Source: an uncultured Clostridia bacterium (GTDB taxonomy: Bacteria > Bacillota > Clostridia > Oscillospirales > Acutalibacteraceae). Taken from it: 64,000 nucleotides of DNA. Below, one piece after another: positions 1-64,000 of the stretch. The stretch lies in the NCBI GenBank assembly GCA_945787805.1, contig CALZID010000003.1:1-64000 (forward strand). The letters are read 5' to 3'. Each line of letters begins with the position of its first letter. Position 1 is the first letter of the stretch. The notes under the pieces were generated by a model that was not told the DNA's origin, did no database searches, and worked only from the letters and a program-made list of their open reading frames with translations. Both the position numbers and the translations under genes were made by a program.

Positions 1-2
1 TG

Positions 3-65
3 CTTAAAAAGGTTGAAGGTACGGATATTGAAATTCTTCTAAAAGAAAGCGGTCTGATCGAGTAA
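3..65 (+). CDS. C-terminal end of an unidentified protein (5' truncated by window)
   Basis: An open frame enters from the left edge and ends at TAA 63-65, giving a charged 20-residue tail that finishes in GLIE. It is too short to name. It is placed because the next 200 bases hold only repeats and the csoR promoter, so the frame plausibly closes an upstream plus-strand gene. Confidence 0.4.
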   Translation, partial: LKKVEGTDIEILLKESGLIE

Positions 66-72
66 CAAAAAA

Positions 73-170
73 ACAATCAGGGGACGGTTCTGTGATTGAC
101 GAAAATCAGGGGACGGTTCTCTGATTGCTCTGCATGTGATTTTGCGGGACGATGAAAGGCATCGTCCCCT
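73..170. repeat. Tandem AATCAGGGGACGGTTCT units plus GGGACGATG/CATCGTCCC palindrome
   Basis: Two near-identical units containing AATCAGGGGACGGTTCT (about 73-97 and 103-127) are each bounded by CAATCA or AATCA and TGATTG. They are followed at 144-170 by a palindrome of the form GCGGGACGATG, short loop, CATCGTCCCCT. The same palindrome recurs at 4585-4612, 4760-4785 and in degenerate form near 31.35-31.69 kb. It is a dispersed intergenic repeat with no coding capacity. Confidence 0.7.
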
Positions 171-218
171 ATAAATATCCTGAAAAAATTCCCCATTTTT
201 TGGGGAAAATTTTTTAAC

Positions 219-247
219 TTGACATATACCCTACGGGGGTATATAAT
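219..247 (+). promoter_or_regulatory. csoR-copA promoter with CsoR operator
   Basis: The -35 is TTGACA (219-224) and the -10 is TATAAT (242-247), with a 17-bp spacer. The spacer is filled by ATACCCTACGGGGGTAT (226-242), a pseudo-palindrome of the type bound by copper-sensing CsoR repressors. Apo-CsoR bound here would block RNA polymerase, and Cu(I) would release it. The operator position and the downstream csoR-copA pair support each other. Confidence 0.85.
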
Positions 248-279
248 GATTATACAAAAATTCAAATGAGGTAACGGTA

Positions 280-582
280 ATGGAAAACAACTGCAACTGC
301 TGTCATAAAACAAAAATGCGTTCCGAAGAGGAATACAAGGCGCTCGTCAACCGACTTAACCGAATAGAAGGTCAAATTCGGGGAATTCGCGGAATGGTTG
401 AAAAAAATGCCTATTGTACGGATATAATAATACAGGTATCTGCCGTCAATGCGGCGCTCAATGCATTTAATAAAGAATTGCTTGCAAATCATATAAAAAC
501 CTGTGTTGCCGATGACATAAAGGCAGGTAAAACAGAAACTGTTGACGATTTATTGTCAACATTGCAAAAACTTATGAAGTAG
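280..582 (+). CDS. csoR: Copper-sensing transcriptional repressor CsoR
   Basis: A 100-aa all-helical protein of the CsoR/RcnR (DUF156) family. The Cu(I)-binding triad of true CsoR is present as Cys46 (in NAYCTD), His71 and Cys75 (in NHIKTC), which argues for copper rather than nickel or persulfide sensing. A short Cys-rich N-terminus (C5, C7, C8, H9) may add metal affinity. The motif NRLNRIEGQIRGI is typical of the family. The gene is preceded by GAGG and follows a promoter whose spacer carries a CsoR-type operator, so it should repress itself and copA. copA starts 8 bases after its stop. Confidence 0.93.
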   Translation: MENNCNCCHKTKMRSEEEYKALVNRLNRIEGQIRGIRGMVEKNAYCTDIIIQVSAVNAALNAFNKELLANHIKTCVADDIKAGKTETVDDLLSTLQKLMK

Positions 583-590
583 GTGAGACA

Positions 591-3080
591 ATGACTCAAT
601 ATAATGTAACGGGTATGAGCTGTGCCGCCTGTGTTGCAAGGGTTGAAAAGGCAGTCAAAGAAGTTAATGGCGTAACTTCCTGCTCGGTCAGTCTGCTGAC
701 TAACTCAATGGGAATAGACGGCAACGCAAATCCGCAAGAAATCATTTCCGCAGTCGAAAAAGCAGGGTACGGCGCAACTCTTAAAGACAATAAAAATACA
801 CCGTCAAAAACAGAAAATGACGGTGCGCTGAAAGACGCCGAAACACCTAAAATCAAGGCAAGACTGATATGGTCATTGATGTTTCTGATAGTTTTAATGT
901 ATATATCAATGGGGCATATTATGTGGGGCTGGTATCTACCCGACATACTTGCTCAAAATCCCCTTGCAATGGGTATTTTACAGCTTATATTAACCGCAAT
1001 AATAATGGTAATCAACCAAAAATTCTTTATAAACGGATTTAAAGGGCTTGTGCACAAGTCGCCTAATATGGATACTCTTGTAGCGTTGGGCTCGGGCGCT
1101 GCCTTTGTGTATAGCACCTACGCACTTTTTAAAATGACAACAGTCAGTGCGGATATGGCTCATCATTATTTGCACGAATTTTATTTTGAATCGGCTGCAA
1201 TGATTTTAACCCTTATTACCGTGGGTAAAATGCTTGAAGCACACTCTAAGGGCAAAACAACCGATGCTTTAAAATCTCTAATGAAATTAGCACCGAAGAC
1301 CGCAACAATCCTTGCCGACGGAGTTGAAAGGGAAGTGCCCGTTGAACAAGTGAAAAAGGGTGATATTTTCACAGTTCGCCCCGGTGAGCAGATTCCCGTT
1401 GACGGTATTATTATTGACGGCGAAACTGCAATTGATGAGTCCGCATTAACGGGTGAGAGTATTCCCGTCGATAAAGCTGCGGGAGAAAAAGTTTCTGGCG
1501 GTACAATAAATCAATCGGGATTTATTAAGTGTGAAGCCTTGCGAGTGGGCGAAGATACAACCCTTGCGCAAATTATTAAAATGGTTAGCGATGCCGCCGC
1601 AACAAAAGCTCCCATTGCAAAAATTGCCGATAAAGTGTCGGGTGTGTTTGTACCCATAGTAATTGCAATCGCTGTAATTACAATTATAGTGTGGCTTTTA
1701 TTGGGGCAAACAGCAGGCTTTGCCCTTGCCCGCGGAATTTCAGTGCTTGTAATCAGTTGCCCCTGCGCATTGGGACTCGCAACCCCCGTTGCCATTATGG
1801 TAGGTAACGGCATGGGCGCAAAAAACGGTATTCTTTTTAAAACTGCGGCATCTCTTGAAGAAACGGGAAGAATAAATACCGTAGTCCTTGATAAAACAGG
1901 CACAATAACAAGCGGAAAACCCAAGGTTACCGACATAATCTGCGGTGAAAAAGAAGAAGAAGAACAACTTTTAAACCTTGCTTTTTCTCTTGAAATTAAA
2001 AGTGAACACCCACTTGCGAAAGCCATTGTTGAAAAGTGTGAGCAGTTAAAAATAACACCGTCAGAAGTGCAAAACTTCAAAGCACTTTCAGGTAACGGTG
2101 TTACAGCAGAAATAAAGGGCAAAACACTTTACGGTGGCAGTCTTAGATTTATAAGTGAACAAATATCAATAGATGAAAGCACCTTAAAAACTGCCGAAAA
2201 CCTTGCCAATGACGGAAAAACACCCTTGCTTTTCAGCGTAGACGACAAACTTCTGGGCATAATAGCCGTAGCCGATGTTATTAAAGAGGACAGCCCCATG
2301 GCAATTAAAGAATTGCAGAATATGGGTATTCGGGTAATAATGCTCACGGGGGATAACGAAAAAACCGCCAAAGCAATAGGCGAAATCGCAGGCGTTGATG
2401 AAGTTGTTGCAGATGTTTTACCCGACGGTAAAGAAAAGGTAATCCGCACCCTAAAAGACAAGGGCAAGGTTATGATGGTGGGTGACGGCATTAACGACGC
2501 TCCGGCTCTGACGAGAGCGGACATAGGTGTTGCAATCGGTGCAGGCAGTGACATTGCTATTGATTCGGCTGACATAGTTTTGATGAACAGCAAATTATCC
2601 GATGTGTCCGCTTCAATAAGACTTAGCCGAGCAACTCTTAAAAATATTTATGAAAATCTTTTCTGGGCATTTTTCTATAACGCAGTGGGAATTCCCCTTG
2701 CTACAGGTGTGTTCATAAACCTTTTCGGTTGGGAATTAAATCCTATGTTCGGCGCCGCCGCAATGAGCCTTTCTTCATTCTGTGTAGTATCAAATGCCTT
2801 GCGGTTAAACTTTAAGGATATTCATAACAGTAAATATGACAAAAAAATCAAATCAAAAATAAAGGAGAAAAAACCTATGGAAATTACAATGAAAATCGAA
2901 GGTATGATGTGCCCGCACTGTGAAGCAAGTGTAAAAAAAGCACTTGAAGGTGTTGCCGAAGTCCGTGAAGCAGTAGTGAACCATAAGGATGGTACGGCAA
3001 TTGTAACACTTGATGCAGACGCTGCCCCCGCAACTCTCAAAAAAGCAGTCGAAGAACAAGGATACAAAGTTATAGACTAA
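591..3080 (+). CDS. copA: Cu(I)-exporting P1B-type ATPase CopA with fused C-terminal HMA (CopZ-like) domain
   Basis: An 829-aa inner-membrane ATPase expected to export Cu(I) from the cytoplasm. It has an N-terminal heavy-metal-associated domain with GMSCAAC near residue 8. Later motifs are TGES (287-290), the membrane CPC (390-392), phosphorylation site DKTGT (Asp434), the HP motif (His473-Pro474) and GDGIND (631-636). The usual CopA ends after the last membrane pair. Here about 67 further residues form a second HMA domain with MMCPHC. At the junction there is a full ribosome binding site, AAAGGAG (2861-2867), 9 bases before an in-frame ATG at 2877 (codon 763), so a free CopZ-like chaperone may also be made. 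It is co-transcribed with csoR. Confidence 0.95.
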   Translation: MTQYNVTGMSCAACVARVEKAVKEVNGVTSCSVSLLTNSMGIDGNANPQEIISAVEKAGYGATLKDNKNTPSKTENDGALKDAETPKIKARLIWSLMFLIVLMYISMGHIMWGWYLPDILAQNPLAMGILQLILTAIIMVINQKFFINGFKGLVHKSPNMDTLVALGSGAAFVYSTYALFKMTTVSADMAHHYLHEFYFESAAMILTLITVGKMLEAHSKGKTTDALKSLMKLAPKTATILADGVEREVPVEQVKKGDIFTVRPGEQIPVDGIIIDGETAIDESALTGESIPVDKAAGEKVSGGTINQSGFIKCEALRVGEDTTLAQIIKMVSDAAATKAPIAKIADKVSGVFVPIVIAIAVITIIVWLLLGQTAGFALARGISVLVISCPCALGLATPVAIMVGNGMGAKNGILFKTAASLEETGRINTVVLDKTGTITSGKPKVTDIICGEKEEEEQLLNLAFSLEIKSEHPLAKAIVEKCEQLKITPSEVQNFKALSGNGVTAEIKGKTLYGGSLRFISEQISIDESTLKTAENLANDGKTPLLFSVDDKLLGIIAVADVIKEDSPMAIKELQNMGIRVIMLTGDNEKTAKAIGEIAGVDEVVADVLPDGKEKVIRTLKDKGKVMMVGDGINDAPALTRADIGVAIGAGSDIAIDSADIVLMNSKLSDVSASIRLSRATLKNIYENLFWAFFYNAVGIPLATGVFINLFGWELNPMFGAAAMSLSSFCVVSNALRLNFKDIHNSKYDKKIKSKIKEKKPMEITMKIEGMMCPHCEASVKKALEGVAEVREAVVNHKDGTAIVTLDADAAPATLKKAVEEQGYKVID
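2877..3080 (+). CDS. Possible internally initiated CopZ-like copper chaperone (same frame as copA C-terminus)
   Basis: The last 67 codons of copA form a complete HMA/CopZ-like domain: start MEITMKIEG, metal site MCPHC, length as in free CopZ. The in-frame ATG at 2877 has its own strong Shine-Dalgarno AAAGGAG with optimal spacing, inside a lysine-rich linker of CopA. This is either a gene pair fused by loss of the copA stop codon, or one gene with two products. The internal start is inference from the sequence and expression is unproven. Confidence 0.5.
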   Translation: MEITMKIEGMMCPHCEASVKKALEGVAEVREAVVNHKDGTAIVTLDADAAPATLKKAVEEQGYKVID

Positions 3081-3083
3081 ATG

Positions 3084-3141
3084 TAGGGCGGGGCTTGCTC
3101 CCGCCGCAAAACGGGAGATTCGTGAATCGTCCCGCAAAACA
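3084..3141. repeat. Dispersed GC-rich palindromic repeats after copA
   Basis: TAGGGCGGGGCTTGCTCCCGCC and then GGGAGATTCGTGAATCGTCCC sit between the copA stop and its terminator. Similar GGCGGGAGCAAG and GGACGATTCACGAATCG elements recur near 4.78-4.91 kb and 31.13-31.64 kb. They carry no ORF and look like dispersed REP-type repeats. Confidence 0.6.
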
Positions 3142-3146
3142 AAAAT

Positions 3147-3188
3147 AAAGGAGCTGTAAAAAACGAAAGTTTTTTTACAGCTCCTTTT
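3147..3188 (+). terminator. Rho-independent terminator of csoR-copA
   Basis: A perfect long hairpin (arms AAAGGAGCTGTAAAAAA and its complement) ends in a T-run. A nearly identical hairpin lies at the same position relative to the 241-bp repeat downstream of pheT (59783-59814). Confidence 0.85.
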
Positions 3189-3190
3189 GT

Positions 3191-3431
3191 GGGGTTAGGA
3201 AAAAATGCGTAGAATGGACAAACTGAGCGATAACAAGGCTTTTGCCTTGTTATCGGTTACCCGACGGCGTACAAAGGTACGCCGAGCGGCGAAGTTTGTT
3301 CATAGCATAAAACATTACTTTTTATCTGTTTTTTGATTTTTATTATGTTTATTTGGTTTAATGCTGTTTTGGGGTATTAAAAAACCTTTATATATGGTGT
3401 TTTATGCGGTCTACACTTTTTTTACAACCCC
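3191..3431 (+). repeat. 241-bp non-coding repeat element, copy 1 (MITE-like)
   Basis: This stretch starts GGGGTTAGGAAAAAATGCG and ends ACTTTTTTTACAACCCC, so its ends are imperfect inverted repeats of each other. The same 241 bases, with about ten differences by eye, occur in inverted orientation at 59534-59774. Two internal hairpins are conserved: GATAACAAGGC/GCCTTGTTATC and GGCGTAC/GTACGCC. No ORF of note is present. It fills the gap between copA and metA. Confidence 0.85.
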
Positions 3432-3438
3432 TTCGCTT

Positions 3439-4356
3439 TTATTTAATCTCATTAACATCATAAGGTGTCCGTTGATACACAAAATAGTTAAGCCAGTTTT
3501 GAAATAACAGACTTCCCGCACCCCGCCAGGTGAGTGGGGGAGTAAGTCTTGTGTCGTCATTAGGGAAATAATTATATGGAATTTTAATGTCTAATCCCTT
3601 GTGTAAATCCCTGAAATACTCACGGGCAAGAGTGTCGCTGTCATATTCAGAGTGACCTGTACAATAAAAATTTCTGCACTCCATATCAGCCACAAGGTGA
3701 ACACCCGAAATTTCGGAATAAGAAAGAATTTGCAAATCCTTGACAAGTGCAATATCTTCTTTTTTAGTTTCGGTATGCCTTGAATGAGGCACATAGAATA
3801 AGTCACTGAATCCACGAAGCAGGGGATGATACATATCAAGGGGCTTGTGCGGAAAAACACCGAACATTTTCTCATTCAATTTGTATTTCGGAATACCGTA
3901 ATGATAATAAAGCGCCGCCTGTGCACCCCAACAGATGTGGAATGAAGAATAAACATGGGTTTTTGCCCAGTCAAAAATTGTGCAAAGCTCGTCCCAATAG
4001 TCAACTTCTTCAAAGGGCAGCAACTCAACGGGAGCACCTGTGACAATCATACCGTCGAATTTTTGGTCTTTAATATCATCAAAGGTCTTATAAAATTTGA
4101 GCATGTGCTCTTTGCTTGTATTTTTGCTTTCGTGACTTGCAACCTGTAAAAGCTCAATATCAACCTGTAAAGGCGAGTTACTGAGAAGCCTTAATATTTG
4201 AGTTTCAGTTTCAATTTTTGTAGGCATTAAGTTAAGAAGAACAATTTTAAGCGGACGAATGTCCTGCACAGATGCTCTTTGCTCTGTCATAACGAAAATA
4301 TTCTCCAATTCAAGATTATGTCTTGCGGGTAATTGGTCATCAATTTTAATAGGCAT
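3439..4356 (-). CDS. metA: Homoserine O-acetyltransferase (MetA family)
   Basis: A 305-aa MetA-family acyltransferase that activates homoserine for methionine synthesis. The catalytic residues line up with E. coli numbering: Cys142 in HICWGAQA, His235 and Glu237 in GHSEYD. Residue 111 is Glu (in [12 protein letters not shown]). In characterised MetA enzymes Glu111 goes with acetyl-CoA use and Gly111 with succinyl-CoA, so O-acetylhomoserine is the predicted product. That matches the O-acetylhomoserine sulfhydrylase MetY at 13.1-14.4 kb. Start ATG 4356 has AAAGGAGTGG upstream. No S-box riboswitch is seen between the promoter and the start. Confidence 0.93.
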
Positions 4357-4390
4357 TCATACCACTCCTTTCTTCAATATGCAAGTTAAC

Positions 4391-4419
4391 ATTTTATCAC
4401 AATTAACTGTAAATGTCAA
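4391..4419 (-). promoter_or_regulatory. metA promoter
   Basis: On the minus strand TTGACA (4414-4419) and TAAAAT (4391-4396) are separated by 17 bp, just upstream of metA. The leader is short, leaving no room for a riboswitch. Confidence 0.65.
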
Positions 4420-4421
4420 AA

Positions 4422-4775
4422 TTATTTATATTCTTTTAATGCGTTGTATTCGATGTAGTTCCACACCGATTGAAAGTGTTTTTCATTCCGTATTATCTCA
4501 TCGTAATATGATCTTTGCCAAATAGGAAAACCAACTTCTTTTGTAACAAAGGTTTTTAATGAGCGAATTATGGTTCCGAGCTTTGTAGGGGACGATGCCC
4601 ACATCGTCCCGCATTGAAACTCATCAATAAAAATCAAAATATGAATATGATTAGGCATAATAATATAATTTTCAACCGTTATATTATCGTAAACATCATT
4701 TATTCGATTTATATGTTTTTCAACAATTTCTCCATACGGTTTAAGGATAATTTTTTTTCGGGACGATGAGGGCAT
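4422..4775 (-). pseudogene. REP-associated tyrosine transposase (Y1/HUH family), N-terminally truncated
   Basis: The 117-aa frame matches the middle and end of Y1/RAYT transposases of the IS200-like superfamily. It has the HUH metal motif in IIMPNHIHIL and the catalytic tyrosine region WQRSYYDEIIRNEKHF. Full-length relatives have about 40-50 more residues before LKPYGEIVEKHI. Here that part is missing and the frame opens inside a GGGACGATG/CATCGTCCC palindrome. A second copy of the palindrome lies in frame in the middle of the gene (4585-4612, encoding CGTMWASSP). The upstream sequence contains only repeats, so this is probably an inactive remnant. These proteins mobilise short palindromes, and the palindrome is found elsewhere in the window. 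Confidence 0.75.
4585..4612. repeat. GGGACGATG/CATCGTCCC palindrome inside the transposase gene
   Basis: TGTAGGGGACGATGCCCACA followed by TCGTCCCGC forms a near-perfect palindrome of the dispersed family, in frame in the RAYT coding sequence. Confidence 0.75.
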
Positions 4776-4920
4776 CGTCCCCTACTTGCTCCCGCCGCAA
4801 AAATGTTTGTAAAATATCGGGCGGGCACGGAGACCCGCCCCTACAAGTGCATTAGATTTTGGGTATCTCAACGGCGGGAGCAAGCCCCCGCCTTACAATC
4901 CCTACAAATTAGAATTTGTT
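4760..4920. repeat. Cluster of dispersed GC-rich palindromic repeats
   Basis: Contains GGGACGATGAGGGCATCGTCCCC (4760-4782), a CTTGCTCCCGCCGC unit, a GGGCGGGCACGGAGACCCGCCC hairpin near 4821 and a GGCGGGAGCAAGCCCCCGCC unit near 4873. No gene is visible between the RAYT remnant and the Nudix gene. Confidence 0.7.
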
Positions 4921-4922
4921 TG

Positions 4923-5399
4923 TCACTCAATTTCCGTACGGATAGTAAACACATTAGGGAGATTGAAAATATCCTTTTTTAAGAACAATGGATAAAAGTA
5001 TTCATCCTTTAATCTATCAAACTCCAACCATTCGAAAGTATGCGTACGATGACCTTCATTTGATGTGAATTGTTTACCTCTTGCCAACAAATCCGTATCC
5101 GCTATATCCATTAAGAAGTAAATGCAAAGTTCGTGATAATTGAGATGATCGACATCTTCTGTAAAAAATGCCTGATTTAGCCAAAGAGGACGCGCAATCT
5201 TAGTTGTGACGCCCAATTCTTCTTGAACCTCTCTAATAACAGCATTTTCTGCTGTTTCACCGATTGCAACTCTCCCACCGGGCAGATAGTAATATGGAGA
5301 CCTATCATCGTGCATTGCCAAGATTTTTCCGCTAGAAATAATCATAGCACAAACTCTGTAATTAAATTTTTCATTTCCCGATGTAAAAGAGATATCCAT
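4923..5399 (-). CDS. Nudix hydrolase
   Basis: A 158-aa protein with a complete Nudix box: Gly42, Glu48, Arg56, Glu57, Glu60, Glu61, Gly63 (within GGRVAIGE and REVQEELGV). Nudix enzymes hydrolyse nucleoside diphosphates linked to another moiety, and the substrate cannot be read from the sequence. It is a stand-alone minus-strand gene between the repeat cluster and hemW, with no operon partner. Confidence 0.85.
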   Translation of the reverse strand: MDISFTSGNEKFNYRVCAMIISSGKILAMHDDRSPYYYLPGGRVAIGETAENAVIREVQEELGVTTKIARPLWLNQAFFTEDVDHLNYHELCIYFLMDIADTDLLARGKQFTSNEGHRTHTFEWLEFDRLKDEYFYPLFLKKDIFNLPNVFTIRTEIE

Positions 5400-5479
5400 T
5401 TTCTAACACCTCCGTCAATTCAAGCTCTCCTAACTGTTCTACAAAGTCCGATTTATCTACTAAACTGTTAAACTTTAAT

Positions 5480-6589
5480 TTACAATATTTCCGACAAAAT
5501 TGTGTTTGAAATTAAAAATCCTTTTCGGGTAAGGGATAAACCGTTGTCGGTTTTTTGCATATATCCGTTATCAATAAAGATTTTTGATTTTTCATAGATT
5601 TCATCGGGAATACTATGCCCAAATCTGTTTATAACCTTATCTTCATTAAGACCTTCTGCGAGCCTTAAATTTAGCATTGCATATTCCGAAAAATCTCCTC
5701 CTAAACCGTCTTGAATGGGGGAGTCACCATTCATGAAAGACTGAAAATCACGGTCAAAATAAAATCTTTTGCCCCTTAGAAATGAATGAGCAGAAGGTCC
5801 AAGCCCCAAATATTCTTCACAATGCCAATATTTCAAGTTGTGACGGCTTTGTGCACCCGTTTTCGCAAAATTTGAAATCTCATATTGCATTATTCCGTGA
5901 TTTTCAAGTTCTTCACACATCTGCAAATATAAATCGGCAGTCAAATCATCATCGGGGAAGTTATATTTATGCTTCATTTTATAAAAATGCGTATTTTCTT
6001 CCAGTTTGAGTATATATGCGCTGATATGCGGCACATCAAGAGAAATGCAAAAATCCAAAGTCTCTTTCAAACTCTTTTCGGTTTGATTAGGCACACCCAA
6101 CATAACATCAAGAGTAATATTAGAAAACCCGACTTTTTGAGCAGTTTTAACTGCGTTTTCAACTTGAATTCTGTCAGATAGTCTGCCTAAAATTCGCCTT
6201 TCGCTGTCAACGGCAGATTGAAGTCCCAATGAAATTCTGTTTACACCGCATTCAGAAAGAATTTTAAAAAAATCTTCATCAAGTCCATGGGGATTACACT
6301 CAACAGTTATTTCTGCATCGTCAGTTAAAAACCCTGAATTGCACGCATTTACAAGACTTGCGAGATTTTTTTCCCCTAAAACTGACGGAGTTCCGCCACC
6401 GATGTAAAGTGTATCTGCTTTACAGCTATAACTACTCTGTAAAGTGAAAGTGCTTGACAAAATCCGTTCCTTTAAAACTCTTGTATAATCATCCTTTTGA
6501 GTACTTTTACCCGAAAATGAATAAAAATCACAGTATGGGCATTTCGATTTGCAAAAGGGAATATGTAAATACAGTCCTATGTTTTTCAT
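5480..6589 (-). CDS. hemW: Radical SAM heme chaperone HemW (HemN-like)
   Basis: A 369-aa radical SAM protein with Cys13-x3-Cys17-x2-Cys20 (PFCKSKCPYCDF) binding the 4Fe-4S cluster. The residue after the triad is Asp-Phe, without the extra Cys of genuine coproporphyrinogen oxidase HemN, so the heme chaperone HemW is the better name. It is the last gene of the obgE-mrnC-yitT-lepA-proXp-hemW run. Its ATG overlaps the proXp stop by four bases (ATGA). Proximity to lepA is common in Firmicutes. Confidence 0.9.
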   Translation of the reverse strand: MKNIGLYLHIPFCKSKCPYCDFYSFSGKSTQKDDYTRVLKERILSSTFTLQSSYSCKADTLYIGGGTPSVLGEKNLASLVNACNSGFLTDDAEITVECNPHGLDEDFFKILSECGVNRISLGLQSAVDSERRILGRLSDRIQVENAVKTAQKVGFSNITLDVMLGVPNQTEKSLKETLDFCISLDVPHISAYILKLEENTHFYKMKHKYNFPDDDLTADLYLQMCEELENHGIMQYEISNFAKTGAQSRHNLKYWHCEEYLGLGPSAHSFLRGKRFYFDRDFQSFMNGDSPIQDGLGGDFSEYAMLNLRLAEGLNEDKVINRFGHSIPDEIYEKSKIFIDNGYMQKTDNGLSLTRKGFLISNTILSEIL

Positions 6590-7068
6590 ACTTTAATAAA
6601 TCTAATTGTGTGACCGCTGTTTTCTATGTATTTCACAAGGTCGGAAAATTTCAAAAACACGGTTGCACGGTTGTCGTTGGGGTGACAGCCCACAATTTCT
6701 TCATTCTTTAAATCCGAGTCAAAATAGATTTCAAGCTCTTTTTCAGTGTCATAAATTACGCCGAAAGGCGAAACAGAGCCTTTGGAAACATTGAGAAATT
6801 TTTTAAGTCTTTCGTCCGAAGCAAAACTCAATTTTGTTGATTGAATTTCGTCACGGATAAGCCGTAAATCCGCACGCTTGTCGCCGTGAAGAACAACCAA
6901 CATATTGCGAGTACCCTTAACATCACGAAGCACAAGATTTTTTGCAATATGACCGTATGATGAAAGGTTGGCGACTGCAATATCTTCCATGGTAAATGCG
7001 GCAGGGTGTTCAACAAGTTCATATTCAATATTCAGTTCGTTGAGTTTGTCTAAAATTTCATTATTCAT
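6586..7068 (-). CDS. Prolyl-tRNA deacylase / YbaK-ProX family editing protein
   Basis: A 160-aa single-domain trans-editing protein that hydrolyses mischarged (typically Ala-) tRNA-Pro. Family marks are VEHP (19-22), the presumed catalytic Lys43 in GHIAKNL, SVSPFGV and [11 protein letters not shown] longer open frame extends to 7284, but it lies inside lepA and has no family similarity. ATG 7068 is chosen because homology begins at MNNEILDKL. It overlaps the end of lepA by eight bases and its stop overlaps hemW, so translation is probably coupled. Confidence 0.88.
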
Positions 7069-8869
7069 CGTCAAGTTTAAGCACCGCCATAAATGCTTCT
7101 TGCGGCACTTCAACAGTACCGAAATGGCGCATACGCTTTTTACCTTCCTTTTGTTTTTCAAGCAATTTCTTTTTACGGGTAATGTCACCGCCGTAGCACT
7201 TTGCAAGAACATCCTTTCGCATGGCCTTGACGGTTTCACGGGCAATAACCTTGCCGCCGATAGCCATTTGAATAGGAATTTCAAACATCTGTCTCGGAAT
7301 ATTGTCTTTTAACTTCTCCGCAATTCTTCTTGCTTTCGCATAAGCCTTTTCAGAGTGAATCATAAATGAAAGCGCATCAATAATGTCGCCGTTTAAAAGC
7401 ACATCAAGTTTAATAATGCTTGAACGCTGATAATTACTCATTTCATAGTCAAAGGACGCATAACCTCGGGTACGGGATTTAAGCACATCAAAGAAATCAT
7501 AGATAATCTCATTAAGCGGCAAAATATAGTGCAAATCAACACGGTCGCTTGCTAAATGAGTGGTATTCACATAAACACCCCGCCTGTCCTGACACAGATT
7601 CATAATTGCACCGATATATTCAGGGGGAGCATAAATATGCGCATCAACCGTGGGCTCTTCGCAATAGTCGATGGTGGCAGGGTCGGGGTAATGGCTGGGG
7701 TTATCAATTTCGATTACATCGCCGTTTGTAAGATGCACTTTATAAATAACGCTGGGAATTGTAGTTACCAAATCAAGATTATATTCTCTTTCAAGTCTTT
7801 CCTGAATGATTTCAAGGTGAAGAAGTCCTAAAAATCCGCAACGGAAACCGAAACCGAGAGCGCCCGATGTTTCAGGTTCAAAAGACAGCGCCGCATCGTT
7901 AAGCTGCAGTTTTTCAAGTGCTTCACGAAGATTTTCATAGTCTGCACCGTCGGCAGGGTAAACACCGCAGAATACCATGGGGTTGACTTTTCTGTAACCT
8001 GCAAGGGCTTCACTTGCGGGATTTTCGGCAGTTGTGACGGTATCACCCACACGGGCGTCACTGACGGTTTTGATTGATGCGGTAATATACCCGACTTCAC
8101 CGGAAGTAAGCTCCTTTTGCGGCTCCATTGAATTCGGACGCATATAGCCTACTTCCACAACGGTAAATTCGGCGCCCGTTGCCATCATACGCATGGTGTC
8201 ACCGGGTTTGATTTTACCGTCCATAATACGAACATAAACAATAACACCTTTGTAACTGTCATAAACCGAGTCAAATACAAGCGCGCGAAGGGGCTTGTCA
8301 TCATTATTAACAGGCGGGGGAACAAGAGAAACAATACTTTCAAGAACTTGTTCAATATTCTCTCCTGTCTTTGCAGAAACACGGGGCGCTTCGTCACAGG
8401 GAAGCCCGATAACTTCTTCAACTTCGTTTGCAACTCTGTCGGGGTCAGCGGCAGGCAGGTCGATTTTATTGATAACCGGCACTAATTCAAGGTCATGGTC
8501 AAGTGCTAAATATGTATTGGCAAGTGTCTGCGCCTCAACGCCTTGAGAAGCGTCGATTATAAGCACTGCGCCCTCACAGGCGGCAAGTGAACGGGAAACC
8601 TCATAGTTAAAGTCCACATGCCCGGGAGTATCTATGAGATTTAGCTCATAAGTATTACCGTCCTTTGCCTTGTAGTCAAGTTTTACGGCATGGGCTTTGA
8701 TTGTAATACCACGCTCACGCTCTAAATCCATATTATCAAGCAGCTGTTCGGTCATATCACGCTTAGAAACAGTTTCGGTAAGCTCCAAAAGTCTGTCTGC
8801 AAGTGTAGATTTACCGTGGTCAATGTGAGCGATAATTGAAAAATTTCTGATGTTTTCTTTCTTTTGCAT
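7061..8869 (-). CDS. lepA: Elongation factor 4 (LepA)
   Basis: A 602-aa translational GTPase acting on ribosomes (EF4, back-translocase). It has the G1 motif AHIDHGKST near the N-terminus, DTPGHVDF (G3) and NKIDLP (G4), then EF-G-like domains and the LepA C-terminal domain ending in a basic tail before VLKLDDE. Length is normal for the family. It starts three bases after the yitT stop and overlaps the proXp start at its 3' end. Confidence 0.97.
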
Positions 8870-8872
8870 ATA

Positions 8873-9727
8873 TTACCTCATAAATCCGTTGCCGACAATT
8901 TGCTTTGACTGTGTCACAATGAAAAAAGCATTTTCGTCGGCTGATTTTATTTTCTTAATAAATTTTTGTGTCTGATTGTCAAAACAAGCGCATAAAAGAA
9001 CATTTTTATCTTTCCCCGAATATCCGCCCTGTGCCTTTAAAACAGTAACACCACGGTCTAAATCGGTAAAAATCATATTCTTAATTTCGTCACTTTTTTC
9101 GGTGATAATCATAATGGTTACACCACGGCTGACACCGAAGATTACATAGTCGAGCACCTGTGAACTGACAAAAATCACAACTGATGCATAGAGCATTGAT
9201 TCAAAATTTCTATAAACAATTCCGCCGAGAATTACAATTACGGCGTCAAAAACTAAAATACTTCTGCCGATTGAAATCTGCGGATGTTTTAACTGAACAA
9301 GCTTTGCGATAATATCAACACCGCCGGTTGTGGCGTTTCTGATAAATATAATTCCCAGCGATACACCCACAAGTGCACCGCCGAACAGAGAAGACAACAG
9401 CAAATCATTATTATAAACAGGCAAAATCACACCAAAGTCAATAAGCGTTGATGATATAAAGGTTGCCCACACTGTACGAAGAACAAATTGCGCCCCGAGT
9501 TTTTTAAAAGCTATGAGAAAAAGGGGGATGTTCATTATAAAAATCACCGTGCCGATGGGCAAGTCGAATAGGTAGTTTAAAATTGTTGCAATTCCGGTAA
9601 ATCCGCCGTTTAAAATATTGTTTTTAGATAAAAAACAGTTTACCGCAACTGAATATAAACAACCGCCAATAACAAATATAAAAGTATCAACAAAAAAACC
9701 TTTGACTTTATTCCTTGATATTTTCAC
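8873..9727 (-). CDS. YitT/DUF2179 family membrane protein
   Basis: About 284 aa, with five or six hydrophobic segments in the first 200 residues (YitT domain) and a soluble C-terminal DUF2179 domain (GVTIMIITEK through FIVTQSKQIVG). Function is unknown; the family is very common in Firmicutes. GTG 9727 is preferred because AAGGA lies 8 bases upstream; GTG 9760 or ATG 9736 would lengthen it by 11 or 3 residues. Either way the gene overlaps the end of mrnC, so the two are in one operon. Confidence 0.8.
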   Translation of the reverse strand: MKISRNKVKGFFVDTFIFVIGGCLYSVAVNCFLSKNNILNGGFTGIATILNYLFDLPIGTVIFIMNIPLFLIAFKKLGAQFVLRTVWATFISSTLIDFGVILPVYNNDLLLSSLFGGALVGVSLGIIFIRNATTGGVDIIAKLVQLKHPQISIGRSILVFDAVIVILGGIVYRNFESMLYASVVIFVSSQVLDYVIFGVSRGVTIMIITEKSDEIKNMIFTDLDRGVTVLKAQGGYSGKDKNVLLCACFDNQTQKFIKKIKSADENAFFIVTQSKQIVGNGFMR

Positions 9728-10130
9728 TCTCGTCATCCTTGAATATTTTGATGACTTCACTAAGCAACCGGTTGAGTCTTTCTTCTTCGTTTTTTAAATA
9801 TAAATATCCCACAAGCGCCTCAAAGCCCGTTGCATAATGATAGTCACATCCGCTTTGGTTCTTGGGAGTGTGAGATGTGTGGGCATTTCTGCCACGCTTA
9901 AAAACACTCAATTCCGTGTCGGTGAGCATTGGCATAATTTCTCGCATAGCACGAGCCTGTGCCGATGCTTTCACAGATTGAACCGAAAGCTTATGTAACT
10001 GGCCAACGGGACGGTTGGCATCACAGACCAACATCTCACGAATAAAAAGTGAGAATACTGCGTCCCCCGTAAATGCAAGAGTCAAGGGACTCAGCATGTC
10101 TGCGTTTATCTCTTTATCATATAATCTCAT
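9708..10130 (-). CDS. mrnC: Mini-ribonuclease 3 (MrnC)
   Basis: A 140-aa RNase III-like catalytic domain without a dsRNA-binding domain, as in Bacillus Mini-III, which matures 23S rRNA ends. Family features are LAFTGDAVFSLFIRE, the AMREIMP and FKRGRNAH segments, and TGFEALVGYLYL with the acidic metal ligand. The usual Firmicutes neighbour is cysS; here it is placed 11 bases after obgE in an operon of ribosome- and translation-related genes. Confidence 0.92.
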   Translation of the reverse strand: MRLYDKEINADMLSPLTLAFTGDAVFSLFIREMLVCDANRPVGQLHKLSVQSVKASAQARAMREIMPMLTDTELSVFKRGRNAHTSHTPKNQSGCDYHYATGFEALVGYLYLKNEEERLNRLLSEVIKIFKDDESENIKE

Positions 10131-10141
10131 ATAAATAATCC

Positions 10142-11413
10142 TTACGGTACATAATCAAATTCAAGGTCATAAATACTAACTGTGTCGCCTTCGGTAATTC
10201 CCTTTTCAATGAGCGCATCTATAACCCCACGCTCTTGAATAACTCTCTGAAAATATTGAAGCGATTCATAGTCGTCAAGGTCTGTTTTGCAAAGAATTCT
10301 GTAAATCCAATCTGCTTCAACAATGAAAACTCCGTCTTCAACCGTGACGGTGAATCCGTCATTGCTCTTTTTCGCAATAACTTCCATGGGAATTCCTTCG
10401 CTCTCATAGTATTTTATAGGCGGAAGCGTGTCAAGTTTTCTCGCAACCGCATTGATAAGCTCTTGAGTATTGTGCCCGATTGGCGCTACTATTTCATAGT
10501 ATTCGTAGCCCTTGGACTCAATATACTCACGAAATTCCGCTAATTGTTCATCAGTGGCAAGGTCGATTTTGTTACCTGCCACAATTTGCGGACACTTGGC
10601 AAGCTCGGGATTAAACTTTTCAAGCTCTGTATTGATAGCTTCAAAGTCTTCAATAGGATTTCTGCCTTCACTGCCTGCAACATCGACAATATGAACTAAC
10701 ATTCTGCATCTTTCAACATGGCGCAGAAATTCGTGACCTAAACCTACGCCCTCTGCCGCACCTTCAATAAGACCGGGAATATCCGCCATAACAAAGCTCT
10801 TTTCAGGTCCCATTGAAACAACACCCAAAACGGGAATAATAGTTGTGAAATGATAGTCCCCGACAATGGGCTTTGCTTGGCTTACTACTGAAATAAGCGA
10901 AGATTTACCCACATTGGGAAAACCTAAAAGTCCCACATCGGCAATGAGTTTAAGTTCAAGGCTAACTTCCCATTCTTCACCGGGAGCGCCGTTTTTAGCA
11001 AATTTAGGAGTCTGTCTTGTAGAAGTGGCAAAGTGTGAGTTGCCCCAACCGCCGCGGCCGCCTTTAGCACCTATAAATTCGTCGTCGGTTGACATATCCG
11101 CCATAATAACTCCGCTTTCAACTTCACGGATAATTGTGCCGCGGGGCACTTTGATAATTAAATCCTTGCCTTTTTTACCGCTGCGTTTTCCGCCGCTGCC
11201 GTTAGCACCCGGTTCCGCCTTATATTTTCTCTTATAACGGAAGTCCGCAAGGGTAGAGAGATTGTCGTCAACCTTGAAAACAATGTTCCCCCCACGACCG
11301 CCGTCGCCGCCGTCAGGACCGCCTGCGTTGATGTATTTTTCACGGTGAAAAGCAACCGCACCGTTGCCGCCGTCACCGGCTTTGATTTTGATTTTAGCAA
11401 TATCAACAAACAT
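10142..11413 (-). CDS. obgE: Obg family GTPase (ribosome assembly)
   Basis: A 423-aa essential GTPase for 50S assembly. It has an N-terminal glycine-rich Obg fold (KAGDGGNG, GGPDGGDGG), a G domain with GFPNVGKSS, DIPGLIEGA and NKIDL, and a C-terminal OCT domain ending EFDYVP. ATG 11413 is chosen because AGAGGT precedes it and homology begins at MFVDIAKIKI; the frame stays open to 11437 without family similarity. It is the first gene of the operon that runs down to hemW. Confidence 0.96.
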   Translation of the reverse strand: MFVDIAKIKIKAGDGGNGAVAFHREKYINAGGPDGGDGGRGGNIVFKVDDNLSTLADFRYKRKYKAEPGANGSGGKRSGKKGKDLIIKVPRGTIIREVESGVIMADMSTDDEFIGAKGGRGGWGNSHFATSTRQTPKFAKNGAPGEEWEVSLELKLIADVGLLGFPNVGKSSLISVVSQAKPIVGDYHFTTIIPVLGVVSMGPEKSFVMADIPGLIEGAAEGVGLGHEFLRHVERCRMLVHIVDVAGSEGRNPIEDFEAINTELEKFNPELAKCPQIVAGNKIDLATDEQLAEFREYIESKGYEYYEIVAPIGHNTQELINAVARKLDTLPPIKYYESEGIPMEVIAKKSNDGFTVTVEDGVFIVEADWIYRILCKTDLDDYESLQYFQRVIQERGVIDALIEKGITEGDTVSIYDLEFDYVP

Positions 11414-11723
11414 AAATTTACCTCTGTTTATATACAATTAAATATAAATTCCCATTATCTTTATTATTCTACACTATTTTTGTAAAATAATAAATAGATA
11501 TTTAAAACTTTTTATGATAATTTAAAAAATATTACCCGAACAAACTGAAAAAAACAAAAAAGTATGTAAAATTATATCAAAAATGCTCCAAAACAGCATA
11601 TTTTGTGTGCGCATATCTTGACAAATACAATATATTGTGTTAATATAAAGCTGCAAAAATAAAGAAACGCAAAATGTAAAACAAAAGTGTACGAAAATAC
11701 GGACAGATAATATTTAAAAACAC
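11414..11723. other. AT-rich intergenic stretch without a gene
   Basis: Between the divergent obgE and the small SOS-type gene the sequence is very AT-rich and has no convincing ORF or hairpin. It should hold the obgE promoter; none is clear enough to mark. A lone CCGAACAAAC near 11536 resembles half a LexA box. Confidence 0.5.
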
Positions 11724-11786
11724 GAACATTTGTATTGACTTTTGTCAAAATTCGGTTATAATATGACTTGTAAAGAACATTTGTTC
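11724..11786 (+). promoter_or_regulatory. Promoter bracketed by two LexA/DinR-like boxes
   Basis: TTGACT (11735-11740) and TATAAT (11757-11762) are spaced 16 bp. A perfect GAAC-N4-GTTC dyad, GAACATTTGTTC, lies at 11775-11786 near the start point. A second, imperfect box, CGAACATTTGTAT (from 11723), runs into the -35. Gram-positive LexA (DinR) sites have the form CGAACRNRYGTTYC, so LexA repression is likely. A further TTTGTTCGG follows at about 11790-11798. Confidence 0.7.
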
Positions 11787-11831
11787 AAGTTTGTTCGGTA
11801 GGACAAAAAAGAAAAATCGGAGGTAGATTTT

Positions 11832-12074
11832 ATGTCAGCAACATTTGCACTCACAACTTTTATAGAAATTTTAGTATCGGGTCTTTTAATTTTCGGTTTT
11901 ATGCACGAAGATAAGGTTATCGCTTTTGAGCAAGCGATAAGAAGAATAGTGCTGGGTCACATTCGCCGTGCAATCAGAATTCATAACCACAAAAAGATGG
12001 TGGCAAGGGGAGAACACCTTCACTTGCATACAAGCCATAACCAAGTTAGAAAAACTAACTCAACAGTCGCTTAA
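11832..12074 (+). CDS. Small single-pass membrane protein, probably SOS-regulated (unknown function)
   Basis: An 80-aa protein that I do not recognise. Residues about 6-24 form one hydrophobic segment (FIEILVSGLLIFGFM). The rest is a basic, histidine-rich cytoplasmic tail (GHIRRAIRIHNHKK, HLHLHTSHNQ). It has a strong GGAGG at 11819-11823 and a good promoter flanked by LexA-like boxes. Small LexA-controlled membrane proteins in other bacteria (YneA in Bacillus, SidA in Caulobacter) inhibit division during DNA damage, so a checkpoint role is a reasonable guess. There is no LysM domain and no sequence similarity to YneA that I can see. Monocistronic. Confidence 0.65.
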   Translation: MSATFALTTFIEILVSGLLIFGFMHEDKVIAFEQAIRRIVLGHIRRAIRIHNHKKMVARGEHLHLHTSHNQVRKTNSTVA

Positions 12075-12129
12075 ACCGTGACATAACAGTTTGTCATTTT
12101 TTTAATCTCTTTCCTTTCACACTTATGAA

Positions 12130-12160
12130 AAAGCACCCAAGTCGCAAGGCTCGGGTGATT
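12130..12160. terminator. Bidirectional terminator between the small membrane gene and cysK
   Basis: The hairpin CACCCAAG/CTCGGGTG (12134-12157, allowing one G-T pair) is flanked by an A-run on the left and a T-run on the right. It can therefore end transcription from both converging genes. Confidence 0.7.
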
Positions 12161-12186
12161 TTTCATTTGTCTGTAAATTTAGTTTA

Positions 12187-13119
12187 TCAATCTGCAAACA
12201 TCGGTGTTGATAAATATCTGTCGCCCGTGTCGGGGAGAAGCACAACAATTGTTTTTCCTTCGTTTTCATCTCGTTTGGCAAGTTCTATTGCCGCAAAGGC
12301 GGCGGCACCTGAAGAAATGCCTACAAGAACGCCTTCGCTTCTGCCTATAAGTTTTCCCACAGCAAAAGCGTCTTCATTTTCAACCGTGATAATCTCGTCA
12401 TAAATACTTGTGTTTAAAATTTCGGGGACAAATCCTGCGCCGATGCCCTGAATTTTGTGGGGACCCGCAACACCGGTTGAAAGCACGGGGGAAGAAGCGG
12501 GTTCAACAGCAACAATTTTTATGTCGGGATTTTGAGATTTCAAGTATTCTCCTACACCGGTTAATGTACCGCCCGTACCTACGCCTGCTACAAAAATATC
12601 CACTTTACCGTCTGTGTCTTCGTATATTTCGGGACCCGTTGTTTCACGGTGTGCCTGTGGATTAGCAGGATTTACAAACTGACCGGGAATAAAACTGTTG
12701 GGTATTTCTGCTGCCAATTCTTCTGCTTTTGCAATAGCGCCTTTCATACCTTTTGCACCGTCTGTAAGCACAAGCTCGGCACCGTAGGCTTTCATTAACT
12801 GACGGCGTTCAACCGACATGGTTTCGGGCATTACAATAATTATTCTATAGCCTCTTGCTGCGGCTACTGCGGCAAGGCCTATACCTGTGTTGCCTGAAGT
12901 CGGCTCAATAATTACGGAGTCGGGTTTGAGCTTTCCCGATTTTTCCGCATCGCCAATCATTGCTTTTGCCACACGGTCTTTAACAGAACCTGCGGGATTA
13001 AAATATTCAAGCTTTGCAACAACTTTGGCTTTAAGTTCAAGACTTTTTTCAATGTTTGTGAGCTCTAAAAGCGGTGTTTTGCCGATGAGAAGGTCGGCAG
13101 ATGAATAAATTTTTGACAT
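12187..13119 (-). CDS. cysK: Cysteine synthase (O-acetylserine sulfhydrylase)
   Basis: A 310-aa PLP enzyme making cysteine from O-acetylserine and sulfide. PLP lysine is Lys47 in NPAGSVKDR; the substrate loop TSGNTG and the phosphate-binding glycine loop GTGGT are present. Length is typical. It lies 15 bases after metY on the same strand, so both are under the Met/Cys leader attenuator at 14.6-14.8 kb. A shared bidirectional terminator follows. Confidence 0.94.
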
Positions 13120-13134
13120 AATAATAACCTCCGA

Positions 13135-14418
13135 TTATTTAACTGAATTAAAACCGTTTTGCAAGTCGGCAATAATATCGTCGATATGCTCTGTACCGAT
13201 TGAAAGACGAATTGTGTTTTGCTTTATACCCTGGTCAAGAAGCTCTTCTTCGGTAAGCTGACTGTGGGTAGTTGTAGCAGGGTGAATAACAAGGCTTTTC
13301 ACATCTGCCACATTGGCAAGCAATGAAAAGATTTTCAAGCTGTCAATGAATTTGTGCGCTTCGGCCTGACCGCCCTTGATTTCAAAGGTGAAGATTGAGC
13401 CGCCGCCGTTGGGAAAGTATTTTTTATAAAGTGTATGGTCCGGGTGGTCCGGTAATGACGGATGATTGACTTTTTCCACTTGCGGATGATTTGAGAGAAA
13501 CTCTATTACTTTTTTAGTATTTTCCGCATGGCGCTCTAAACGGAGCGATAAGGTTTCAATTCCCTGCAAAAGTAAAAAGGCGGCAAAAGGTGAAATTGTA
13601 GCACCGGTATCACGAAGCAGAATTGCACGGATATATGTTACAAATGCCGCAGGTCCCACTGCTTTTACAAAAGATACGCCGTGATAGCTTGGGTTAGGCT
13701 CTGCAATAGCAGGGTATTTACCGCTTGCGCTCCAATCAAAGTTACCTGAATCAACAATAACACCGCCAAGTGTTGTACCGTGTCCGCCGAGAAATTTAGT
13801 TGCGGAATGAACTACTATATCGGCGCCGTGCTCAATAGGACGAATAAGATAGGGCGTGCCGAAGGTGTTATCCACTACTAACGGAAGACCGTGCTTGTGA
13901 GCAAGCTCAGCCATTGCGTCAATATCGGGAATGTCGCTGTTGGGATTACCCAAGGTTTCAATGTAAATGGCTCTTGTGTTTTCTTGAATTGCCGCCTCGA
14001 CTTCATTGAGGTTGTGAATATTTACAAAGCTTGCCGTAATGCCGAAGTTGGGAAGTGTGTGTGCCAACAGATTATAACTTCCGCCGTAGATAGTTTTTTG
14101 TGCAACAAAGTGACCGCCGTTCTGACCGAGTGCTTCAAGAGTATATGTTATAGCCGCCGCACCCGAAGCCAGTGCCAAAGCCGCTACGCCGCCTTCAAGA
14201 GCGGCTATGCGCTTTTCCAAAACATCTTGAGTGGAGTTGGTGAGTCTGCCGTAAATGTTGCCTGCATCCGCAAGACCGAATCGTGCTGCGGCGTGTTCGC
14301 AATTGTGAAATACATAAGAAGTTGTTGCGTAAATAGGCACTGCTCGTGCATCCGTTGCAATATCGGGTTGTTCCTGACCTACATGAAGTTGAAGTGTTTC
14401 AAATTTATATTCTGACAT
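13135..14418 (-). CDS. metY: O-acetylhomoserine sulfhydrylase (MetY)
   Basis: A 427-aa Cys/Met-metabolism PLP enzyme of the MetY subgroup (longer than MetB/MetC). It condenses O-acetylhomoserine with sulfide to homocysteine. PLP lysine is Lys208 in VVHSATKFLGGHG; IYGRLTNSTQ and ALASGAAA are family motifs. With MetA of the acetyl type and CysK next to it, direct sulfhydrylation is the predicted methionine route. Start ATG 14418 has AAAGGA upstream. Two small ORFs and an attenuator lie between promoter and gene. Confidence 0.95.
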   Translation of the reverse strand: MSEYKFETLQLHVGQEQPDIATDARAVPIYATTSYVFHNCEHAAARFGLADAGNIYGRLTNSTQDVLEKRIAALEGGVAALALASGAAAITYTLEALGQNGGHFVAQKTIYGGSYNLLAHTLPNFGITASFVNIHNLNEVEAAIQENTRAIYIETLGNPNSDIPDIDAMAELAHKHGLPLVVDNTFGTPYLIRPIEHGADIVVHSATKFLGGHGTTLGGVIVDSGNFDWSASGKYPAIAEPNPSYHGVSFVKAVGPAAFVTYIRAILLRDTGATISPFAAFLLLQGIETLSLRLERHAENTKKVIEFLSNHPQVEKVNHPSLPDHPDHTLYKKYFPNGGGSIFTFEIKGGQAEAHKFIDSLKIFSLLANVADVKSLVIHPATTTHSQLTEEELLDQGIKQNTIRLSIGTEHIDDIIADLQNGFNSVK

Positions 14419-14469
14419 AATTTATTTTCCTTTCGTTATTGAATGTGTTCGTGTAAATTTGTTTATTTG

Positions 14470-14547
14470 TTAATTAGAATAATTACAGCGACACATTCGA
14501 CCGAATCGGAAATTTGCTCTTACGAGTTTTTCAAAAGGATTTTCCAT
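14470..14547 (-). CDS. 25-aa small ORF ending in MCRC, between attenuator and metY
   Basis: ATG 14547 has GGCAGGT seven bases upstream and opens a 25-residue peptide that begins MENPFEKLV and ends FGRMCRCNYSN, with TAA at 14470. It lies after the terminator hairpin and 51 bases before metY. Two cysteines and a methionine close to the stop suggest a second leader peptide sensing sulfur amino acids at the translational level, or simply a translated spacer. I know of no named family. Confidence 0.5.
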   Translation of the reverse strand: MENPFEKLVRANFRFGRMCRCNYSN

Positions 14548-14576
14548 AATGTTTACCTGCCTTTAAAAAACAAAAA

Positions 14577-14607
14577 AATCGGAGGACTCCGATAAAGTCT
14601 CCCGATT
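14577..14607 (-). terminator. Attenuator terminator upstream of metY-cysK
   Basis: In the minus-strand transcript AATCGGGAGACT (14607-14596) pairs with AGTCCTCCGATT (14588-14577) around a 7-nt loop, with one mismatch and one G-T pair, followed at once by a T-run. A terminator ahead of the structural genes and just after a Met/Cys-rich leader ORF is the hallmark of attenuation. An alternative pairing of its left arm with the leader coding sequence exists (see the leader entry). Confidence 0.8.
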
Positions 14608-14640
14608 GTAAACTAATATAATTTCGCTGAAATAAGGCGA

Positions 14641-14760
14641 TTATGGGTTTACTTTTGAAACGGAGAACATATCGGAAAAAGACACACAAGAAGTCTTGCA
14701 CATGAGTTCAGTACACATGCACATTTCCATCATCATATTAACAGAAACGAATTTCTTCAT
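14641..14760 (-). CDS. Met/Cys-rich leader peptide of the metY-cysK operon
   Basis: A 39-codon ORF starting ATG 14760 after AAAGGAG (8-nt spacing) and ending TAA 14641. The core NMMMEMCMCTELMCKTSC is packed with Met and Cys: 8 Met and 4 Cys in 39 residues. The RNA can fold as in classical attenuators. Segment 1 AAGAC (codons 22-23) pairs with segment 2 GTCTT (codons 26-28). Segment 2, GTCTTTTTCCGAT (14683-14671), can instead pair with the terminator left arm ATCGGGAGAC. Ribosome stalling on Met or Cys codons would favour 2:3 pairing and read-through; fast translation to the stop would cover segment 2 and let the terminator form. ORF and foldings are seen directly; the regulation is inferred. 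Confidence 0.8.
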   Translation of the reverse strand: MKKFVSVNMMMEMCMCTELMCKTSCVSFSDMFSVSKVNP

Positions 14761-14808
14761 GACATATTCTCCTTTTTATTTGAATTCCTAAAAGATTAGG
14801 TTACCGCA

Positions 14809-14837
14809 AGCATATCACGGATTTTTTTGCTTGTCAA
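14809..14837 (-). promoter_or_regulatory. Promoter of the leader-metY-cysK operon
   Basis: On the minus strand TTGACA (14832-14837) and TATGCT (14809-14814) are 17 bp apart. Transcription would start near 14802, about 40 bases before the leader ATG, consistent with a translated leader. Confidence 0.75.
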
Positions 14838-14883
14838 TAGATACTTTTTAATTTTAAAAAAATTTTTTCTCTGTTTATTTTTT

Positions 14884-15492
14884 CTAATCGGCTGAGTATT
14901 CTCTGACTCTCAATGGAATACCAATTTCTTCACAAAGTTTTTTACAATCTTCAATATCTTCTTCGCTTATTACATCAACAACCGTTAGCTTTGTCTGAAT
15001 ACCGAATTCTTTACATTCTTTTGCAAAGCCCAGCATTGCATCAAATGCCTTTTCGCCGAAAGACGGTTGAGTGATTTCATTGTATTTTTCAGCGGTGGGT
15101 GCGTTAAGACTGATTGAAACCGAGTCGATAACTTCGCAGATTTCCTTTGCGGTTTCACGCTTATTTATAAGGTCGGAAAGTCCGTTTGTGTTAAGACGGA
15201 TAAAAATTCCCTTTGACTTCATATATTTACACGCTTCAATTAAATTATCAAGGGCGCAGGTGGGCTCACCGTAGCCGCAAAGAATAACAGAATTGTTGTA
15301 TTTACCGAAATCAAAGCCGTCAATAGCATTTTTTATTTCTTCGATAGTGGGACTGTGCTTGTCAAACCAAAGTGTTGTTGCTTCACCGACAGAATCACCG
15401 TTATTGCGAATACAGAATTTGCATCTGCAAGGACAAGCGTTAGTAATATTTAAATAAGCACTGCCGCCATAAGTGTAAATAATATCAGCCAT
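14884..15492 (-). CDS. Radical SAM protein, TatD-associated type
   Basis: A 202-aa short radical SAM protein with Cys20-x3-Cys24-x2-Cys27 (ACPCRCKFC), preceded by YLNITNACPCRC. GYGEPT and LNTNG follow as in other radical SAM enzymes. It resembles the small group often found next to TatD nucleases, but no TatD gene is adjacent here. Substrate unknown. It follows the S component gene by 19 bases and is probably the last gene of the vitamin B6 cluster operon. Confidence 0.75.
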   Translation of the reverse strand: MADIIYTYGGSAYLNITNACPCRCKFCIRNNGDSVGEATTLWFDKHSPTIEEIKNAIDGFDFGKYNNSVILCGYGEPTCALDNLIEACKYMKSKGIFIRLNTNGLSDLINKRETAKEICEVIDSVSISLNAPTAEKYNEITQPSFGEKAFDAMLGFAKECKEFGIQTKLTVVDVISEEDIEDCKKLCEEIGIPLRVREYSAD

Positions 15493-15511
15493 TACAAAAA
15501 CTCCTTAACAA

Positions 15512-16072
15512 TTATTTGTTTATGTATTTTTTGAATCCTGCTTTGTCAAGTGCCGCAGCAAGAATAATAAATATAATAATACTGCCGATTGATTGCACAA
15601 AACTGCCGGGGATTGAGTCAATTGCCGCAGCAGAGAGAAGTGCTGTAAAGGAACCCTCAACTTTGTCGTAACCGCCTATGCCGAATGCCATTATGATTAC
15701 AGTTGAAATATAATATCCCGATGTAGAAATTGCACCGGATAATATGGACATAAAGCCGTTTCTCTTTGTGAGAATTTTGTCTGCCGCATTATTCATAGGC
15801 AGCGCAATCAAAAACTTAATAACCATTGTAAAGGGTGCCCAATATCCGTAACCTGTGAGCAGGTCCGCAAGTCCGCCGCCGATTGTACCTGCCAATGCAC
15901 CAAAGGGAAAAGGCAAAACACATGCGGCTATATAAATTATCGCGTCACCGAAATGCACATACTGTCCCATTCCTACGGGAATGTGCAAATATGCGGTAGG
16001 TAAAAATACCAAGGTTGCAAACACGGCGCACAGAGCAACCGTAATTACTTTCTTTTTAGATTTGTCTTCCAT
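15512..16072 (-). CDS. ECF transporter substrate-binding (S) component, probably for vitamin B6
   Basis: A 186-aa integral membrane protein with about five or six hydrophobic segments and the glycine-rich pattern of ECF S components (GALAGTIGGGLADLLTGYGYWAPFT). S components dictate the vitamin taken up and share a common energising module encoded elsewhere. Its place directly after pyridoxamine kinase, opposite a PdxR-type regulator, points to pyridoxine or a related B6 vitamer. The substrate is inferred from neighbours only. Confidence 0.8.
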   Translation of the reverse strand: MEDKSKKKVITVALCAVFATLVFLPTAYLHIPVGMGQYVHFGDAIIYIAACVLPFPFGALAGTIGGGLADLLTGYGYWAPFTMVIKFLIALPMNNAADKILTKRNGFMSILSGAISTSGYYISTVIIMAFGIGGYDKVEGSFTALLSAAAIDSIPGSFVQSIGSIIIFIILAAALDKAGFKKYINK

Positions 16073-16087
16073 ATCAATTTCTCCTTT

Positions 16088-16933
16088 TTACAGGGTTTTT
16101 AAAAATTTTTGAAAATCAATTCCGTCGTTGCGGTCGTGAGAGTGAGTAACGGTTTCGGCTATTCCCTTGCTGATAAAATCCGTCGCCTTAATAACCGCAG
16201 ATAACGGATTTAACCCTAACAGCAGTGATGAAATCGTAACACTTGCGAACAGGTCGCCTGTGCCCGAAAAACTACCGCCGATTTTTTTTGTTGTTACTGT
16301 GTTAAACCCATTCTCCCACAACACGGCAGTTGCAATATAATCTTCACTGTTTTGTGTTACGGGAATACCCGTTGTAATGACGGTTTTCAGTTTTTCACCT
16401 GTTAGATTTCGAGAAATACTTTGTATCTTCTCAAAAACTTCAGCAGTCGATAATTTGCAGATTTCTTCATAATCTTCATCTGCTAATATGCAAAGTTCTG
16501 TAAGATTGGGTGTGATTACACTTGCCTTTTTCACAAGGAATTTAAGCTTTTCGCACATTTTCTCATTATATGAAGAATAAAGCTTGCCGTTGTCACCCAT
16601 AACGGGGTCAACAAGGGTTACAGTATTTTCATTTGAAAAATTATCAATGAAATCACCGATAAAATCAATCTGCTCTTCGTTGACTACAAAGCCTGAAAAA
16701 ATTCCGTCGAATCGGGGATAGATATTCTTCCAATTCTCTGTGAAATTCTTCATTTTTTCGGTGAAATCTTCACAGAAATAACAGCCGTAGCCCGTCTGGT
16801 TTGAAAGTACAGCAGTGGGCAGCGGACAACATTCCATTCCCATTGCAGAAATAACGGGGATTGCCGCTGTCAGAGAGCATCTGCCGAAGCCCGACAAATC
16901 ATTGATTACCGCAATTCTTTTCAAACCATTCAC
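16088..16933 (-). CDS. pdxK: Pyridoxamine/pyridoxal kinase
   Basis: A 281-aa ribokinase-fold kinase phosphorylating B6 vitamers. Typical marks are the N-terminal INDLSGFGRCSLTAAIPV, DPVMGDNG and the catalytic GTGD in GGSFSGTGDLFAS. The next gene (S component) starts 15 bases downstream. It is divergent from the MocR-family regulator, with a 115-bp shared regulatory region. Could also accept other pyridoxine-like substrates. Confidence 0.88.
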   Translation of the reverse strand: MNGLKRIAVINDLSGFGRCSLTAAIPVISAMGMECCPLPTAVLSNQTGYGCYFCEDFTEKMKNFTENWKNIYPRFDGIFSGFVVNEEQIDFIGDFIDNFSNENTVTLVDPVMGDNGKLYSSYNEKMCEKLKFLVKKASVITPNLTELCILADEDYEEICKLSTAEVFEKIQSISRNLTGEKLKTVITTGIPVTQNSEDYIATAVLWENGFNTVTTKKIGGSFSGTGDLFASVTISSLLLGLNPLSAVIKATDFISKGIAETVTHSHDRNDGIDFQKFLKTL

Positions 16934-16950
16934 CGCCTAAAAAATTAAAA

Positions 16951-16999
16951 TAAAAAGTGTTTGCAAATACCTTTATTGTGGTATATAATAAACCAAAAG
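16951..16999 (+). promoter_or_regulatory. pdxR promoter with direct repeats (putative PdxR site)
   Basis: TTGCAA (16961-16966) and TATAAT (16984-16989) are 17 bp apart. AAAAGTGT occurs twice in direct orientation, just upstream of the -35 and again just after the -10, with GTGGTATA between. MocR-type regulators bind spaced direct repeats, so this region probably serves autoregulation and control of pdxK. Confidence 0.6.
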
Positions 17000-17048
17000 T
17001 GTCTTTAATAAAATGCACAAAATAAAGAATTTTTAAGGGGACAGTTTT

Positions 17049-18344
17049 ATGGCTGAAAATCAAAAACTGTATATGCAAATTTACAATTATTACAAAAAAC
17101 TCATTGAAGAAGGCACGCTTTCAAAAGGTGTGCGTCTGCCGTCAATCCGTCGTTGTGCAGAAGAGAGAAATGTGAGCAAAACAACGGTTGAACAAGCATA
17201 TATGTGCCTTTGTGACGACGGTTACATTGTGCCGAAAAGCCAAAGCGGATACTATGTTTCAAAATCAAAATCCAATGTGGTAATTCAAAATAACAGCCAA
17301 ATATCAAGCAAGAATAAAAATGATATTTTATATGATTTTTCATCGGTGGGTGTTGACGCCGAAAGCTTTAATATGGATATATGGCGAAGATATGTGAAAA
17401 GTGCTCTGAGACAGACCGAAAAACTGCTTTTCTACGGTGAACCGCAGGGCGAAATTGAACTTCGCAGAGAGATTGCAGAATATGTCCGACAAAGTCGAAA
17501 CTGTGTATGTAACGAAGAAAACATCGTTATCGGTGCAGGTGTGCAAACCCTTCTGAGTATTATTTGCCCAATACTTAAAAACCGAAAAACCGTGTATTTT
17601 GAAGATAAAAACTATAAGCAGGGCATCGCAATTTTTGAAGACTACGGATACAAATTTTCAAGCAGAGAAAAGAGTAATATTCTATATGTTTCACCGTCCT
17701 ATTCCGGCAAAACAGGGGATAGTATGAGCGTTAATGACAGATTTTCTCTCGTGGAATTTGCAAGAGAAAACAATAAAATTATTATCGAAGATGACTATGG
17801 CAGTGAATTTCGCTATTTAAACCGACCGACCCCGTCTTTGCAAGGTCTTGACGGCGGTGAAAATGTGGTATATTTGGGGACATTCTCAAAACTTTTGTTA
17901 CCGTCAATCAGAATTAGTTTTATGATTTTGCCAAATGCGATTTTAAGTGAATACAAGAAAAAAAGTCACCAATATAACCAAACTGTTTCAAAGGCTGACC
18001 AAATAGCACTTTGCAGTTATATCCGTGACGGACACTTAAATTCTCAAATAAGAAAATCCAGAAAACTGTATATGCAAAAATCTAAAATGCTCAGTGATTT
18101 ACTCTTACAAAAATTCGGTAAAAAAGTGAAAATAATAAAATCCGATTCGCCCCTTTATGTAAGGTGTGCTTTCAATTTGCCGCTAACTAATAAAGAAATA
18201 CAAAAAAGACTTTTAGAAAAAGGCGTTGCAGTAATATTGTCAGGTGAAAAAGACGAGATTGCTTTTTCGGTTTCGTCGGTTTCGATAAATCACCTTGAAA
18301 AAGCGGTGGAAACTATGAAAAATGCTATTGATATTTGTCAATAA
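17049..18344 (+). CDS. pdxR: MocR/PdxR family transcriptional regulator (GntR HTH fused to aminotransferase fold)
   Basis: A 431-aa protein. Residues 1-75 are a GntR-type winged helix (LPSIRRCAEERNVSKTTVEQAY). The rest is a class I aminotransferase-like domain with the PLP lysine Lys281 in TFSKLLLPSIR. Such proteins sense PLP and control B6 genes. It faces pdxK and the S-component gene across a 115-bp intergenic region with repeated AAAAGTGT, so it most likely regulates vitamin B6 salvage. The symbol rests on this context. Confidence 0.82.
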   Translation: MAENQKLYMQIYNYYKKLIEEGTLSKGVRLPSIRRCAEERNVSKTTVEQAYMCLCDDGYIVPKSQSGYYVSKSKSNVVIQNNSQISSKNKNDILYDFSSVGVDAESFNMDIWRRYVKSALRQTEKLLFYGEPQGEIELRREIAEYVRQSRNCVCNEENIVIGAGVQTLLSIICPILKNRKTVYFEDKNYKQGIAIFEDYGYKFSSREKSNILYVSPSYSGKTGDSMSVNDRFSLVEFARENNKIIIEDDYGSEFRYLNRPTPSLQGLDGGENVVYLGTFSKLLLPSIRISFMILPNAILSEYKKKSHQYNQTVSKADQIALCSYIRDGHLNSQIRKSRKLYMQKSKMLSDLLLQKFGKKVKIIKSDSPLYVRCAFNLPLTNKEIQKRLLEKGVAVILSGEKDEIAFSVSSVSINHLEKAVETMKNAIDICQ

Positions 18345-18406
18345 TTACAAAAAAACACCGCAAATATAATAATACTAATTTAATATGCTCTTTTTTGGAA
18401 AAATTA

Positions 18407-18435
18407 TAGACATTTTGTGAATTGTCTGTTATAAT
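18407..18435 (+). promoter_or_regulatory. Hydrogenase operon promoter
   Basis: TAGACA (18407-18412) and TATAAT (18430-18435) are spaced 17 bp. The leader to the first gene is about 120 bases and AT-rich. TTGTGAA inside the spacer is half of a Rex-like operator, but the second half is poor. Confidence 0.6.
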
Positions 18436-18561
18436 TTTAACATACAATTTTATTATGAGATTGTATGCGTATCTGTAACTTTTAAAGATGCACAAAAAAG
18501 TATTTAATAGGGTAGAGAATATCTGTTTTCTATCGTTATTTTAAAAGGAGGAAACCTAAAA

Positions 18562-19059
18562 ATGCTCAAAAAAATCAGTTCCCTTCCGTTTAAAGGAACA
18601 AAGGAACAAGAAGCACAGCTTATGTCTGTAATTGAAGCAAATAAGGACGATAAAAGTATGCTTATGCATGTAATGCAAGAAGCACAAGGTATTTACGGAT
18701 ATCTTCCTTATGAGGTTCAGGTAATGATTGCAGAAGGTATGGATGTTCCGCTTGAAAAAGTATACGGCGTATCAACTTTCTATGCACAATTCTCACTTTC
18801 ACCAAAGGGTGAAAATAACATTTCGGTTTGTCTTGGTACGGCTTGTTATGTTAAAGGCTCTCAGGACCTTATTGACAGAATTTCAGAAAAACTCGGAATC
18901 GGCCCCGACGAATGTACTGCTGACGGAAAATTCTCTCTTGAAGCATGCCGTTGTATCGGTGCCTGCGGTCTTGCTCCCGTTCTTACGATTAACGATGAAG
19001 TTTACGGTAAGCTTACAGGCGACGATATTCCGGGTATTCTTGAAAAATATATGGCATAA
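18562..19059 (+). CDS. NuoE-like [2Fe-2S] subunit of bifurcating [FeFe] hydrogenase (HydC/HndA type)
   Basis: A 165-aa thioredoxin-like ferredoxin subunit with the four cluster cysteines in CLGTACYVKG and CRCIGACG, as in NuoE. It is first in an operon with a NuoF-like and an [FeFe] hydrogenase subunit, which together form the HydABC type that couples NADH and reduced ferredoxin oxidation to H2 formation. A strong AAGGAGG precedes ATG 18562. The stop overlaps the next ATG (TAATG). Confidence 0.92.
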   Translation: MLKKISSLPFKGTKEQEAQLMSVIEANKDDKSMLMHVMQEAQGIYGYLPYEVQVMIAEGMDVPLEKVYGVSTFYAQFSLSPKGENNISVCLGTACYVKGSQDLIDRISEKLGIGPDECTADGKFSLEACRCIGACGLAPVLTINDEVYGKLTGDDIPGILEKYMA

Positions 19060-19610
19060 TGAGAGAACTGTCTCTTAACATTTTAGACATTGCTCAAAAT
19101 TCAATATCTGCCAATGCGTCACTGATTACCGTTGAAGTTGCGGAGAATACAGTTGAGAATACATTGCTCATCGGTATTTACGATAACGGAAAAGGTATGA
19201 GTGAAGAACAGGTAAAAAGTGTAATCGACCCGTTTTTTACTACGAGAACAACTCGCAAGGTGGGTATGGGCATTCCGCTTTTTAAAATGGCGGCAGAGCA
19301 GACGGGCGGCAGTTTTGAAATCAAATCGGAATTGGGTGTGGGTACCGAAGTCCGTGCATTTTTTAAGACCGACAGTGTTGATTTCACACCCTTGGGTGAT
19401 GTGGCGTCAACAATTCAAATGCTAATCACAATGAATACTGACCGTGACTTTGTTTATAAATTCAAGGTCAACGAAAAAGAATTTGTTTGCGATACCCGTG
19501 AGATTAAAGAAATATTGGGCGATGTTCCCCTTGACGCTTATGAAGTGTCACAGTGGCTGAAAGATTATATTGTAGAAAATTCCAACGAAATTTACGGAGG
19601 TGCGTTATAA
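19059..19610 (+). CDS. Histidine-kinase-like ATPase domain protein in hydrogenase operon
   Basis: A 183-aa protein with a GHKL ATP-binding fold: N box near ILDIAQNSISANA, G1 DNGKGM and G2 GMGIPLF. It has no dimerisation/phospho-acceptor domain or sensor domain. The C-terminal third is unassigned. Proteins of this type sit at the same place in many clostridial Hyd operons; their role (perhaps regulation or assembly) is unknown. Translation is coupled to the upstream subunit. Confidence 0.75.
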   Translation: MRELSLNILDIAQNSISANASLITVEVAENTVENTLLIGIYDNGKGMSEEQVKSVIDPFFTTRTTRKVGMGIPLFKMAAEQTGGSFEIKSELGVGTEVRAFFKTDSVDFTPLGDVASTIQMLITMNTDRDFVYKFKVNEKEFVCDTREIKEILGDVPLDAYEVSQWLKDYIVENSNEIYGGAL

Positions 19611-19982
19611 ATGAAAACTCTTGCAGAGCTTATGGCTATAAAAGAAGCAACAAAGCAGAGAATGACAGTTCGTGAAGACACAGGTGACGAAGCAATCAGA
19701 ATAGTTGTCGGTATGGCAACTTGCGGTATTGCGGCAGGTGCCCGTCCCGTGCTTAACGCTTTTGTTGACGAGATTGCAAAGAGAAATCTTAAAGGGGTTA
19801 CAGTTTCACAGACAGGTTGTATCGGTATGTGCCAATATGAACCGATTGTTGAAGTAATCCAACCGGGCAAAGAAAAAGTAACTTATGTAAAAATGACAGC
19901 TGACAAAGTGGCAAAGGTTGTTACCGACCATATCGTGAACGGAAATCCTGTTGCCGAATATACAGTCAGCGCTATCAAATAA
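19611..19982 (+). CDS. [2Fe-2S] ferredoxin-like hydrogenase subunit (HndB type)
   Basis: A 123-aa thioredoxin-like ferredoxin with cysteines in MATCGIAAGA and TGCIGMC. It corresponds to HndB of NADP-reducing hydrogenases. It lies between the ATPase gene (0-base gap) and the NuoF-like subunit. It probably carries one [2Fe-2S] cluster in the complex or donates electrons to it. Confidence 0.85.
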   Translation: MKTLAELMAIKEATKQRMTVREDTGDEAIRIVVGMATCGIAAGARPVLNAFVDEIAKRNLKGVTVSQTGCIGMCQYEPIVEVIQPGKEKVTYVKMTADKVAKVVTDHIVNGNPVAEYTVSAIK

Positions 19983-19994
19983 GGAGGGAACACA

Positions 19995-21782
19995 ATGTAT
20001 CGTTCACATGTACTCGTTTGCGGCGGTACCGGCTGTACCTCTTCAAACAGCGCAGCAATAATTGAGGCTCTTGAAGCTCAAATTGCCGATAAGGGACTCA
20101 GCGAAGAAATCAAAGTTATCAGAACAGGCTGTTTTGGTCTTTGCGCACTCGGTCCGATTATGATTGTTTATCCTGAAGGCTGCTTCTATTCACAGGTTAA
20201 GGTTGAAGACATTCCCGAAATCGTTGAAGAACACCTTCTTAAAGGACGAATTGTTACTCGTCTTCTCTATGATGAAACAGTAACACCCGAAGAAATTAAA
20301 TCTCTTAATGACACAACATTCTATGCAAAGCAACACCGTGTCGCTCTTCGCAACTGCGGTGTTATTGACCCTGAAAACATTGATGAATACATAGCATATG
20401 ACGGTTATCAGGCACTTGCTAAGTGTCTTACCGAATACACACCCGAACAGGTTATTCAGATAGTTAAAGATTCGGGACTTCGCGGCCGTGGCGGCGGCGG
20501 ATTCCCCACAGGTCTTAAATGGAGCTTTACAGCTGCAAACCAGGCTGACCAAAAATATGTTGTATGTAATGCCGATGAAGGCGACCCCGGTGCATTTATG
20601 GACCGTTCGGTTCTTGAAGGCGACCCGCACTGTATTATTGAAGCAATGGCAATTTGCGGATATGCAACAGGCGCAACAGAGGGTTATGTTTATGTCCGTG
20701 CAGAATATCCGATAGCCGTTGAAAGACTTAAAATCGCTATTGAACAAGCCAAAGAATACGGTCTGCTCGGTAAAAACATCTTCGATTCAGGCTTTGATTT
20801 TGACCTTCATGTCCGTCTCGGTGCAGGCGCATTCGTTTGCGGTGAAGAAACAGCTCTTATGACATCAATCGAAGGTAACCGCGGTGAGCCGAGACCCCGT
20901 CCTCCATACCCGGCAGTAAAAGGTCTTTTCGCTAAGCCGACAACAGAAAACAATGTTGAAACATTTGCAAATATTCCGCAGATTATTCTCAAGGGTGCTG
21001 ACTGGTTCGCATCAATGGGTACAGAAAAATCAAAGGGCACAAAGGTATTTGCGCTGGGCGGTAAAATCAATAACACAGGTCTTGTTGAGGTTCCGATGGG
21101 AACAACTCTTCGTGAAGTTATCGAAGAAATCGGCGGAGGCATTCCTAACGGAAAGAAATTCAAAGCTGCTCAAACAGGCGGTCCTTCGGGCGGATGTATT
21201 CCTGCATCTCTTATGGATACACCAATCGACTATGATAACCTTACGGCAATCGGCTGTATGATGGGTTCGGGCGGACTTATCGTTATGGACGAAGACAACT
21301 GTATGGTTGATATTGCTAAGTTCTTCCTTGACTTCACAGTTGATGAATCCTGCGGTAAATGTACACCTTGCCGTGTGGGTACAAAGAGACTTCGTGAAAT
21401 GCTTGAAAAGATTACAGACGGTAAAGCAACTCTCGAAGACCTTGACAAGCTCGAAGAGCTTTGCTACTACATCAAAGAAAACTCACTTTGCGGTCTCGGA
21501 CAAACTGCTCCCAACCCTGTTCTTGCAACACTTAAATTCTTCCGCAACGAATATATTGCTCACATTGTTGACAAGACTTGTCCGGCAGGTGTTTGCAAGA
21601 AGCTTGTTAAATATGAAATTGTTGCTGACAAATGTAAGGGCTGTACACTCTGTTCAAGAAAGTGCCCTGTCGGTGCTATCAGCGGTACAGTTAAGAACCC
21701 ACACACAATTGACACAAATAAATGTATCAAGTGCGGCGTTTGTATGGAATCTTGTAAGTTCGGCGCAATTACTAAGAAATAA
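19995..21782 (+). CDS. NuoF-like FMN/NADH-binding subunit of bifurcating hydrogenase (HydB/HndC type)
   Basis: A 595-aa flavoprotein. Residues 1-100 are a thioredoxin-like [2Fe-2S] domain (GGTGCTSSNS, TGCFGLC). The central NuoF core has the NADH/FMN loop GRGGGGFPTGLKW and the 4Fe-4S site ESCGKCTPCRVG. The C-terminus carries two ferredoxin clusters (CKGCTLCSRKCP and CIKCGVCMESCK). It is the NADH-oxidising flavin subunit where bifurcation is thought to occur. GGAGGG precedes the ATG; 12 bases follow to the hydA ATG. Confidence 0.95.
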   Translation: MYRSHVLVCGGTGCTSSNSAAIIEALEAQIADKGLSEEIKVIRTGCFGLCALGPIMIVYPEGCFYSQVKVEDIPEIVEEHLLKGRIVTRLLYDETVTPEEIKSLNDTTFYAKQHRVALRNCGVIDPENIDEYIAYDGYQALAKCLTEYTPEQVIQIVKDSGLRGRGGGGFPTGLKWSFTAANQADQKYVVCNADEGDPGAFMDRSVLEGDPHCIIEAMAICGYATGATEGYVYVRAEYPIAVERLKIAIEQAKEYGLLGKNIFDSGFDFDLHVRLGAGAFVCGEETALMTSIEGNRGEPRPRPPYPAVKGLFAKPTTENNVETFANIPQIILKGADWFASMGTEKSKGTKVFALGGKINNTGLVEVPMGTTLREVIEEIGGGIPNGKKFKAAQTGGPSGGCIPASLMDTPIDYDNLTAIGCMMGSGGLIVMDEDNCMVDIAKFFLDFTVDESCGKCTPCRVGTKRLREMLEKITDGKATLEDLDKLEELCYYIKENSLCGLGQTAPNPVLATLKFFRNEYIAHIVDKTCPAGVCKKLVKYEIVADKCKGCTLCSRKCPVGAISGTVKNPHTIDTNKCIKCGVCMESCKFGAITKK

Positions 21783-21794
21783 GGAGAGTGCGAA

Positions 21795-23528
21795 ATGGTA
21801 AACATTAAAATTAACGATAAAGCTTATACTGTACCAAAGGGTAGCACAATCCTTGAAGCTGCCCGTTATGCAGGTATAGAAATCCCCACACTTTGCTATC
21901 TTAAAGATATTAACGAAATCGGTGCTTGCCGTATCTGTATGGTAGAAGTTAAGGGTGCAAGAAGTCTTGTTACTGCTTGCGTATTCCCCGTAAATGAGGG
22001 AATGGAAATTTATACAAATACAGAAAGAGTCAGACATTCAAGAAAAATGACTCTTGAACTCATTCTTTCAACTCACGACAGAAAATGTCTTTCATGCTTG
22101 CGCAGCGGAAACTGCGAGCTTCAAAAGCTTTGCAAGGAATTCGGCGTAGAAGACGAAGGCAGATTTGACGGCGAAGTTATCAAATACAACTTTGACGATT
22201 CAGCTGCTCACATGGTTAGAGATAACAATAAATGTATTCTCTGCCGTCGCTGTATTGCGGCTTGTGACCAACAGGGCGTTTCGGTTATCGGTGCAAATGC
22301 CCGTGGCTTTGACACTCATGTCAGCTCAGCATTTGATAAAGACCTTGCAGATGTATCTTGTATCTCCTGCGGTCAGTGTATTGTCAACTGCCCAACAGGC
22401 GCAATCGTTGAAAAAGACAATTCAGCAGATGTTCTTGCGGCAATCAACGACCCTGAAAAGTTTGTTATTGTTCAAACTGCTCCGTCAATCCGTGCAACAC
22501 TCGGTGAAGCATTCGGTATGAGCATCGGTACAAATGTTGAAGGTAAAATGGTTGCGGCACTTCGCCGTCTCGGCTTCGATAAAGTTTTCGATACAGACTT
22601 TGGCGCTGACCTTACAATTATGGAAGAAGCAAACGAGCTTATTGAAAGAGTACAAAACGGCGGCACTCTTCCTATGATTACATCCTGCTCACCGGGTTGG
22701 ATTAAATACTGTGAGCACTATTATCCTGACCAAATCGGTCATCTTTCAAGCTGTAAATCACCGCAACAGATGTTCGGCGCAGTTATGAAAACATACTATG
22801 CCGAAAAAATGGGTATAGACCCCAAGAATATGGTAGTTGTGGGCATTATGCCTTGTACAGCTAAGAAGTTTGAAGTAGGCCGTGAAGACCAGTCAGCGTC
22901 GGGTTATCCTGATGTTGATATTGCTCTTACAACAAGAGAGCTTGCAAGAATGATTGAGAGTGCAGGTATTTTCTTCCCGCATCTTCCCGACGAAGAATTT
23001 GACAATCCGTTCGGCGAAAGCACAGGTGCTTCAACAATCTTCGGTGCAACAGGCGGCGTTATGGAAGCAGCTCTCAGAACAGCAGTTGAAAAACTCACAG
23101 GCGAAACACTTAAAGATGTTGACTTTACCGCAGTTCGTGGTATGGAAGGCATTAAAGAAGCAGAGTATGATGTAGCGGGCAAGAAGATTAAGGTTGCTGT
23201 CGCTTCGGGAACAAAGAATGCAAAGGTTCTTATGGACCAAATCAAGAACGGCACAAGCGAATATCTCTTCATCGAGATTATGGGTTGTCCCGGCGGTTGT
23301 ATCAACGGCGGCGGTCAGCCGATTCAACATGCAGTTGTCCGCAATTTCGTTGACCTTAAAGCTCGCCGTGCAGAGGCTCTCTATACAGCTGACAAAAACA
23401 ATCCTGTAAGAAAGTCACACGAAAACGAAGCTATCAAGACTCTCTATGCAGAATATCTTGAAAAACCGGGTAGCCATAAGGCTCACAAAATTCTTCACAC
23501 ATCTTATGTGGCAAGAAAGAAATATTGA
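21795..23528 (+). CDS. hydA: [FeFe] hydrogenase catalytic subunit (HydA/HndD type)
   Basis: A 577-aa catalytic subunit. The N-terminal plant-type [2Fe-2S] domain is followed by a His-ligated 4Fe-4S (HDRKCLSCLRSGNCELQ), two 4Fe-4S ferredoxin clusters (CILCRRCIAACD, CISCGQCIVNCP) and the H-cluster domain. The three H-cluster signatures are TSCSPGW (Cys298), MPCTAKKFE (Cys354) and MGCPGGCINGGG (Cys498, Cys502). All ligands are intact, so the enzyme should be active if the maturases HydEFG are encoded elsewhere. Last gene of the operon, with a good terminator after it. Confidence 0.96.
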   Translation: MVNIKINDKAYTVPKGSTILEAARYAGIEIPTLCYLKDINEIGACRICMVEVKGARSLVTACVFPVNEGMEIYTNTERVRHSRKMTLELILSTHDRKCLSCLRSGNCELQKLCKEFGVEDEGRFDGEVIKYNFDDSAAHMVRDNNKCILCRRCIAACDQQGVSVIGANARGFDTHVSSAFDKDLADVSCISCGQCIVNCPTGAIVEKDNSADVLAAINDPEKFVIVQTAPSIRATLGEAFGMSIGTNVEGKMVAALRRLGFDKVFDTDFGADLTIMEEANELIERVQNGGTLPMITSCSPGWIKYCEHYYPDQIGHLSSCKSPQQMFGAVMKTYYAEKMGIDPKNMVVVGIMPCTAKKFEVGREDQSASGYPDVDIALTTRELARMIESAGIFFPHLPDEEFDNPFGESTGASTIFGATGGVMEAALRTAVEKLTGETLKDVDFTAVRGMEGIKEAEYDVAGKKIKVAVASGTKNAKVLMDQIKNGTSEYLFIEIMGCPGGCINGGGQPIQHAVVRNFVDLKARRAEALYTADKNNPVRKSHENEAIKTLYAEYLEKPGSHKAHKILHTSYVARKKY

Positions 23529-23552
23529 TTATTCAATGAATAATTAAAATGG

Positions 23553-23590
23553 CGGGAAGTATAGAAATGTACTTCCCGTCTTGTTTTTTT
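23553..23590 (+). terminator. Terminator of the hydrogenase operon
   Basis: A perfect 9-bp stem CGGGAAGTA/TACTTCCCG is followed by TCTTGTTTTTTT. Confidence 0.9.
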
Positions 23591-23646
23591 GTCAAAAATG
23601 TTGTATTATATACGGTACAATGAATATTTAAAATAAAAGGACTACT

Positions 23647-24522
23647 ATGATTAAAAGAATTATTGCATTATTACTTGTGTTTTCATTTGTATTCTCATTT
23701 TCAGCTTGTCAAAACAGAGATAATGTGTCTGATACAACAGAAAGCACAACAGAAATTACAACAGAAGCAACAACACAAGTACCGACGGTTAAAGTGACAA
23801 TACCCGAAGGATACACCCTTGTTAAAATTTCCTGGCTTTTAGAAGAAAAAGGGCTTTGTACATCAAAAGAATTTATTGACGCTTGTCAAAGCTATAAGGA
23901 TTGGCTTAATATAGCGGATTATCCGTTTTTAAACGATTTACAGAGTGCTGAAAATGTGTGCTTTTATCTTGAAGGCTATTTTTTCCCACTCACTTATGAT
24001 ATTCCCGAAACTGCAACTGCACAAGACATTATCAAAATGTTTTTGAACGGTACAAAACAGAAATTCGATGATTCATTTATGTACTCTGTAAGTAAATCCG
24101 GTTTTAATCTTCACGAAATTCTGACTATGGCATCGCTTATCGAAAAAGAAGCCTTTACCAATGAACAAAGAACAATGATTTCATCGGTTTTGCATAACCG
24201 ACTTGATAAAAAAATGCGATTTCAATGTGACCCGACAGTAAAATACTGCACGGGGGTAATTGAGCTTATCTATCCCGAAAAGCTTGACTATTTTAAACAT
24301 TATTATAATACTTTCCGTTGCGACGGACTTATGGCAGGGCCTATTTGTAATCCGGGAATGGCTTCAATTGAAGCGGCATTAAATCCTGCCGATACAAATT
24401 ATCTTTATTTCATTATCGGCACAGTTGAGCCTCACGAGGCAAAATATTCAGAAACCTATGCAGAGCATACTAAATTCTGGAATGAGAATAAAGACAGATT
24501 AACAGGGGGTGAGAGCCAATGA
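23647..24522 (+). CDS. MltG/YceG-like endolytic transglycosylase, lipoprotein form
   Basis: A 291-aa protein with a lipoprotein signal (lipobox FSAC, Cys21) and a Thr/Glu-rich linker, then an MltG domain. The catalytic glutamate is Glu166 in MASLIEKEAF, and NPGMASIEAALNPADTNYLYF is the C-terminal family signature. MltG cleaves nascent peptidoglycan strands at the membrane. A second MltG, with a cytoplasmic extension and transmembrane anchor, is at 36.4-37.9 kb, so this is a secreted paralogue. Its stop overlaps the next gene (ATGA). Confidence 0.85.
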   Translation: MIKRIIALLLVFSFVFSFSACQNRDNVSDTTESTTEITTEATTQVPTVKVTIPEGYTLVKISWLLEEKGLCTSKEFIDACQSYKDWLNIADYPFLNDLQSAENVCFYLEGYFFPLTYDIPETATAQDIIKMFLNGTKQKFDDSFMYSVSKSGFNLHEILTMASLIEKEAFTNEQRTMISSVLHNRLDKKMRFQCDPTVKYCTGVIELIYPEKLDYFKHYYNTFRCDGLMAGPICNPGMASIEAALNPADTNYLYFIIGTVEPHEAKYSETYAEHTKFWNENKDRLTGGESQ

Positions 24523-25133
24523 ACATAAAATTAGCGGACAGACTTGTTGAACTCAGAAAAGAGAACAAGCTTTCCCAAGAAGCACTGGCAGAAAAATTGG
24601 GGCTCAGCAGACAGTCAATCTCAAAGTGGGAGCGAGCAGAAGCGTCACCCGATACCGATAATTTGATAGCTCTTGCAGAGCTTTATCAAATTAGTCTCGA
24701 TGAGCTTTTAGGCAATGAACCCGCAAATACAGAAGAAAAAAACGAAGAAAAGAGAGAAAATGCAAAAGAAAAGCGAGAGAAAAAAGCTCTTACCCAAAAG
24801 CAACGAAAAGGTAAAAAAATTCTTTCAACGGTACCGATTTTTCTCGTTTTAGCAGTGGCGATATATGTTGGTGTCGGTTTGCTGACAGGCGGAGCTTGGT
24901 GGGCTCTTATGTGGGTTTTATTCCCCCTTGTAATTGGATTTGCATTTTGGGGATTATCCTTGTTAGCCGAACATATTAAGGCATTATCCGTCTTTTGCGG
25001 GGCATTGGCAGTGACGCTTGCGGCGGCTTCGATTTTTGCCGCATTGGGTATTCAGTTCGGTCTTTGGCGCATAGCCTGGCTTGTGTTCCTGATAATTCCG
25101 GTTTACATATACTTATCAGTTATAAAGAAATAA
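24519..25133 (+). CDS. XRE-family HTH regulator with C-terminal membrane domain
   Basis: A 204-aa protein. Residues 5-60 form a Cro/CI-type helix-turn-helix (LSQEALAEKLGLSRQSISKWERAE). Then comes a charged Glu/Lys linker (about 70-105) and a hydrophobic part with roughly four membrane segments. Membrane-bound XRE regulators of this build are common in Clostridia; the signal is unknown. Overlap with the MltG-like gene suggests coupled expression, perhaps linked to envelope state. Confidence 0.8.
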   Translation: MNIKLADRLVELRKENKLSQEALAEKLGLSRQSISKWERAEASPDTDNLIALAELYQISLDELLGNEPANTEEKNEEKRENAKEKREKKALTQKQRKGKKILSTVPIFLVLAVAIYVGVGLLTGGAWWALMWVLFPLVIGFAFWGLSLLAEHIKALSVFCGALAVTLAAASIFAALGIQFGLWRIAWLVFLIIPVYIYLSVIKK

Positions 25134-25138
25134 AAATA

Positions 25139-25162
25139 GGACCTATCCTTTCGGATAGGTCC
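25139..25162. terminator. Bidirectional terminator between XRE gene and PFOR
   Basis: A perfect 10-bp stem GGACCTATCC/GGATAGGTCC with a TTTC loop is flanked by A-rich and T-rich sequence on the two sides. It serves converging genes. Confidence 0.85.
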
Positions 25163-25185
25163 ATTTATTATATGAAAGCTTTTAA

Positions 25186-28100
25186 TCAGTCTTCTTTTGG
25201 AGCATAGAGAGCTTGAAGACGAACAAGGTGTTCATATCTTGCTTTTGCTGTTTCTTCAGCCTGAGTGAAGAGCTTTTCTGCTCTTTCAGGGAATGCTCTT
25301 GAAAGTGATGAGTAACGAGCTTCGTTCATAAGGAAGTCACGGTAGCTTGTCTTAGCTTCCTTGCTGTCAATTGTGAACGGGTTCTTGCCCTGTGCTTTGA
25401 GAGCCGGGTTATAACGGAACATATTCCAATAACCGCAGTCAACAGCCTTTTTCATTTCAGCCTGGCAGTTCACCATACCACCCTTGATTGAGTGCATTTC
25501 ACAAGGTGCATAAGCAATGATGATTGACGGACCGTGATATGCTTCAGCTTCTGTGATAGCCTTGATTGTCTGGTTGTTGTCAGCACCCATAGCGATTTGT
25601 GCTACATAAACATAGCCATAGCTCATTGCGATTTCAGCAAGACTCTTCTTAGCGATACCTTTACCTGCAGCAGCGAACTGTGCAACCTGACCGATGTTAG
25701 AAGCCTTAGAAGCCTGACCGCCTGTGTTTGAATAAACTTCTGTATCAAATACCATAATGTTTACATCTTCACCGCTGGCGAGAACATGGTCAACACCGCC
25801 GAAACCGATGTCATAAGCCCAACCGTCACCACCGAAAATCCATACGGATTTCTTTGAAAGGTATTCTTTGTTATCAAGAATGTCTTTCTTCATATCGCAG
25901 TCGCAGTCGAAGCTTTCAAGAGCTGCAACGAGAGCGTCTGTAGCAGCACCGTTCTTGTTGCCGTCTTCAAGAGTTGCAAGGTATTCGTTAGCGGCGTCAA
26001 CTACATTTGCAGGAGCCTTGCCGTTTTCGAGAATTGCCTTAACATCGTCAATAAGACGGTTTCTGATAGCTCTCTGACCAAGGTACATACCGTAACCGTG
26101 TTCAGCGTTATCTTCAAAGAGTGAGTTAGCCCATGCAGGACCGTGACCGTCTTTGTTTGTTGTATACGGTGATGTAGCAGCAGGACCACCCCAGATTGAT
26201 GAACAGCCTGTTGCGTTAGAGATGTACATTCTGTCACCAAAGAGCTGTGTGATAAGACGGGCATAAGCTGTTTCGGCACAACCTGCGCAAGAGCCTGAGA
26301 ACTCAAGAAGCGGAGTCTTGTACTGGCTACCGATTACTGTGTTATCAGCAACATCTTCCTTAACAGAAACATTTTCAACCATATAGTTGAATGCTTCTTG
26401 CTTGTAGTCTTGGCTTTCACGGGATACCATTTTAAGTGAGCTTGTAGGACAAACGCCGACGCAAACTCCGCAACCCATACAGTCAAGGGGAGAAACTGCA
26501 AGTGAATACTTGTAAACACCCTTGCCTTTACCTGCTTTCTTATCTACGATTTGAGCAGATGCAGGAGCATTAGCAGCTTCTTCTTCTGTGAGAAGGTATG
26601 GACGAATTGTAGCGTGCGGACATACATATGAACACTTGTTACACTGTGCACAAGTTGAAGCTTCCCATTCAGGAACGAGAACTGCAACACCGCGTTTTTC
26701 ATAAGCAGCAGCACCCTGTTCAAACTGACCGTCAACGTGGTCCATAAATGTTGAAACAGGAATTGAGTCACCGTCCATTTTACCAACCGGATGCATAATG
26801 TTGTCAACCATCTTAACGAGCTTTGCATTACCCTTAGATGCAACTTCTTCAGAGTTGTCAACTGCATTTGCCCAGTCAGCAGGAACATCAATCTTATTGT
26901 ATGCGCCGAAACCTGCGTCGATAGCCTTGTGGTTCATATCAACGATGTCTTGACCTTTTTTAAGGAACTTCATAGCAGCCTGTTTCATATAGCCGATTGC
27001 TTCGTCCTTAGGAAGAACATTTGCAAGAGCAAAGAAAGATGCTTGAAGAATTGTGTTTGTACGCTTGCCGAGACCGATTTCAGCAGCCAAGTCAATAGCG
27101 TTAACTGTGTAAAGCTGAATGTTGTTTTCAGCAATATATTTCTTTGTTTCAGCGTTAAGTTTTGCGCTGAGCTCGTCAGCAGACCACTGGCAGTTAATAA
27201 GGAATACACCGCCGGGTTTAACATCTTGAACCATCTTGAAGCCTTTTTCAACATAAGACGGGTTGTGACATGCTACGAAGTCAGCCTTGTTGATATAGTA
27301 TGGGCTCTTGATTGGGCTGTCACCGAAACGAAGGTGAGAAATTGTAATACCGCCTGTTTTCTTTGAGTCATACTGGAAGTAAGCCTGAACATATTTGTCT
27401 GTGTGGTCACCGATAATCTTGATAGAGTCTTTGTTAGCACCAACAGTACCGTCACCGCCGAGACCCCAGAATTTACATTCGATAGTGCCTTCTGCAGCTG
27501 TGTTGGGAGCAGGCTTCTCTTCAAGTGAAAGGTGAGTAACATCGTCGTTGATACCAAGTGTAAACTGACGGGCAGGAGTTTCGTTGTTAAGGTGTTCATA
27601 AACAGCGAAGATGCTTGAAGGCGGTGTGTCTTTTGAACCGAGACCGTAACGACCGCCGCAAACCTTAGCTGTTCTGCCCATTTCGTTGAGAGCAGCGATA
27701 ACATCAAGGAAGAGAGGTTCACCGATTGAACCGGGTTCCTTTGTTCTGTCGAGAACTGCAATCTTTTTAACAGTTTCGGGAATTGCTTCGCAAAGTGCCT
27801 TTGCTGAGAAAGGTCTGTAAAGACGAACCTTAATAAGACCGACTTTTTCGCCTTTTGCTGTAAGGTAATCAATAACTTCTTCTGCAACATCACAGATTGA
27901 ACCCATAGCAACGATTACGCGTTCTGCATCGGGTGCACCGTAGTAGTTGAAGAGCTTGTAGTTAGTGCCGAGCTTAGCATTAACCTTATCCATATACTTT
28001 TCAACGATTGCGGGAGTAGCATCATAATATGAGTTACATGCTTCTCTGTGCTGGAAGAAGATGTCACCGTTTTCGTGTGAACCGCGAGTTGCAGGTCTTT

Positions 28101-28752
28101 CGGGATTAAGAGCATGCTTTCTGAATGCGTTAACAGCGTCCATATTGCACATTTCTTTAAGGTCTTCATAATCCCAGATATCAATCTTTTGAATTTCGTG
28201 AGATGTTCTGAAACCGTCAAAGAAGTTAAGGAAAGGAACTCTTGATTCGATTGTTGCAAGGTGAGCAACAGCGGCAAGGTCCATAACTTCCTGTGTATTT
28301 GTTTCAGCGAGCATTGCGAAACCTGTCTGACGGCAAGCATAAATATCCGAATGGTCACCGAAAATGTTAAGAGCGTGTGAAGCTACGCAACGAGCTGATA
28401 CATGGAAAACTGACGGAAGGAGCTCACCTGCAATCTTATACATATTAGGAATCATAAGGAGAAGACCTTGTGAAGCTGTATAAGTTGTTGTGAGAGCGCC
28501 TGCTGCAAGAGAACCGTGAACAGTACCTGCCGCACCTGCTTCTGACTGCATTTCAGCAACCTTAACCTGTGTGCCGAAAATGTTTTTTCTACCTTGTGCA
28601 GACCACTGGTCAACGTAGTCAGCCATAGGTGAAGATGGAGTGATTGGGTAAATACCGGCTACTTCTGTGAATGCATAAGAAACATGAGCAGCAGCAGTAT
28701 TACCGTCCATAGTTTTCTTTTTTCTAACTATGGGAGTCTTGTTTTCTGCCAT
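25186..28752 (-). CDS. nifJ: Pyruvate:ferredoxin (flavodoxin) oxidoreductase
   Basis: A 1188-aa single-chain PFOR that converts pyruvate and CoA to acetyl-CoA, CO2 and reduced ferredoxin. It contains the N-terminal pyruvate-binding domain (GIYPITPSSPMAD), a two-cluster ferredoxin domain (CAQCNKCSYVCPH and CMGCGVCVGVCP), the proximal cluster cysteines (SCAGCAE) and the ThDP domain (GDGWAYDIGFGG, SNTGGQ). ATG 28752 is chosen because GGAGGA lies at ideal spacing; an upstream in-frame extension to 28824 has no homology. It feeds the hydrogenase at 18.5-23.5 kb with ferredoxin. Confidence 0.97.
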   Translation of the reverse strand: MAENKTPIVRKKKTMDGNTAAAHVSYAFTEVAGIYPITPSSPMADYVDQWSAQGRKNIFGTQVKVAEMQSEAGAAGTVHGSLAAGALTTTYTASQGLLLMIPNMYKIAGELLPSVFHVSARCVASHALNIFGDHSDIYACRQTGFAMLAETNTQEVMDLAAVAHLATIESRVPFLNFFDGFRTSHEIQKIDIWDYEDLKEMCNMDAVNAFRKHALNPERPATRGSHENGDIFFQHREACNSYYDATPAIVEKYMDKVNAKLGTNYKLFNYYGAPDAERVIVAMGSICDVAEEVIDYLTAKGEKVGLIKVRLYRPFSAKALCEAIPETVKKIAVLDRTKEPGSIGEPLFLDVIAALNEMGRTAKVCGGRYGLGSKDTPPSSIFAVYEHLNNETPARQFTLGINDDVTHLSLEEKPAPNTAAEGTIECKFWGLGGDGTVGANKDSIKIIGDHTDKYVQAYFQYDSKKTGGITISHLRFGDSPIKSPYYINKADFVACHNPSYVEKGFKMVQDVKPGGVFLINCQWSADELSAKLNAETKKYIAENNIQLYTVNAIDLAAEIGLGKRTNTILQASFFALANVLPKDEAIGYMKQAAMKFLKKGQDIVDMNHKAIDAGFGAYNKIDVPADWANAVDNSEEVASKGNAKLVKMVDNIMHPVGKMDGDSIPVSTFMDHVDGQFEQGAAAYEKRGVAVLVPEWEASTCAQCNKCSYVCPHATIRPYLLTEEEAANAPASAQIVDKKAGKGKGVYKYSLAVSPLDCMGCGVCVGVCPTSSLKMVSRESQDYKQEAFNYMVENVSVKEDVADNTVIGSQYKTPLLEFSGSCAGCAETAYARLITQLFGDRMYISNATGCSSIWGGPAATSPYTTNKDGHGPAWANSLFEDNAEHGYGMYLGQRAIRNRLIDDVKAILENGKAPANVVDAANEYLATLEDGNKNGAATDALVAALESFDCDCDMKKDILDNKEYLSKKSVWIFGGDGWAYDIGFGGVDHVLASGEDVNIMVFDTEVYSNTGGQASKASNIGQVAQFAAAGKGIAKKSLAEIAMSYGYVYVAQIAMGADNNQTIKAITEAEAYHGPSIIIAYAPCEMHSIKGGMVNCQAEMKKAVDCGYWNMFRYNPALKAQGKNPFTIDSKEAKTSYRDFLMNEARYSSLSRAFPERAEKLFTQAEETAKARYEHLVRLQALYAPKED

Positions 28753-28814
28753 TTTGTATTTCCTCCTTAATTGGAATAGATTATTGAATAAGTATGCACA
28801 TTCATACATTGTAA

Positions 28815-28843
28815 ATAATAACACTTTTCAAAATAAATGTAAA
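28815..28843 (-). promoter_or_regulatory. PFOR promoter
   Basis: On the minus strand TTTACA (28838-28843) and TATTAT (28815-28820) are 17 bp apart, about 60 bases before the start codon. Confidence 0.55.
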
Positions 28844-28926
28844 TAGATTTAGCCCTAAAAAATGACGAACTTTGATAAAAAAATAACCACTTTTTGTGCA
28901 ATATGGTAACATATAGTTTGCCGTAT

Positions 28927-28955
28927 TTGACAAAAGGTATATTTTGTTATACAAT
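28927..28955 (+). promoter_or_regulatory. Promoter of the CNNM/CorC gene
   Basis: TTGACA (28927-28932) and TACAAT (28950-28955) are spaced 17 bp, upstream of ATG 29013. Confidence 0.65.
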
Positions 28956-29012
28956 ACATAATGATATTTTATAAATATCTCTATATTTTTTATAAAAGGA
29001 CGGTTTTGTCAA

Positions 29013-30413
29013 ATGGACACAGACCCCGGGAGTATTATTTTACAAATAGTAATCCTTTTTGCTTTGATACTTGTCAACGCATTTTTTGCAATGTCGGAAA
29101 TGGCGGTTGTCACTCTCAATGATAATAAAATTGATAAGATGGCAGAGCAAGGCCACAAAAAAGCAAAGCAGATAAAAAAACTCACAGAGAATACAAGCTC
29201 ATTCTTGTCAACAATCCAGATAGGTGTTACCTTGGCAGGGTTCTTGACATCGGCAACGGCGGCACAGTCTTTTGCCACAATGCTTGCCGACGCAATCGGT
29301 AAAACGCAGATTGTGAGTGTAATCCCCGTCGGAGTAATAAGCGGATTTTCAACGGTGGTAATCACCCTGATTATGTCTTATTTCTCACTTGTTTTAGGCG
29401 AGCTTGTACCAAAGAAAATCGCAATGAACAAGCCTGAAAAAATGGCTTTTATGGCGGCACCGATTCTCATTTTTGTAGCAAAGGTGACAAAGCCGATTGT
29501 AAAATTTCTGGCATTTTCAACAAACGGAGTTTTAAGACTTATGGGCGTTGACCCCCACGCCGACGAAGAAGTGGTTACCGAAGAAGAAATTCGCATGATG
29601 GTTGATGTGGGTGGCGAAAAGGGTGTTATCGAAGACACTCAGATTGAAATGATAAACAATATCTTTGAGTTTGACGACATTGATGTTGCGGATATTATGA
29701 CTCACCGCACCGATATGGTTTGTATTGACGACGACGAGCCACTCAGCGAAGCGGTTAAGCTTTCAATTGAAAACGGATTTTCGAGAATTCCCGTTTATGA
29801 AGAAGACCCCGACGATATTGTGGGCATTGTCTATATAAAAGACTTTCTTAAATATGTTGGAACAAGTCTTCCGAAAACCAAAACAGTTAAAGATATGATG
29901 CGACCTGCATATTATGTGCCCGAAACAAAGCGCTGCGGTGAGCTCTTTACCGAAATGACGGAAAAAAGAGTTCAGATGGCGGTTGTTGTTGATGAATACG
30001 GCGGCACGGCGGGTATCGTAACACTTGAAGATTTGCTGGAATCAATTGTCGGCAATATTCAGGACGAATATGACCAAGAAGACGAAGAGATTTCAATCAT
30101 CAATGATACAACCTTTGAAATTGACGGAATTACCGATATTGAAGAAGTTGAAGAACATATCGGCAAAACCTTGCCTGAGGGTGATTATGACACAATCGGC
30201 GGTTATATTATCAGCGTTCTCGGTTTCTTGCCTGAAGACGGACAAATGAACGAAGTTCAGTTTGAAAATGTGAAATTTACTGTTCTCAATGTTGAAGAAC
30301 GCCGAATAGGCAAAGTTAAGGTTGAAATTCTTCCCATGGACAAAAACGACGATGAAACCAACGAAGAAAGCCATAGTTGGCGTGAACGCAGAGAAAAAAG
30401 AAACGAAGAATAA
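29013..30413 (+). CDS. CNNM/HlyC-CorC family membrane protein (putative divalent cation transporter)
   Basis: A 466-aa protein. The N-terminal DUF21 membrane domain (about residues 1-190, four hydrophobic segments including LVLGELVPKKIAMNKPE) is followed by a CBS pair (ADIMTHRTDMVCID through VVDEYGGTAGIVTLEDLLE) and a C-terminal CorC/HlyC domain. Relatives export Mg2+ or other divalent ions, or stabilise CorA; the hemolysin label is historical. The acidic/basic tail is charged. Single gene with its own promoter. Confidence 0.88.
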   Translation: MDTDPGSIILQIVILFALILVNAFFAMSEMAVVTLNDNKIDKMAEQGHKKAKQIKKLTENTSSFLSTIQIGVTLAGFLTSATAAQSFATMLADAIGKTQIVSVIPVGVISGFSTVVITLIMSYFSLVLGELVPKKIAMNKPEKMAFMAAPILIFVAKVTKPIVKFLAFSTNGVLRLMGVDPHADEEVVTEEEIRMMVDVGGEKGVIEDTQIEMINNIFEFDDIDVADIMTHRTDMVCIDDDEPLSEAVKLSIENGFSRIPVYEEDPDDIVGIVYIKDFLKYVGTSLPKTKTVKDMMRPAYYVPETKRCGELFTEMTEKRVQMAVVVDEYGGTAGIVTLEDLLESIVGNIQDEYDQEDEEISIINDTTFEIDGITDIEEVEEHIGKTLPEGDYDTIGGYIISVLGFLPEDGQMNEVQFENVKFTVLNVEERRIGKVKVEILPMDKNDDETNEESHSWRERREKRNEE

Positions 30414-30472
30414 TAAAACGGCGGTGGAGATTAACTTCATCGCCGAATTTTAACTGAATTTTAGGTATGAAT

Positions 30473-31084
30473 ATGCAAAAAATAAATTATCAGAAAGAAC
30501 TTGAAAAAATCATATCTCAAACAAAAGACAAAGCGCTGAAGCTCTTGCTTCATACCTGTTGTGCCCCTTGCAGCAGTTATTGTATTGAGTATCTTTCACA
30601 GTATTTTGAAATAACGGTGCTTTATTATAATCCTAATATCTATCCCGAAACCGAGTATATAAAAAGAAAAAACGAGCAGAAAAGACTGATTGCCGAAATG
30701 CAAACAAAATACCCTGTAACTTTGCTTGACTGCGACTTTGAAAGCGAAAAGTTTTATGATATGGCAAAAGGACTTGAAAACGCACGGGAAGGCGGGGAAA
30801 GGTGCTTTAAGTGTTATGCGTTAAGACTTGAAAAAACCGCACTTGAAGCAAAAAATAAAGGCTTTGACTATTTCACCACAAGCCTTACAATAAGCCCTTT
30901 GAAAAATGCCCAGAAAATTAACGAAATCGGACACGAACTGGCAGAAAAATACGGCGTAAACTGGCTGCCGTCGGACTTCAAGAAAAAAGAAGGGTATAAG
31001 CGGTCAATAGAATTAAGTAAAGAGTATAATTTATATCGCCAAAACTATTGCGGATGCGTATATTCCCAAAATCAAACGGAATAA
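30473..31084 (+). CDS. queH: Epoxyqueuosine reductase QueH
   Basis: A 203-aa QueH (DUF208) protein, the non-QueG enzyme for the last step of queuosine tRNA modification. The cysteine ligands for the Fe-S centre and metal site are in HTCCAPCSS, CFKCYALR and NYCGCVY. ATG 30473 is preferred over ATG 30467 because AGGT lies at the right distance from it. It stands between the CNNM gene and the repeat block, without operon partners. Confidence 0.9.
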   Translation: MQKINYQKELEKIISQTKDKALKLLLHTCCAPCSSYCIEYLSQYFEITVLYYNPNIYPETEYIKRKNEQKRLIAEMQTKYPVTLLDCDFESEKFYDMAKGLENAREGGERCFKCYALRLEKTALEAKNKGFDYFTTSLTISPLKNAQKINEIGHELAEKYGVNWLPSDFKKKEGYKRSIELSKEYNLYRQNYCGCVYSQNQTE

Positions 31085-31200
31085 AAAGCAAGGGCAGTCC
31101 GCCGTAAACAAAAATTAAACAACTTACCTTGTAGGGACGCTTCACGAAGCGTCTGTTTTTATAACATCTATATTTTTGCGGGCGGTTCGTGAATCGTCCC

Positions 31201-31345
31201 TACACTTTTCCTCCCTCTGACGAGGGAGGTGGCACGGCTCTGCCGTGACGGAGGGAGAGAATGCATATCAAAACGGCACAATTTTATACAGAGTGAATTG
31301 TAGGGTGCGACGACTCGGCGCACCGTTACGGTTTTGATGTGAATT
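31201..31345. repeat. 145-bp direct repeat, copy 1
   Basis: Begins TACACTTTTCCTCCCTCTGA and ends GTTTTGATGTGAATT. An almost identical copy (one visible difference, C/A near the end) starts 259 bases downstream. Inside are the hairpins CTCCCTCTGACGAGGGAG and GGCACGGCTCTGCCGTG. Confidence 0.85.
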
Positions 31346-31459
31346 ATGCGATTTTGCGGGACGATGTGGGTAGCGAAGCGGCGGCGAGGTAGTGAATGGC
31401 AATCCGGTGGATTGTCAGAGCCGAGCCGTGACCGAACCGCAGTGAGACTCATCGTCCCC

Positions 31460-31604
31460 TACACTTTTCCTCCCTCTGACGAGGGAGGTGGCACGGCTCT
31501 GCCGTGACGGAGGGAGAGAATGCATATCAAAACGGCACAATTTTATACAGAGTGAATTGTAGGGTGCGACGACTCGGCGCACCGTTAAGGTTTTGATGTG
31601 AATT
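31460..31604. repeat. 145-bp direct repeat, copy 2
   Basis: Second copy of the 31201-31345 repeat. The 114 bases between the copies are bounded by GCGGGACGATG and CATCGTCCCC, the two halves of the dispersed palindrome, as if that palindrome had been split by an insertion. Confidence 0.85.
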
Positions 31605-31775
31605 TTTTTCGGCGGGAGCAAGCCCCCGCCCTACGATTTGTTGTTTTTTGCTTCGGGCGATTTTGCGGGACTATGTGGGCATCGCCCCTACTTGTCTCCC
31701 CTGAAAGGGGTGACTCCCCGCAGTGCGGGGAGATGTCGACGAAGTTGACAGAGGGGTTATTGTTCATTATTCAGT

Positions 31776-31812
31776 AAAAAGCGGTGGCAGGGTTTCCTGT
31801 CACCGCTTTTTG
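31776..31812 (-). terminator. Terminator of the GPH transporter gene
   Basis: AAAAAGCGGTGGCAGG and CCTGTCACCGCTTTTT form a long hairpin with A/T tails just after the transporter stop (minus strand). Confidence 0.85.
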
Positions 31813-31816
31813 TTGT

Positions 31817-33298
31817 TTATCCTTGTTTTTCTTCCATTTCTGCACGCTGTTTGAGAACTGCTTCGTGGTATTCTTCTTTTGTTTTGCCTGTGAGCTTATA
31901 GAAGAAGAACGGAACACCTGCAAGGAACATCATAATACCGTGCATAATCGTATAGAAGAAGAGAAGCGTAACCTTTGTGTCAAGGCTCTGCACAGGGTTT
32001 GGCACAAGGTCTGTGGGCTGAATGTAGCCGATAATCGAACCGTCACCGTAGAGAATTTTCGGCGCAATTGCACTTGCGATTGTACCGCTGATAAGTGTGC
32101 CGATACCGATAACTGTCGGGAATGTTGCATCAAGTCTTTTGCCTGTTTTAAGCTCAATCGTTTCAAGAACATCAGCCTGGAACATTGACGGAAGAAGATT
32201 TGACGCACCGAATTGCAAACCGATAAGGAACAAGAAAATAATAAACACAATCTGTAAAACGGATGTACCCGTTGTGAAATAGAGATAACCGATACCGAAT
32301 GCGGCACAGTTGGCACAGAGTGAATAAATACCGCTTGCAATATAAAGTTGTTTTGCATTAAACTTTTTCAGCAAGAAGTTAATAACAAGCATACCCACCG
32401 CGGTGCCGATACCCACGGGGAGCACAAAGAGAATTTTCTTTGATGCGTCACCGAGAACCGCAATAGCAATAAATGCCTCCATATATGTAGCAATACCGCG
32501 GAAGCTCTTTAAGAATTCAGAAACGATAATTGTCCAGGCATATTTATTCTTAACAACATCCATAAATCCCATAAGCGGATTTTTCTTTTCTGCGGTATAA
32601 ACCGTTCTTTCACGAACCAATTTCATACCCAGCAAAATCGTGATAACACCCACAACTCCGCAAAGTGCCGCAGAAATAAGATATTGAAGACCTTCAACGC
32701 TGCGAATACTTGTGCCTGTTACGGCATCAATAAGCGTCGGGTTATTCTTATTCCAAATAAGACCGATAACAAGAAGAATAACAACGGGGGCCGAGTTACC
32801 CACTGCAGAAGAAATAGAACGGAAAGAAAGCACTTGGTCACGCTCTTTAAGGTTTGGCGTCATAACATTTGCAACCATATTGATTGAGTTGCCGAATGCA
32901 CCCAGCACCGCCCAGATAATTGCAAGAGTGATAACATAAACCATAAGAATTGTGCCCGAAAGACCTGTCGGAGTCCAGAAAGAAAGCACCATAACTATAG
33001 CCATAGGTATTGCCGCCAAAAGTACAAGGGGTCTGAATTTACCCGCCTTGCCCATTTTTCTGCCGTCAATATACATTGCAATAAAGAAATTGAGTATGAA
33101 AGGAACAACGGCAGTAACCACATTAAAGAATGAAACTTGGTCTTCTGAAAGACGAAGTACATTAACAAGATATGCGTTTCTGTTGCCGCCAACCATACCT
33201 GTCATAGTTGTGTAAAAGAAGACTGCCACTAAATAAAGCACAAACTCACTTTTACCCACATGCTTTTGTTGTTCTTGAGTTTTAATTGCATTTTCCAA
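31817..33298 (-). CDS. GPH-type (glycoside-pentoside-hexuronide) MFS transporter
   Basis: A 493-aa protein with about 12 membrane segments. The start MENAIKTQEQQKHVGKSEF leads into the first helix, and GGNRNAYLVNVLRLSEDQVSFFNVVTAV resembles the GPH cation symporter group. Such proteins bring in sugars or glycosides with Na+ or H+, but the substrate cannot be read from the sequence. Stands alone with its own terminator; no sugar hydrolase is adjacent. Confidence 0.78.
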   Translation of the reverse strand: MENAIKTQEQQKHVGKSEFVLYLVAVFFYTTMTGMVGGNRNAYLVNVLRLSEDQVSFFNVVTAVVPFILNFFIAMYIDGRKMGKAGKFRPLVLLAAIPMAIVMVLSFWTPTGLSGTILMVYVITLAIIWAVLGAFGNSINMVANVMTPNLKERDQVLSFRSISSAVGNSAPVVILLVIGLIWNKNNPTLIDAVTGTSIRSVEGLQYLISAALCGVVGVITILLGMKLVRERTVYTAEKKNPLMGFMDVVKNKYAWTIIVSEFLKSFRGIATYMEAFIAIAVLGDASKKILFVLPVGIGTAVGMLVINFLLKKFNAKQLYIASGIYSLCANCAAFGIGYLYFTTGTSVLQIVFIIFLFLIGLQFGASNLLPSMFQADVLETIELKTGKRLDATFPTVIGIGTLISGTIASAIAPKILYGDGSIIGYIQPTDLVPNPVQSLDTKVTLLFFYTIMHGIMMFLAGVPFFFYKLTGKTKEEYHEAVLKQRAEMEEKQG

Positions 33299-33372
33299 AA
33301 ATAAAACCTCCCATAAAGTATAACAAAATAATTATACCATTATTCGGAAGTCAAAGCAATAGTTAGTATTTC

Positions 33373-33407
33373 AAAAAATAACGGACAGAAATTTTCATTC
33401 TATCCGT
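33373..33407 (-). terminator. Terminator of trmB
   Basis: ACGGACAGAA pairs with TTCTATCCGT (one mismatch) around a short loop, followed on the minus strand by a T-run. Confidence 0.7.
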
Positions 33408-33412
33408 CGTTT

Positions 33413-34084
33413 TTATTTAAGTCTTGCCACAACTCTGTAAATGGGCATTCCCATTTCTGCAAATTTTTGCTCATATTCTGTAACGATATTATCTTCAAAG
33501 TCGCTTTTGTGTAAGTCCAGAGAAATATTTGAAAGAACAAATCCGTTTTGAGAAAAGCTTTCAAGTGAATACTCAAAAAAGCCCTGATTATCGGTTTTCT
33601 GGGCGATAAAACCATCATCTGCAAGGAGCTTTCTATAAATATCAAGAAAGTCTTTATATGTGAGTCTGTGACATTCGTGCTTGTTTTTCGGATACGGAGT
33701 GCTGAAATTCAGATAAATTTCACTGATAGTTTTTTCTTTAATGAAAAGGGGAAGATACTCGGCTTTCATTTCAAGAAAGCGGATATTTTCAATTTTTTCA
33801 TTTTTAACCTTTTCACAAGCTTCAACTAAAACACTTGGTACACATTCGATAGCTAAAATGTTTTTGTCGGGATTACGACGAGCATATTCACAGGCAAACT
33901 GACCTTTTCCGCAACCGATTTCCATAACAACGGGAGCATTTCTGCCGAAAAATTCATCAATATTTAAAAAGCGTTTTTCTGTATCGGCTGTCCTGAAGTC
34001 AAAGGATTTTAGCTCATAAGGTATTCGCAGGTCGGTGCATTTTTCCCGCCTTGCTTCAAGATTTTTTATTTTTCTGAGTCTCAC
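33413..34084 (-). CDS. trmB: tRNA (guanine-N7)-methyltransferase TrmB
   Basis: A 223-aa SAM-dependent enzyme making m7G46 in tRNA. It has the SAM-binding motif MEIGCGKGQFACEYA and family marks NFSTPYPKNKHECHRLT and QKTDNQGFFEYSL. The aspartate usual in the SDPWPK motif is replaced here by Thr-Pro (FSTPYPK), a difference also worth checking in relatives. GTG 34084 is chosen because TrmB proteins usually begin MRxR; an in-frame GTG at 34093 is the alternative. Divergent from the aldo/keto reductase gene. Confidence 0.87.
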   Translation of the reverse strand: MRLRKIKNLEARREKCTDLRIPYELKSFDFRTADTEKRFLNIDEFFGRNAPVVMEIGCGKGQFACEYARRNPDKNILAIECVPSVLVEACEKVKNEKIENIRFLEMKAEYLPLFIKEKTISEIYLNFSTPYPKNKHECHRLTYKDFLDIYRKLLADDGFIAQKTDNQGFFEYSLESFSQNGFVLSNISLDLHKSDFEDNIVTEYEQKFAEMGMPIYRVVARLK

Positions 34085-34166
34085 TGAAATCACCGAAAAG
34101 ATAATACCATATTTTCTATTGATTTTTCAAGTAAAAACCTATAAAATTATATGTGAGGTGAATTTT

Positions 34167-35156
34167 ATGAGCTATAGGGCTGACGAAAACAGATATAATG
34201 ATATGGAATATAACCGTTCCGGTAACAGCGGACTGAAATTACCTGCGGTTTGCTTGGGACTTTGGCATAATTTCGGTACATACGACAGTTTTGAAAATAT
34301 GAAAAAAATGTGTTTTACCGCCTTTGATAACGGAATAACACATTTTGATATTGCCAATAATTATGGCCCCGAACCGGGAAGCGCCGAGAAAAATTTCGGT
34401 AAAATCTTAAAAACAGAAATGTCCGCATACCGTGATGAAATGATAATCAGCACAAAAGCAGGCTATCACATGTGGGAGGGACCTTACGGCGATTGGGGAA
34501 GCCGCAAATATATGCTCTCAAGCCTTGACCAAAGCCTTAAAAGACTCGGCCTTGACTATGTTGACATTTTCTATCATCACCGAATGGACCCGGATACTCC
34601 CTTGGAGGAGTCCATGGGTGCGCTGGCTCAGGCAGTACACAGCGGAAAGGCTTTGTATGCAGGACTTTCAAATTATAACGGCGAAACTATGAAAAAAGCG
34701 GCTGAAATTTTGAAAAATCTCAACTGCCCCTTTGTAATCAACCAAAACAGATATTCGATTATTGACCGTACCATAGAACAAAACGGACTTAAAGACGCCG
34801 CAAAAGAGACGGGCAAGGGCATAATCGTGTTCAGCCCATTGGCTCAGGGAATTTTGACCGACCGATATTTAGACGGTATTCCCGATGACAGCCGTGTTAA
34901 ACGCAGCGGAGTATTTTTAAACGAACAGCGTGTAAACGACAATATTGAAAAGGTGAGAAAGCTCAAAAAGATTTCCGACGAAAGAGGAGAAACCTTAGCT
35001 CAAACGGCACTTTCCTGGGTTCTTCGTGACGGCGCTTGCACAAGCGTGCTGATAGGTGCGTCAAAGCCCGAACAGATAATTGAAAATATCGGCATTGTAA
35101 AGCGAACCCCCTTTACAGATGAAGAGCTCCGCCTTATTGACGAAGCAGTTAAATAA
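34167..35156 (+). CDS. Aldo/keto reductase (YghZ/Gpr-like)
   Basis: A 329-aa AKR barrel with the catalytic tetrad Asp (HFDIANNY), Tyr, Lys (STKAGYH) and His (FYHHRMD). It is similar to L-glyceraldehyde-3-phosphate reductases of the YghZ type, e.g. the start YRADENRYNDMEYNRSGNSG. It probably uses NADPH to reduce aldehydes; the real substrate is unknown. ATG 34167 with GAGGTG upstream is chosen over the longer frame from 34035, which overlaps trmB and has no homology. Confidence 0.88.
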   Translation: MSYRADENRYNDMEYNRSGNSGLKLPAVCLGLWHNFGTYDSFENMKKMCFTAFDNGITHFDIANNYGPEPGSAEKNFGKILKTEMSAYRDEMIISTKAGYHMWEGPYGDWGSRKYMLSSLDQSLKRLGLDYVDIFYHHRMDPDTPLEESMGALAQAVHSGKALYAGLSNYNGETMKKAAEILKNLNCPFVINQNRYSIIDRTIEQNGLKDAAKETGKGIIVFSPLAQGILTDRYLDGIPDDSRVKRSGVFLNEQRVNDNIEKVRKLKKISDERGETLAQTALSWVLRDGACTSVLIGASKPEQIIENIGIVKRTPFTDEELRLIDEAVK

Positions 35157-35180
35157 TTGATAATTTACAGCATAAAAAAT

Positions 35181-35214
35181 CACGGCAAGAGCATTTAAAG
35201 TTGCTCATGCCGTG
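35181..35214. terminator. Bidirectional terminator between AKR and U32 genes
   Basis: CACGGCAAGAGCA pairs with TGCTCATGCCGTG (one bulge), with A-run on the left and T-run on the right. Confidence 0.8.
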
Positions 35215-35219
35215 TCTTT

Positions 35220-36446
35220 TTATTTTCCTTTTCTTAAAAGCGTACCTGCGGGGAACACCAAATCACTTTTGATTTTAACAGTCATCATAGGGTGCGGTGC
35301 ATTTTCTATCTCTTTGTCATCACCATCAAAAAGCTCATTCGCCGTGAAAACAACGGGCTTTTCACCGGGCATAAGAGCATCGAGCTCGTCGCCGCGGGAA
35401 AACTTGTTTCTCTGTTCGGCAATAATAAATCCGTCACGGCACTCTCTAACAACCGCCATAACATCATAATGGCGTTTATATCCACCCTCAAAACTGATGT
35501 TGGCGTCCTCGTCCGGCGCATTATAATAAAATCCCGTACAATATTCACGGTAACTGACTTTATAGCATTCGTCAACAATCCACTGGGGCGTTTTAAAGTT
35601 ATCCGACGGATTTTTAAGATATTCGTCAATAGCCATTCTGTAAGCGTTTGTGATAACTGCCGCATAATAAGCGGATTTCGCTCTGCCTTCGATTTTAAAG
35701 CTTGAAATACCCGCATTCACAAGGTCGGGGATATGCTCAATCATACACATATCCTTTGAGTTGAGAATATATGTGCCTTCTTTTGAATCTTGGATAGGAA
35801 AATACATTCCGTCACGCTTAACTTCCATAATAGCATATTCCCAACGGCAGGGCTGAGCGCACTCGCCACGGTTTGCGTCACGGTTTACAAGATAGTTTGA
35901 AAGTAAGCATCTGCCTGAGAATGATACGCACATAGCACCGTGGACAAAGCACTCAATTTCAAGGTCTTTGGACACTTTTGCACGAATTTCCGCAATTTCT
36001 GTTAATGATAATTCTCTTGCGGTAACAACACGGGAAGCTCCCATATTATAAAATTCATTTGCGGTAACATAATTTACAATTCCCGCTTGTGTTGAAATGT
36101 GAACGGGCACATTGGGCGCATATCTTTTGCAAAGAGAAAGCACGCCGATATCGGCAACAATGAATGCGTCAACACCGATATAAGCCCACTTTTCAAGGTA
36201 TTCGGGCAATTTTAAAATTTCGTCATTGCGAGCTAAGGTGTTGCAAGTGAGATAAACTTGAACACCTTTTGCATGACAAAGCTCTACGGCTTCTTTTAAC
36301 TGTTCAAAATTGAAATTCTGCGGTGCGGCTCTCATTCCGAAAGCGTCGCCGCCGAGATATACGGCGTCCGCACCGAACATCAGTGCCGATTCAAGTCTTT
36401 CACGGTCACCGGCGGGTGCCAATAATTCGGGTATAATCATATTCAT
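35220..36446 (-). CDS. U32 family protein (TrhP-like, tRNA hydroxylation)
   Basis: A 408-aa member of peptidase family U32: PELLAPAGDRERLESALMFG at the start, the signature ECFVHGAMCVSFSGRC and CAQPCRWEY supplying cysteines for an Fe-S cluster. Members linked to mltG in Firmicutes (YrrO, TrhP) make 5-hydroxyuridine at the tRNA wobble position. The ATG overlaps the stop of mltG by four bases, and this mltG-U32 pairing is also known in Bacillus. Last gene of the operon starting at about 41.3 kb. Confidence 0.87.
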   Translation of the reverse strand: MNMIIPELLAPAGDRERLESALMFGADAVYLGGDAFGMRAAPQNFNFEQLKEAVELCHAKGVQVYLTCNTLARNDEILKLPEYLEKWAYIGVDAFIVADIGVLSLCKRYAPNVPVHISTQAGIVNYVTANEFYNMGASRVVTARELSLTEIAEIRAKVSKDLEIECFVHGAMCVSFSGRCLLSNYLVNRDANRGECAQPCRWEYAIMEVKRDGMYFPIQDSKEGTYILNSKDMCMIEHIPDLVNAGISSFKIEGRAKSAYYAAVITNAYRMAIDEYLKNPSDNFKTPQWIVDECYKVSYREYCTGFYYNAPDEDANISFEGGYKRHYDVMAVVRECRDGFIIAEQRNKFSRGDELDALMPGEKPVVFTANELFDGDDKEIENAPHPMMTVKIKSDLVFPAGTLLRKGK

Positions 36447-37945
36447 TCTTCCTGTGCATTTACTTTTTCAATTGCTCGTTTGTTGGCATTGTGCTCTTCA
36501 AGAGTTGCGGACATATAAATCTTTTTATTCTTATCGTGGGCGAAGAAATAATATTGTGTAGTATCAGGGTTAAGCGCTGCTTCGATAGCTGCCGCACCCG
36601 GATTACAGATAGCACCTGCCGGTAGTCCGGCTTTTTCGTATGTGCTGTATGCAAGAATATAAGAATTGATTTTTGACGGAGAAGTTATTCTCTGCGAAAT
36701 GGTATTTGTAACATAATCTTTTGTTGAATCACAGTCAAGTGTGGGGTAAAGCCCCGAACGGTTAAGTCTGTTGTGAAGAACAGATGAAATCAATTTGAAT
36801 TGGTCTTGATTTGCACCTTCTTTTTCAACGATTGATGCAAGCCTGATAATTTCGTCAGTAGACATGCCGAGAGCCTGCGCTTTTTTCTCATATTCTTCTG
36901 TCCAACGCTTTTGGAATGTGTCAAGGAATTCACGGATAACCGCACCGGGAGTAGCTCCTTGTTCAAATTCATAAGTAGCAGGATAAAAATAACCTTCAAG
37001 AGCGTGATATCGCTCTTCTTTATTGTCGATTTTTGCGATGAAATCATATTCATCACTGAAATCAATTTCGTCAACAACCTTATAAAGCGAAGATGAAGAG
37101 CATATATCGTTTTTTTCCAATCGGTTAAATATTTGGTCTATTGTATAGCCTTCAGGGATAGTAACACTGATAATTTTTCCGCGTTGAACACTTGTTTTAA
37201 AGCGTGAAATCATTTTTTCAACACCCATATCGGGAGTGAAATAATAAATTCCGGGCAAATAGTTGTCGTCGGTATATCCCATTGCTTTAATGAAGAAGTT
37301 ACAGAAAACAGTGTTTTTGATGAGCCCCGCCTTATCAAGTGCACGAATAGCGGTAAAGGTGTCTGCATCGTTCGGCAGAGTAACTTCAATAATTTTTTCA
37401 CTGTCACGGTTGATTGCAAGCACATCGTTCACACAGCTTAAAATTATTGAAGAGCCGATAATTGCGACAAGAATACAAATGCAGAAAACAATAAGTGTTT
37501 TTCTGTTGTTTTTCAAAGCAGTTATATTTATTGAATTTTTGCGTTTTTTCTTGCCGTTTGACTTTTGCTTTTTGGGAGAAGTAGAATCGCTGTAAACTTT
37601 TTTCCGTGCAGAAGTCTTTATTGAGTTAAGCTTTGAGTTTAAACCGGGCTTTTTGGTGTTGTTTCTTTTTTCAACAACCGGTTGACTTCGTCTTACGGGC
37701 TTACTGAATTCCATTGTTTCATATTTCTTTAAAAGCTCCAGTTCACTCTCTTCTTCAAATGACTTCATAAGCTCAAAATCCGTTGATGATTTAATTGTAT
37801 TTTTCTTTGAGATATCAATGTCATATTCGGGCTTTCTTGAAGGCGCAGTCTTTCTCTGCGGCTTATTGCCGAGAGCGTCGCCCGCATATTTACTTGAAAG
37901 GTCGTCATAAGAACTGTCGGAAAATCCGTTCGTATATTTATTCAT
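36443..37945 (-). CDS. mltG: Endolytic transglycosylase MltG
   Basis: A 500-aa protein: a cytoplasmic, Lys/Ser-rich N-terminal part of about 145 residues, one membrane helix (TLIVFCICILVAIIGSSIIL), then a LysM-like subdomain and the YceG lyase domain. The catalytic glutamate is Glu374 in LASIVEKEGA, and the ending NPGAAAIEAALNPDTTQYYFF is typical. It terminates glycan strand elongation. The long N-terminal extension is more than in E. coli MltG. ATGA overlaps join it to the folate gene upstream and the U32 gene downstream. Confidence 0.92.
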   Translation of the reverse strand: MNKYTNGFSDSSYDDLSSKYAGDALGNKPQRKTAPSRKPEYDIDISKKNTIKSSTDFELMKSFEEESELELLKKYETMEFSKPVRRSQPVVEKRNNTKKPGLNSKLNSIKTSARKKVYSDSTSPKKQKSNGKKKRKNSINITALKNNRKTLIVFCICILVAIIGSSIILSCVNDVLAINRDSEKIIEVTLPNDADTFTAIRALDKAGLIKNTVFCNFFIKAMGYTDDNYLPGIYYFTPDMGVEKMISRFKTSVQRGKIISVTIPEGYTIDQIFNRLEKNDICSSSSLYKVVDEIDFSDEYDFIAKIDNKEERYHALEGYFYPATYEFEQGATPGAVIREFLDTFQKRWTEEYEKKAQALGMSTDEIIRLASIVEKEGANQDQFKLISSVLHNRLNRSGLYPTLDCDSTKDYVTNTISQRITSPSKINSYILAYSTYEKAGLPAGAICNPGAAAIEAALNPDTTQYYFFAHDKNKKIYMSATLEEHNANKRAIEKVNAQEE

Positions 37946-38496
37946 CGGATTACCTCCTTATCTGTAACAATAATGTTGATTTTCATATCAAATTCATCGG
38001 TGGGAATTTCACTTCTAATCATCTCGCTATAGCAAGGTGAAATGCTCACACCGTCAAAGCTGTTTAAAAATCTGTCATAATATCCCTTGCCGTATCCGAT
38101 ACGGTTTTTATTTTTATTGGCGGAAAGACAGGGCACAATCACCAAATCGTTTTGATGGGGAATATACTTTTCACAAGTAGATATTGGCTCTGAAATATTA
38201 TACATTCCAAGTTGCAAATCTCTTTCATTTTCAACTTTTAAAAATTCCATATTCCCGTTTCGGTCTGTGCAAAGGGGATAAAAAACTTTTTTATTTTGAA
38301 GTCGGCAGCAATGAACAATCAGACCTGTGTCAAACTCAAATTCAGTTGACGAAAATACGAGCACTTGCTCGGCATTTTTAAAAGCATCTGTTTCGATTAT
38401 CTTTTTGCTGATTTCTTTGTCATATATTGCCTTTTTTTCTTTTGCTATTTCTTTTCGCTTCAATAAAAGCTCTTTTCGTAAGGTATTTTTATCCAT
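37942..38496 (-). CDS. 5-formyltetrahydrofolate cyclo-ligase
   Basis: A 184-aa enzyme that converts 5-formyl-THF to 5,10-methenyl-THF with ATP. Family marks: basic N-terminus with LRKELLLKRKEIAKEK, FSSTEFEFDTGLI and the phosphate-binding RIGYGKGYYDRFL. ATG 38496 is chosen since homology begins at MDKNTLRKE; the frame stays open to 38532 inside the DJ-1 gene, which it overlaps by eight bases. Within a tight minus-strand operon. Confidence 0.9.
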   Translation of the reverse strand: MDKNTLRKELLLKRKEIAKEKKAIYDKEISKKIIETDAFKNAEQVLVFSSTEFEFDTGLIVHCCRLQNKKVFYPLCTDRNGNMEFLKVENERDLQLGMYNISEPISTCEKYIPHQNDLVIVPCLSANKNKNRIGYGKGYYDRFLNSFDGVSISPCYSEMIRSEIPTDEFDMKINIIVTDKEVIR

Positions 38497-39037
38497 TATA
38501 AATCTGTAAAGCTGCTCTGATTTTTTGAGCATTTTCTTTTGATGTGAGAACTTCTGCTATTTGCAAGCCGAACTCAACGGCACTGCCCATGCCTTTTGCC
38601 GTGATGATATTGCCGTCACGCACAACAAAATCCTTTGAAACATTTGCGCCGAAAAGCTCTTCTTCAAATCCGGGAAAACAAGTGGCATTTTTACCGTTTA
38701 AAAGCCCCTTGTGACCGAGAATTGACGGCGCCGCACAAATAGCGCAGATGAGCTTATTATTCTCTTTTGCCCGGTCGATAGCTTTTTGTACAATTTCGCT
38801 CTTTTCGAGATTGAGTGTACCGGGCATTCCGCCGGGCAGAACAATTGCTTCAACTCTTTCATCAAGAACCAAATTCTTTTCAGAAATATCGCAAGCAACG
38901 GGAATTTGATGTGAACCCACAATGAAATCTTCACCCACACCAACAGTTAAAACATCCAATTCTGCTCTGCGCAAAACATCAACAACTGCCAGTGCTTCAA
39001 TTTCTTCAAATCCGTTTGCCAAAAACACATAAATCAT
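38489..39037 (-). CDS. DJ-1/PfpI family protein
   Basis: A 182-aa DJ-1 (ThiJ/YajL-like) protein with the nucleophile elbow cysteine in ICAICAAPSILG and the start IYVFLANGFEEIEALAVVDVLRRA. The family contains chaperones, glyoxalases and deglycases; activity is not predictable. ATG 39037 has TTGGAGTG upstream and lies five bases after the GNAT stop; a longer frame to 39073 lies inside the GNAT gene. Confidence 0.88.
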   Translation of the reverse strand: MIYVFLANGFEEIEALAVVDVLRRAELDVLTVGVGEDFIVGSHQIPVACDISEKNLVLDERVEAIVLPGGMPGTLNLEKSEIVQKAIDRAKENNKLICAICAAPSILGHKGLLNGKNATCFPGFEEELFGANVSKDFVVRDGNIITAKGMGSAVEFGLQIAEVLTSKENAQKIRAALQIYNG

Positions 39038-39042
39038 ATTTG

Positions 39043-39762
39043 TCACTCCAATGTGATGCCCACATAGCAGCACATTTTTTCAAAAATTTCATTTTCTGTT
39101 CTAATCATGGCAGGGTGCTCATCTTCACCAAAGTCTATATCGCCCTGAATGATTGTTCCGTTCTTCTTATACTCTTTCGGAATATTCTTAAACTCACATT
39201 TCGCATTTCGAATTGTTATGCTGTCATCATCAAAAACCAAACCAAAATCGACAATATGACCGCCATAATGAATACAAGAATTTTTCCAATGTTCAATTAT
39301 TTTGTTTGAGAAACTTAATTCGCAATCAAAATTGATTTTATCTTTAATTTCGGGTGTTGTACCGTCAAATACAAAGCTTCTTCTCTTGCCGAAATCCTTA
39401 AAACCGCATTTTTTATAATAATCAAAAAGACTTTTTTCGGCGGGCACAAGAAAAAGAAAATCAAAGCCCTGCTCCTTGCATAAATCATAAGAATAATCCA
39501 ACAAGGTTTTCATATAACCTTTGCCGCGCTGTGCATAATCGGTCATTGCACAATAAACACATTTGCCCTTGTATTCACCGATTTTGCAATCCAAAAGGAA
39601 AAGTGAAGACGCAATTTTACCGTCAACACGAATGACGGGGGTGATTGTGTCACCGAAAATATTATCAAAGAAGTATTCAGTTATTTCTTCATCCTCAAGA
39701 AAAACGCTTTGCCAAAGCCGTGATAATGCTTTTCTGTCGGAAAAACCTGCAAAATCAATCAT
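39043..39762 (-). CDS. GNAT family acetyltransferase
   Basis: A 239-aa protein with an N-terminal GNAT domain: YCAMTDYAQRGKGYMKTLLDYSYDLC is the acetyl-CoA-binding motif A, and FLVPAEKSLFDYYKKCGF follows. The last 90 residues are a second, unassigned domain as in Eis-like two-domain GNATs. Substrate unknown. It starts two bases after the DUF2156 gene. Confidence 0.8.
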   Translation of the reverse strand: MIDFAGFSDRKALSRLWQSVFLEDEEITEYFFDNIFGDTITPVIRVDGKIASSLFLLDCKIGEYKGKCVYCAMTDYAQRGKGYMKTLLDYSYDLCKEQGFDFLFLVPAEKSLFDYYKKCGFKDFGKRRSFVFDGTTPEIKDKINFDCELSFSNKIIEHWKNSCIHYGGHIVDFGLVFDDDSITIRNAKCEFKNIPKEYKKNGTIIQGDIDFGEDEHPAMIRTENEIFEKMCCYVGITLE

Positions 39763-39764
39763 AA

Positions 39765-40649
39765 CTAACCCTTAAATACAGCCGAATATTTTATCACAAG
39801 TCTGTGTGGATGATAAGACAGCTTTGCCCGTCTTAACCCTTCACTGCCCGTATCGTCTTCACGGTTAATAAACTCATATCTGTCTTTAAGCTGATGGGCG
39901 AGCTCTCGGTTTATCATTTGATACGCACCGCGAATATTGCCGTAAGCCTTTTCAACATGAGTACAGAAGGTATTGTCATTTAACCTTTCACCGAATGTGA
40001 ACGCCACAATTTCATTTTCAACAGTGAGAATTCCGCCTTCAAAATCAAGGTCAAAAAAGTTTTTGAGCGCCTTTTTGATGGCTCTGTGTTCTTCACCGAT
40101 TTCTTCGGGATTTTTCTCACGGTTTAACTTTTCCCAATGCTCATTTAATAACTCACACTGATGAATGTTTTCTCTGGTAATCGGCTCATATTTCCAGTCG
40201 AATGTCTTTTCGAAATAAGAAATATGATTTTTTTTGCTGTGAAATTTTCTGCCTGTAAGGCTTGCTAATTCTTCGGTTTTATAAACATAATCAAAATAGT
40301 CACGGTTTTCGCTTATTTCAAACCGATTAGGAAACAGATTGTTTAATTCATCTTTCTCTTTTTCGGTCATACCGAAGAAAACAAGAGTAACACCTATTTT
40401 CTTTGAATAATCAATTAGTCTTTCTATTGTGGCTTTTTTGTCACCACTGCCAATCGGATAACAAAACACAGGCTCATCGGTAAAATCTGCAGAAACGAAA
40501 TTTCCGTTATCATTATAAATTTTGTTGTCATAAATATCCGACCACATATAAACATTACCGAAACAATATTCACAACAGTCAGTCTGACCGAAGTCAAAAG
40601 CCTTTTGCACCCATTCTTTGTCTTTTAAAGTCGGGGAGTGAAACTCCAT
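39765..40649 (-). CDS. DUF2156 family protein (GNAT-like, LPG synthetase C-terminal type)
   Basis: A 294-aa soluble protein of the DUF2156 family, related to the C-terminal domain of lysyl-phosphatidylglycerol synthases but without the membrane part. Recognisable parts are DFGQTDCCEYCFGNVYMW near the start, TGRKFHSKKNHISYF, and INREDDTGSEGLRRAKLSYHP at the end. Function unknown. The ATG overlaps the stop of the kinase gene (TAATG). Confidence 0.82.
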   Translation of the reverse strand: MEFHSPTLKDKEWVQKAFDFGQTDCCEYCFGNVYMWSDIYDNKIYNDNGNFVSADFTDEPVFCYPIGSGDKKATIERLIDYSKKIGVTLVFFGMTEKEKDELNNLFPNRFEISENRDYFDYVYKTEELASLTGRKFHSKKNHISYFEKTFDWKYEPITRENIHQCELLNEHWEKLNREKNPEEIGEEHRAIKKALKNFFDLDFEGGILTVENEIVAFTFGERLNDNTFCTHVEKAYGNIRGAYQMINRELAHQLKDRYEFINREDDTGSEGLRRAKLSYHPHRLVIKYSAVFKG

Positions 40650-41314
40650 TATAAAATCTCCTTAACGATATTGAAAATCTTTTCACCAATTACATCAATG
40701 GGCAACGGCTTATCACCGTCGAAGCATTTAACAATATTCCAGTTAAAGCGGTCAGCGGCATAAAGCGCTGCTTCACGGCACGATTTAAGATAGTCAACAT
40801 TTGCTTCGTGAACATCTTTTTTTGCTTCTTCACCCTCATATCGCTTTGACATAAGCTTTTGCGAAATATCAACATCCATATCAAGATAAATAACTGCGTC
40901 GGGTGCGGGAATTTCCATCAATTCATATTCTGTGCTAAATAACCAGTCAAGATATTTGTCCCATTCAGATTTCGGCAATTTAACCGTTTGATGTACAGCA
41001 TTTGATGTGGTATAACGGTCCGCTAAAATAAGTGTACCGTTTTTATAATCATCACCCCAAATGTTTTTAAAACTTGCATATCTGTCAACCGCATAGAAAA
41101 GCGATGCGGAATAAATGTTGACATCCTGCGGATTACTGCCGAATTCACCGCCCAGATACATTTTAACCAAAGTGCTTGATTTATTGTCATAGTCAGGCAA
41201 TTTAATTTGTCTGAGTTTAATATTATTGTCAATAAGTTTCTGTTTTAAAAGCTCAACCTGAGTGGATTTACCGCTTCCGTCAAGACCTTCAATAACAATC
41301 ATTTTTCTGTTCAT
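40649..41314 (-). CDS. Thymidylate kinase-like deoxynucleotide kinase
   Basis: A 221-aa P-loop kinase with IEGLDGSGKSTQ and the DRY motif region LADRYTTSN, as in dTMP kinases. A lid-like basic segment (QKLMSKRYEGEEAKKD) is present. It is divergent from the ThyX-like gene, which supports a thymidylate function. ATG 41314 is chosen, 11 bases after GGTGG; GTG 41329 is the alternative. First gene of the operon running down to the U32 gene. Confidence 0.82.
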   Translation of the reverse strand: MNRKMIVIEGLDGSGKSTQVELLKQKLIDNNIKLRQIKLPDYDNKSSTLVKMYLGGEFGSNPQDVNIYSASLFYAVDRYASFKNIWGDDYKNGTLILADRYTTSNAVHQTVKLPKSEWDKYLDWLFSTEYELMEIPAPDAVIYLDMDVDISQKLMSKRYEGEEAKKDVHEANVDYLKSCREAALYAADRFNWNIVKCFDGDKPLPIDVIGEKIFNIVKEIL

Positions 41315-41433
41315 AGCACAGTTTTCCACCTTACATAATTATACAGATAACATTATAGCAAACAATTTTCCTTTTTACAACAAAATCCACATATTTTTTG
41401 TGAAGATTTTTAATGTTTAATATTTAACTATTG

Positions 41434-41462
41434 TTGCATAGTAAATTCTTTTATGATACAAT
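41434..41462 (+). promoter_or_regulatory. Promoter of the ThyX-like gene
   Basis: TTGCAT (41434-41439) and TACAAT (41457-41462) are 17 bp apart, upstream of ATG 41501. Confidence 0.6.
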
Positions 41463-41500
41463 ATTTACAGTTTAATTTACAGATATATGGGGGAACGACA

Positions 41501-42874
41501 ATGAGTTACGATTATAACAAAAGCCAAGCACTCATTATCGGTATGACTGATACTGACGAAAAAGTTACTGCGGCAGCAGGCAGAGTGTCAACACAAGAAG
41601 GCACGGCGCTTTCTATTTGGGACAAATCTCAGGACAAAGAAAAAAACGCAAACCTTATCGGAAAGGTTACTGCTTCGGGGCATACAAGCACCGTGGAACA
41701 CACATATTTTCAGCTTGCTTTTCAAAATGTAACTGCTGTTGTTGAACAATTTATCATTGAATTCAGACTTGCATCATATACGGTTAAGTCAAGAAGATAT
41801 GTAAATTTCAGCGATGCGGGTTTCTATGTGCCCGAATTCAATAACGAAGAAATCACTAAGAGCTATAAAGAGCATATGGGCAAAATGTTCGCACTCTATG
41901 ATGAGCTTTGCGCAAACGGAGTGCTTCGTGAAGACGCCCGTTTTGTTCTTCCCTATTGTCTTTACAGTAATTTCTTCTGCTCTGTAAACGGCAGAGAGTT
42001 TTTGCACATGCTCGACGCTATGATTTACGGCCGCGGTGCAAAATATCCCGAAATCAAAGCATTGGGATTACAGCTTGTTGAACAGGCGAAAGAAAAAGCA
42101 CCGGGAATTATGTCAAGCTTCAAAGAAAAGACAATTTGTGAAGACGGTCCCGATTTATCATTTGTTGATGTAAAACCGGAGCACACAAAAACACCCGTTG
42201 AACTTTTAAGTGCAACGCCAAATGCCGCAAAGTCAATTGCACGAAACGCTTTGATTTTCGATAAAAACTGTACAACCGCACAAGCGGAAGAAATTATAAA
42301 AGATACTGCAACTACCGAAAAAATCGTTGAAGCAGTTGTGAAATGCAAAAGACCGAGAGCGCTTGAATGTGCAAATTATACATTCCGTTTTAATAATGTA
42401 TCGCTTTCTTGTATCACTCACTTTGCCCGTCACAGAATTCAGTCAATTGAAATCCCCGAGCTTATTAAAACAGACAGATTAAGTCATATTATTCCACCCG
42501 TGCTTTTAGACAAGCCTGAACTCTTAGAAAAATACAAACAGGCATTTGTCGATACCGACAGTGAGTACAAACGGTTAAAAGAAATGGGTGTTCCCGAAGA
42601 ATTGTTGGTATATTATCAGCTTTCGGGTAATACACTTGATATTGTAACAACCATGAATGCAAGACAGCTTCTCTTATTTATGAAACTTCGTTCCTGCACT
42701 CGTGCTCAGTGGGAAATTCAAGAATATGCTGTTGAAGCGCTTAAAATTCTTCGCAAAGCAGAGCCGTCAGTGTTCAAATTCTACGGCCCGAGCTGCTTTG
42801 TCGGCGCTTGTCCCGAAGGCAGAATGACTTGTGGCAGAGCAGTAGAAATCAAAGAGCGTTTCAAGGCCTTATAA
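41501..42874 (+). CDS. Two-domain ThyX-like (FAD-dependent thymidylate synthase family) protein
   Basis: A 457-aa protein, about twice the length of normal ThyX. The N-terminal half has GHTSTVEHTYFQLAF and EFRLASYTVKSRRYVNF, where the ThyX motif RHRx7S is reduced to EFRx7S (Glu87-Phe88-Arg89...Ser97). The C-terminal half has ARHRIQSIEIPE (RHR 310-312, but Glu320 in the Ser position) and the usual C-terminal MNARQLLLFMKLRSC and AQWEIQ. Neither half has the intact motif. Whether the pair still makes dTMP is unclear. A dTMP kinase-like gene is divergent. ATG 41501 with GGGGGA upstream is chosen. Confidence 0.75.
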   Translation: MSYDYNKSQALIIGMTDTDEKVTAAAGRVSTQEGTALSIWDKSQDKEKNANLIGKVTASGHTSTVEHTYFQLAFQNVTAVVEQFIIEFRLASYTVKSRRYVNFSDAGFYVPEFNNEEITKSYKEHMGKMFALYDELCANGVLREDARFVLPYCLYSNFFCSVNGREFLHMLDAMIYGRGAKYPEIKALGLQLVEQAKEKAPGIMSSFKEKTICEDGPDLSFVDVKPEHTKTPVELLSATPNAAKSIARNALIFDKNCTTAQAEEIIKDTATTEKIVEAVVKCKRPRALECANYTFRFNNVSLSCITHFARHRIQSIEIPELIKTDRLSHIIPPVLLDKPELLEKYKQAFVDTDSEYKRLKEMGVPEELLVYYQLSGNTLDIVTTMNARQLLLFMKLRSCTRAQWEIQEYAVEALKILRKAEPSVFKFYGPSCFVGACPEGRMTCGRAVEIKERFKAL

Positions 42875-42885
42875 TCAAGATTTAT

Positions 42886-43596
42886 ATGAAAAAAAGCAGA
42901 AAAAACAACAGAAAATCCTTTCTTTTTCCGATAGTTGCATTGTTTTCGCTGACATTTTGTTCGGTGTTGGCGCTTTTGCTGGTGGGCGGTGAAGAAACCG
43001 TTTACTATTTGCAACAGTTAAACTTCGTACCCAACAAAAAAACAGTGTGCATTGACCCCGGTCACGGTGGAGATGACCCGGGCGCTTTGGGAAAAAGCAG
43101 AAAAGAAAAAGACGATAATCTTCGTCTTTCTCTTATCGTGCGAGACATACTCACAGACAGGGGATATACTGTTGTAATGACTCGAGATACCGACAGTGCT
43201 CTCTCTTTGTCTGAACGATGCAAAATCGCAAACAAGGAGAGAGCATCACTTTTTGTTGCTATACATAGAAACAGCAGCACGGGTAACGGCAAAGGAATGG
43301 AATTGTGGGTGCATTCAAGTCATCCCACCGACGATACGCTTCTTGCCGAAAACATAATGGAAAATCTTCGTATTGTGGGATTTTCGGCGGACAGGGGTAT
43401 AAATTTCGGTTATCGTGAAGGTGCAGACAAGAATTATCATGTAAATCGAAATACAAAAATGCCGTCGTGTCTTTTAGAAGTGGGATTTATCACAAGTGAC
43501 GAAGATAATAAGGACTTTGACGAAAAAATAAATGAATATGCAAAAGCCATTGCAGACGGAATTGAGCAAACGCTGTTAGAAATGAACGGAGAATAG
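42886..43596 (+). CDS. N-acetylmuramoyl-L-alanine amidase (Amidase_3)
   Basis: A 236-aa exported cell-wall hydrolase: a basic start and one hydrophobic signal-anchor (FLFPIVALFSLTFCSVLALLLV), then an Amidase_3 domain. Zinc ligands are His in DPGHGG, Glu in the DNLRLSL region and His in VAIHRNSS; the catalytic Glu is in LLEVGFIT. It lacks SPOR or SH3 binding domains. ATG 42886 is chosen; a longer frame overlaps the ThyX-like gene. Its Shine-Dalgarno is weak, so expression may depend on coupling. Confidence 0.9.
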   Translation: MKKSRKNNRKSFLFPIVALFSLTFCSVLALLLVGGEETVYYLQQLNFVPNKKTVCIDPGHGGDDPGALGKSRKEKDDNLRLSLIVRDILTDRGYTVVMTRDTDSALSLSERCKIANKERASLFVAIHRNSSTGNGKGMELWVHSSHPTDDTLLAENIMENLRIVGFSADRGINFGYREGADKNYHVNRNTKMPSCLLEVGFITSDEDNKDFDEKINEYAKAIADGIEQTLLEMNGE

Positions 43597-43607
43597 GATT
43601 AAGGATT

Positions 43608-45245
43608 ATGAAAATATTTAAAGCGTGGGAATACGGTGTAAAACCGAATGAATATTGTGAAAAAGAACTTGAAAAGTTTTTAGAATCAATCCCCAAAAAT
43701 GACGAAGAAAAAATAATCGAATTTCAAAAAGGCGATTATTTAATTGACGCCGAAAATTTAAAAAAGCAAATGCTCTATATAACAAATACAGTGGCGGATA
43801 AAGAGTTTTCAAAAGATGAAACGCCCCACTTAAACCGTGCGCCGCTTTGCTTTGAAAATCTTAAAAATGTCACAGTCCAAGGCAATGGGGCAAGGTTTAT
43901 TATTCACGGCAAAGCAACAAATACGGTAATTGCCGAGTGTGAAAATATTACTGTAAAAGACCTTGTCATTACTGCCGATAATCCCGAAATGCACGAGCTT
44001 ACAGTTGTGGGCAAGGGCACATTTTTTGTTGATTACGAAATAGACAAGCAGTCTGAATACACAGAAGAAAACGGTGAATTCTTTTTCGTAGGGCACGGCT
44101 ACAAGCGTTCTTTTACCGACAGAGCAAAAACATCTTGGTGGAACGGATTTTTTCCCGCACAATACCCCGAAATGTGCCAACGGAAAAGCCATCCTTTTGC
44201 AAAAACCTTTAAAATCAAAGAAATCGGTGAACATAAAATCCGTGCTTACGGTCTTCCTGACTTTAAACTTAAAAAAGGGGATAAGTATTGCGTTTTTGAT
44301 GTCCGCCGTCAGTATGCAGGCATTTTTGTCCGTGACAGTAAAAATGTAACGCTTCAAAATGTGAAACAGCATTTTAATTATTCCCTTGCTTTTGTGGCGC
44401 AAAATACCGAAAATATAACAGTTGACAGTGTGTGCTTCGCACCTGATGAAAACTCGGGCAGAGTAATGTGCTCTGTGGCGGATTTCTTGCAGATTTGTAT
44501 GTGCCGCGGAAAAGTTTTAATTAAAAACAGTTTGTTCAGCGGTGCGGGGGATGACTGCCTTAATGTTCACGGCTTTCATTTCAAAATTGTTGAGCATAAG
44601 AACAATACCCTTAAAGTTAGATTTATGCACCCCCAGTCTCACGGGTTTAATCCGTTTAAAAAGGGCGATGGAATCACTTTTGTCAACCCGAAAACTATGC
44701 TTGAAAAGGGCAGAGCAACAGTAGAAAGCTCAACGCTTCTCGACGAATATGAAATTTTGCTTGAGCTTGATAATACCGACTGCGCAAGCTTGGGTGAGTT
44801 TGTTGAAAATGTCACCGCTTGTCCCGATGTGGAGTTTACAGACAACGAAATCACACGAATAATCACCCGCGGACTTCTTCTCACTACACGAGGCGAAACG
44901 CTTATTCAAAACAATCATTTTAAGAGTACAACAATGAGCGGAATTCTGCTTTCGGACGATGCAAATAACTGGTATGAAAGCGGTGCTTGCTGCAATATGA
45001 CAATTAAGAATAATACTTTTGATTGGTGCGGTGAAAACGGAATTTTAATAAAACCCGAGAATACCGTGCACCGGGGAGCAGTACACAAAAACATCACTGT
45101 AACCGACAACACTTTTAACAAATGCGAAAGAACTTGCTTTGATATTAAGTCCGCCGATAATGTGGTTATTAAAAATAATAAGGTGGGAAAAATACCTAAA
45201 ATACTTGAAACTCAAAATGTAACTAATCTTATAAAAGATTTTTAA
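43608..45245 (+). CDS. GH110-like right-handed beta-helix glycosidase (alpha-1,3-galactosidase type)
   Basis: A 545-aa beta-helix protein. The pattern SGRVMCSVADFLQICMCRG, GAGDDCLNVHGFHF (Asp315-Asp316), HPQSHGFNPFKKGDG and RGLLLTTRGETLIQNNHF matches glycoside hydrolase family 110, whose members remove terminal alpha-1,3-galactose, including from blood group B. The paired aspartates of the active-site region are kept. No signal peptide is seen, so it is probably cytoplasmic, acting on imported oligosaccharides. Family placement is from pattern memory. It follows the amidase by 11 bases. Confidence 0.7.
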   Translation: MKIFKAWEYGVKPNEYCEKELEKFLESIPKNDEEKIIEFQKGDYLIDAENLKKQMLYITNTVADKEFSKDETPHLNRAPLCFENLKNVTVQGNGARFIIHGKATNTVIAECENITVKDLVITADNPEMHELTVVGKGTFFVDYEIDKQSEYTEENGEFFFVGHGYKRSFTDRAKTSWWNGFFPAQYPEMCQRKSHPFAKTFKIKEIGEHKIRAYGLPDFKLKKGDKYCVFDVRRQYAGIFVRDSKNVTLQNVKQHFNYSLAFVAQNTENITVDSVCFAPDENSGRVMCSVADFLQICMCRGKVLIKNSLFSGAGDDCLNVHGFHFKIVEHKNNTLKVRFMHPQSHGFNPFKKGDGITFVNPKTMLEKGRATVESSTLLDEYEILLELDNTDCASLGEFVENVTACPDVEFTDNEITRIITRGLLLTTRGETLIQNNHFKSTTMSGILLSDDANNWYESGACCNMTIKNNTFDWCGENGILIKPENTVHRGAVHKNITVTDNTFNKCERTCFDIKSADNVVIKNNKVGKIPKILETQNVTNLIKDF

Positions 45246-45260
45246 TTTGTTAAAAAACGC

Positions 45261-45289
45261 TTGACAATTATACGCTGTTGAGATATAAT
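45261..45289 (+). promoter_or_regulatory. tRNA-Gln promoter
   Basis: TTGACA (45261-45266), a 17-bp spacer and TATAAT (45284-45289), about 18 bases before the tRNA. Confidence 0.85.
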
Positions 45290-45306
45290 CTCTTTTGCTT
45301 GAATAT

Positions 45307-45381
45307 TGCGGCGTCGCCAAGCGGTAAGGCAACGGACTCTGACTCCGTCATTCCTAGGTTCGAATCCTAGTGCCGCAGCCA
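45307..45381 (+). tRNA. tRNA-Gln (anticodon CTG)
   Basis: A 75-nt cloverleaf: acceptor TGCGGCG/TGCCGCA, D arm GCC-AAGCGGTAA-GGC, anticodon stem ACGGA/TCCGT with loop CTCTGAC (anticodon CTG at 45339-45341), T arm around GGTTCGAATCC, and CCA encoded. It decodes CAG. The CCA runs straight into a terminator that also starts a hairpin array. Confidence 0.95.
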
Positions 45382-45413
45382 AAAAATCTCGTTCTTCGGA
45401 ACGAGATTTTTTT
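45381..45413 (+). terminator. tRNA-Gln terminator / start of hairpin array 1
   Basis: AAAAAATCTCGTTC, loop TTCG-type, GAACGAGATTTTTTT: a perfect hairpin with a T-run. The identical hairpin, including the preceding CC, occurs at 46252-46284 at the head of array 2. Confidence 0.9.
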
Positions 45414-45600
45414 ATCCATTGCGAAAGCAATGGCATATCATCAACGATAGCAACGCTATCGTTGTATCTCATCAGTCCGTTAGGACTGTATATCACCACG
45501 CTTTAGCGTGTATCAAAAATACTTTCGCAATGATGATATACAAAACTTCGTTTTGATGATATGCAATTCCTGCGGAATTGATGATATACAATGCTCCGCA
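45414..45600. repeat. Hairpin array 1 with TATATCATCA/TGATGATATA spacers
   Basis: Seven or eight tiny hairpins of different sequence follow one another: CATTGCGAAAGCAATG, AACGATAGC/GCTATCGTT, GTCC/GGAC, CGC/GCG, AAAC/TTTT, ATTCC/GGAAT, ATGC/GCAT. In the left half they are separated by TGTATATCATCA-like spacers; in the right half by the reverse complement TGATGATATACA. The array fills the gap between the tRNA terminator and the next gene's promoter. Not a CRISPR: the repeated parts are short and inverted about the centre. Confidence 0.8.
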
Positions 45601-45629
45601 TTGATTTTTCTCCGCTTTTATGCTATAAT
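45601..45629 (+). promoter_or_regulatory. Promoter at the end of hairpin array 1
   Basis: TTGATT (45601-45606), whose TTGAT is the end of the last array unit, and TATAAT (45624-45629) are spaced 17 bp. The same arrangement is found in array 2. Downstream comes ACACCCAAGGCGGTGATGAT and the start codon, leaving a very short leader. Confidence 0.7.
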
Positions 45630-45649
45630 ACACCCAAGGCGGTGATGAT

Positions 45650-46201
45650 ATGTTCGAACTTTCACAATCTAATAATCAGATAATCATTAAGCGAAATACA
45701 ACCTTTTTAGGAATAGGTGTTGTTACTATAATAATGGCCATTGCAGGTATTCGATTAGTATTTGGTCTATTACCATTTGAAGAAAACTACACTTTTGCAG
45801 ATGTCTTTGGCTTGATTTTTGTTTGCGTTTGGATATTAATTGTGCTTAGTATGGGAATTTTTGCCTTTGCAACTAACAGTAAACAGATTACAATAAATAA
45901 CGATGGTGTTTTATGCAAGTCTTGGCTTCATAAGACATTTGTAAAATGGACTGATATTAAAGATTGGGGATTATCTTATTGCGGTCAAACTCGATTTGAG
46001 GGTAATACCTATTATTTGTATTTTTCTGAGCATGAGTGTCCAATGAAAAACGATTGCAAGAAAAAACTAAAAGGTAAAATGATTAGAACTTTTGTTATTG
46101 GAAACGATTATTCAGAAGCGGTAAGTAAAATTATTCCTTTCTGCAAAGAAAAGACTGATATAATACCTTTTGTAGGAAAAGATAAACATCATTTAATTTA
46201 A
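45650..46201 (+). CDS. Membrane protein with PH-like C-terminal domain (unknown function)
   Basis: A 183-aa protein I cannot name. Two membrane segments lie at about 19-40 and 55-80, followed by a soluble part (QITINNDGVLCKSWLHKTFVKWTDIKDWGL) that looks like bacterial PH-domain membrane proteins. Its promoter and ribosome binding region (GGCGGTGATGATATG) belong to the hairpin-array module before it, and a second module starts 50 bases after it. The gene therefore looks like a cassette carried between two copies of the module. It uses more AT-rich codons than the neighbouring enzymes. Confidence 0.6.
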   Translation: MFELSQSNNQIIIKRNTTFLGIGVVTIIMAIAGIRLVFGLLPFEENYTFADVFGLIFVCVWILIVLSMGIFAFATNSKQITINNDGVLCKSWLHKTFVKWTDIKDWGLSYCGQTRFEGNTYYLYFSEHECPMKNDCKKKLKGKMIRTFVIGNDYSEAVSKIIPFCKEKTDIIPFVGKDKHHLI

Positions 46202-46251
46202 ATTAAAGAAAATCAAGCTTTTAGACCTGTTCCATTTTGAGTGTCGGTCCC

Positions 46252-46284
46252 AAAAAATCTCGTTCTTCGGAACGAGATTTTTTT
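46252..46284 (+). terminator. Terminator at the head of hairpin array 2
   Basis: Exact copy of the tRNA-Gln terminator hairpin (arms TCTCGTTC/GAACGAGA with A- and T-runs), following the 183-aa gene. It probably ends that gene's transcript. Confidence 0.85.
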
Positions 46285-46387
46285 ATCCAAGCCGACAGGC
46301 TTGGTATATCATCATGCGTCAGCGTGTATATCATCATACCTTTAGGTGTGTATCTTTGTCGGATTGATGATATACAACGGCAAGCCG
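46285..46387. repeat. Hairpin array 2 (shorter copy)
   Basis: Same plan as array 1 with four hairpins: CAAGCC/GGCTTG, TGCG/GCGT-type, TACC/GGTG-type, then ACGGC/GCCGT. Spacers are TATATCATCA on the left and TGATGATATACA on the right. The hairpin arms differ in sequence from those in array 1, while the spacers are kept. Confidence 0.8.
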
Positions 46388-46416
46388 TTGATTTATCTTT
46401 ATTTTTATGCTATAAT
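46388..46416 (+). promoter_or_regulatory. Promoter at the end of hairpin array 2, reading into GH43
   Basis: TTGATT (46388-46393), 17 bp, TATAAT (46411-46416), followed by ACACCCCCAAGGCGATGATGAT and ATG 46439. It repeats the module seen before the 183-aa gene and should drive the GH43 gene. Confidence 0.65.
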
Positions 46417-46438
46417 ACACCCCCAAGGCGATGATGAT

Positions 46439-46498
46439 ATGCCTTTAAGAACGATAGAAATAAATTCTGTTAAAATCTTTTCGAGGTGTTCACAATGA
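46439..46498 (+). CDS. 19-codon upstream ORF overlapping the GH43 start
   Basis: ATG 46439 is the start codon position of the array-2 module (same GATGATATG context as the 183-aa gene). It opens MPLRTIEINSVKIFSRCSQ and ends TGA 46496-46498, overlapping ATG 46495 of GH43 by four bases. It may be the stub of a lost cassette gene or a leader that couples translation. No function is assigned. Confidence 0.4.
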   Translation: MPLRTIEINSVKIFSRCSQ

Positions 46499-47466
46499 AA
46501 GATTATCCAAATCCATTTATTTTGCAGCGTGCCGACCCCTATGTTACAAAGGGACCCGACGGATTTTATTATTTCACCGCATCATATCCCGCTTTTATGA
46601 ATGTTGATGCAGGCTATGACAGAATTGTTTTAAGAAAAAGCGAAACAGTAATAGGACTTGCAGCCGCACAAGAGCATACAATCTGGAAAGCTCATAACGA
46701 AGGTGTAATGTCAAAGCATATTTGGGCGCCCGAAATTCACTATATCGGCGGAAAGTGGTATATTTACTTTGCGGCAGGAGAAAAAGAAAATGTATGGAAT
46801 ATCCGTCCTTTTGCACTTGTCTGCAACGGTCAGGACCCCATAAACGACTCTTGGACAGAACTCGGCAAAATTCAACCCTGTGCAGATGACAATAAATCTT
46901 TTACCGAGTTTTCTCTTGATATGACATATTTTGAAAACAACGGAAAGCACTATGTAATATGGGCTGAAAAATCGGGGGACTCTTCAATTTTTATGGCAGA
47001 AATAAATCCTGATGAGCCTAACAAACTCATTTCAAAACCTATTTTACTCACAAAGCCCGAATACGATTGGGAAAAAATCCGTTTCAAAGTAAACGAAGGC
47101 GCAAGCGTATTAAAAACCGATGATAAAATTTTTATATTTTTCTCTGCTTCGGGTACAGGCTCGGAGTATTGCATAGGCAAAATCTGCGCCGATGTTAATG
47201 CAGACTTAATGGATGAAAAAAGTTGGTATAAATACTCTGAACCCGCATTACAAACCTCCGATTTAATTAACGAATCGGGACCGGGGCACAACAGCTTTGT
47301 AGTGGACGAAGACGGTAATCAGTTAATCGTTTATCATGCCCGTCCTTTTTCGCATTTCGATAAGAATTGCGGTTCATATTGCGACGAACCCCTTTATGAC
47401 CCTTGCCGCCATGTAAGAATTAAAAAAGTGAATTTTGACGAAAAGGGAATACCCCTGCTTAAATAA
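46495..47466 (+). CDS. Glycoside hydrolase family 43 protein
   Basis: A 323-aa five-bladed propeller hydrolase (arabinofuranosidase/xylosidase group). Catalytic base Asp14 in QRADPYV, pKa modulator Asp142 in SLDMTYFE, and general acid Glu201 in VNEGASVL are present. No signal peptide, so probably intracellular. ATG 46495 has GAGGTG at good distance. It seems to be expressed from the promoter supplied by hairpin array 2. Confidence 0.85.
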   Translation: MKDYPNPFILQRADPYVTKGPDGFYYFTASYPAFMNVDAGYDRIVLRKSETVIGLAAAQEHTIWKAHNEGVMSKHIWAPEIHYIGGKWYIYFAAGEKENVWNIRPFALVCNGQDPINDSWTELGKIQPCADDNKSFTEFSLDMTYFENNGKHYVIWAEKSGDSSIFMAEINPDEPNKLISKPILLTKPEYDWEKIRFKVNEGASVLKTDDKIFIFFSASGTGSEYCIGKICADVNADLMDEKSWYKYSEPALQTSDLINESGPGHNSFVVDEDGNQLIVYHARPFSHFDKNCGSYCDEPLYDPCRHVRIKKVNFDEKGIPLLK

Positions 47467-47772
47467 AAAAAGTGGTTCATATGCCGAGCACTTAAATGCA
47501 AGCATTTCTTTAAAATATGAACTTTTGGCGCAATAATGCGTTAAATCCCCCACGATATGCGTCAGCATTATCGGGGGGATTTGCCTTTTCTTGCATCCAA
47601 AATTTATATTTTAAAGTGCTTCGCAGTTTCGCAGAAGCACAAAATTTCTTGTATTGAAGCCATAAAAACGATGCAAGGCTAACGCTCGGCATAGCTTTTT
47701 GGCAATAATTAGGGGAGTTCTTGCTTGAGAAACAAACACTTACCTTTAAGCGCTCGGCATAGCCACTTTTTT
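47466..47772. repeat. About 307-bp element with inverted terminal repeats, non-coding
   Basis: The left end AAAAAAGTGGTTCATATGCC and the right end (read inverted) AAAAAAGTGGCTATGCCGAG match over about 30 bases allowing a small gap, both continuing to a CTTAAA. GCTCGGCATAGC occurs twice on the right side (47684 and 47752). A strong central hairpin, AAATCCCCC...GGGGGGATTT, spans 47543-47582. No ORF; probably a MITE-type element that also ends GH43 and hflX transcripts. It abuts the hflX stop codon. Confidence 0.65.
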
Positions 47773-49021
47773 ATTCTATAACATATTTTTGAAATTTATC
47801 GGCAAAATCCGTGGGAATAATCACCTTTAAAAGTGTGCCGTCGTTGGTGTATTCTTCGCTCATTATCTTTGCATTATTTCGCAAAAAATTCACTTCGCCG
47901 CCGTCTGAAAAGGGGATTAGCAAATCAAGCTCAATAATTTTGAGAGCAAGTGCTTTTTCAACTTCCTTTAAAAGCAAGTCAAGGTTAATTCCTTTGAGAG
48001 CACTAATCATAACGGTTTTGCCCATTGGCAAAATTTCAAAAATTTTCTCTGCTTTGTCGCATTTGTTCATTACGGTTATAATGTTATCACCGTTACAGCC
48101 TAAATCCTTTAAAATGCCCGTTGTAATCTCAATATGCTCACTGCAATGAATGTCAGACGCATCGCACACATTTAATACAATGTCGGCGCTTGCGGCTTCT
48201 TCAAGAGTTGAGCGAAATGCCTTAACCAAATCATGGGGCAGCCGACTGACAAATCCGACGGTGTCAATGAGCATAACATCTTGTCCGTTCGGCAATGTCA
48301 GTTTTCTTGATGTGGGGTCCAAAGTAGCAAAAAGCTTATCTTCCGCTAAAACTCCCGCATCTGTAAGTGCGTTCATAAGCGTTGATTTACCCGCATTTGT
48401 ATATCCTACAAGCGCCACGGTTGTTACTTCGTTTTTCTCCCGTCTTTTACGAAGTAATGCCCGGCGTTTTTCTACATCGTCAAGCTGTTCTTGCAACGCA
48501 TACATTCTTCGCATAATGTGACGGCGGTCACTTTCAAGCTTTGTTTCACCGGGACCGCGAGTACCGATACCGCCACCCAAACGGGAAAGCTGCTTGCCCT
48601 TGCCTGTAAGACGGGGAAGAGCGTATTTGAGCTGAGCCAATTCAACTTGTAATTTACCTTCACGGGTTTTAGCTCTGAGTGCGAAAATATCAAGAATTAA
48701 CTGTGTGCGGTCAATAACACGAACATTTGTAATGTTTTCAATGTTGCGAATTTGCGACGGTGTGAGTTCTCCGTCACAGATAATCAAATCAATCTCTTGG
48801 TTGTGGCAAAAGAGCTCTGCTTCGGCAAGTCTGCCCTTGCCTATATATGTTGCACCGTCGGGATTTTCCCGTCTTTGAACAATAGAGCCCACAACAGAAG
48901 CCCCTGCACTTTCTGTGAGCAAGGTCAATTCTTCTATTGAGCTTTCCGCATCAAAATCACCCGTGTCAACGCACAAAAGCAAAGCCTTTTCGGGTGACGA
49001 ATCAATTTCATAAAAATCCAT
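47771..49021 (-). CDS. hflX: GTPase HflX
   Basis: A 416-aa ribosome-associated GTPase (splits stalled or stressed ribosomes). The N-terminal HflX domain (GSIVQRRENPDGATYIGKGR) and the glycine-rich linker (LSRLGGGIGTRGPGETKLE) precede the G domain with GYTNAGKST, DTVGFVSRLPH and NKCDKAE. Full length. Monocistronic; its stop lies at the edge of the non-coding element at 47.5-47.8 kb. Confidence 0.95.
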   Translation of the reverse strand: MDFYEIDSSPEKALLLCVDTGDFDAESSIEELTLLTESAGASVVGSIVQRRENPDGATYIGKGRLAEAELFCHNQEIDLIICDGELTPSQIRNIENITNVRVIDRTQLILDIFALRAKTREGKLQVELAQLKYALPRLTGKGKQLSRLGGGIGTRGPGETKLESDRRHIMRRMYALQEQLDDVEKRRALLRKRREKNEVTTVALVGYTNAGKSTLMNALTDAGVLAEDKLFATLDPTSRKLTLPNGQDVMLIDTVGFVSRLPHDLVKAFRSTLEEAASADIVLNVCDASDIHCSEHIEITTGILKDLGCNGDNIITVMNKCDKAEKIFEILPMGKTVMISALKGINLDLLLKEVEKALALKIIELDLLIPFSDGGEVNFLRNNAKIMSEEYTNDGTLLKVIIPTDFADKFQKYVIE

Positions 49022-49110
49022 AAATATTCCTTATATTTTTAAAAATTTGCAGGGGACAGTGACATCACCGCCCCCACATTTTTTAGTCCTTTATTTTTGG
49101 CTGCTAAATA

Positions 49111-49254
49111 TTAGCAACAGCCACAGTCAAAGTCTCTGCGTTCGCAGCATTTGTTGCATTCACAGCCACAGCCGCAACCGTTGTTATTATCAGTGAGAAG
49201 GATTAAGATGATAATAACAATCAACCAAGAGTTGTTACCAAAGAAGTTACACAT
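49111..49254 (-). CDS. 47-aa cysteine-rich small membrane protein
   Basis: ATG 49254 with GGAGGGAGGA upstream opens a 47-residue protein: a short start MCNFFGNNS, a hydrophobic stretch WLIVIIILILL, then a tail with nine cysteines (GCGCGCECNKCCE and DCGCC). It is too short for automatic ORF calling. Small proteins of this plan (one helix plus Cys-rich tail) are found in clostridial genomes without known function; metal binding or spore/envelope association are guesses. Confidence 0.7.
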   Translation of the reverse strand: MCNFFGNNSWLIVIIILILLTDNNNGCGCGCECNKCCERRDFDCGCC

Positions 49255-49324
49255 TTATTTTTTCCTCCCTCCGTTGTTGCTTACACTACATCTTATGAAA
49301 GAAGAAAAAATGTGTTACTTTTGA

Positions 49325-50362
49325 TTATACGGTCACTTTATATATGGTTGTAGTCTTGACAACTTCGTCCTTGTCAAACACACAGTTTTGGAAAGACGGA
49401 GTGTTTGTAGCGTTAGGATAATATTGAGTTTCAAGACAGAAACCGCTGCGGAATTCCATCGGAGTATTGTTCTTGCCGATTTTACCTTCAAGGAAGTTAC
49501 CCACATAGAGTTGCATGCCCGGTAAATCCGTAAAGCAGTCAAGACGAACACCGTTGGGAGCGGTAACAGTCGCTGCAAGACGAAGCTCTTTGTTGTAATT
49601 GTTAATGCAGAAATTGTGGTCATAACCGTTACCTGCGTGGAGCTGGTCATAGTCTTCACCTATATCTCTGCCGATAGTTTTAGGCTCTCTGAAATCAAAG
49701 GGAGTGCCCTCAACATTACGAATTTCACCTGTGGGAACAAGTCCTTCACCCATGGGTGTAAAGGCGTCAGCATTGATATAGAGTGTATGGTCAAGAATGT
49801 CGCCGTTCTGATAGCCTTTAAGATTGAAATAAGCGTGGTTTGTGAGATTAAATGCGGTTTTCTTGTCCGATACCGCATTGTAGTCAATGATAATCTCATT
49901 TTTGTCGGTGAGAGTATATCTGACTGTCACTTTCTTGTTGCCGGGGAATCCTTCTTTTCCGTCCGGGCTGAAATATGAAAACTCAACAGAGTCGGAGTCA
50001 ACAATCAAAGCGTCCCAAACAGCAGTTGAAAATTCGCCGTTACTGTGAAGTGTAACATCACCGTGAGTTGTGGTAACGGGCACTTTCACACCGTCAATGG
50101 TAAGTCCGCCTTTTGAAATTCTGTTAGCAACAGGGCCCACAATTACACCCTGATAATCGTGGCGGTTCTGGAAACCCTCCATATCGTCAAAGCCTAAAAG
50201 CAGGTCAATTTCATTTTCATCCTTATCTTTAATAAGAATACTCTGCAAAGCAGCGCCCCAGGTGATAAGGTTAATTTTCATATTATTATTGTTTTCAATT
50301 AAAAACGAGTCAACCTGTTTTCCGTCTTTTGTAACACCGAAAACTGATTTTGTAATACCCAT
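49325..50362 (-). CDS. galM: Aldose 1-epimerase
   Basis: A 345-aa galactose mutarotase. Family features are NHAYFNLKG with the catalytic His, GYDHNFCIN, and the catalytic Glu in FCLETQYYPNA. It interconverts alpha and beta anomers of hexoses. Consistent with an organism that releases galactose, for example via the GH110-like protein at 43.6 kb, but it is not in an operon with it. Confidence 0.93.
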   Translation of the reverse strand: MGITKSVFGVTKDGKQVDSFLIENNNNMKINLITWGAALQSILIKDKDENEIDLLLGFDDMEGFQNRHDYQGVIVGPVANRISKGGLTIDGVKVPVTTTHGDVTLHSNGEFSTAVWDALIVDSDSVEFSYFSPDGKEGFPGNKKVTVRYTLTDKNEIIIDYNAVSDKKTAFNLTNHAYFNLKGYQNGDILDHTLYINADAFTPMGEGLVPTGEIRNVEGTPFDFREPKTIGRDIGEDYDQLHAGNGYDHNFCINNYNKELRLAATVTAPNGVRLDCFTDLPGMQLYVGNFLEGKIGKNNTPMEFRSGFCLETQYYPNATNTPSFQNCVFDKDEVVKTTTIYKVTV

Positions 50363-50483
50363 ATTTTCTCACTCCTATAAGAGATTATGTTAATATATTC
50401 ATTATATATTCAGCGGCAATTAAAGTCAACAACAAAACTCAAAATATAGGGGTTGAGTGCGTGGCTTATCGCCTAAATTGTGA

Positions 50484-50512
50484 TTGCAAAATGCAAAAAA
50501 ATATGATATACT
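50484..50512 (+). promoter_or_regulatory. dnaD-dnaI promoter
   Basis: TTGCAA (50484-50489) and TATACT (50507-50512) are 17 bp apart, about 40 bases before the start. Confidence 0.6.
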
Positions 50513-50551
50513 TATTACCCTTAACTATATTAGATGAAAGGAGAGATATGG

Positions 50552-51562
50552 ATGTTCAAAATTGCGCCGAAGGTCTATTCGTCAATGTTTTCAATACCCA
50601 CAGAAATTGCCGATAAAGGGCTTCGTTTTGCAAGCGGCGAACAGTTAAAGGTTATTATTGCAATTTTCAGAAATCCCGAAAGCGATGAAGATGCGATTTC
50701 AAAAACTGCAAATCTCTCACTTTCAACAGTAAAAGAATGTGTTGAATATTGGGTTGACAACGGCATTTTAATAACGGAAAAAGCAGAAAAAACCGTAAAA
50801 ACAGAAAGTCAGACAAATTCTGCCGAACCTGTCAAAGCTTCACTGCCTGAAATTCACTTTACAAATCCAACCCAAGAAGAAATCGAAAAAGTGCTTAAAA
50901 AGAACGGCTCAATGAAGCGCCTTTTTAACGAAGCACAGTTGATATTGGGGCGTACATTCGGCTTCGCAATGCAAAGCACAATTTATTCTGTTGTTTACCG
51001 CTACGGCATTAAGCCCGATGTTGCAAACTGTCTTTTGCATTTCGCAAGAAGCATTGATTCCACAGGGCATAACGATATTTTGAAGATTGCAAAATATTGG
51101 GCAGAAAACGGGATTACAACGCTCTCGGCTGCCGATGATTACATAAGAGAATCCGAAAAATCCTTTGCATTGTTTAAAGAATTGGCAAAGCGTACAAATA
51201 ACGACGATTCTGCGCCGAGCTTTGCGGTGCTTGAACTTATCGGCGAGTGGATTAGATGGGGATATACCGTTGAAGAAATTGAAAAAGCATTTAATATTAT
51301 GAAAGCCGAAAAGCAAACCGGCAGACTCTCCTGGAACAATATGCGTCATATTAACGGAATTATCAAGAAATGGCGCAGTGCAGGAATGCATACGGTTGAA
51401 GACATAGAAAAGGGAACAAAGCAATTTGAAACAAAATCGCAGAAAACAACAAACCCGAAAGAAACATCATTTGATGTCAAAAAAGCCGAACAACAGTCAA
51501 AGACAAACAGAAAAGATTTCGGCGATATGAAAAATAAAAAACGAAAGGGTAAGGGGGCATAG
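50552..51562 (+). CDS. DnaD-domain replication protein
   Basis: A 336-aa primosome-type protein. An N-terminal winged-helix DnaD-like part (AISKTANLSLSTVKECVEYWVDNGI) is followed by DnaB2/DnaD C-terminal domains (WIRWGYTVEEIEKAFNIM, WNNMRHINGIIKKW) and a basic Lys-rich tail. ATG 50552 is chosen because GGAG lies eight bases before it; ATG 50534 lies on the Shine-Dalgarno itself. Adjacent to a DnaI/DnaC-type helicase loader, as usual for this pair. Confidence 0.87.
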   Translation: MFKIAPKVYSSMFSIPTEIADKGLRFASGEQLKVIIAIFRNPESDEDAISKTANLSLSTVKECVEYWVDNGILITEKAEKTVKTESQTNSAEPVKASLPEIHFTNPTQEEIEKVLKKNGSMKRLFNEAQLILGRTFGFAMQSTIYSVVYRYGIKPDVANCLLHFARSIDSTGHNDILKIAKYWAENGITTLSAADDYIRESEKSFALFKELAKRTNNDDSAPSFAVLELIGEWIRWGYTVEEIEKAFNIMKAEKQTGRLSWNNMRHINGIIKKWRSAGMHTVEDIEKGTKQFETKSQKTTNPKETSFDVKKAEQQSKTNRKDFGDMKNKKRKGKGA

Positions 51563-51564
51563 TT

Positions 51565-52572
51565 TTGGCATATTCGAGAGAACTTCACGAAAAGGCAGAA
51601 GCAGAGATTAAAAGAAGAAAGCTCAATGCCGAAAATGAAGCGGAGCAAAGAAAAAAAGAGCTTACAGAAAAATACCCCGACTTTCAGTTGATTGATAATG
51701 CGCTTTCAAATACGGGAATAGAAATAATATCGCTTTTAGCGGGCTGTAAAAATGATGTGGGAATTGAAGAGCTCAAAAAGAAAAATACAGAGCTTAAAAA
51801 TGAAAGAGCAAATCTTTTAAAGGCTTTGGGATTTCCCGAAGACTATTTAGACATAAAGTATACCTGTAAAAAATGTAACGATATGGGCTATATCGAAGAT
51901 TATGACGAAGAAAGAAAAGTGTCATACGGTTCAAAATACTGTGAATGTTATCTCGATGCTTTAAAGAGATATGCGGCAAATGAGCTGACTCGTTCAACCC
52001 CTTTGGAGCTTTCATATTTTGAAGATTTTAGTTTGGATTTTTATCCAAAAGCTTTAATTGACGGTGAATCACCCTATAATGAAATGGCAAGTGTTTTCAA
52101 TTCTTGCAAGAAATATGCCGAGAATTTTGACATGGATTCAACTTCTCTCTACTTCTATGGCAGAACAGGTCTCGGCAAAACTCATCTCTCCCTTGCAATC
52201 GCAAACGAAGCCATCAAAAAAGGCTACAATGTAATTTACGGTTCAGTAATAAATTTCCTTAATAAAATGGAAAAAGAGAAGTTCGGCAGGGCAGAGTCGG
52301 CAGTTGACACCGAAGAATTGCTCATAGACGCAGATTTGCTGATTCTTGACGATTTAGGTGCGGAGTTTTCAACCGCATACACGGTTTCTGCTCTCTATAA
52401 TGTAATAAACAGCAGAGTAGCCCGTGGTGTACCGACAATTATCAGTTCAAATTTGAGTTTAGAAGAATTGAAATCTCGCTATCCCGAAAGTATTGCATCA
52501 CGAATTATAGGCACTTTCGCAACGGTAAAATTTATCGGCAAGGACATTCGTCAGCTAATGAATGAACAGTAA
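51565..52572 (+). CDS. DnaI/DnaC-type helicase loader ATPase
   Basis: A 335-aa AAA+ protein. The N-terminus has a cysteine cluster (CKKCNDMGYIED and KYCECY) for zinc, and the ATPase domain has FYGRTGLGKTHLSLAIANEA (Walker A) and LLILDDLGAEF (Walker B). It loads the replicative helicase. TTG 51565 is the start, seven bases after AAGGGGG and two bases after dnaD's stop. Confidence 0.9.
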   Translation: MAYSRELHEKAEAEIKRRKLNAENEAEQRKKELTEKYPDFQLIDNALSNTGIEIISLLAGCKNDVGIEELKKKNTELKNERANLLKALGFPEDYLDIKYTCKKCNDMGYIEDYDEERKVSYGSKYCECYLDALKRYAANELTRSTPLELSYFEDFSLDFYPKALIDGESPYNEMASVFNSCKKYAENFDMDSTSLYFYGRTGLGKTHLSLAIANEAIKKGYNVIYGSVINFLNKMEKEKFGRAESAVDTEELLIDADLLILDDLGAEFSTAYTVSALYNVINSRVARGVPTIISSNLSLEELKSRYPESIASRIIGTFATVKFIGKDIRQLMNEQ

Positions 52573-52716
52573 TTTTTTAAGGGGCTGTCGCATTTAGCGC
52601 AGAACAAAAAGAAAAATGCTGAAATTAAGTATTAAAGGGTTGCATTTTTCTTTTTTAACCGTTTTTTCACCCACTCGCGACATTCACCAGTTAATGAATG
52701 AACAGTAATTTTTTAA
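52543..52716. repeat. 38-bp imperfect direct repeat around a 98-bp IS-like remnant at the end of dnaI
   Basis: The last 30 bases of dnaI and its 3' flank (52543-52580) are repeated at 52679-52716 with three differences. The inserted 98 bases begin GGGGCTGTCGCATTTAGCG, like the end of an insertion sequence, and include AGAAAAATGC/GCATTTTTCT arms. The reading frame of dnaI remains intact. Confidence 0.7.
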
Positions 52717-52747
52717 CTACCTGATTTTTTTCAGGTAGTTTTTTTAT
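52715..52747 (+). terminator. Terminator of dnaD-dnaI
   Basis: AACTACCTGA/TCAGGTAGTT hairpin followed by a T-run, after the duplicated segment. Confidence 0.85.
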
Positions 52748-52778
52748 GCAATTATTAAAAATTTGTGAATTTTTTAAA

Positions 52779-52858
52779 TTTGACCTTTTTTGACCTTGAC
52801 AAGTTTAAAAATACTGCTATAATGATAATCAGAAAGGTCAAAGAAAGTCAAAGTCAAA
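52779..52858 (+). promoter_or_regulatory. ctsR operon promoter with two CtsR boxes
   Basis: Promoter: TTGACA (52796-52801), 16 bp, TATAAT (52818-52823). A perfect CtsR box in minus orientation (GGTCAAA-AAA-GGTCAAA) lies directly upstream at 52779-52795. Another in plus orientation, GGTCAAA-GAA-AGTCAAA, is at 52836-52852, and an extra AGTCAAA follows at 52852-52858. The promoter is thus flanked by operators, indicating tight autoregulation by CtsR. Confidence 0.92.
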
Positions 52859-52871
52859 GGAGATGACAAAG

Positions 52872-53318
52872 ATGAATATAAGTAATATCATAGCGAGTAT
52901 GATACAGGAAATGATAGAAGATGACGGATATACCGAAATTCAGCGCAATGAGTTAGCGCAAAAAATCGGTTGTGTACCAAGCCAGATAAACTATGTAATT
53001 TCATCAAGATTCACACCCGAGCATGGCTATATTGTTGAAAGCCGTCGCGGCGGTGGGGGATATATCAAAATAACCCGAGCGAGCATTGATAGAAATTCAA
53101 TAAAAATGCATATTGTCAATTCAATCGGCGATGCAATCAGCGAGAATGTTTGTCGAGCTCACCTTAAAAACTTATATGAAAATGATATTATAGATGAAAA
53201 AACGGTCAAAATATTTCTGTCGGCACTAACGGGTAATGCTTATCGCGACATACCGAGAGAATACGGCGATGTAATCCGTGCGTCAATATTTAAACAAATA
53301 ATACTTAATACACTTTAA
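52872..53318 (+). CDS. ctsR: CtsR heat-shock repressor
   Basis: A 148-aa winged-helix repressor of clp genes. N-terminal DNA-binding part with LAQKIGCVPSQINYVISSRFT and the glycine wing SRRGGGGYIKI; the C-terminal half is the McsB-interacting domain. ATG 52872 is chosen because AAAGGAG lies nine bases upstream; ATG 52863 is too close to it. First gene of the ctsR-mcsA-mcsB-clpC operon with CtsR boxes at its promoter. Confidence 0.95.
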   Translation: MNISNIIASMIQEMIEDDGYTEIQRNELAQKIGCVPSQINYVISSRFTPEHGYIVESRRGGGGYIKITRASIDRNSIKMHIVNSIGDAISENVCRAHLKNLYENDIIDEKTVKIFLSALTGNAYRDIPREYGDVIRASIFKQIILNTL

Positions 53319-53340
53319 TTTATTGTAAGGAGTGAAAAAT

Positions 53341-53850
53341 ATGTTGTGTCAAAACTGTGGCAAATATGAAGCAACAACTCATGTAAAACGAATAATTAAC
53401 GGTGAATCGGCAGAAGCGCATCTTTGCAGTGACTGTGCCCACGCATTGGGCTATAACGATGTTTTCGGCGGATTCGGCAACACCTTTTCGGAGCTTTTAG
53501 GCTCATTCTTCGGTGAGCCCACAAGTGCTCTCAGTTCAAGAACGGTACGCTGTGAAAAATGCGGCAACACATTTAACGATATTGTGAATAACGGTAAGTT
53601 AGGTTGTGCAGATTGCTATACCACTTTCTACGATAAGCTTTTACCGTCATTGCAAAGAATTCACGGCAAAACAAAGCATGAAGGCAAAGTGCCCCTTGTT
53701 AGAAGCGCAAGTCCCGAAAGCACAAAAATAAACAAAATAGAAGCTCTTGAAAACGAGTTAAAAAAAGCAGTTGAAAATCAAGAGTTTGAAAAAGCGGCTG
53801 AGCTTCGTGACGAAATAAACAGAATGAAGGAGAGTGGAAATAATGAGTAA
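53341..53850 (+). CDS. mcsA: McsA, zinc-binding activator of McsB
   Basis: A 169-aa protein with four CxxC pairs (CQNC, CSDC, CEKC, CADC) for zinc and a C-terminal UVR motif (ENELKKAVENQEFEKAAELR). It activates the arginine kinase McsB and tunes CtsR. ATG 53341 is preceded by AAGGAG at eight bases; the upstream GTG 53332 overlaps that site. The end overlaps mcsB. Confidence 0.93.
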   Translation: MLCQNCGKYEATTHVKRIINGESAEAHLCSDCAHALGYNDVFGGFGNTFSELLGSFFGEPTSALSSRTVRCEKCGNTFNDIVNNGKLGCADCYTTFYDKLLPSLQRIHGKTKHEGKVPLVRSASPESTKINKIEALENELKKAVENQEFEKAAELRDEINRMKESGNNE

Positions 53851-54850
53851 ATGGTATATAGGCGCAGGCGAACAAAGTGATATTGTTGTAAGCACAAGAA
53901 TTCGTCTTGCAAGAAATATTAAAGAATATCCATTCCCCAACAAATTAAATACTAAAAGCCGTATGGAACTGAATAATGTAATAAAAGAGGCAGTTGAAAG
54001 CGATAATAAATATGGGCTTCGCTTTATGGAGATGAGAACTCTCGCAAGGTTTGAAGCGGCATCCATGGCAGAACGCCATATTATCAGCCCCGAATTTGCA
54101 TCGGATTCAGACGGCAGAGCGCTGATGCTTTCCCCCGAAGAAGATATCAGCATAATGCTTAACGAAGAAGACCATATCCGTCTTCAGGTAATGAAGTCAG
54201 GCTTTGCTCTTGACGAAGCATATCAGGTTGCAAATGAAATTGACGATATGTTAGGTGCAAAATTCAACTTCGCCTTTGACGAAAGAATAGGTTTCTTAAC
54301 TCAGTGTCCTACAAATTTGGGAACAGGTATGAGAGCGTCCGTAATGCTTCATCTCCCCGCACTCACGCTCAGCGGACAAATCCATAAGCTTATCAATACG
54401 GTTTCAAAATTAGGGCTGACATTCCGCGGCGCATTCGGTGAAGGTACAACTGCAATAGGTGATATGTATCAGTTGAGCAATCAAATCACTTTGGGCATAT
54501 CGGAAGAATTTGCAATAAAAAATCTTAAAGCAATAACATTACAGCTCTGTGCACAAGAGAGAGCCGCAAGAGAAGAAATGCTAAAAGATGTCGGTGCGGA
54601 AGACAGAATTTTCAGAGCATACGGACTTCTAAAATGGGCAAGACTTCTTTCCACAAAAGAGCTTATGGAAAATCTTTCATTTGTGCGACTCGGCTCGGTA
54701 ACGGGTAAAATCAATATCCCCATTGAAACAGTCAATGAGTTAATGGTGTCAATGCAGCCTGCAACTATCAATGCAAGAGCAGGGCAAAAGCTTCCCGCTT
54801 TGGAAAGAGATTCTATTCGTGCAAACGAAGTCAGAGCAAAGTTAAACTAA
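53843..54850 (+). CDS. mcsB: Protein arginine kinase McsB
   Basis: A 335-aa guanido-kinase-like enzyme that marks proteins for ClpCP by arginine phosphorylation. STRIRLARN at the start, TQCPTNLGTGMRASV (with the catalytic cysteine) and RGAFGEGT are family motifs. ATG 53843 overlaps mcsA by eight bases; GTG 53834 is an alternative. Confidence 0.95.
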   Translation: MSKWYIGAGEQSDIVVSTRIRLARNIKEYPFPNKLNTKSRMELNNVIKEAVESDNKYGLRFMEMRTLARFEAASMAERHIISPEFASDSDGRALMLSPEEDISIMLNEEDHIRLQVMKSGFALDEAYQVANEIDDMLGAKFNFAFDERIGFLTQCPTNLGTGMRASVMLHLPALTLSGQIHKLINTVSKLGLTFRGAFGEGTTAIGDMYQLSNQITLGISEEFAIKNLKAITLQLCAQERAAREEMLKDVGAEDRIFRAYGLLKWARLLSTKELMENLSFVRLGSVTGKINIPIETVNELMVSMQPATINARAGQKLPALERDSIRANEVRAKLN

Positions 54851-54913
54851 ATGAACGGCGGGGGAAAATCACTTTCTCTCGCCGTTTTATAAAAAATACA
54901 ACGAGGTGATATT

Positions 54914-57343
54914 ATGTATAACTTCACAGGTTTCACAGAAAAAGCAAATATGGCGCTGAATAAGTCAGTGACGGTTGCAGAAGATTTAGGTCACACCTAT
55001 ATCGGCAGTGAGCATGTTCTTTTAGGACTTTTAGACAGTACGGACAGTGTAGCAGGCAAATTGCTTTCTATAAAAGGTGTCACCTATCGCAAAATATATG
55101 AAATGATTAAATCGGGAGTGGGTGTGGGGCTTCCCACAGAGTTAGAGCCAACAGATTTTACCCCGAGAAGCAAGCATATTATTGAAGGGGCGATAATACT
55201 CAGTAACTCAATGAAACAAAGCCTTGCGGGTACCGAGCATATTTTATTGTCCATGTGCCGTGAAGGTAACGGATATGCTTGTGACTTATTAAACCGGGTA
55301 GGTGTAAGTCCACAAAGCATCATAAAAGAACTCACAAACTCTGTTGGCAATAATAAACCGTCGTCAAGACAGACAAGTCCGCAGAATGACGACAAAACCA
55401 CCGTTTCAAAATTCTCAAGGGATTTAACTGCCCTTGCCAAAGAAAACAAAATAGACCCGGTTATAGGCCGTGAGAACGAAATTCAAAGGGTTATCCAAAT
55501 ACTTTCCCGCCGCACGAAAAACAATCCTTGCCTTATCGGTGAGCCCGGTGTGGGAAAAACAGCAATCGCCGAAGGTCTTGCTCTTAAAATAGCAAAAGGT
55601 CAAGTGCCTGAAATCTTAAAGGATAAAAGAATTCTGTCCCTTGATTTAACGGGTATGGTTGCCGGCACAAAATACCGTGGCGACTTTGAAGAAAGAATAA
55701 AGAAAATCATCGACGAAGTGAAAGAAGCAAAAGACATTATTCTCTTTATTGATGAAGTGCACACTCTTATGGGTGCGGGCAGTGCCGAAGGTGCGGTTGA
55801 TGCGGCAAATATTTTAAAGCCCTCACTTGCACGGGGTGAATTGCAGGTTATCGGTGCAACAACCATTGATGAATACCGAAAAAACATCGAAAAAGATGCG
55901 GCACTTGAACGCCGTTTTCAGCCCGTAACAGTGGGTGAGCCGAGCGCCGAAGAGGCAATCGAAATTCTCAAAGGTATTCGTGATAAATATGAAGCACATC
56001 ACAAGGTGAAAATAACCGACGAAGCAATAAAGAGTGCAGTTACACTTTCTGTCCGTTATATCGGCGACAGATTTTTGCCCGATAAAGCCATTGACCTTAT
56101 TGACGAAGCTTGTTCGAGAGTTCGGCTTAATTCCTTTACAGCGCCCCCTGAAATTAAAGAAATGGAATCAAGACTTGCACAGATTGAAGCCGAAAAAGAA
56201 ATGTCGGTTTCAAGACAGGACTTTGAAAGTGCGGCAAAGCTTCGTGATGAAGAAAAAGAGCTTCTGCAGAAATACAATGCGGAAAAAGCCAAGTGGCAGT
56301 CAGACGGCTCTAACCGTGATTTGAAAGTTACCGAAACCGAAATTGCCGAGATTGTAGCAGGTTGGACGGGAATTCCCATTACTCAAATGACCGAAGAAGA
56401 AAGCGAAAGACTTCTTAAAATGGAAGATGAGTTGCATAAGAGAATTGTCGGTCAGGAGGCGGCAGTCAGTGCGGTGTCCCGTGCAATCCGCCGTGGCCGT
56501 GCAGGGCTCAAGGACCCTAAAAGACCCATAGGCACATTTATTTTCTGCGGACCGACGGGTGTCGGTAAAACCGAGCTGACAAAAGCGTTGGCGTCCGCAA
56601 TGTTCGGTGACGATAATGCAATGATTAGACTTGATATGAGTGAGTTTATGGAAAAACACACCGTATCAAAACTAATCGGCTCGCCACCCGGCTATGTAGG
56701 CTTCGACGAGGGCGGACAGCTGACCGAAAAAATCCGCAGAAAGCCTTATTCGGTAGTCCTTTTCGATGAAATTGAAAAAGCCCACCCCGATGTTTTCAAT
56801 ATGCTTCTTCAAATTCTTGATGACGGAATTTTAACCGATTCACAAGGCAGAAAGGTCGATTTTAAAAACTGTATCATCATAATGACCTCCAATGTGGGCG
56901 CAAGGCTTATTACCGAAGAAAAATCATCTTTCGGTTTTGCAGAAAGCAGTGATAATTCATCGGCAGAAAAGATTAAAGAAGCAGTTATGGGCGAACTGAA
57001 AAACACATTCCGTCCCGAATTTTTAAACCGTGTGGATGACATTATTGTGTTTAACAGATTGAATCAAGACGAAATTCGTCAAATTGCCCAAAACCTTTTG
57101 CAAAATCTTGAAAAGAGAATGAATACTCTTGAAATCACTTGTACCTTTGATGACAGTGTTGTGGATTTTGTGTCAAAAGCGGGCTTTGATAAGGTGTATG
57201 GCGCAAGACCTTTAAAGAGAGCAATACAGACTAAAATTGAAGATGTTCTGTCAGAGAAAATTCTTGACAAAACAATTGAAAAAGGCAAGAGCTATAATTG
57301 TTCCTGCGATGAAAAAGGTGAATTGACTTTCACAGAAGAATAA
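54914..57343 (+). CDS. clpC: ATP-dependent Clp protease ATPase subunit ClpC
   Basis: An 809-aa AAA+ unfoldase: two N-terminal repeats (residues 1-145), first ATPase with [10 protein letters not shown], a UVR-containing middle domain ([19 protein letters not shown]), second ATPase with [11 protein letters not shown] and the C-terminal D2-small domain. It works with ClpP (not in this window) on McsB-labelled substrates. GAGGTG precedes ATG 54914. Confidence 0.97.
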
Positions 57344-57348
57344 AGAAA

Positions 57349-57382
57349 AATCCCTCAAAGCCGGCATAAGCTTTGAGGGATT
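57349..57382. terminator. Terminator after clpC (bidirectional)
   Basis: AATCCCTCAAAGC/GCTTTGAGGGATT perfect stem, A-rich left and T-rich right flanks; ends clpC and the convergent membrane gene. Confidence 0.9.
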
Positions 57383-57400
57383 GATTTTTATTATTATTAT

Positions 57401-58252
57401 TTATGCGTTTACGGTATCTTTTTCTTCAACCAATGCGTTTGCATCGTTTTTGCCCTTGTGATTATAAGGCTTTACACGAAGGAAAATGTATGCGGCAACC
57501 GCACCGACTGTATTGAAAATAATGTCTTCCATAGTGTCGATAACGGCATATCGGGCATTATAAACTTCTTCCAACGAGCCGTAAAGCAGAGTTCCGTCAG
57601 TCGGTTCATTGAATCTGGGAGCATAGCTTGCGGGGTCAAAAATCCACGGCTTTGCAAGTGCGGGATTGTTGTATTTTTCCGCAGCCCATACAGCAAGCGA
57701 CTGTGACCAGTGCTGAGAGTCACCGCCGGCAACCTGGTCAAATGTGAACTCAAAAAGCTCCCAGCCCGTACCTACAATAAACGAGAAACCGAATGCGGCA
57801 AGCAAAAGAACAGGAACATCGGTTTTCTTCTTGTCACGCTTCTGCATAGCGGTTGCAATTTCGTAGCCGATGATTACTGCCCAAGCACCGAGAGCCGCGT
57901 GCATTATGTAGTCATAAGAGTTAATACTGTAATAGAAATTTATGTATGCGCCGCCGAAAGAAGCAAGCCATAAAAGAAGAATCAGTCCGTCCTGAAAAAG
58001 GGGAGTAGCATAGCGAGGCCACTTTTTCTTTGAAAACATCATACAGATTTCCCAAGCAAACATACCTACAAAGTTAGCGAATGTCTGCAAAACCTGTTGA
58101 ATGTTTGTAGCCTGCTCAATACCGAAACCGTATTTTCCGAGACCGAATGCAGCGTCAACCATTGCAAAAACCATAGTTGCACGAAGCACCCACCAATATA
58201 CAAGCTCCCATTTTTTCGGGATAGTTTTGATTGTATTAAAATATTCTTTCAT
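57401..58252 (-). CDS. YjdF/DUF2238-like integral membrane protein
   Basis: A 283-aa membrane protein with about six hydrophobic segments. Conserved-looking polar residues inside them (YDYIMHAALG, GTGWELFEFTFDQ, DTMEDIIFNTVGA) are in the order seen in YjdF (DUF2238) proteins. The function of that family is unknown. A polar loop of about 60 residues sits between segments five and six. Stand-alone minus-strand gene. Confidence 0.65.
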   Translation of the reverse strand: MKEYFNTIKTIPKKWELVYWWVLRATMVFAMVDAAFGLGKYGFGIEQATNIQQVLQTFANFVGMFAWEICMMFSKKKWPRYATPLFQDGLILLLWLASFGGAYINFYYSINSYDYIMHAALGAWAVIIGYEIATAMQKRDKKKTDVPVLLLAAFGFSFIVGTGWELFEFTFDQVAGGDSQHWSQSLAVWAAEKYNNPALAKPWIFDPASYAPRFNEPTDGTLLYGSLEEVYNARYAVIDTMEDIIFNTVGAVAAYIFLRVKPYNHKGKNDANALVEEKDTVNA

Positions 58253-58276
58253 TTCATGTCCTCCACAAAATATGTA

Positions 58277-58831
58277 TTATTTCAACTGATTGCCGTTACC
58301 GTCAAAAAGTGGAAGAGGCTCCAAGAAAATAATGTCATCTCTGTCTGCGGCACTGCCTTCTGCCAGTATTGCCATTTTACCGACAACATTACCGCCGGCT
58401 TGATTAACAAGGTCTTCAACTGCCGCAAGTGAACCGCCTGTAGAAATAACATCGTCAAGAATTAAAATTCTCTTGCCTTTCATTTTAGCGGCATCTGCTC
58501 CGTCCATATAAAGCATCTGTTCACCCTCGGTAGTGATGGATTTATCACGAACCTCAAAAACGCCGTTCATGTAGGCTTTCTTTTTCTTGCGGACAAGAAA
58601 ATAGTCGTTTCTTCCGCTCTGCTTTGCCATTTCGTGAATAAGCGGAATTGCCTTTGCCTCGGGGGCTACCATATAGTCAAATTCGGGAGCTTTTTCCAAA
58701 AGCGCTTTTGCACAGGCACAGGTGAGCTCCACATCACCGAAAATAACAAAGGCGGCAATCGTAAGATTGTCATTAAGCTTGCAAAGGGGCAAATTTCTTT
58801 TAAGCCCCGCAACTTCAATAGGATATACCAT
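58277..58831 (-). CDS. Phosphoribosyltransferase family protein (APRT/XPRT-like)
   Basis: A 184-aa type I phosphoribosyltransferase with the PRPP-binding motif RILILDDVISTGGS. It resembles adenine or xanthine phosphoribosyltransferases (base salvage), but the base cannot be assigned. ATG 58831 is preferred (GAGGG seven bases upstream) over ATG 58849. Confidence 0.82.
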   Translation of the reverse strand: MVYPIEVAGLKRNLPLCKLNDNLTIAAFVIFGDVELTCACAKALLEKAPEFDYMVAPEAKAIPLIHEMAKQSGRNDYFLVRKKKKAYMNGVFEVRDKSITTEGEQMLYMDGADAAKMKGKRILILDDVISTGGSLAAVEDLVNQAGGNVVGKMAILAEGSAADRDDIIFLEPLPLFDGNGNQLK

Positions 58832-58889
58832 ATCAAAACCCTCTTTCATAAAACATAAGGCGGTGAGAAATCACCGCCGAATTTGTTGA

Positions 58890-59183
58890 TTAGTCGTTAT
58901 TTGCCAATGCGCGTGTAAGCCACACTTCAGCAATATCCATTGCTGCATAAAGACCTTTTTTCTCACTGGATTTAACAATTCTCTCACGGGGGCTGACATC
59001 AGGGTCAGTATTAAGAAGCTGAATTGAAACTTTTGAAGCAACCTCCACATCGTCAATGGGTTTAGTTGCAAGAATCTGCATCATAATAACATATTTTTCT
59101 GAGGGATCGCCATAATAAAGGGTGTTGCCGTTACGAACTAACGGTTTGCCTTTATATGTGAGGAATTTTTCGCTTTTAGCCAT
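58890..59183 (-). CDS. Conserved small protein of unknown function
   Basis: A 97-aa acidic, soluble protein (start MAKSEKFLTYKGKPLVRNG, end YAAMDIAEVWLTRALAN). I do not recognise a named family. It follows the ireB homologue by 17 bases and is probably co-transcribed with it, which hints at a cell-cycle or envelope-signalling link. Confidence 0.65.
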   Translation of the reverse strand: MAKSEKFLTYKGKPLVRNGNTLYYGDPSEKYVIMMQILATKPIDDVEVASKVSIQLLNTDPDVSPRERIVKSSEKKGLYAAMDIAEVWLTRALANND

Positions 59184-59200
59184 GAAAATACACCTCTGAA

Positions 59201-59455
59201 TTATTTGATTTTAAGATATTCTTTTACAAGGTCTTGCAAAAGCTCATCTCTGTCAAGGCGGCGAATAAGACTTCTCGCATTATTGTGAGTAGTAATATAA
59301 GTAGGGTCTTCAGAAAGAATATAGCCGACAATCTGGTTGATGGGGTTGTAGCCCTTTTCTACCAAAGCGTTATAGACTTGGTTAAGAGTCTGTCTTGTAG
59401 CCTCTTCATGCTCATCCTTTAATGAAAACTGTATTGTCTTGTTTGGGTCAAGCAT
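59201..59455 (-). CDS. ireB: IreB family regulatory phosphoprotein (UPF0297)
   Basis: An 84-aa protein highly like IreB/Yrz[11 protein letters not shown] start, [40 protein letters not shown]. In Enterococcus IreB is phosphorylated on Thr4 and Thr7 by the PASTA kinase IreK. Thr7 is kept here; position 4 is Pro. The usual ruvX neighbour is absent; instead the unknown 97-aa gene follows. Confidence 0.92.
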
Positions 59456-59533
59456 TTCGCCACCTCCTAATAATAGATATAATTATTATACACGGAAAAT
59501 TATTAAATTACAATAGGTAAATCAAAAAAAGTA

Positions 59534-59774
59534 GGGGTTGTAAAAAAAGTGTAGACCGCATAAAACTCCATATATAAAGGTTTTTTAATACCCAAAAACA
59601 GCATTTAATCAAATAGAAGTAATAAAAAACAAAAAACAGATAAAAAATAATGTTTTATGCTATGAACAAACTTCGCCTCTCGGCGTACCTTTGTACGCCG
59701 TCGGGTAACCGATAACAAGGCAAAAGCCTTGTTATCGCTCAGCTTGTCCATTCTACGCATTTTTTCCTAACCCC
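59534..59774 (-). repeat. 241-bp non-coding repeat element, copy 2 (inverted)
   Basis: Inverted copy of 3191-3431, same length, with internal hairpins kept and about ten differences. Ends GGGGTTG and CTAACCCC. As with copy 1, a GGCTGTAAAAAAAC/GTTTTTTTACAGCC-type terminator lies on the side where the host gene ends (pheT here, copA there). Confidence 0.85.
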
Positions 59775-59782
59775 TAAATAGT

Positions 59783-59814
59783 GGCTGTAAAAAAACTTCC
59801 GTTTTTTTACAGCC
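59783..59814 (-). terminator. Terminator of pheS-pheT
   Basis: GGCTGTAAAAAAAC and GTTTTTTTACAGCC form a hairpin just after the pheT stop, reading minus. Confidence 0.8.
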
Positions 59815-59825
59815 CCATACAAATT

Positions 59826-62186
59826 TTATGACTTTAATGCAATTCCGTCTTTTGCCAAAGCATCAATAATGCTGTTTGCAACATCCATTACTTCTTCTCT
59901 TGTGAGAGTCTTTTCAGGGTGGGAGAAAGTAATTCTTGTTGTGATGGATTTACCGTTTGCGTCACGGTAAGTATCAACAACCTCCACTTTTTTGATAAGT
60001 CCGCATTTTGCATTTTCGATTGCCTTGCCGATTGGAGCAAAGGTATCGCTGACAAATGAAAGGTCAACATCAATTGCGGGGAATTTTGAAGGCTCTTCGT
60101 AGTGAATACCTGCGTCACCGATTTCTGCAAATGCAGGAACATCAATTTCAGCGAATACAACAGAAGCCTTTTTGTCAATTTTTTTAGATACATTTGGATG
60201 TGCAACACCGATTTTACCCAAATTCACACCGTCGCAGGAAATCTCGTTAAGGTTTCTCGGGTGCTCATAAGAAAGAGCAGCGTTTATCGGAGTGAATGTG
60301 AGAGTTTTATGCCTGATGTTGTCAGCCATAACCGAAAGCATTGTTGAAAGCTCAATATAAAGAGCTTCAAGTGACTTTGTCTTGCTGAATAATGTGATGC
60401 AAAGCTTTTTGTGCTCGTCACACATTCCGTCATCCTTTAATCCGTCAACAATTCTGCCGATTTCAAAAATACCGAAATCAGGGGCAAAATTTGCGTTGGA
60501 TTTCACTTGACAAAGCTGTGTCGGGATAATTGATTTACGGATTGTTTCAATGTTGGGGTTTGTAGCATTTTGAAGCTTGATATTATCTTCAATACCGATG
60601 CCCAATGCTTTATATTCATCATAGTATTGCCATACATAAGAATGAACCTCGTGAAGTGAATAGCGGTGAACAAGAATGTCTTTGATTCTGTCTTCAACTG
60701 TCTTTTCTGCATGTGCACGAACAGGGTATAGCGGAGCAGAAGCTGTGTGAATATCAAAGTTATCATAGCCGTAAATTCTTGTGATTTCTTCAACAATGTC
60801 AGCTTTTATGGTAACATCCTTTGTCGCTCTCCAGCTGGGCACTTCAACCGTGAACTTATCGCCGTTATTCGAAGCCTTGAAGCCGAGTGAATTAAGAGTG
60901 TTCACAATGGTATCGTTACCGATTTCAATGCCGGTGTATTTGTCGATAAAAGCCTTGTCAAAGTCAAGAGTAACTTGCGGATATTTATAAGCATATTCAT
61001 CTGTAAGTGCTGAAACAACCTTTGCATTCTCATCAATATCGGTAAGAAGCTTTACAAATCTTGCAATGGCGGGAACAGTCATTTCGGGGTCAAGGCACTT
61101 TTCATAACGCATTGAAGCGTCGGTACGATGTGCAAGACGGACTGTGGATTTACGGATGGACGCCGCATTGAATGTTGCAGATTCAAGAGTGAGAGTAGTT
61201 GTATCTTCAACAATTTCACTGTCAAGTCCGCCCATAATACCCGCAATAGCAACGGGAGTATTGCCGTTGCAAATCATAAGAGTATTTTCGTCAATATTTC
61301 TGTCAATTCCGTCAAGGGTTTGGAATGTGAAAGGAGTGTCAAATCTCTTAATTCTGATTTTTTCAACCTTGCGTGAGTCAAAAGCGTGCATGGGTTGACC
61401 CATTTCGAGCATAAGATAGTTTGTAAGGTCGGCAAGAAGATTGATACCACGCATTCCGCAATAATAAAGACGGATTCTCATATTAACGGGGCTTATATTC
61501 TTTGTAATGTTTTCAACCTGTAAGCAAGAATAACGCTGACAAAGGTCATCTTCGATTTTAAGGTCAACCTTCGGAAGCTTGTCATATTGTGATAAATCAA
61601 CCTGTGGAATAGGCTTTAACTCTCTGCCTGCCAAGGATGCAAATTCACGGGCAATTCCGTAATGTCCCCAAAGGTCGGGACGGTTGGTAAGGGACTTGTT
61701 ATCAACTTCAAAAACAATATCGTCGATTTCATAAATATCTTTAAGGTCAGTGCCGTTTTTAACATCATCGGTAATATCCATAATGCCCGAATTGTCGTCG
61801 CTGATGCCGATTTCTTTTTCAGAACAGCACATACCGTTTGACATAAATCCCGCAAGGGGACGGGGAGCAATCTCAATTTCGCCTAATTTTGCACCGACTT
61901 TTGCAAATGCAGTCTTCATACCGAGACGAACATTAGGTGCACCGCAAACTACATCAACTAATTCTGCTTCACCGATATCAACCTTGAGAAGGTGGAGCTT
62001 TTCTGATTTCGGGTGGTCTTGAATATCTTTGATTTCAGCAACAACGATACCTGAAAAATCGCTGCCCTTTAAGAAAATCTCATTTTCAACTTCTGCGGTT
62101 GAAAGTGAAAATCTGCGGATTAAGTCCATTTTGTCAAGTCCCGAAAGGTCAACGAAATCACTAATCCAGTTCATTGATAAAAACAT
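59826..62186 (-). CDS. pheT: Phenylalanyl-tRNA synthetase beta subunit
   Basis: A 786-aa beta subunit: N-terminal tRNA-binding (EMAP-like) domain (HPKSEKLHLLKVDIG), B3/B4 editing domain, B5 and the C-terminal anticodon-binding FDX-ACB domain (ITTRITFSHPEKTLTREE). Full length. It begins 17 bases after pheS, and both are under the T-box at 63.3-63.55 kb. Confidence 0.96.
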   Translation of the reverse strand: MFLSMNWISDFVDLSGLDKMDLIRRFSLSTAEVENEIFLKGSDFSGIVVAEIKDIQDHPKSEKLHLLKVDIGEAELVDVVCGAPNVRLGMKTAFAKVGAKLGEIEIAPRPLAGFMSNGMCCSEKEIGISDDNSGIMDITDDVKNGTDLKDIYEIDDIVFEVDNKSLTNRPDLWGHYGIAREFASLAGRELKPIPQVDLSQYDKLPKVDLKIEDDLCQRYSCLQVENITKNISPVNMRIRLYYCGMRGINLLADLTNYLMLEMGQPMHAFDSRKVEKIRIKRFDTPFTFQTLDGIDRNIDENTLMICNGNTPVAIAGIMGGLDSEIVEDTTTLTLESATFNAASIRKSTVRLAHRTDASMRYEKCLDPEMTVPAIARFVKLLTDIDENAKVVSALTDEYAYKYPQVTLDFDKAFIDKYTGIEIGNDTIVNTLNSLGFKASNNGDKFTVEVPSWRATKDVTIKADIVEEITRIYGYDNFDIHTASAPLYPVRAHAEKTVEDRIKDILVHRYSLHEVHSYVWQYYDEYKALGIGIEDNIKLQNATNPNIETIRKSIIPTQLCQVKSNANFAPDFGIFEIGRIVDGLKDDGMCDEHKKLCITLFSKTKSLEALYIELSTMLSVMADNIRHKTLTFTPINAALSYEHPRNLNEISCDGVNLGKIGVAHPNVSKKIDKKASVVFAEIDVPAFAEIGDAGIHYEEPSKFPAIDVDLSFVSDTFAPIGKAIENAKCGLIKKVEVVDTYRDANGKSITTRITFSHPEKTLTREEVMDVANSIIDALAKDGIALKS

Positions 62187-62203
62187 ATTTTACTCCTCCT
62201 TCC

Positions 62204-63259
62204 TTAATTTTCGTCGTCTGTAAACTGTGAAAGTGCTTTAAGACTGCCACTGTTTAAATCACGAATATCTTTAACACCGTATTTCATCATTGCAAGTCTT
62301 GTAAGACCGAGACCGAATGCAAAACCCGTGTATTCTTCGGGGTCAATTCCGCCGGCTTTAAGCACTTCGGGGTGAATCATACCGCATGGGCAAAGCTCAA
62401 GCCAACCGCTGTGCTTGCATGAAGGACAACCCTCGCCGCCACAGATAAGACAACTGATGTCAAGCTCAAAGCCCGGTTCAACGAATGGGAAAAATCCCGG
62501 ACGAAGTCTGACTTTAATATCTTTTTGGAAAACTTCCGAAAGCATTGTTTTCATAAAGTAAATAAGGTTAGAAATTGAAATGTCCTTATCCACCATAACG
62601 CCTTCCATTTGGAAGAATGTGTTTTCGTGACATGCGTCGGTAGCTTCGTTTCTGAAACAACGGCCTGGGAAAATTGCCTTAATGGGCACACCGTCATTTA
62701 CAAGTGCATCTTTATACTTTTTGTAAATAGCATTCTGTGCCGCAGATGTCTGCGACTTTAAGAGCTGGCCGTTTTCGAGATAATATGTGTCCTGCATATC
62801 ACGGGCAGGGTGGTCCTTGGGAATGTTCAGTGACTCAAAACATTCATAGTCGGTTACAACTTCACTGTAATCTTCAACGGTAAAGCCCATTGACTTGAAA
62901 ATTGTTTCGCATTGACGCTGAACCAATGTAATAGGATGATACGAACCGCGAGTTAAGTTTGCGGGAACGGAAATATCAAAAACAGGTGTGCTTTCGATTT
63001 CTTTTTTTAACTCAAGCTCTTTAATTTCTTTGATTTTTTCTGCAATTTTCTGTTCAACAAATGCTCTGACTTCGTTGACAACCTGACCCATAACAGGTCT
63101 TTCTTCTGCTGAAAGTGAGCCCATCATTTTAAGAATTGATGTGAGTTCACCTTTTTTACCGAGTAACTGCACTCTGAAATTTTCAAGTTCAATCAGGTCG
63201 GTAATAGCACTGAGTTCAGCTTCCGCTTTAGTGCGGATAGCCTCAAGCTTTTCTTTCAT
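62204..63259 (-). CDS. pheS: Phenylalanyl-tRNA synthetase alpha subunit
   Basis: A 351-aa class II synthetase subunit: coiled-coil N-terminus, motif 2 region FRNEATDACHENTFFQMEG and motif 3 FAFGLGLTRLAMMKYG. A Cys-rich insertion, SCLICGGEGCPSCKHSGW then LCPCG, forms a likely zinc knuckle as in some other bacteria. ATG 63259 with AAAGGA upstream is chosen; the frame stays open to 63379 through the T-box antiterminator, which cannot be coding. Confidence 0.95.
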   Translation of the reverse strand: MKEKLEAIRTKAEAELSAITDLIELENFRVQLLGKKGELTSILKMMGSLSAEERPVMGQVVNEVRAFVEQKIAEKIKEIKELELKKEIESTPVFDISVPANLTRGSYHPITLVQRQCETIFKSMGFTVEDYSEVVTDYECFESLNIPKDHPARDMQDTYYLENGQLLKSQTSAAQNAIYKKYKDALVNDGVPIKAIFPGRCFRNEATDACHENTFFQMEGVMVDKDISISNLIYFMKTMLSEVFQKDIKVRLRPGFFPFVEPGFELDISCLICGGEGCPSCKHSGWLELCPCGMIHPEVLKAGGIDPEEYTGFAFGLGLTRLAMMKYGVKDIRDLNSGSLKALSQFTDDEN

Positions 63260-63550
63260 AGTCTTCAATCCTTTTCTAATATGATAATCGGAAACAGGGA
63301 ATAAAAAATCCCATACGAAAAATCGTATGGGACGAATAAAATCCGCGGTACCACCCAAATTTTTGCAAAAAGCAAACACTTCCGTATTCTGTAACGGGAA
63401 TAAACCGTCTTTACCTACTACTATTTCAATAAAGCCACTCCAAAGGGAACTTCAATTAAGCTTTCGACTTTTGTGCTTTCAGCCGTGGCACAATTCTCTG
63501 TTAAGGTTAATCACTTAATTTACTTTCTTTTTCATTGTGTTTTTTATATC
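63260..63550 (-). promoter_or_regulatory. T-box riboswitch (tRNA-Phe sensing) for pheST
   Basis: The minus-strand leader carries the hallmark T-box sequence GGGTGGTACCGCG (63344-63356) followed by the terminator CCCATACGA/TCGTATGGG with a T-run (63308-63334). A GTAGTAGGTAAAGACGG segment upstream is part of stem I-like structure. A Phe codon UUC (63447-63449, in GAAGTTCCC) is the best specifier candidate. Uncharged tRNA-Phe would promote read-through into pheST. Confidence 0.92.
63308..63334 (-). terminator. T-box conditional terminator
   Basis: Perfect stem CCCATACGA/TCGTATGGG and T-run, directly after the T-box antiterminator motif. Confidence 0.88.
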
Positions 63551-63556
63551 TTAGAA

Positions 63557-63585
63557 ATTATATCAAAACATTTTGTTTAAGTCAA
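63557..63585 (-). promoter_or_regulatory. pheST promoter
   Basis: TTGACT (63580-63585), 17 bp, TATAAT (63557-63562) on the minus strand, just upstream of the T-box leader. Confidence 0.8.
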
Positions 63586-63600
63586 TACTTATTATATAAC

Positions 63601-63631
63601 AAAAACTCTCACTTTCGGGTGAGAGTTTTTT
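63601..63631 (-). terminator. Terminator of the surface-protein gene
   Basis: AAAAACTCTCAC/GTGAGAGTTTTT with a TTTCGG-type loop, right after the gene's stop codon. Confidence 0.85.
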
Positions 63632-63645
63632 GATATAGGTTTAAA

Positions 63646-64000
63646 TTATAAATCTTCTCTGCGGCGTTTGATTACTGCTGCTGTTGCGATGAAATATGCA
63701 ACCATAAAAGCGATAGCGCCAACCGTTGCAATAAAAACAGTATTTCTCAATTCGGCAGAACCGTTTGTAATGTCATCAATAATGCTGCCGTTAGAACCGT
63801 TGCTGTTGGCAATTATGCTCTCCGTACCGTCAATTACCGTGCCGTCAGGGAGTGTAATAACCTTTGAAATTGCAAATTGGTCAACTCTTGTTTCTTTACC
63901 GTTTTCAACGCTGTATGTATCAAAGAAAAGATTGCCGCCGTCAATTTGAATGTGTGAATATGACGGAACTTCTAAATAAAGAACTGTTTCACCGTCGGGA
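63646..64000 (-). CDS. C-terminal end of a membrane-anchored surface protein (5' part beyond window)
   Basis: The 117-residue end of a minus-strand gene that enters from the right edge. It begins in PDGETVLYLEVPSYSHIQIDG, passes an Asn/Ser/Gly-rich linker and ends with one hydrophobic helix (TVFIATVGAIAFMVAYFIA) followed by KRRREDL. That is a typical C-terminal membrane anchor with positive stop-transfer tail, not an LPXTG sortase signal. The extracellular part is outside the window, so no function is offered. Confidence 0.7.
   Translation of the reverse strand, partial: PDGETVLYLEVPSYSHIQIDGGNLFFDTYSVENGKETRVDQFAISKVITLPDGTVIDGTESIIANSNGSNGSIIDDITNGSAELRNTVFIATVGAIAFMVAYFIATAAVIKRRREDL

Follow-up and report, generated by a model that had tools for sequence, protein, structure and literature searches.

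A Met- and Cys-rich leader ORF with alternative RNA pairings points to ribosome-mediated attenuation of metY-cysK in an uncultured Clostridia bacterium

Introduction

What controls an operon for methionine and cysteine metabolism when a short ORF crowded with Met and Cys codons stands between its promoter and its first gene? The question arises at a locus of an uncultured Clostridia bacterium, in a stretch of 64,000 nucleotides that was analysed as a whole (the window). From 14837 to 14577, the minus strand carries a promoter, then a 39-codon ORF and then an intrinsic terminator, ahead of metY-cysK (Table 1). A sequence-only reading of this DNA had proposed a trp-type attenuator, in which ribosomes translating the ORF sense both Met and Cys.

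Table 1. Features of the metY-cysK leader region, in window coordinates
Feature	Position	Strand	Basis or remark
Sigma-70-type promoter, TTGACA-17-TATGCT, TG before the -10 box	14809..14837	-	Sequence and homologues
Degenerate palindrome AACCTAATCTTTTAGGAATT, near the expected transcription start	14783..14802	-	Sequence and homologues; putative
Probable segment 1, leader RBS GGAGAATATGTC	14761..14772	-	Can pair 12 bases with segment 2; duplex -15.8 kcal/mol
Leader peptide ORF, 39 codons, 8 Met (start included) and 4 Cys	14641..14760	-	Stop codon 14643-14641
Segment 2, UCCGAUAUGUUCUCC, leader codons S-D-M-F-S at the ORF end	14662..14676	-	Antiterminator strand
Hairpin region inside the antiterminator, which includes the stop codon of the leader and has GTAAAC/GTTTAC as its outer helix	14608..14652	-	Folding and alignment
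Segment 3, GGAGACUUUAUCGGA, terminator 5' arm and loop	14588..14602	-	Partner of segment 2
Intrinsic terminator AATCGGGAGACT-TTATCGG-AGTCCTCCGATT	14577..14607	-	U-tract follows to ~14572
uORF2, MENPFEKLVRANFRFGRMCRCNYSN, between terminator and metY	14470..14547	-	Conserved before metY, metQ and transporter genes in relatives
metY, O-acetylhomoserine sulfhydrylase	13135..14418	-	TIGR01326 above NCBIfam cut-off
cysK, cysteine synthase A	12187..13119	-	TIGR01139 above NCBIfam cut-off

Results

Met and Cys codons of the leader ORF

The promoter and the two downstream enzymes named in the sequence-only reading were all recovered. A similar promoter occupies the equivalent position in homologous loci; the promoter scan alone is no evidence, because it found one site in 14300-15100 and shuffled sequences averaged 3.3. 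In homologues (L005, L020, L107 and others) a palindrome, ACCAACCT..GGTAGGT, lies just 3' of the -10 box. We take it to resemble an Rrf2/CymR-type operator, and its degenerate counterpart in the window to be a candidate operator.

The neighbourhood holds further genes. A TIGR04100 radical SAM gene (14884-15492) sits between the metY leader and the genes at 15512-18344, which are a divergent pyridoxamine kinase gene and a MocR-like PdxR regulator, adjoining a TIGR04002 membrane protein. Elsewhere in the window, a 47-codon ORF at 49254(-) has a Shine-Dalgarno site, a hydrophobic N-terminal half and a Cys-rich tail (GCGCGCECNKCC...); it is possibly a small membrane or metal-binding peptide.

The leader peptide is MKKFVSVNMMMEMCMCTELMCKTSCVSFSDMFSVSKVNP, with AAAAAGGAGAAT upstream as a strong ribosome binding site (RBS). 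Its length, Met and Cys counts and RBS had been called correctly. It stands second for Met+Cys share among the 700 window ORFs of 25-60 codons, and highest among the 23 that have a Shine-Dalgarno-like site. At an assumed frequency of 4%, the binomial chance of at least 11 Met or Cys in 38 internal codons is 2e-7. The operon is thus preceded by a short ORF with an RBS that is rich in codons for the amino acids of the genes downstream. Across 38 homologous leaders (excluding L123 and the cut L059), internal Met amounts to 15.4% and Cys to 11.7%. These codons persist while the remaining residues drift. Between the window and G011:C13, from the same genus, 8/10 Met/Cys codons are kept in codons 2-28 against 1/17 of the others (Fisher p 2e-4).

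Met/Cys-rich peptides can bind soft metals, and the strong RBS would also suit an ORF that encodes a functional small protein (for example in metal binding), with a terminator that is constitutive or limits expression. However, the 16 of 17 other residues lost to drift, a Met:Cys mix that varies among loci, and an ORF end that doubles as an antiterminator strand, often at a fixed distance from the last Met/Cys codon, make such a protein highly improbable; no Pfam or NCBIfam family matched the leader peptides tried. It is likewise scarcely credible that ATGTGCATGTG recurs as a nucleotide motif (a protein site or RNA repeat) with Met/Cys richness as its by-product. Although ATGTGCATG is frequent in the alignment, the L088 and L112 leaders are Cys-rich without the motif, and the frame is kept in 34/36 loci examined even though the start stands at varying distances from segment 2.

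Distribution of homologous leaders

The sequence-only reading had named conservation of the small ORF and of the alternative pairings in relatives as its test. Homologous leaders occur at 40 distinct loci, comprising the window's, 25 found by a pattern and 14 found by a covariance model only (L059, L102-L105, L107, L109-L112, L114, L115, L119 and L123). The Met/Cys-rich ORF, the antiterminator and the terminator are kept, some of the changes in them being compensatory. Wherever the downstream gene is identifiable, it is a Met/Cys gene or belongs to an amino-acid transporter. Spread over ten genome-search family labels (f1, f7, f14, f18, f19, f21, f35, f44, f69 and f76), the 40 loci show a wide but patchy distribution. 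Conservation among near relatives had been expected, yet only 2/39 genomes of the genus have the element.

When the genus was searched by DNA sequence, G011:C13 was the only convincing homologue. When metY upstream regions from the 39 genomes were compared (23 loci, window included; the L013 stretch, on the wrong strand, was left out), the long leader was seen among these loci only at the window's own, and most of the compared loci have the promoter, an ACC..GGT palindrome and a second short ORF (uORF2). This could mean that in the window genome the leader has decayed or lies idle, a remnant, with the promoter operator and uORF2 in control: most genus relatives read have promoter, palindrome and uORF2 and lack the attenuator, and the window palindrome is degenerate. 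However, the ORF, RBS, segments 1-4 and codon cluster are all intact in the window, and we consider a remnant quite improbable.

The wider searches were made with two covariance models and a pattern. The two-sequence model, built from the window leader and G011:C13, matched in 8/398 family genomes, of which five were real (the window's genome, G042, G390, G070 and G214, the last cut by its contig); L061, L062 and L063 were rejected as not real. The pattern scan of 84,980 species genomes gave 33 loci, 27 of them judged real by ORF and terminator and 25 distinct, the duplicates L075 and L084 being removed before alignment; L080, L081, L082, L085, L095 and L096 were rejected on the same grounds. 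By title, 16/27 real pattern loci belong to deer-gut assemblies (RGIG), and L089, titled Prevotella, probably reflects mis-binning; member genomes are largely metagenome bins. The 26-sequence model matched in 10/398 family genomes (9 real), 13/394 of the order (9 real), 5/341 of the class and 4/39 of the genus (2 real). In the class search L123 was the one non-own place, out of five, that was read; the other four are probably L073, L087, L065 and L064, because the bit scores are equal. Matches of this model at L106, L113 (a terminator without a leader), L116, L117 and L118 were rejected, as were L131 and L132 in the genus, and alignment A4, which has two antisense self-matches inside, was excluded from the counts. 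At L113 an HD-domain-like gene is preceded by a palindrome resembling an operator and by a terminator of this kind, with no leader ORF; this is perhaps an attenuator remnant.

At 34/36 loci given, segment 2 shares its frame with an upstream ATG that has a Shine-Dalgarno site by a loose definition, that of L102 probably being an internal Met; by the rule used, L079 and L093 have no start in this frame. The L065 ORF continues through the terminator, and L123 has its Met and Cys codons in a different frame from segment 2.

Mutually exclusive terminator and antiterminator

The leader RNA folds better than 200/200 dinucleotide shuffles (z -4.7). The terminator scan found one site (stem 14593-14578; complete hairpin 14607-14577) against 0.4 expected, and the rho-independent terminator of the sequence-only reading thus stands between ORF and operon and is conserved in relatives. 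The pairings proposed to compete with it fared differently. The 1:2 helix AAGAC/GTCTT was dropped because its GTCTT side is not conserved in relatives. The 2:3 antiterminator survives as a conserved alternative pairing, but not in the register first given, which is poorer than UCCGAUAUGUUCUCC:GGAGACUUUAUCGGA.

RNAalifold, run unconstrained on an alignment of 26 sequences, recovers the segment 2:3 pairing. In the antiterminator and inner hairpin 94.0% of 436 cells are paired, double changes affect 6/17 pairs, and the double-changed cells number 18 (15 of them in the inner hairpin and 3 in the arms of the antiterminator); none of 500 shuffles was as high on any of the three counts. Sliding the partner strand drops pairing to 30-58%. 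In the inner helix (columns 57-61/74-78), 5/5 pairs show changes on both sides across the 26 aligned sequences. The arms of the antiterminator hardly vary, but in alignment A3 the search pattern itself imposed much of this constancy of segments 2 and 3. At loci found without the pattern, segments 2 and 3 still pair although their letters have changed: TTCCGG with CCGGAA (L105), TCCGAA with TTCGGA (L112) and GATATGC with GCATATC (L114). Compared with shuffles, the pairing at ten off-pattern loci reached p<0.05 only at L119 (0.050 at L111, 0.067-0.29 at the rest). For the terminator, 89.7% of 312 cells are paired (9/500 shuffles as high) and 7 cells are double-changed (0/500); its 3 pairs with a double change were reached by 73/500 shuffles and its 11 further pair types by 186/500. 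A mutually exclusive antiterminator is thus kept in relatives, the double changes lying mostly in the inner hairpin and at off-pattern loci.

S-box and T-box control of such genes is established in Firmicutes. A leader that folds this well could likewise be a ligand- or protein-binding RNA (a SAM or cysteine riboswitch, a T-box or the site of an RNA-binding protein) that controls the terminator, with the ORF incidental. However, no Rfam family matched the window leader at its gathering threshold, including the S-box (RF00162) and T-box (RF00230) models, and with relaxed filters six loci, the window among them, gave over the element only sbrA at L102 (25.7 bits against a gathering threshold of 45, E 0.19). 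The genome's only SAM-I riboswitch match (L129, G000:C1:320394-320490) lies upstream of a metK-like ORF. Moreover, conservation is largely confined to the Met/Cys codons, segments 2-4 and the inner hairpin. We therefore judge control by such an RNA to be unlikely. The available part of one comparative study also treats S-box and T-box control of sulfur genes in Firmicutes (PMC1262725).

Met:Cys mix and downstream genes

The gene downstream of the leaders is mostly metY, and otherwise metQ, methionyl-tRNA synthetase, cysK or an amino-acid ABC transporter. The MetQ-type substrate-binding genes are followed by ATPase and permease genes. A family search covered five downstream proteins, the remaining genes being named by eye. 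It identified methionyl-tRNA synthetase at L105 (NF008900 and TIGR00398 above cut-off) and cysK at L088 (TIGR01139 above cut-off); the L114 MetQ matches MetQ/NlpA models below their cut-offs. Amino-acid ABC transporters follow L074, L077 and L112, and cystine-transporter models, below cut-off, are the third match for the L074 permease and the second for the L077 binding protein. No gene was recognised after L070 and L091.

The mix of codons before segment 2 tends to follow these genes. M/(M+C) is 0.56 in the 21 leaders counted as metY (including L070, which has no identified gene), 0.64 in 12 metQ/metG leaders and 0.38 in four transporter/cysK leaders; the last two differ with a Fisher p of 0.009, in a small group of related sequences. 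Met exceeds Cys in 9/11 metQ leaders, with two ties, and Cys exceeds Met before cysK (L088) and at 2/3 transporter loci (L074, L112). Exceptions are the methionyl-tRNA synthetase leader L105 (3 Met:4 Cys) and the transporter leader L077 (6 Met:3 Cys). These locus-to-locus differences make the sensing hypothesis directly testable.

A model of attenuation at the leader

As the sequence-only reading had suggested, comparison and folding support attenuation by ribosomes that respond to Met and Cys, and on these grounds we consider it very likely that the element is a ribosome-mediated transcription attenuator sensing charged methionyl- and cysteinyl-tRNA. The DNA itself shows the ORF, the pairings, their conservation with some covariation, and the downstream genes; translation, stalling, read-through and a response to amino acids are inferred. 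With Met and Cys plentiful, the ribosome would traverse the cluster and segment 2 to the stop codon, leaving segment 3 free for segment 4, and the terminator would halt transcription before uORF2-metY-cysK. With either scarce, it would stall in the cluster, its leading edge ending about where segment 2 starts; segment 2, left free, would pair with segment 3 and the polymerase would read on. Were the leader not translated, segment 2 would pair with the leader RBS and the terminator would form.

The spacing of the codons fits this scheme. The distance from the last Met/Cys codon to segment 2 is exactly three codons (9 nt) in 23/34 leaders and at least two in all of them (the analysis covered 36 of the 40 loci, two of which have no start by the rule used). 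Nine nucleotides is about the distance from the ribosomal A site to its leading edge, so that a ribosome stalled in the cluster would leave segment 2 free.

Segment 1 is probably the leader's own RBS, as judged from folding. The window fold contains an RBS:segment 2 helix, and at L077 the pairing spans 12 bases as in the window. The duplexes range from -5.9 to -18.3 kcal/mol over 34 leaders; these are uncontrolled values, part of which is to be expected with any Shine-Dalgarno sequence, as each can pair with CUCC. In a masking model of the window, which places the stop codon one base off, terminator probability was 0.96 with no ribosome, 0.93 with a ribosome covering segment 2, and 0.96 with one at the stop, or 0.78 with the RBS covered too. 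Ribosomes both in the cluster and on the RBS gave antiterminator 0.49-0.64 against terminator 0.26-0.41. In contrast, a single ribosome stalled in the cluster gave antiterminator 0.00 and terminator 0.96, the RBS pairing with segment 2. A trailing ribosome or steric hindrance would therefore be needed, because a lone stalled ribosome leaves the RBS free for segment 2; as modelled here, this is the weakest link of the attenuation model.

A second short ORF before metY

Another conserved short ORF, uORF2, had gone unnoticed in the sequence-only reading. It typically ends NFRFGRM(C), and 46/49 rows of the fetched-locus scan are uORF2-type, the others being L053, L054 and L096. L053 and L054 are second metY copies of two genus genomes, where an unrelated short ORF upstream ends RMCG with CGAATGTG. 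The invariance of CGAATG in uORF2 loci is not evidence, because the regular expression fixed those letters. Likewise, CGAATGTG octamers matched in 36/39 genus genomes, with reversed-pattern controls also frequent, and we draw no uORF2 regulon from this search because it was too permissive.

Pairing of the downstream Shine-Dalgarno site with the uORF2 region was examined at 48 loci, three of which have no Shine-Dalgarno site by the rule used; its mean probability over the other 45 is 0.59. Many metY loci have a high probability, but at others (L052, L065, L083, L087, L017 and L024) it is 0.01-0.13. At metQ and transporter loci it is mostly low (0.00-0.17 at L102, L104, L107, L077, L078 and L090), with the exceptions of L092 (0.82), L103 (0.59) and L111 (0.56). 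Cognate duplexes average -11.95 against -10.50 kcal/mol for swapped ones (mean rank 0.41), a slight advantage that leaves the anti-Shine-Dalgarno hairpin as a suggestion.

uORF2 may act as a further attenuator, at the level of translation, or as an arrest peptide. One could tentatively go further and imagine a two-level sulfur-amino-acid regulon, which we hold to be possible rather than probable, in which the attenuator's Met/Cys mix is adjusted to the gene that follows, with Cys dominant for cysK and some transporters, Met dominant for metQ, and the two together for metY. The second peptide, ...NFRFGRM(C), would either stall and so open a hairpin that sequesters the metY start, or be a new arrest peptide.

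Discussion

The leader resembles S-box (SAM-I) and T-box leaders in that these control termination before Met/Cys genes in Firmicutes; they differ in that ligand or tRNA binds the RNA directly, with no leader peptide. Leader peptides appear to coexist with these usual Firmicute devices, because the genome has the SAM-I match and the window itself a T-box leader (RF00230, 139.2 bits, 63544-63325(-)), upstream of a pheS-like gene.

In common with the trp/his/leu-type attenuators of enterobacteria, the window element has a leader ORF rich in regulatory codons, three alternative pairings and an intrinsic terminator. It differs from them in its signal (Met and Cys), its host (Clostridia), a segment 2 within the 3' part of the ORF and a segment 1 that is probably the leader RBS. 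In the strict trp-type layout, regulatory codons overlap segment 1, which the stalled ribosome itself masks. The window element departs from that layout: if the RBS is segment 1, it precedes the start codon and would have to be masked by a second ribosome.

Leader-peptide attenuation has precedents in Firmicutes. According to the accessible part of its report, Rli60, the ilv-leu leader of Listeria monocytogenes, combines experimentally supported ribosome-mediated attenuation with a promoter-level repressor; its leader differs in having 13 residues with branched-chain codons (PMC5864092). Histidine leader peptides before hisZ/hisS* are, in the excerpt available, predicted attenuators like ours, though with His codons and in bacilli (PMC2965389).

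Cys codons, too, have been described in leaders of sulfur genes. The portion of PMC1262725 consulted reports short ORFs with Cys runs before the cys operons of Mycobacterium and Propionibacterium acnes and before cbs of Bifidobacterium longum. These differ from the window's leader: that portion describes no conserved terminator hairpins, suggests Rho and mentions no Met codons (PMC1262725), whereas the window family has a conserved intrinsic terminator and so falls outside this class. The uORFC-8-2 motif before cysS of Rhodobacterales, where stalling on uncharged tRNA-Cys is presumed, shares Cys codons in a uORF and a U run after a stem; it differs in its two tandem Cys codons, alphaproteobacterial host and single gene, with no Met mentioned in the part of the paper available (PMC8632094). 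A methionine-sensing leader peptide is not described among the literature matches listed, which are titles and starts of abstracts with subscription papers mostly outside and do not establish absence in print. Set beside these systems, the leader family would extend ribosome-mediated attenuation to the sensing of Met, and of Met and Cys jointly.
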